Source of the DNA: Leucogyrophana mollusca
Lineage: Eukaryota > Basidiomycota > Agaricomycetes > Boletales
Assembly: GCA_021014945.1 (NCBI GenBank)
Contig: MU266693.1
Location: forward strand, 1 to 21,683
Reading direction: 5' to 3'
Length of the DNA: 21,683 bases
Position numbers and translations under genes: made by a program
The notes under the pieces: generated by a model
What the model saw: only the letters and a program-made list of their open reading frames with translations
Told to the model about the DNA's origin: nothing
Database searches by the model: none
Part shown: positions 1 through 21,683 of the stretch, piece by piece
How the letters are laid out: the number at the start of each line of letters is the position of its first letter
Position numbering within the stretch: the first letter of the stretch is position 1

Positions 1-779
1 AGGGGCGGTGGGCCATGATCTGTACCTGCATGTCCACAAGCGCATTCATCTATCTATGTAAACATACAATACAGCCGGGTGTCAAAGTCTTGCGAAAAAA
101 ACAGATGGTGAGGGATTGGGGGTGTCGACAACAAGACTTACTGTCATCTCAAAGTAATCAGTGCATCGACACGCTCGGCACGGTGAGGGGGTCGACATCT
201 TTGCTGAAAATGTAATGATACAGAAATTCGGAACTAACTATAGCAAGGAATAAACAGAGGGTCGAGAAACATGGCAGAGTCATTTGTTGGGGATGGCCCA
301 AGCGCTGCCTGGCAGCCCCCAAATTTTCTGGCCATCGTTAGCTAGATGGCAAGGCAACAGATTGAAAGTCGACGCTCGACTTGGACATGCGGATGCAGGA
401 ATGGTTGAGGCCCGAAGCACACCATGCGCATTCGCAGATGTGTAACTCGAACTCCTGAAGGCAAGTCCGGAAAGCCGAATGCCATTCTGGGAAAGTGGAT
501 CAGTGCCCGCGAAAGCCAACAAAATCTATCCAAAGCGAAACCTGGCCATTTTCAAGGTTGGAGCGCTGTCATCTTGTTCAAAATAGTTTTGTCCGCTGCC
601 GCCCCTCATAGGGAACATTAAGAACCGAACATGACCTTCCGAACCCGACACATCCGCGCCGACTTGGCGCTTTGCCTTTCGAATCGGTACATCTGCTTTG
701 ACGCTAGTTATTATTATACTTAAACTCGTATTGCGATTCCTGCTTTGTTCACATCAATCCTTCCACCACGACGTCCATA
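1..779. other. Left intergenic region / promoter of the RING gene
   Basis: No gene is supported here. The only ORFs are 60-80 residues, overlap each other on both strands and show no recognisable motif. The last ~80 bases before position 780 are AT-rich (an ATTATTATAC stretch near 711-720) and then pyrimidine-rich up to the start codon, as is common in basidiomycete core promoters, so this end probably holds the promoter of the RING gene. The first 250 bases show no repeat or coding pattern I can name. Confidence 0.5.
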
Positions 780-2186
780 ATGCCCGCCACACGCTCTTCC
801 AGTAAACAGCCCTCGGCATCCGGTCCCCAGCCCCATCAATCAGCTCCGATGCCATATTCATCGCCCCGCCGCCCGCCCAGCTATGTCAAGGAAACCGCGT
901 CTCGCAAGGATGTTATTATCCTGTCCTCAGACGAAGATGAGCTAGAGCGGAAGAAAGTCAAAAAATTGAAGCCTAAGACCAAACGCACAACCGCTAAAAA
1001 ATCCGCGAAGAAGGCGGTCCCCGTGCTCGACGATGTGCTCGAAATAACCTCATCTGACGATGATCGACCAGTTCCGCCACCTAGGAAACCTGGGCCGACT
1101 CCAGGACCGAGTGGCGAGACCGAGACCGACTTGCTGAAGAATTTTAGGGATTTACAACAGGTGTGTTCGACTCCAGCCCCTTCTGTCATGTACGTGCGTT
1201 CACAATCCTCCCAAGGAACATGCCCAGCTCCAGAGGAAACTCTCTCAGCTTGATACGGAGTGTGAATTCTCAGAACGTACAATCCAGCAACTCCACCACG
1301 CCCTCGCCACACAAAGCAAGGCTACAGGGGAACTCCAGGGTGAAGTTGAACAGCTCAACACTGAGATCAGCCGTTTGAGGGGCATCGCTTGTGGCGGCCA
1401 AAAAGTTGTGAGTTTCCTCTCTTTCGCGTATCTCAATTAACGCGTTGCGTGAGCGCATTCCGTCCTGGCCGCTCGCGATAATTTCACGAGTTCTGTTGTG
1501 GTTCCGAATTTCGCTGCTGTCTCGTTGTACCTCTTCGTCACTGGACTAACGATTTTCCCTGTCGCAGGACGTTTCAAAGCTCGAAGATCACATTTCGTGT
1601 GAGGTGTGCACCCTCAAGATGTGGAGCCCCTTTATGTAAGCTCCCAACCCGCCGTTGTCCACGACAAGTGCTCATCGATGGCCCCGTCCTGCTTTGCGCG
1701 CACTCCCGACCACACCATTCCTTGTCACCTGCTACTCCGCCCACTCGAAACAGTCTCCCCGACTGCGGACATACTTTCTGCCAATCCTGTCTAACAGACT
1801 GGTTTGGCATGACTCTCGCGCAGTACACGACCCGACACCCAGCCTACAACCCCCGCGCTCCCGCCCCCGACCTCAATAGCCTTGCACAGCAAATGCTCAC
1901 CCTCTCCGGCGGGCCACTTCAACCATACGCACAAGCGTTTCTCTCCGCGTATTATCAGCAAGTCGGCGCTGGAATCAACCACAACCGGCAGGTGGGTCCA
2001 GGCCCAGAGTACTCGTGTCCGACGTGTCGGAAGGAGGTGCGGGTTAAGCCAGTGGAGGATTTCAAGCTGAAGGCGTTAGTGAGGGAGGTAGCGGGTGCGT
2101 GTGGGGAAGGGAGCCCCCGGAGGCGCGCAGATTCGTCCGCGCCGCGGGCAGGCCCGTTCGATCCCTTTTTTGTGGGAAGATCATAA
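780..2186 (+). CDS. RING-finger E3 ubiquitin ligase candidate with two SUMO-interaction-like motifs
   Basis: Four exons, 780-1160, 1216-1407, 1568-1635 and 1754-2186, join in frame to a 357-residue protein. The introns are 55, 160 and 118 nt. Residues 45-54 (VIILSSDEDE) and 86-95 (VLEITSSDDD) are hydrophobic patches followed by Ser and acids, the form of SUMO-interacting motifs. A Lys-rich stretch (about 58-79) lies between them and could be a nuclear signal. Exon 2 (128-191) is rich in Leu, Gln and Glu and probably forms a coiled coil. The RING ligands are C202, C205, C218, H220, C223, C226, C302 and C305; the third ligand region forms only after the 118-nt intron is removed. Between C226 and C302 lie 75 residues, far more than in a usual RING. 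Known RING proteins recruit E2 enzymes and promote ubiquitin transfer. SUMO-directed action is inferred from the SIM-like motifs. The ATG at 780 is the first in the frame. Confidence 0.85.
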
Positions 2187-2617
2187 GTTACGGCCGTGAA
2201 TGTTTGCGCTATTCTCATCATGTCACGTCTCTCGTTGTGTTCCTTTCAGGATTTGCGACAACTTACCCTACCGTCCGCCTGTGCAGCACCCTACCCTACC
2301 CTCCACGTACGGCATCCTAGTCTACTTTGTAGTTGTCCTATGCTCTGTTCCATCACAAAGCATGTTGCTATTGGTGTACTTGTCGATACTCTTTCATGTT
2401 TGCAAGTGTGACACTCGAAACCATCACAGCCGCCATCTTGACCACCCGACAGGACCAATATCCACGAGACTCATAAATATGCAAAGCAGATAAGTACAAG
2501 GCATGCGTACGAAATGATGATATGAAGTTACGATTGCAGTTGTGCCAAGTCCGAGTAAGCGTCCATGCGATATATGGTGCGTGAGATGTGATGATCATCT
2601 CCTCCTGGAAGGCGCGC
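2187..2617. other. Convergent 3' intergenic region
   Basis: This 431-base stretch lies between the stop codons of the RING gene (+) and the membrane-protein gene (-), so it should hold both 3' untranslated regions. ORFs in it are short and overlapping. I see no repeat or RNA gene. Confidence 0.5.
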
Positions 2618-3925
2618 TCATGATGATATGTGGTAGTGGAAATAGCCCGAGTGAGCCGCCTCGGTATCTTTGTAGAGGGTTTGCAGCAGTTTCCTCTCCC
2701 TCTCGTCAAATCCGTCAAAATTAGAATCATCCGTAAAGTCCAGCGTCTCCTTGCTCCGTATCCTCTGCGCAACCGTTTCCCTCCATCTCCTCCAGACCTT
2801 CGTATCGTTGGGGAGGATGTCTTGCAGCACTCTAGCAGGGTCGGCGGGGTCCAGGATGAGGACCGCGAAGACGGCCATGGCAGTCCGCGTGCCGAGCTGG
2901 TACTTCTTTACCGCTGGGTCGCGCAGGACGTTGTGCATCAGTATCTCCGTCTGCACTTTCCGCTTGTCCAGCGATGAGAGGTAGGAGTTGTATATCCAGG
3001 ACACGGCGAGCGACGCCACGAACATGATCTGGCCGAACAGAGTGCCCTGTGGTATAAGCAGGAGCTGTGCGACGAACTGGACGGTGAGCAGCGTCGAGCA
3101 CAAGCCGATGTTCTGGTAGGTAGGCTCACTCGCGAACCGTAACGAGAATCTCCCTCGGGTTACCGAGTTGACCGCCGCCTCCTCTCCTTTCAGGATTATG
3201 ACCCCCGACTCTGTGAACATCACTCCATCCCCCACCGGGGCTCCATCTGCCGGCTTAGGATGCGTGAACGTGAAAGTCCCCGATCCTATGACGAAGCACG
3301 ATAGCCCGCTGGAGACGATGCCGAGGAGGATCATGGCGAAGCAGTACCAGTCCCCGACGAGCGCACAGACAACGGTTGTGCATGCACTGACGCCGATGGG
3401 GATGCTCGCGAGGAGACTAGAGCACGTACGCAGACGCCTTGGATGCATCGTGAAGGAGGGGATGTGAGGCAGCTCCGCGACTGTCACCGTGGATGGTATA
3501 GTCACTCTCCCTTCTATAGCTGTGCCCACCTTATTGTCGCAGGCACTCGCAAATAGCGCACCAATGTGCCCGGTTTGCGGAAGGGTTGTTCCTGACCATG
3601 CCGCTCTGTATTTGGGCCCCTTTAAGCCATCGAGTTCGAAGAGGGTGGCGGGATCTGTGTTGGGGCCTGGGAAGAGGCCGTCCCAGAACCTTGAGTTTGC
3701 GAGCTGACCATAACGCTTTCCGACCTCGTACGCCCCCGGGGAATTGTACCAACCCAACCACTTCCTGCCCTCGTACACGTGCACTGTCGCCATAGCTGAG
3801 ACCGCTTCATCGCCACCAAAAAACCCTGCTACTCCTGATGTATTAAGGGTGAAATCGGAATCCTGTAATGGCACACTATGGCGGACCATGCGGTGAACGA
3901 TAGCTGGAGGGCTGGGCAAGTACAT
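2618..3925 (-). CDS. Multi-pass membrane protein of unknown function
   Basis: A single open frame of 435 residues ends at 2618. It has an N-terminal hydrophilic half with many Gly, Trp and Tyr residues. Predicted membrane segments by eye are about 168-190, 194-216, 274-292, 297-315 and 347-360. A charged C-terminal tail of about 75 residues contains several Asp/Glu and Arg. There is no signal peptide at Met1 and no catalytic motif I recognise. The frame stays open upstream of Met1 to a TAG at 4007-4009. Beyond that TAG the same frame is open again to an ATG at 4210, so a short extra first exon joined by an intron that removes the TAG is possible. I could not find a clearly convincing splice pair, so the start at 3925 is the conservative choice. 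It looks like one of the lineage-specific membrane proteins of Agaricomycetes. The function is unknown. Confidence 0.7.
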   Translation of the reverse strand: MYLPSPPAIVHRMVRHSVPLQDSDFTLNTSGVAGFFGGDEAVSAMATVHVYEGRKWLGWYNSPGAYEVGKRYGQLANSRFWDGLFPGPNTDPATLFELDGLKGPKYRAAWSGTTLPQTGHIGALFASACDNKVGTAIEGRVTIPSTVTVAELPHIPSFTMHPRRLRTCSSLLASIPIGVSACTTVVCALVGDWYCFAMILLGIVSSGLSCFVIGSGTFTFTHPKPADGAPVGDGVMFTESGVIILKGEEAAVNSVTRGRFSLRFASEPTYQNIGLCSTLLTVQFVAQLLLIPQGTLFGQIMFVASLAVSWIYNSYLSSLDKRKVQTEILMHNVLRDPAVKKYQLGTRTAMAVFAVLILDPADPARVLQDILPNDTKVWRRWRETVAQRIRSKETLDFTDDSNFDGFDERERKLLQTLYKDTEAAHSGYFHYHISS

Positions 3926-5030
3926 CTTAGTGAGATGGACGAGGCTGATACGGGGGGTTTTGGTTCGTGTGTGGGATATACCGTCCGAGCCATCAATAGG
4001 AATCGACTACACGTGCTGGCGCGGCGATGGAGGTGCCTTACAAGATGAGGCTCGAGCCGAGCTATCCAGGTGATTTGTGTGAATAATAGGCACAGGTTTC
4101 GAAAACGCATCTGAGGGCAGAGTGATAAGTTCGAGGAATGTTCTGGGCGACGAACGGCCCCCTGGCTGTGGCCCCGAGGCAGATTCAGACGAATGGAGGT
4201 GCGATATCATGAGATCGTCCTTACCTCACAGCTAGGTAACTTGCAGCCAAATAAGCGTCAAAATGAGTCGTGCTGCCTCAATGTTGCCTGACGAGCTCAA
4301 TTACAGCCAAGCTGTAGTGGATCAACGTTCTAGCAGTGCCGCACAGCATCATTTTCGAAGTCTTTGTCCAATTCTCCTTCCACGCGATTCACGCTCGGCA
4401 GGCCCATGATTAACAACACTGTCCAGTCTTGGGAAGACACCGAGCCACCCCCAGGAAGAAGCGCAGTTCTGTGGATCTGGAATGTACCTACACTTTAGAC
4501 AGAGCGGAGAGGTAAGCGATAGATGAACATTCCTGCGCGGGGCCACTACATACCTGGTGGGTTGTCTATTTGCTGGACAGCATGTCGAGCGTATTACGCA
4601 GAAATGGAAGGTTGACCGTTGTGGCTTAGTCAGCGAAATTGTCCTCCGGTTGACCTGGCGAATGTTCGGAGGCCGATCCTCAGGACGATTTTCTGCCAAC
4701 CGGTGGTGCAAAGACGTTCGGCGCCCCAGGATACCTGGCCCCTTTTAATGTACTCCCTTTTCTCAGATTGACCACAAGTGCGCCAGGTTACCTCCGTATA
4801 CAATGCACCGGTCTACTTTCTTTCTATATGGCTCACGGGCTGCGGAAGATTGGAGGTCGAATCACGCGCGAAAGGCCCTCGGAGTCAACATTCAATGGTT
4901 GGTGACTGCAGCTCGTTGTCATTGATCGACCCACTTGTTTCCCGATTCCGGTGCCTGTCTTATTGGTAAGGGCTTAACCTTTCATGACTTTGTCCCTCTG
5001 GCCCTCGCTGATTCGCCATTTTCTCTCCCC
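3926..5030. other. Divergent intergenic region between membrane protein and aspartic peptidase
   Basis: About 1.1 kb separates two divergent genes. Near the left side, 4010-4210 (-) holds a Ser/Pro-rich open frame in phase with the membrane-protein gene that may be its first exon. The rest (4211-5030) has only short overlapping ORFs. An ATTGG (inverted CCAAT) sits about 70 bases upstream of the peptidase start, a position compatible with a promoter element, but this is weak evidence. Confidence 0.4.
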
Positions 5031-6722
5031 ATGTTGCTCCTCCCCCTGGCAGCGCTCACTCTAGTTCCCTGCACGATAGCAGTCCTACCTCGGTATGAAT
5101 CGTCAACTGGTCCCGTTCATGTTCCCGTCACAAGACATGTGGTCAATCATGTGGCAGAACTCCCAAGAATCGTAGACGCTGCCCGTAACAAGTACGGTTA
5201 CAAGTCACAGCACATAACAAAGAGAGTCGGCAGTAGCTCTTCATGGTTCGATTCTGCGGCGTTTCCAAACATTGGTCCTACTCTTGGATACACCACCCAA
5301 ATGAGCATCGGCACACCGTAAGCTTGGCCCATGATATGACTAGATACACGTCCTCAAGGTACTTGTATATATCATTAGACCCCAATCGCTGGATGTGGTC
5401 CTCGATACATCTGTCCCATACATATGGCTCGCGACGTCAGCTTGCCCAAGCTGCCCAAACACCACCCCGCAATTCAACATCACTGCCTCGTCCACATATA
5501 CCACCGACACCGGCCCCTCGAGCTTTACATACTTCAAATATGGCATCGACGGTGCTACCATACAAGGGAACACTTCCTACGACACTATAAGCTTGCAGGG
5601 CTTTACGGTACCGAAACAGGATTTTTGTACGTGGACGAACATGCCCTTGTTCACACATGATTTGACCCACCGGACCCGCATTGTGCTCTAGTGACAGTCA
5701 CAGAGATCAACGGTGCGTACCCTCTGAACAATACCGTTTCCGGTATTTTCGGTCTCGGGCCTGGGCCATTTTCCGACCTAGACGACACCATGCCATTCTT
5801 CAGTAGCGTTTCCGGTCAATGGTCTCAGCCTGAGATTGGGATCTACTTCGGTGCAAACCCCGGACAGCCAGGCGATAACAGCTCGGCCCCTGACGGCGTT
5901 TTTACGTTCGGCGGTACAAACCCAAGCTTCTACAAGGGGGACATTGAGTACAAGGATGCGTATGGGCCGACAAGCAGTGCATGGCTGCTCGAGGTCACTG
6001 GTGAGAGTGGCTGACCCCAAGCCCATGCTGTGCGCGAGTCCTCACACCATATCTCCAGCCATCACTGTTCAGGGGAAGTCGATCGACATTCCTCCGGCTG
6101 ACAAGGGGTCATCTGATGGGCTCGCTTCCTTTGACACGGGATCGACACTCATCGGGGTTCCGCCCGATGTCGCAAAGAGCATCTGGGCCGCGGTTCCAGG
6201 ATCCAATGCTCTGACGGGCGAATTCCAGGGAATGTACTCTTTCCGTGAGCCTCTTTTCAACAGGAAATAGCCATTTAACTAACGCTATCACGGCGGTAGC
6301 CTGTGCTTCCAACGTCGAGGTATCTTTCGCCTTTGGCGGCTCTTCATGGCCGATCAGCCCGGCAGATATGATCGTCAGTGGCGTCGCCAACGTAGGAGGA
6401 ACAGCAAACGTCACTACCGACGCGCAGATGTGCATCGGCGCAATTTACAGCCTTGGTGCAGGCACAAACTACCTGCTCGGAGATACCTTCCTGAGGAACG
6501 TGTATACTGTCTTGCGCTCTGGGTCAACTCCAGCCATCGGTTTGGCGCGGCTCGCCAGTGGGTTGGATCCCATATGCTAAGTCATTAATTCTGGCTGACC
6601 AGTGCACTGTAGATGGCGCTCCTGAACCAAACCCCAGTGCAGCGCCCTCCAAAACTATCATCGCGGTCCCCGCCACAGTACTCGCCGCCGTCGTCATCGC
6701 TTGGGTCACCATCTTCGCTTAA
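5031..6722 (+). CDS. Secreted, probably GPI-anchored A1-family aspartic peptidase
   Basis: Six exons, 5031-5317, 5379-5626, 5692-6000, 6059-6244, 6300-6557 and 6613-6722, close exactly in frame to 465 residues. Met1 starts a signal peptide (hydrophobic to about residue 18). A propeptide follows, with a kexin-like Lys-Arg at 64-65. The first catalytic Asp is D105 in VVLDTSVPYIWL, an atypical DTS where DTG is usual. The second is D307 in a normal ASFDTGSTLIG. A flap-like segment with Tyr-Gly lies between them. GIFGLGPG and FTFGGTNPS also match the pepsin fold. Exon 6 encodes a linker and then a hydrophobic C-terminal segment ending TIFA, which looks like a GPI-attachment signal. If the last intron (6558-6612) is kept, translation stops at 6580 and yields a 436-residue form without this tail. 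A1 peptidases cleave proteins at acid pH outside the cell or at the wall. Substrate is unknown. Confidence 0.9.
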
Positions 6723-7062
6723 GTTAGACTCCATGTGCCCTTATTCAGCTCTTCCTTGGAATAACACTTCGAGGCTTTGCAACCACATTCATCCTATCTT
6801 TCGTCCGGTTCTCTATCGCTACTGACTAGCCACAAGTACGTATCAATGATCTATCGGTGTCAAGTCAGTGTAGGTATTTCCAAGAAAATTGAGCTATCAT
6901 TAGCCCATAGTCCCTTCGCAGAGTACAAACTATGCAAATCCACGCGACACTAAGATACTTTTAAATAACTTTACAGTGAGACGCAAGAGAATGGTCTGAG
7001 ATAAGATGTTGTCATATCATGTTCGAGGTCTAGCAGACCCCACGTCGCTCACCGTTAAGTTC
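6723..7062. other. Convergent 3' intergenic region
   Basis: 340 bases between the peptidase stop (+) and the synthetase stop (-). It is AT-rich in the middle and should carry both 3' untranslated regions. I see no gene or repeat. Confidence 0.5.
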
Positions 7063-10000
7063 TCAAAGTCCTCGGACCTCAAGACATCCACGGAAGATCT
7101 TCTGGAACTGTGGGACATGATCGGAATCCATGAGCGTGTAATGTTGGCCCGGTACCTCTGTATAAGTTGGTGCATGACGGCTGAAAGCTGACCAGGGCTT
7201 GAGTTCGGAATTCAACCAGTCAGCTCTGCTTCCGGTGGGCGGGATTGCGTAAAAAACGTCGATGGCGGCTGGTATCGGTTGAGCATAACATTGGATGAAC
7301 AATTCTGGGATATACTTACAGACAGTACCAGACGGATGATAGCCCTTGCAAACCTCAATAAAGGACGACACGATACTGACCCAGTGATTCAGCTTCGCGG
7401 GTGTGAGACGTAGCTCGGCGAGACGTTCGGGGGGAGACAGCTTCCACACCGCCTTCAGCTGTTTCTCCCTCGGCATTAGCCTCAGGGTAGGCGCGAGTTG
7501 GTGGGCGTCGTCCTTGGAAATTAGCCCCAAGTAGTGCGGCAGCTTAAGCATTCCACTCGTCCAGTCAACTTCGCGCATATGATCCGCGATGTGGGGGGGT
7601 ATGTTGACGAGGCCTATGAATTTGACCTCATCGCCGAGAGCCTCCAGGGACCTCGTGATCTCGAAGGCAACGATACCGCCGGAACTGTAACCAGCGATGG
7701 CGTACGGGCCAGCAGGCTGTGTTCTCTTGATAGCAGCAACGTAGCAGGCCACCATTTCGCCCATTGAGTTGAAGACAGGCTGACCGGGCTCAAAGCCACG
7801 CGCACGAAGTGCATAGAAGGGTCGTTCGTTGTGGAAGTATTTTGCGAGATTGACGAAAACGAGAACTTCACCGATGGCGGGGTGGACGAAGAAGATTGGG
7901 GTCTTCTTTCCGGTCATCTGGAGGGGAACGATGGGGTCGTACTCTTGTTCATGGTTCCTCCTGTTGCGAATGGAGTCAACGATCCGGGCCAAGTCCGAAA
8001 TGACAGGGTGCTTCAGAATCTGAATTAAGGGGATCTCGGCAAGCCGAAAGTATGCCTCAGCCTCGTGTTTCAGCCTAAGCGATGTTGGATATCAGCGCCT
8101 AGATATCTCCCCCAGCATGGGCAGGACCGACCTGATGATATCAATAGAGGTGCCGCCTAGCTCGAATAGATTATCGTTTGCTGACACCTCACCCGATCCC
8201 ACATTGAAGATGCGGCTATAGATGGTGGCGAGAGCTTTCTCGCTGTCAGTGGAGGGCACGGCAAAAGCAGCCTGGCGAGCCGCACTGAGCAACTTCTCCG
8301 CGTGAGCGATGTGTGCCGTAAGTTCGCCCTGGTTGAATAAGGCCAGGAGACGGCTCCTTGAAAGTTTCCCAAGAGTCGACTTCTCCATCTCATTGATTGG
8401 GATGGGCACGATGTGTCGCGGCGCTAGAGTGATCATCTTCACCGAAATGTCACCAAGTTCACGGTGAGTCACCAAAAGCTTGTGCGAAGCTTCCGCATCG
8501 TAAAGATCGAATGACGGTGAGTAGAAGACGAGGAAACTTTCGGTTTCTTGATTTGGTGCACGATACGGCGCGGCAGCGAGAAAAGAGTGAGCAACCCCTT
8601 CGACGGTCTGTAGATGTGTTTCAAGTTCAGGGATCCCGTACGAGATACCGTGGACAATGAGGGTATCTTTGATGCGCCCGTTCAATCTCAGCTCACCATC
8701 TTCGATGATGCCGATGTCTCCGGTGCGAAACCATCCGCCGTCGACGAAGCTGGATGAGGTAGCATCGGGATTGTTGTAGTACCGGGTGAACAACATGGGG
8801 CCACGAACTTGAAGTTCACCACTTTCGCCATCGTGGCAAACGGTGATGCCATCATCGGGGTCGACAATACGCATCTCGCAGCTATCGATGGGACGGCCAA
8901 GACCCAAGAACTCATGCACAGATCGATGCCGTGGGACATCGACCCGGTCGTAAATGCACCCGGCGCTGGTCAATAAGATATATGTTCACCCTTGGGCTAA
9001 ACAAGGAAATCTCTGAGTACTTACCAAGTTTCTGTCATGCCAAATCCAGGACAGAGGACAAAGGAGACTCTTGAAGGGTCCCGAGCGAGTTTTTTCAGAA
9101 CCATAGTGAATGCCTGCGCAGTTTTCGTAACTACCGCCTCTCCACCACTGTTAATGCGCTTGATGGACGAGAGGTCGAATCTGCCACACATGTCGGAATC
9201 CTTCTCCAAGTCATGGGTGAGCTTGGCAAGTAAGAAATTGGGAGCAAAGGCAAGGTGGATCGACTGAAAAGTATGAGAGTTGGGTCCCACAGGAAATTAG
9301 AACAGTAGCGATCGCACACCTTTTCATCAACAAGGCGAAGGAAACAGATCGGGTCCGAAAGGATAGCAGATGCGTGTACGTGCAACTGAGATGCACCAAA
9401 TAGAAGGGGAGCCATGTGCATCTCCAAAGATCCAGCAACATGATCGAAACCGACCCCTGTTGTGAGCGTCGTTAGGACAAGTGCACGAGATACGAGGACA
9501 AGGCCCTTACAATTCAGAACGTTCGACTTCGAGGTTAAACCATAGCTGCGACCCTTGGCATAGCAGGCGGCGAGTATGGTACGGTGTGTGTGAACGACAG
9601 CTTTACAGAAGCCAGTCGAACCAGAGGTCAGGTATAGAATGGCTTCGTCATCCGGTTGGGCGTCATGCACAACCCAGTCTGCGGGGACGCGGGCGCTCTC
9701 TGCCAACGCTGAAAGCTCAGAGAACAGCCGGATTTCTAGTCCGTCTATCGAACTCAGCTGTTCAGCGCCAAAGTCGTTCGTTAGCCACGTCACTGGCGAG
9801 AAGAGGCGTTGAATATGTGCGACATGGCCATGCTGATGCACCTGCTGGGCACTAAGCGCGGGTTGCAAGCAAGGCACCAAACCAGCTAACAAACAGGTCC
9901 AGATGGCAGCCATGTTATCCTCATGCTCGGTGAGGTATACGACAATTATCGAGCCCTGAGGCTTGGCCCACTGAGAAATTGCATATGCCAGCTTGCGAAC

Positions 10001-10201
10001 ATCTTGATTGAAAGCGGAGAATGTCCTGGAACGATACGATAAATCACGGGCAGTGGGGTTGGCAAAGCTGAGGTCATGAAGAGGATATCGATCGGCGGCT
10101 TGCAGGAGGACCCTGGGCAGATTGCTTGGGATAGTTGGGCTTGGGGTGGTTTTTTCCTCTGCGTAGGCAAAGCCAACGGTGGGGACTTCAACCTGCCCCA
10201 T
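7063..10201 (-). CDS. NRPS-like synthetase, adenylation-thiolation-thioesterase (A-T-TE)
   Basis: Six exons on the minus strand, 10201-9511, 9456-9320, 9263-9025, 8965-8132, 8074-7320 and 7268-7063, give 953 residues. The A domain carries TSGSTG (192-197), NWVGFDHVAGSLEMH (230-244), INSGGEAVV (313-321), GFGMTETCAG (349-358), GWFRTGDIG and a TLGKLSR near its end with the usual Lys. The T domain has LGGTSID, with S629 as the phosphopantetheine site. The TE domain has GYSSGG with nucleophile S764 and a PGQHYTLM histidine, H928. The domain order and length match the fungal quinone/furanone synthetases (atromentin synthetase type), which activate aryl-pyruvic acids and dimerise them. The exact substrate cannot be read with confidence. 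Two introns (9510-9457, 54 nt; 7319-7269, 51 nt) are multiples of three without stops, so uncorrected ORFs read through them. No aminotransferase gene is next to it. It is divergent from a hydrophobin gene. Confidence 0.88.
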
Positions 10202-10948
10202 TACTGCCTATGCCTGAGTGAAGATTTGCGGTGGTGGGATAAAGCCTCCATATGTTGGAAGGCTGTAAACGCGGACCATGTAAGTTTTTGCATAGCTGAG
10301 ATTTTGGATGCTGTTACTAAGGGACCAAGCAGTTACTGTAACGTTATTTTGTTCCAAAGCCATATGATCGATGTCGTTACTCGTCGCCTCAATCGGTAAA
10401 AGGATTGACCGGGCTAGGTCTGGGTCCCACAGCGAAACGCCTGAGCTTGACTATTAGATAGCGTCCGAGTCGATACCCATCATTGGTTGGCACAAGAAAC
10501 CAACCATACCATTGAAGTCGCAGCTGAGCACTGAGCTTCAGAGCCCAACTTAGGTATCAATTATGAGCAATAAATAATATTGACAGCTAACTTCATTACG
10601 AACAACTTGGTCTCGCTCTCGAGCGATCATGGTCAAATCAGTTCCATGGCATACCTATTATATACGTCATTCACCTAGTTTTTAGGACTTGTAACCCAGG
10701 CCAGTCTCCGAGATCCTCTCGACGTCAATGCAGTGCCATGATCATGAGGGGGATGGCGCTTCTTCAATATTGTTTGGCAGGAGCAATATTGGTGCATTTG
10801 ATGCACCCGCAGCTGTTCAAGCGAGAGGCGCAAGCTCGGAAGTATAAAGCTCAGCTAGTGAGGGCTCTTTTGTTTGCTCTTCGAAATCTCTACTCGTCGA
10901 ATAAACCGCCGTTCTTTTCTTTCTACTACAACCGTTTTAGTAAACACC
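10202..10948. promoter_or_regulatory. Shared divergent promoter region of the synthetase and hydrophobin genes
   Basis: 747 bases separate the two start codons. A TATAAAG at 10843-10849 lies 100 bases before the hydrophobin ATG and is followed by a pyrimidine-rich run, which suits a strong basidiomycete promoter. For the synthetase side I see no clear TATA box. Short ORFs here overlap on both strands and are not supported as genes. Confidence 0.5.
10843..10849 (+). promoter_or_regulatory. TATA box of the hydrophobin gene
   Basis: TATAAAG sits 100 bases upstream of the hydrophobin start codon, with a CT-rich stretch between them (10865-10925). Both the sequence and the spacing fit a highly expressed fungal gene. 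This is a prediction from pattern only. Confidence 0.55.
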
Positions 10949-11359
10949 ATGCCGATGAAATTCGCTCTAATCCTCACCCTTCTCGCCAGTCTCGCCGCCG
11001 CGAGACCTCCAACGATCCCATACCCTCCTCAGCCTGGCCAGGCCATTGCCACTCGAGGACTCAAGTGCCCATTGGGTGTAGTCCAATGCTGCCAGTGGTC
11101 GGGACCTGCTACCAACCCAAGAGTTGCGAACATCTGGGACACCCTCCACATCGCCCATCCCGACGCCGACTCTGTAGTCGGGGTCGGGTGCAAGCCTATC
11201 ACCTCTATCAAGGCTGAAGCCAGCGCCCCATGGTAATTCACGTTGCATTTTCATGGAATTGATTTCGCGCTGACCTTGCTTCAATGTAGCGAACCCGTTT
11301 GCTGCGCCAAGAATGAGAAGTTCGGTATCGGTATCGGTTGTGGTCCTATTAAGGCGTGA
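10949..11359 (+). CDS. Hydrophobin, class I type
   Basis: Two exons, 10949-11232 and 11290-11359, split by a 57-nt intron, encode 117 residues. A signal peptide of about 18 residues (KFALILTLLASLAAA) is followed by a Pro-rich segment. The eight Cys are C40, C47-C48, C81, C95, C99-C100 and C112, the hydrophobin order with two CC pairs. Spacing is C-x6-CC-x32-C-x13-C-x3-CC-x11-C. The long third interval fits class I better than class II, but three residues between C5 and the second pair is shorter than the usual five or six. Hydrophobins are secreted, self-assemble at air-water interfaces and coat hyphae or fruit bodies. The second pair and last Cys come only after splicing, so a lone ORF misses them. 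A second in-frame ATG lies at 10955, six bases on. The first is used because it precedes the signal peptide directly. Confidence 0.9.
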
Positions 11360-11686
11360 GGTTTGGGAAGGAGTCTTTTCACGAAGCTGGTGGGAGCAAA
11401 GGCGATAGGCGAGCTGAGCTGTGTAGCCTCTACCGGGGGATGGGGAAATCCAAGGACATGCATGCTCGTAGATTCGACGGGGTGGGAACTGACATGTGTC
11501 GGACTGTATTGTGCGACTCACTAAAAATTATTTGTGCTCAAAAACCACGGGAGGCACTTCCGCGGAACTTGAAAGATGAGCAAGAGTCAACGGCCGTCTC
11601 AAGCACAAGGACCGAGTATAGTATACTATCATGTCATGACAGCGTAATGTGCATCCGGAAACGATCATGTTATCCGTCGTTACTCG
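11360..11686. other. Convergent 3' intergenic region
   Basis: 327 bases between the hydrophobin stop (+) and the 7-TM gene stop (-). No gene, repeat or RNA is evident. It should contain both 3' untranslated regions. Confidence 0.5.
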
Positions 11687-12928
11687 CTACACCAGGGTAG
11701 GGGTTTCGCGTTTCCGCAAATCGGAGGTTGAGTCTGCATCGCCCTCAGTATCGGAACGAGCTTCATACTTTTGGATGACCTCTTTCGTCACCGTAATGCC
11801 TGGCGGCGTTGAGGCCAGATCGATATTTGCTTGCCGGCGACCCCGCCTCATAGAGAAGCTGGACATGGGGATAGAATCCGAGGTGGTGCCCTCAATAATC
11901 TTCTCCTGCGACCACGCGTGCCCATGAGTTACACGCAGTATTATCAACAAGGCGGCGAACATCTATGACGGTTAACCAGTCAGTTAGAACCCAAATATGA
12001 CGGAGAACAAGCGACCAACTTGGATAGGATTCAGGGCATCCATGAATATGCTTGACACCGGGTTGTTGATTGCAAATGTGACGAGGAAAAGCACAGAGAA
12101 TATAGAATATATCGCCGCAGACTCAACGACCACACCAGCGATGCTGGTGTAATGAGATCCGTGCCGTGAACCGAAAGCGCTGGTGACGCGATAGCGGTAG
12201 TACAGAAGGCGAAGCACGATGGCAATAGTGGAGAGGATGTTCAGCGCGAGAGAGGTACCGATAAATGGAAGTGTAAAGTCGACACCGAGGAATTTGCCCC
12301 ACGGAGAAGACTTAGACCATTGCATGAGAAAAAGAATTCCCAGTACTTAATTGGTGAAGTGGATATATCAGAGCGATCATTCGAGAAAAGGCGCGGAAAC
12401 GGTACACACCAAAGGACGCGGCGAGCATGAGGCAGGGAAGGCACATAACAATGGATGTACGTGACATGCATCCTCTGTAGATGATCATGCAGCGCCAGAG
12501 CTGAAGGGGATGGATCAGTTGTCAACCTCTCAAAGCAGTATATCTGTACGAACGACAAGGATGTCTGCGCACAAAGTCAACAGCACGAACGACACATTGG
12601 CGATTTCATTTTGAGGGATGTGGAACATATTTCTGGAGTACGCTCCGGGCCCCCCAGGATATTCTCGGTCGTCAATGAAGGCAAGATTGGTGAACTCTGT
12701 CATGGAGGCCGTGAATAGAGTGCTCAAGATGAAAGCGATTGCGACGAAGAGGAGAAGTGGGAGCTGTTTCTTGTAATTCGAGCGTGTCGTCCCTCGGAGG
12801 ATGGCCCGGAAGCATGCAAAGTAAAGAGTGGCATCGACGCCGTACAGCGCAGCGTTAACAACCGTGCCGTTCAGCCATCCCTTCTCAACAAATATTTCTT
12901 CAGGTGTTTCGTTGGGAGCCCACGACAT
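11687..12928 (-). CDS. Seven-transmembrane orphan receptor-like protein
   Basis: Four exons, 12928-12554, 12500-12410, 12345-12020 and 11962-11687, join in frame to 355 residues. Seven hydrophobic segments are visible, near residues 20-43, 55-75, 110-134, 141-164, 177-205, 222-247 and 258-278. Phrases such as CADILVLWRCMIIY at the end of segment 3, with a Trp-Arg at its cytosolic end, and the cytoplasmic tail after ILRVTHGHAW, are typical of a large family of 7-TM proteins in Agaricomycetes. The family has no known ligand or function. The C-terminal tail is hydrophilic, rich in Ser, Thr and acids, ends at Val355 and could carry phosphorylation sites. Asn-linked glycosylation sites occur in the outer N-terminus (NET, NGT). 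The first intron (12553-12501) uses a GTTCGT donor, the weakest of the junctions. Confidence 0.85.
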
Positions 12929-15392
12929 TGGCAGCTGAACAAGACGTCAGATGAACGCTAGGAAGAACCGAGGCGATGAGAAACGCACAGATTTATATGA
13001 AGTCGGGGCGGTCTGCTGTACTCAAGATAAAATTAAGCCTACTTGACGCTGGTCAAGGCATCTGTTACAATTCATCATCCATCATCTGAAACATTGGAAC
13101 TATTTCAGGGTGTACGGTGGTTCGCGGAAAGAGGAGCTCCTATCAGATGGCGGAAATCATCGAGTTCTGTTCTATTGCGAGAACAGAGCCCGTGATCGCC
13201 GCAAAAACCCAATGGCCGAGCACCGCACTGCGAGTTGTGCAGCTTGAAACCAATGCGAACGCAGTGAAACCGCGACAGAGAGAGCGGTGCTCGGCAGTGA
13301 CACGAGAACTCCAATGATATGGTCGTGCTAGGAGGCTTGAGACGAATCCACATTCGGTGATGAAATCGTGGAGACACCGTTCGAACACCGTGCTTCTACT
13401 CCGGCGCTCGCCATTTCCTGTGTTAAAATTGGCCTTGAGATTCCACTTCGATACAGGCCCCATGATCAGGCGACTATCTGGGCGGAATCTGGTCAGCGGC
13501 CAGGATCCAAGCCTCAAGCCATTGAAACGAGCATGGCTAGGTGCCCACTGCATAGACGAGGACCCACCGCATGGTTCAACACGCAACTCAACTTTGACCG
13601 AAAGGCATCCCCTCCATCATACAGCATCCAGTGAGCGCCACGAAGTTGTTGACACGTCATATGGGGTGCTGTGCTGTCTAAGAGCTGCTTGTACAGTGTC
13701 CGAGGATACGGTGTTCCAAGGAAGGCCTATAATTAAGTACGACCTAATCCAATTCAATGTGTAGAACTTTTATCTTCATCGGAGAACTTGCATGTGATCT
13801 GATACCTAGGATGATGTGTTCGCAGCCTTTTACAGTGGAGGCAGTCGGAACCCTCGAAGCTCCCCCAATTGTTCGGGGGTATCGTTCTACCGGGTGCAGG
13901 ACGTTTATAGATTTATTCGAAGTGTGGCATGCTACCTGCACCGATAGATGACCTGCCATGTTGAGGCTGACATGGAAGCAAAAAAAGCTGCGTGTGGTGC
14001 TACCATAGGCGTACGGATAGCACACCATGCTTCTTTGTGGCCCGTGGGGTCGCTTAATGTGTCACCTCCAGTTAGTTGTAGTGCCTGCGAGGATACGGTT
14101 GACAAGGTTCGAACGGAAAGGACAGCGTGAAGCGTGAAACAGCAAGGTAGAAAGTGGTGTGCCGCGTGTGGCTGATCGAGACAAAATTATGGATTGCAAC
14201 TTGATTGAAATTGTCGATCGGTCGGCTCGACGCAAGGCTCAACGGAATTCCATAAATCTTGGTCCGTCTAATAGTAATAGCCCAAGGTTTCATATACCAG
14301 TGTCTCAACGACCAAGATGCTAATGCTGAGTGGTTGTAGAGCTACTCGCAATTTCGCAAACATTGTGCACTTTCGAGTTCCGACACCCCACTGGGGCAAA
14401 TCATGAGCAATCTCTGGAACTTCAAGCTTCAAGGGTGCTTGCGTGCTTCTGCAATTATGTTGTGTATAGGATCCAAGCAGCACACGTACTAAGTACGTAC
14501 CTCCGAACGATCCACTACAAAGGCTCGATCAGATTAAATGAGTTTCAACCCACAGAAACCGTGGAGCACTCGCTCGTCACTTACTGGTCTCATAAGCCTC
14601 GGCGTACTCTTCAAGCTCACGCGGAAATCAGCGGTATATATGTTTAAACGACTGTCACGTCTCGCAACTGCAGCTGACGTCGAGGAGGGCTCGCCTGTTC
14701 CTGTGAAACTTGACGATATACCGACAGTAGGATCGTCTGGCCTGTTGTCGAAGAACAGTGAGTACTGAGTACAGTTGGAAGGGGAGAAAGCGAGGTCTGT
14801 CTTTAAGTTATCTATTCTTGGCGACTTGGGCTGCGGTTCATACAGTACTTCGACGGGATCTCAGGTGATAGGGCGAGGAGGGGCCGGGTGTGAGCGATTG
14901 AGTGGGGGGATGAACGGCCTAACTCCCCCGGTAGTTCCCATCTGTTAAATGGTCATTGCGTCAAAGGGCTCCGCCGTAGAGGCGAGGGCACTAGGTGCTA
15001 TCCGCGAAGTTGACTCTGCAGCCTACGGCCGGGGTTCTCCATCTCAAGGGGCCTCCAGCGGTCGGGTACACGGTCCAACTCTGCCATCATCATTGGACCT
15101 CATCCTGGCTTGAGAATCTGCCTTTGAGTATCAGGCACCACAGCGGGACCATATGCGGAAACAAAGTCGCGCTGAAGTAAAGGAGCGAATGATCGCACCG
15201 AAGTGGGTAAGGAGGGAAGGCATGCTTGAGAAGAAACGAGTGAGGAGAGAATGATGGAGTGGTCAGAAAGACAGGAGATGATGGGTTCGAGGTCGAGAAC
15301 GGAGCGCAGCAATACGGAGGGGAAACAAGGCCAATACAAACACGCCCCAACAGTTGGCAAAGCGATCGAGCAAATAGCTATGCCTAAAAAAT
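12929..15392. other. Gene-poor region
   Basis: About 2.5 kb without a gene I can support. The left end holds the 7-TM promoter. ORFs of 135 (+, 13357-13764) and 147 codons (-, 13143-13586) overlap each other, lack a signal peptide, domain motif or clear intron borders, and are probably chance. The right end, just before 15393, should be the 3' untranslated region of the enoyl-CoA hydratase gene. I see no long terminal repeats, target-site duplications or transposase motifs. Confidence 0.45.
12991..13000 (-). promoter_or_regulatory. TATA-like element of the 7-TM gene
   Basis: On the minus strand the sequence reads TCATATAAAT, about 63 bases upstream of the ATG at 12928. Position and sequence fit a TATA box. 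Pattern only. Confidence 0.4.
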
Positions 15393-16502
15393 TCATGAAT
15401 GCGTAAAATTGGGCTTCCTCTTCTCTGCGAACGCTCCCATCCCTTGCAAACAGAAAACAGATGTCAGTGTAGTTCATAAAAACAGGGGTCAAAACATACC
15501 CTCTTTCTGATCATTAGTCGCGAAGAGACTATGGAAAAGCCTCCTCTCGTAGCGGAGGCCATCAGAAAGAGGCATCTCGAACGCTACAGATCGTGACTCA
15601 GACTGGTTCGGGAGAAAGCAGGAAATTCGCTTACAGGCATTGATAGCCTCCTTGCATGCGATCACAGCCACACGTCCCTTGCTTGCAATGGTCCCTGCCA
15701 TCTCAACTGCCTCTTTAACCACCACTCCTTCGCCTTCTCCCACCACACGGCTGACCACGCCCCATTGTTCAGCTTCTTGAGCGGAGAACATACGCCCGGT
15801 GAGGCAGAGTTCCATTGCGCGGGATTTTCCCACAATGCGGGTGAGGCGCTGGGAACCGCCACCACCGGGAATGATCCCGATGCTGATTTCAGGCTGGGAG
15901 AACTTGGCAGTTGGGGACGCGAGTATGATGTCACACATCAATGCGAGTTCGCAGCCACCGCCGAGCTGCTCGGGATCCTTATGAGCACTAGGGAGACGAA
16001 CCTACGATCAGGAACCTTACCGCATAACCACTGACGGCTGCGATGATGGGCTTGCGAAGCTTGGTGATGACCTCCCAGTTAGCGAGGAAATTGTTCGTAA
16101 ACGCGTCAGCGACTGTGAAAAGTCAAGATTCGCCCACGAAACCCAGCGAATACAATACCAACAGGTTTTGTCCTTCATCTCCAGGATGTCCGCACCGGCT
16201 GCAAGACCCGTTAGGCAATCATGAGAGTTATGCTCTGGTTACTCACCAGCAAAAGCTTTCTCCGATCCTGTAAGGACCATAGCACCGACACTATCGTCGG
16301 CGTCGGCTTCAACAAGGGCATCGGATATGTCCTTGAAATGGGCTGCGCTGAGGGCGTTGAGGGCCTTTGGTCGGTGGAGGGTGATCAACGCGACACCTGG
16401 GTTGGGCCGAGAAACGAGGACATTGTTGTAGCGAGCTGTAGAGAACGCTCGGAAAGAACGAGCTGCGACCAGAGACCTGCGGGCAAAAAGTATAGCGGAC
16501 AT
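15393..16502 (-). CDS. Mitochondrial enoyl-CoA hydratase (short-chain, crotonase family)
   Basis: Six exons, 16502-16247, 16198-16163, 16112-16021, 15965-15635, 15583-15500 and 15442-15393, give 282 residues, near the usual ~290. The first ~25 residues ([20 protein letters not shown]) are rich in Arg and Ser with no acids, a mitochondrial presequence. The crotonase fold is clear: [22 protein letters not shown] (oxyanion hole) and [13 protein letters not shown] with E134. [17 protein letters not shown] carries E154. The two catalytic Glu are 20 apart, as in the rat enzyme (E144, E164). It hydrates trans-2-enoyl-CoA to 3-hydroxyacyl-CoA in mitochondrial beta-oxidation and branched-chain amino acid breakdown. 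The C-terminus ([13 protein letters not shown]) matches the usual tail, FAEKR. The ATG at 16502 is chosen because the presequence begins there; an upstream in-frame ATG at 16649 would add unrelated residues. Confidence 0.95.
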
Positions 16503-16933
16503 TCCTTGCCTCGTTCGCTGCCGATGAGACGATGAGACGATGAGAGTTAGGTCTGAGACCGATTGCTTATGTTCCGTGCGGGGAGCGCGTGTGACGGGCC
16601 GCCGTACAACCGTGACGTCCCACGCCAGAGTCAGAGCCGACAGTCTCATCTTTCTTCCACCTTTCGTCTGCCGCGACTTGGCCAGAACGCATTCGACGAT
16701 AGATGTCTATCAGCTAATACGTGGACTTTTGACGATGTTAATGAAATGATCATGCGATGGTCTGGGGGCCATCGAAGGCAGCGTGAACGGGAAAATTTGG
16801 TGCCGGCTTTGGCTCATGGCCAGGTCCATTGGCAATCCGCCCCCGTTCACCATGAGTTATGGGTCGCATGGAGCCAGTACTTATTCAACGTAAGTAGGGA
16901 GAGCTAGTCATCAGTTGTCGTACTAATATTTCA
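16503..16933. other. Intergenic region upstream of the enoyl-CoA hydratase gene
   Basis: 431 bases between two genes on the same strand. It holds the 5' untranslated region and promoter of the hydratase and the 3' untranslated region of the GTPase-containing gene. A small tandem repeat lies at 16523-16546. No gene is visible. Confidence 0.5.
16523..16546. repeat. Three tandem copies of an 8-base unit
   Basis: GATGAGAC is present twice in a row and a third copy ends in G (GATGAGAG). It lies 21-44 bases upstream of the hydratase start codon, so probably in the 5' untranslated region. Such units can vary in number between strains. Confidence 0.8.
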
Positions 16934-19515
16934 TCAGAACCAGGGGAACATGCTCCTCACGATGGACTCCGTGTCAGCATCTACTTTCCTAATCCTTAGC
17001 GCAATAGCTTCAGCTTCTTCTTTGGCCATGATGTCATTCTTCGTAAGGAAGTTCACGATGCCCTTGGTCGAGTGGCGGGGGGGACGTATGTGGATTGACT
17101 CCAGCAAGTCCAGCAGCTTTCGGGCGATTGTCGCGGTCCACGCAGCGCTTTCCATAATGAAAGGAGCGCCATGTCCATGCTCTCGTAGCAGGTCGTGCAC
17201 CTTCTCTTTCGACTCTTCATATTTCTGCTGGTGGCCAACGTCGACTTCCTGGAGCTGAATCGCCCCATCTTCTCCCCCCGCTCTTTTACGCGTTATCCCA
17301 GGTTTTGTAGTGATGCATGCATGCGCCACCGATCGAATTCCATACTTCTCCAATACGTGGTGATTATCCTCCCACCACTTCTCCATCGGTGTAGTATATT
17401 CGAGGTTCGTGATGGCGACTACGACGGGCACCTTTTTGTCGCACAGGAAGTCACAGAAAAGTGCATAGTTCTGTCGTGCGTTATCCGTGATTCTGCCACC
17501 CCGCATGCAAAAGACCAGCAGGTGGATCCCTCCTGCGGCTCTCAAAGATGTGACCAGACGGTACGCTTTATCAATGGAGTCGAGGTAACGCTTGCCGTGC
17601 CCAAATTCCTGCGGCTCGTTCAGACCCACAGTATCGAAGATGCGATAAACGTGCGAGTCCATACGAACGTCGTAGTCTCGAACGTCGAGAGTGCAAGCAA
17701 AGCTACCCGATGATGTCTGCGCGACGTCCGAGCCCACTATCAAGTTGACGAGAGATGATTTCCCCACGCCAGCTTCCCCGAAGATCACGATGTTTCGTGA
17801 ACCGAGGGTCTCGTTGTCCACCGTCACGCCGCGAACCTAAACTCAACACTTGTAAGTCGGTACATTCCGGCTTGACCGTAAAACCTACGAACGTGAGGCT
17901 GATCTATAAGTGGGGGAGGCTCTCGCACTCGAGAGATGCTCGGGTCTCCGATTCCTGCACTGGACGTTGGTGGCACCTGAGAACTTTCAGCGGCTGCCGG
18001 GTACCCGTGGTTAGCATAGGAGTGAGAGGAAAGCCACTGGCGACCAACCTCCCACATTCTCAGCGGTGTGACGCGTACTTGACGGATCATTCAACAATGG
18101 CGCTCGAAGGCGAGAAAGGAGGTCTCCGTCCCAATCACTAGTGGACTCTTCACGTTCGGGAGCGTTCTGATGCGATACCAGCGCATGCACAACATCACTG
18201 GTTGCGGGACGCGACGCAGGGTCCATCTGCCAGCATCGATTAATCAGATCCCACATCGAATCGTCAAGATCATGATTCGTCGGCCGCGGCGGTCGACGGT
18301 CTTCCATAACGACCAGAATGGTTTGAAAGGCAGATAGCTCAGAGAAACGCGGGCGTCCAGCATATATCTATGATACTGTGAGCGGTGATTAAGAAGTGAG
18401 CGAGTCAGCTAACGAACCTCGTAGCACACGCAAGCAAACGCGTAAACGTCACTAGCCAAAGTTTTGTGTTCGTTTTCCTGTCCGACTTCTTGGTACCTCA
18501 GCAACTCGGGAGCCATCCACCGCAGAGCCGCATTCCTATTTGCTCCGGCAGTAAGTTCCGACTTGACGCTGGAGACGTGAGCTGGTATACAAAAGCTGAA
18601 TCCCGTGATGCACGCTCTAAAAGATGACGTGACGAGGACGTTGGCCTAGGAATCATTCAATATCAAGTGCATGTCATTTAACTGATTACTGACACCTTTC
18701 AGGTTTCCGTGGATGATCGAGGGGTCGAAGGTGTGGAGGTATTCGAGGCCTCGAGCCACATCTAGCACCTAAGCGGGCCGTGAGTAATCGTACGAAGGCG
18801 CAGTTCCTGTGCGAGTGCCGCGCACCAGAGACCGACGATCCCCTTGAGGGTTGCTTTCGAGATACTGTAGTATATTCCCATTAACCATCCACGGCGAAAC
18901 GAGACATGGCCGAGGATGGTTTTCGGGCCACTGGAACACGCCATAGAAAGGTAGCACTCGCGGATTCGAGAATTGCCTCCACAATACTGCTTGTTTGGAA
19001 AGCACCTATCCGATTGAAGGTCTTGGACTTGGAGCGGGTGAAAGATAAACCTAAGGGACGTACTTTTGTTTCATCGGCAGAGATGTTTCGGGCGACTTTA
19101 ATAGCGATGGCATGACCGCCCACCTTGCCTTGCCAGATGTCCCCGAAATGACCGCCCGCTACTTGTCCTTCAAACTGCACGCCTTTGATATCGAGGCAAT
19201 GAGGGTGAATATCGTGGCTTTGAGACAAATCAATAGCGGCCATTATAATCGTCGAACGGATAGCCCCGAGATCGGGGAGATCAAGAACCTGAGGGGTAGG
19301 AACATCAGGACTTGAGAACGGAGATGCCAACATATAAGCTGTACCGCTTGGAGGAGATCGATCAAAGCCTGAGCTTTCTGTTTTCGTTGGTTCAAAAACA
19401 GCTGCCGCTGCGGTGGGTCGTTGAGAACAACCAGAATCCGAGCCGCGATGCATAGTCTGTCGAGTTTCAGGAGCTTCTCGAGGCGAAGCACGGCAATGTG
19501 ATCATAGGAATGCCT
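16934..19515 (-). CDS. TKL-type pseudokinase fused to an AIG1/GIMAP-like GTPase
   Basis: Exons 19515-19345, 19288-19064, 19005-18826, 18768-18694, 18645-18418, 18367-18049, 17993-17893 and 17836-16934 join in frame. Residues below count from 20204. A helical segment (195-290) with AQALIDLLQA and IHPHCLDIKGV precedes a kinase fold as in Agaricomycete TKL kinases: GGHFGDIW, K315 in AIKVAR, HGNLKGANVLV, RWMAPELL, CWQMDPASRPA. Three catalytic positions are changed: alpha-C Glu to Q331, catalytic Asp to N408 and DFG to G426-F-S. A Ser/Pro linker (about 585-625) leads into the GTPase: GEAGVGKSS (647-655), DTVGL from 695 and TNLE (770-773) in place of NKxD. The GTPase part has no ATG in its own frame; the 56-nt intron 17892-17837 joins it to the linker. 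GIMAP-type GTPases act in immune and membrane signalling, so a switch scaffolded by a dead kinase is inferred. No in-frame ATG lies before the kinase fold except M267, so the true start is probably further upstream. Confidence 0.75.
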
Positions 19516-20204
19516 CTATTCTGTCTTCAATGCTAATCCCCAGGATTTTCTATCCGAGCTTGCCTTTTTGCACCGATTGAAAGAGCCCCAGATCGTGTCG
19601 TTGATCGAGTGATAGTGCACGAACTGAGAGACCTCGTCGACACTCAACCACTTCGAAAACTTTCCTTTGAGAGACTCGAGCGCTCTGAAAGGCGCGATGA
19701 TTTAGGATCTACGCTATCGAAATCGTAATAGCGCACCTAGGACTGTCCGTGCATAATTTCAGATGTGCCAGGGTATACAAGAAGAAGCGCTAGAAAACTA
19801 TCCATCAGTTGTCGACTGTGAGCGGAGAAGTACATCACTGGACTGACGGGACACAATAGAGAGTCAAATCCTGCGTATTCATCTTCCGAAAGCTGCGAAA
19901 AGTCTTTCGTCGCCGTACGGATCCCGCTGGCATTTGCATGAAGCCAGTCAGAGGGTGCATCAATCAAGGTTATTGAAGTTTCGAGACCCCCCAGAGCATT
20001 ACCAAAGCGTGAAATCATGATATCTGTCCCCATCGCAAAGATGAATGAGAACCAATGTTCCCCGGTGCATCCACCGTACTTGCACCGATTGGGCGCCTCT
20101 TCAAAGGCGCTCAGGGGTCCGGCCCGACATCTGTTCGTGGCATGCACAATACTGTCAAGTATAGAACGGCGTGTATCGTCGATGAGCCTCGCTTTGTCAA
20201 ACTC
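19516..20204 (-). CDS. N-terminal part of the pseudokinase-GTPase gene, or a separate unrecognised gene (5' end unresolved)
   Basis: Exon 20204-19744 joins through a 59-nt intron to 19684-19564. The frame then runs on to a TAG at 19518-19516. The intron 19563-19516 would have a GC donor (AAG before GCAAGC) and its last three bases are that TAG. Removing these 48 nt keeps the frame and leads directly into the kinase exons, so one polypeptide is my preferred model. If the intron is not real, this is a separate gene whose encoded C-terminus is ALKTE. The sequence has CKYGGC, LETSITLIDAPSDWL, YAGFDSLLCPVSPVMY and FLALLLVYPGTSE, with strong codon-like composition, but I recognise no family. A possible first exon is 20315-20289 (ATG, nine codons, 84-nt intron), which is a weak guess. 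The donor at 19743 (GTCCTA) is also weak. Confidence 0.5.
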
Positions 20205-21056
20205 CTATAAGGCCATTGTACGCAGTGTAAATCTAACTAAACGAGCGCAGCTGCAGCAAGAAAGCCCTGAGGTGGCTGTTGGCGACACGTTTGTATCGAC
20301 GGGTCGGAATAACATGCCTTCGAAGTCCAGTTCGGATCGTTGAAGGCCTCACGTGTCCACCAATGGGATGAAATGGTACAGTGAAGGGTGTTACGCTGGA
20401 ATTTTTATGAACGTGGCGTCCACCCCCGTTTGCGCAACTTCCTTCACTTCTGCACGAGAGCCCGGGTCCAAATAGGCGTTCGGCGAGAAGGAGAGCGTAT
20501 TCCGCGAGGAGGGGGGTACGGAAAGGGAGCGTGTCCTCTGTCTGTTTCGCGGAAGAGGCACGGAGTTCAAGCGCAAAATGGCGGGATATTTGGGTCGAGA
20601 GTATGCGCATTTTGGGGAGCTGAGGGTAAGGAGCGAGGACAGGAGAGAAGTAAGGAGTAGGGACGTACACATATAGCTATTGAATGGTCAGTCTTGAGGT
20701 AAAATTGGACGTGGCGTGCCTCAAGGGAAGGGTTAGTGGGCCTGTTACAAATGCGTCAAGACACCGAGCAGAATATATAGAAACGATAAAGCATACAACA
20801 GATTCACCGTCGGGCGGATTTCTGTGCACGGTTTGCATCTTGACCGACGACCAGTGACGCGGTTTTTATCGGAGGGAGCTGCGGAATTGCCGCTGGGAGG
20901 GAGAACGTTGATTTCACGTCGCCGCTGAGAAAGGTTGCGTGTCCGAGTCTATCGGGCGCCAGCCCGAAAAGCGAGGAACTTGCAGGGCGTGCTAATGATA
21001 CCTAGCAGCACCCAGTCCGGCCTCCTTCCCTATCCCAAAATGCACCTCAAACACAC
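20205..21056. other. Region between the pseudokinase-GTPase gene and the right-hand gene
   Basis: About 850 bases. It should hold the 5' part and promoter of the gene to its left on the minus strand. A minus frame at 20233-20670 is open for 145 codons and overlaps a second minus frame, but neither joins convincingly to the exon at 20204. A donor GTGAGG at 20352 would join the first of these in phase 0, an alternative to the short first exon. No other gene is visible. Confidence 0.4.
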
Positions 21057-21683
21057 TCACTTCACCCTTATCCAGATCCCCACACAGGTCGAGTCCCATG
21101 ACTCTCCTCCCCTCGCGTCGCAGTCGATGCTGATGATAGGCGAGGTGCAGGTGAAGTTCTCGATCTCAGCGAGAGCGGTAACGAGACAAGTGTGCCGGGA
21201 CATATGCGATGCGCGCCTTGGGGTGGTGTGCAGCTCGAGGAATACGCATGGTGGGTGGGAATCTGGAGGCTGAGGAGAGTCCTCGAGGACGGCACGGGTG
21301 GCGATCGCAAGTGCGTCTGGGGTAGACGTCAGGGCGTAGATGGCGGGGAAGAACAGAAAGAAGTCGCTGTCATTGTTCAGAACGACACCGGACTTGACAC
21401 GAGAGAGTAAGGCGAGGATGTCGTGGTGGCTGGGGCGTTTTGGTGTTAGGCTGTGGGTTGACGAAGTGATGATCAATATATGGCAAGTGACGCACCAGTG
21501 AAGACCTCATTCACCTCGTCCGCGGAGCAGGGAGGCGACCACATCGGGGCCGGTAATTCTGGAGAGCGTCAGCTGCCGGTGGAAAGCTCTTGAGTGGAGG
21601 CATGGCGTCCCAGGCGTGTTTGGCTGTGTCACAATAAGGCTGTAGTTGTACCTTGCGATGATCTCTGGGTGTGCCGGGCCAGT
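21057..21683 (-). CDS. 3' end of an unrecognised gene, running off the right edge
   Basis: Three exon parts are visible: 21683-21652, 21558-21515 and 21429-21057. The first two join across an ordinary intron in frame (HPEIIAR then ITGPDVVASLLRG). The intron 21514-21430 has a GTGAAT donor, a CCTAAC branch site and a CAG acceptor. Its junction does not keep the frame, however: the last exon (SRVKSGVV, NDSDFFLFF, ALTSTPDALAIATRAV, MSRHTCLVTALAEIENF) needs two leading bases and gets one. Either the splice sites differ from these or one base is missing or extra in this copy. The last exon is open to the TGA at 21057. No signal peptide, membrane segment or known motif is seen in the ~145 visible residues. 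Confidence 0.6.

Follow-up and report, generated by a model that had tools for sequence, protein, structure and literature searches.

Gene structure at the locus

We analyzed a 21,683-nt stretch of contig MU266693.1 from the Boletales fungus Leucogyrophana mollusca (hereafter, the window), in which one gene is predicted to encode a helical N-terminal domain, a pseudokinase, and a GIMAP-like GTPase in a single protein. The spliced model lies on the minus strand, with its ATG at 20033 and its stop codon at 16934, and comprises 11 exons encoding 853 aa free of internal stops. Its features are listed below.

16934..20033, minus strand: whole gene, 11 exons, 853-aa predicted protein (stop-free spliced model; deposited protein P0121 97% identical over 100%)
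19220..20033, minus strand: N-terminal helical domain, residues 1-200 (exons 20033-19848, 19789-19737, 19684-19564, 19515-19345, and the start of 19288-19064)
19516..19563, minus strand: GC-AG intron, GCAAGC...GAATAG, in our own model (P0121 lacks 23 residues here)
18179..19177, minus strand: pseudokinase domain, residues 215-476 (exons 19288-19064, 19005-18826, 18768-18694, 18645-18418, and 18367-18049; PF07714)
18703..18705, minus strand: AAC codon, Asn334 at the position of the HxD catalytic Asp, HGN (sequence and alignment)
18601..18603, minus strand: GGA codon, Gly352 at the position of the DFG Asp, TGFSF (sequence and alignment)
17994..18048, minus strand: intron A, 55 nt, phase 1, TGCTAAC branch site (identical junction in P0121)
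17893..17993, minus strand: Ser/Pro-rich linker exon (spliced model; linker conserved with P0122)
17837..17892, minus strand: intron B, 56 nt, phase 0 (donor GTTCGTAG also present in the second L. mollusca gene, C196)
16937..17836, minus strand: GIMAP-like GTPase exon, with P-loop GEAGVGKS, G3 DTVGLNEP, and TNLE at G4 (Pfam, alignment, and fold)

Elsewhere in the window, positions 7063-10207 (minus strand) carry consecutive AMP-binding (56.1 bits), weak PP-binding (20.0 bits; cut-off 20.8), and thioesterase (100.1 bits) matches, which we take to resemble an A-T-TE synthetase of the atromentin type. An enoyl-CoA hydratase/isomerase stretch (15489-16001, minus strand; ECH_1, 126.2 bits) lies downstream of the GTPase, and 1482-2186 (plus strand) matches zf-RING_UBOX at 25.7 bits (cut-off 25.2), a RING-type zinc finger.

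A first-pass annotation had placed the gene at 16934..18645; those coordinates do belong to it but cover only part, as the kinase N-lobe and the helical N-terminal domain extend to the ATG at 20033. The two introns that it had proposed, 18048-17994 (phase 1, with TGCTAAC) and 17892-17837 (phase 0), were recovered exactly. Intron A reads GTTGGT...CCCGGCAG, including TGCTAAC, and intron B runs from GTTCGTAG to GAGTTTAG. Both junctions are shared by P0121, the L. mollusca protein deposited on the window contig (830 aa), which has identical residues across introns A and B. By count, an alternative intron (18055-17977) would also keep the frame, so the exact ends of intron A are assigned from the branch site and the deposited model. 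The single difference between P0121 and our model is the 23 residues missing from P0121; these are kept in P0122 and have counterparts in P0123 in the alignment, and a probable GC-AG intron (19563-19516) accounts for them in our model.

The linker exon contains stops in both other frames, and the joined frame is open. P0122, from Hygrophoropsis aurantiaca (Boletales), is 54% identical to the window protein over 99%, linker included. From the kinase end to the P-loop, the two linkers aligned with a local score of 83 (shuffle mean 28.3, sd 5.5), a value reached by 0 of 5000 shuffles, and matching residues surround each junction: ENVG upstream of intron A, H upstream of intron B, and VR downstream of intron B. 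The GTPase exon begins GTT CGC GGC GTG, with the P-loop at residue 20 and the first Met at residue 59; with no Met before the P-loop, the earlier view that the GTPase is not a separate ATG-started gene stood. So did the proposal that kinase and GTPase form one polypeptide, since the two introns likewise join the parts in deposited P0121 and the P0122 linker is conserved (splicing being predicted): kinase C-lobe, linker, and GTPase were confirmed as one frame and one predicted protein.

The locus could also be read as two genes, with the kinase stopping inside intron A and the GTPase translated from an upstream ATG through unspliced intron A. Such a frame is indeed open (MIRQ or MWEV start), and at another L. 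mollusca locus, C339, the deposited kinase (P0170) ends before the neighbouring GTPase. However, P0121, P0122, and P0171 are deposited as fusions, the linker residues of the spliced frame are conserved on both sides, and no ATG precedes the P-loop in the GTPase exon. We rejected the two-gene reading, which appears hardly tenable, on these three fusions and the linker conservation.

Domain composition

The N-terminal domain is conserved within the kinase family (C196, C339, P0122, and P0123) and is helical in the predicted structure of P0122, with low confidence over the first ~70 residues. It returned no Pfam match (E 0.01) and no PDB sequence match (E 1), and its fold was unmatched in the structure search, where the fold lists were filled by kinase domains.

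A domain search of the joined protein, which the first-pass annotation had suggested as a check, returned the kinase domain. This domain is complete (PF07714, 126.5 bits, E 1.5e-36; cut-off 23.1), in line with TKL-type membership as far as the domain goes, and the GTPase exon by itself matches MMR_HSR1 (42 bits). The catalytic HxD and DFG aspartates of TKL-type kinases are absent, with HGN and TGF in their places. Because both aspartates are missing, we classed the domain as a pseudokinase; the earlier description of the kinase as dead agrees with these motifs (HxD to HGN, DFG Asp to Gly), and the domain is predicted to be without activity. HGN and xGF occur alike in the window protein, P0122, and C196, each with a complete kinase domain. 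The VAIK lysine and the Asn following HGN are kept in the alignment, and the pseudokinase may therefore still bind nucleotide.

In the GTPase, the P-loop (GEAGVGKS) and G3 (DTVG) are near-invariant across 40 GTPases, as befits GIMAP/AIG1 proteins. The Pfam AIG1 score lies around the cut-off of 27 bits (exon alone 27.8, whole model 25.1, P0121 25.4, P0122 20.3). G4 is TxLE, mostly TNLE or THLE, in nearly all of the 40 rows and NKxD in none, making the guanine specificity of the domain uncertain. The best fold matches of the GTPase structure model were GIMAP2, GIMAP7, GIMAP5, and Toc34, which points to a GIMAP fold, and the model places helices at the C-terminus; a coiled coil beside the AIG1 domain is named as a mark of GIMAP/AIG1 proteins in the available text of PMC7053062. 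The structure predictions used hand-picked inputs of 40 and 51 rows, and the whole-protein model of P0122 has a pTM of 0.58, from which packing between domains is not readable. The window GTPase shares its predicted fold, P-loop, and DTxG with animal and plant GIMAP/AIG1 GTPases, but differs from them in its TxLE G4, in its borderline AIG1 match, and in sitting behind a kinase-like domain.

Related proteins and two losses of the catalytic aspartates

We found at least 11 deposited proteins that contain a kinase and a GTPase (P0121, P0122, P0123, P0124, P0144, P0171, P0172, P0174, P0177, P0191, and P0193). P0121-P0124 and P0144 were among 55 matches and the other six among 120 listed of 126; both protein searches scored only candidates sharing most words, so that 11 is a lower bound. 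They are deposited for Boletales and Agaricales, the orders to which the Suillus, Mycena, and Coprinopsis carriers belong. A search for the same domain order in other Agaricomycetes, also suggested earlier, was fruitful: P0122 of H. aurantiaca has the whole layout, and further kinase–GTPase proteins are deposited. The statement that no kinase–GIMAP GTPase fusion had been described did not survive this search, and the available text of PMC7053062 also mentions the pairing in passing. The earlier interpretation therefore held for the fusion and the dead kinase, but not for the undescribed status of the pairing.

What seems new is the distribution of the dead kinases. The catalytic loop is HGN in three of the 11 proteins (P0121, P0122, and P0171) and HGD in eight (both kinases of P0124 counted; the first of these has also lost the DFG Asp). 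Among these at least 11 proteins, HGN occurs only together with the GTPase clade of the window, that is, in the window gene, H. aurantiaca, and the second L. mollusca gene, C196, and judging by the kinase tree it was reached by two losses. The eight others keep HGD, including Suillus P0144, with a GTPase 36% identical to that of the window; the presence of a GTPase alone thus does not imply a dead kinase.

C196 has the same kinase–GTPase layout, and our 870-aa model of it is 99.3% identical to deposited P0171, with 6 gap positions. In a kinase tree with HxD and DFG masked, C196 was sister to C339, which retains HGD and DFG (100/99), and the window kinase was sister to P0122 (98/95). A single clade of the three dead kinases was rejected (p-AU 6e-45; 19 hand-picked rows). 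Because the C196 kinase is sister to the HGD/DFG kinase of C339, the C196 and window kinases would, judging by the tree, have lost their catalytic aspartates separately, in two events. Gene conversion seems an unlikely source of HGN in C196, whose flanking codons follow C339, not the window, in a codon comparison.

In the GTPase tree (48 hand-picked rows), by contrast with the kinase tree, the window, P0122, and C196 form one clade of five with P0001 and P0026 (100/99). The sister of the C196 GTPase is P0001, which is deposited without a kinase. Taken together, the two trees place one GTPase type behind two different kinases, both of which lack the two aspartates. Several other groupings of the window, P0122, and C196 GTPases were rejected by AU tests: with C339, as one origin of all fused or adjacent GTPases would have it (p 4e-52), with Suillus P0144 (p 7e-7), and by themselves without P0001 and P0026 (p 3e-4). 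With C339 counted as fused, the fused state needs a minimum of 4 changes on the 48-row tree. The trees were built from hand-picked sets of 48, 16, and 19 rows, with source pools of 164, 55, and 126 matches listed in part, and the AU tests were performed after the trees had been inspected. By sequence reading, P0001 and P0026 appear to be tandem GTPases, with a DTPG-type part in front, then a window-clade GTPase, and no kinase.

The retained VAIK lysine and the Asn after HGN would also suit a kinase that is unconventional yet active despite HGN and GFS. We consider this improbable, as the catalytic and metal-binding aspartates are gone, twice independently, in each of the three deposited carriers of this GTPase clade that we found.

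Kinase and GTPase loci in the L. mollusca genome

A survey of the same genome covered 32 kinase loci besides the window, drawn from the stronger matches. At 29 of them the catalytic loop could be read: HGD at 27, HGN in C196, and HRN in the decayed copy C252; C336b, C196b, and C414 gave no match. For the activation segment, 23 of the 32 gave a match: the DFG Asp is present in 21 and lost in two, C196 and the HGD locus C116b. Some contigs of the 27 HGD loci carry kinases fused to other domains, such as P0172 on C77. Two loci, L049 (C316) and L050 (C336), have equal match scores and the same catalytic-loop letters, and C316a and C336a may be one region assembled twice.

If two HxD losses fell at random over 29 loci (27 HGD, the window, and C196), exactly these two would be hit 1 time in 406, by post hoc arithmetic. 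The apparent link between dead kinase and GTPase clade is based on two independent events and, like this calculation, was drawn post hoc.

The 27 HGD loci are candidate live partners for the dead kinase, which could act as the allosteric partner of a live paralogous family kinase, the GTPase only timing their meeting. C339 falls in the kinase clade of C196. Nothing, however, ties the window gene to any single paralog, and we regard this explanation as unlikely.

C252 and C414 had been considered as GTPase-free paralogs, and were set aside because both are decayed partial copies of the window gene (L042 on C252, 87% DNA identity; L041 on C414, 84%). In C252, the alignment ends inside intron B, with 5 frameshifting indels over exons 1-10. 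Decay of these copies could suggest that the window gene is itself decaying, its kinase losses being drift and the fusion functionless. This is very improbable, as the window copy is stop-free over 853 codons and in the H. aurantiaca ortholog every part, the linker, and the same motif losses are preserved.

The genome contains ~21 GTPase loci (24 exon-level matches grouped, two short partial ones aside). In stretches fetched around them, a kinase lies just upstream on the same strand only in C196 and C339 besides the window. The DNA of C196 and C339 is 84% identical over C339 2057-4632, and the alignment resumes over 4617-4712; in C196, ~1,150 bases (linker end, intron B, and GTPase) sit between these alignable C339-like blocks, as if the GTPase had moved as a cassette. 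The GTPase downstream of C339 groups instead with P0088 and P0091, both deposited without a kinase (99/89), and has its own Met before the P-loop. C339 was not accepted as a third proven fusion: its model is open over 856 aa, but deposited P0170 ends before the GTPase, and C339 may be two genes.

These observations raise the rather doubtful idea that one GTPase cassette, consisting of intron B, the GTPase exon, and the end of the linker, entered two different genes of this modular kinase family, each of which then lost both aspartates, giving convergent GTPase-driven pseudokinase receptors. If true, captured-cassette pseudokinases would be a fungal counterpart of modular innate-immune sensors.

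Possible function

Pseudokinases commonly serve as scaffolds or allosteric partners, and GIMAP and Toc34 GTPases form dimers through their nucleotide-binding faces. The reading we lean towards, with a confidence somewhat short of even, is a GTP-steered pseudokinase scaffold belonging to a modular kinase family, in which a nucleotide-driven switch would let the GTPases pair and the kinase and N-terminal parts would form a docking platform. The GTPase likely took over as the working switch, because a second gene with the same pairing lost its aspartates separately. By analogy with GIMAP and Toc34, the GTP-bound GTPase domains would pair; pairing would gather the pseudokinase and N-terminal domains into the platform; and the partners docking there would perhaps be paralogs from the same genome whose kinase motifs are intact.

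A cytoplasmic NLR-like recognition receptor, in which module swaps alter what is sensed, seems quite unlikely. In deposited proteins, related kinases do occur with other regions attached (WD40, zinc finger, patatin, or a DTPG-type GTPase at either terminus), and C196 and C339 share a kinase yet adjoin different GTPases. On the other hand, in the Pfam search of the window protein, NACHT reached 12.5 bits (cut-off 26.7), NB-ARC was absent from the domain listing, and no sensor repeats were listed; some of the deposited joins may also be faulty gene models. The joins in question include those of P0173, P0174, P0175, and P0198, where the kinases adjoin regions of the C2H2 zinc finger, WD40, or patatin type or an N-terminal DTPG GTPase; these represent either a modular family or, in some cases, faulty models.

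This genome offers a useful setting: its kinases of this family include members that have the catalytic aspartates and members that lack them, a GTPase is attached to some, and one can ask whether gaining a GTPase makes kinase activity dispensable.

Comparison with known systems

The nearest relatives in layout are Agaricomycete proteins in which a related kinase is followed by a DTPG-type GTPase, as in the window protein: P0193 of Coprinopsis cinerea ("TKL/TKL-ccin"), P0172 of L. mollusca, P0177 of Mycena floridula, and P0123 of Tephrocybe rancida. The N-terminal domain is common to P0123 and, by eye, to P0172 and P0177. This group differs in that HGD and DFG are intact and the GTPase has DTPGFD, with 23-29% identity to that of the window over short alignments. 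Our literature search found no functional work on Agaricomycete kinase–GTPase proteins and no description of a dead kinase with the window GTPase clade, reached twice. "TKL-ccin" kinases are listed in expression tables or text (PMC10890143, PMC4082614), where the available portions leave the GTPase unmentioned.

Among better-known proteins, MLKL resembles the window protein in having a helical N-terminal part, in MLKL a four-helix bundle, followed by a pseudokinase; its pseudokinase ranked 23 in Foldseek, among many tyrosine kinases, and to our knowledge MLKL has no GTPase. LRRK2/ROCO proteins also unite kinase and GTPase in one protein, with the domain order reversed relative to the window protein, in which the Pfam Roc domain reached only 17.4-19.9 bits (cut-off 27).

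Proteins combining kinase and AIG1 domains appear in the available text of PMC7053062, in connection with Biomphalaria glabrata, Atlantic salmon, or fungi; by that description, the B. glabrata kinase domain is N-terminal of AIG1, as in the window protein. AIG1–Hint proteins of Glomeromycotina, compared likewise by the description in the accessible part of PMC8778642, join a fungal AIG1-type GTPase to another domain, but this is Hint, not a kinase. Fungal AIG1 proteins as such are thus already known from that source; here, a GIMAP-fold GTPase, of a class tied to animal and plant immunity, would form part of a fungal signalling-type protein. An expanded TKL group has been reported in Laccaria, according to the available text of PMC2838846.
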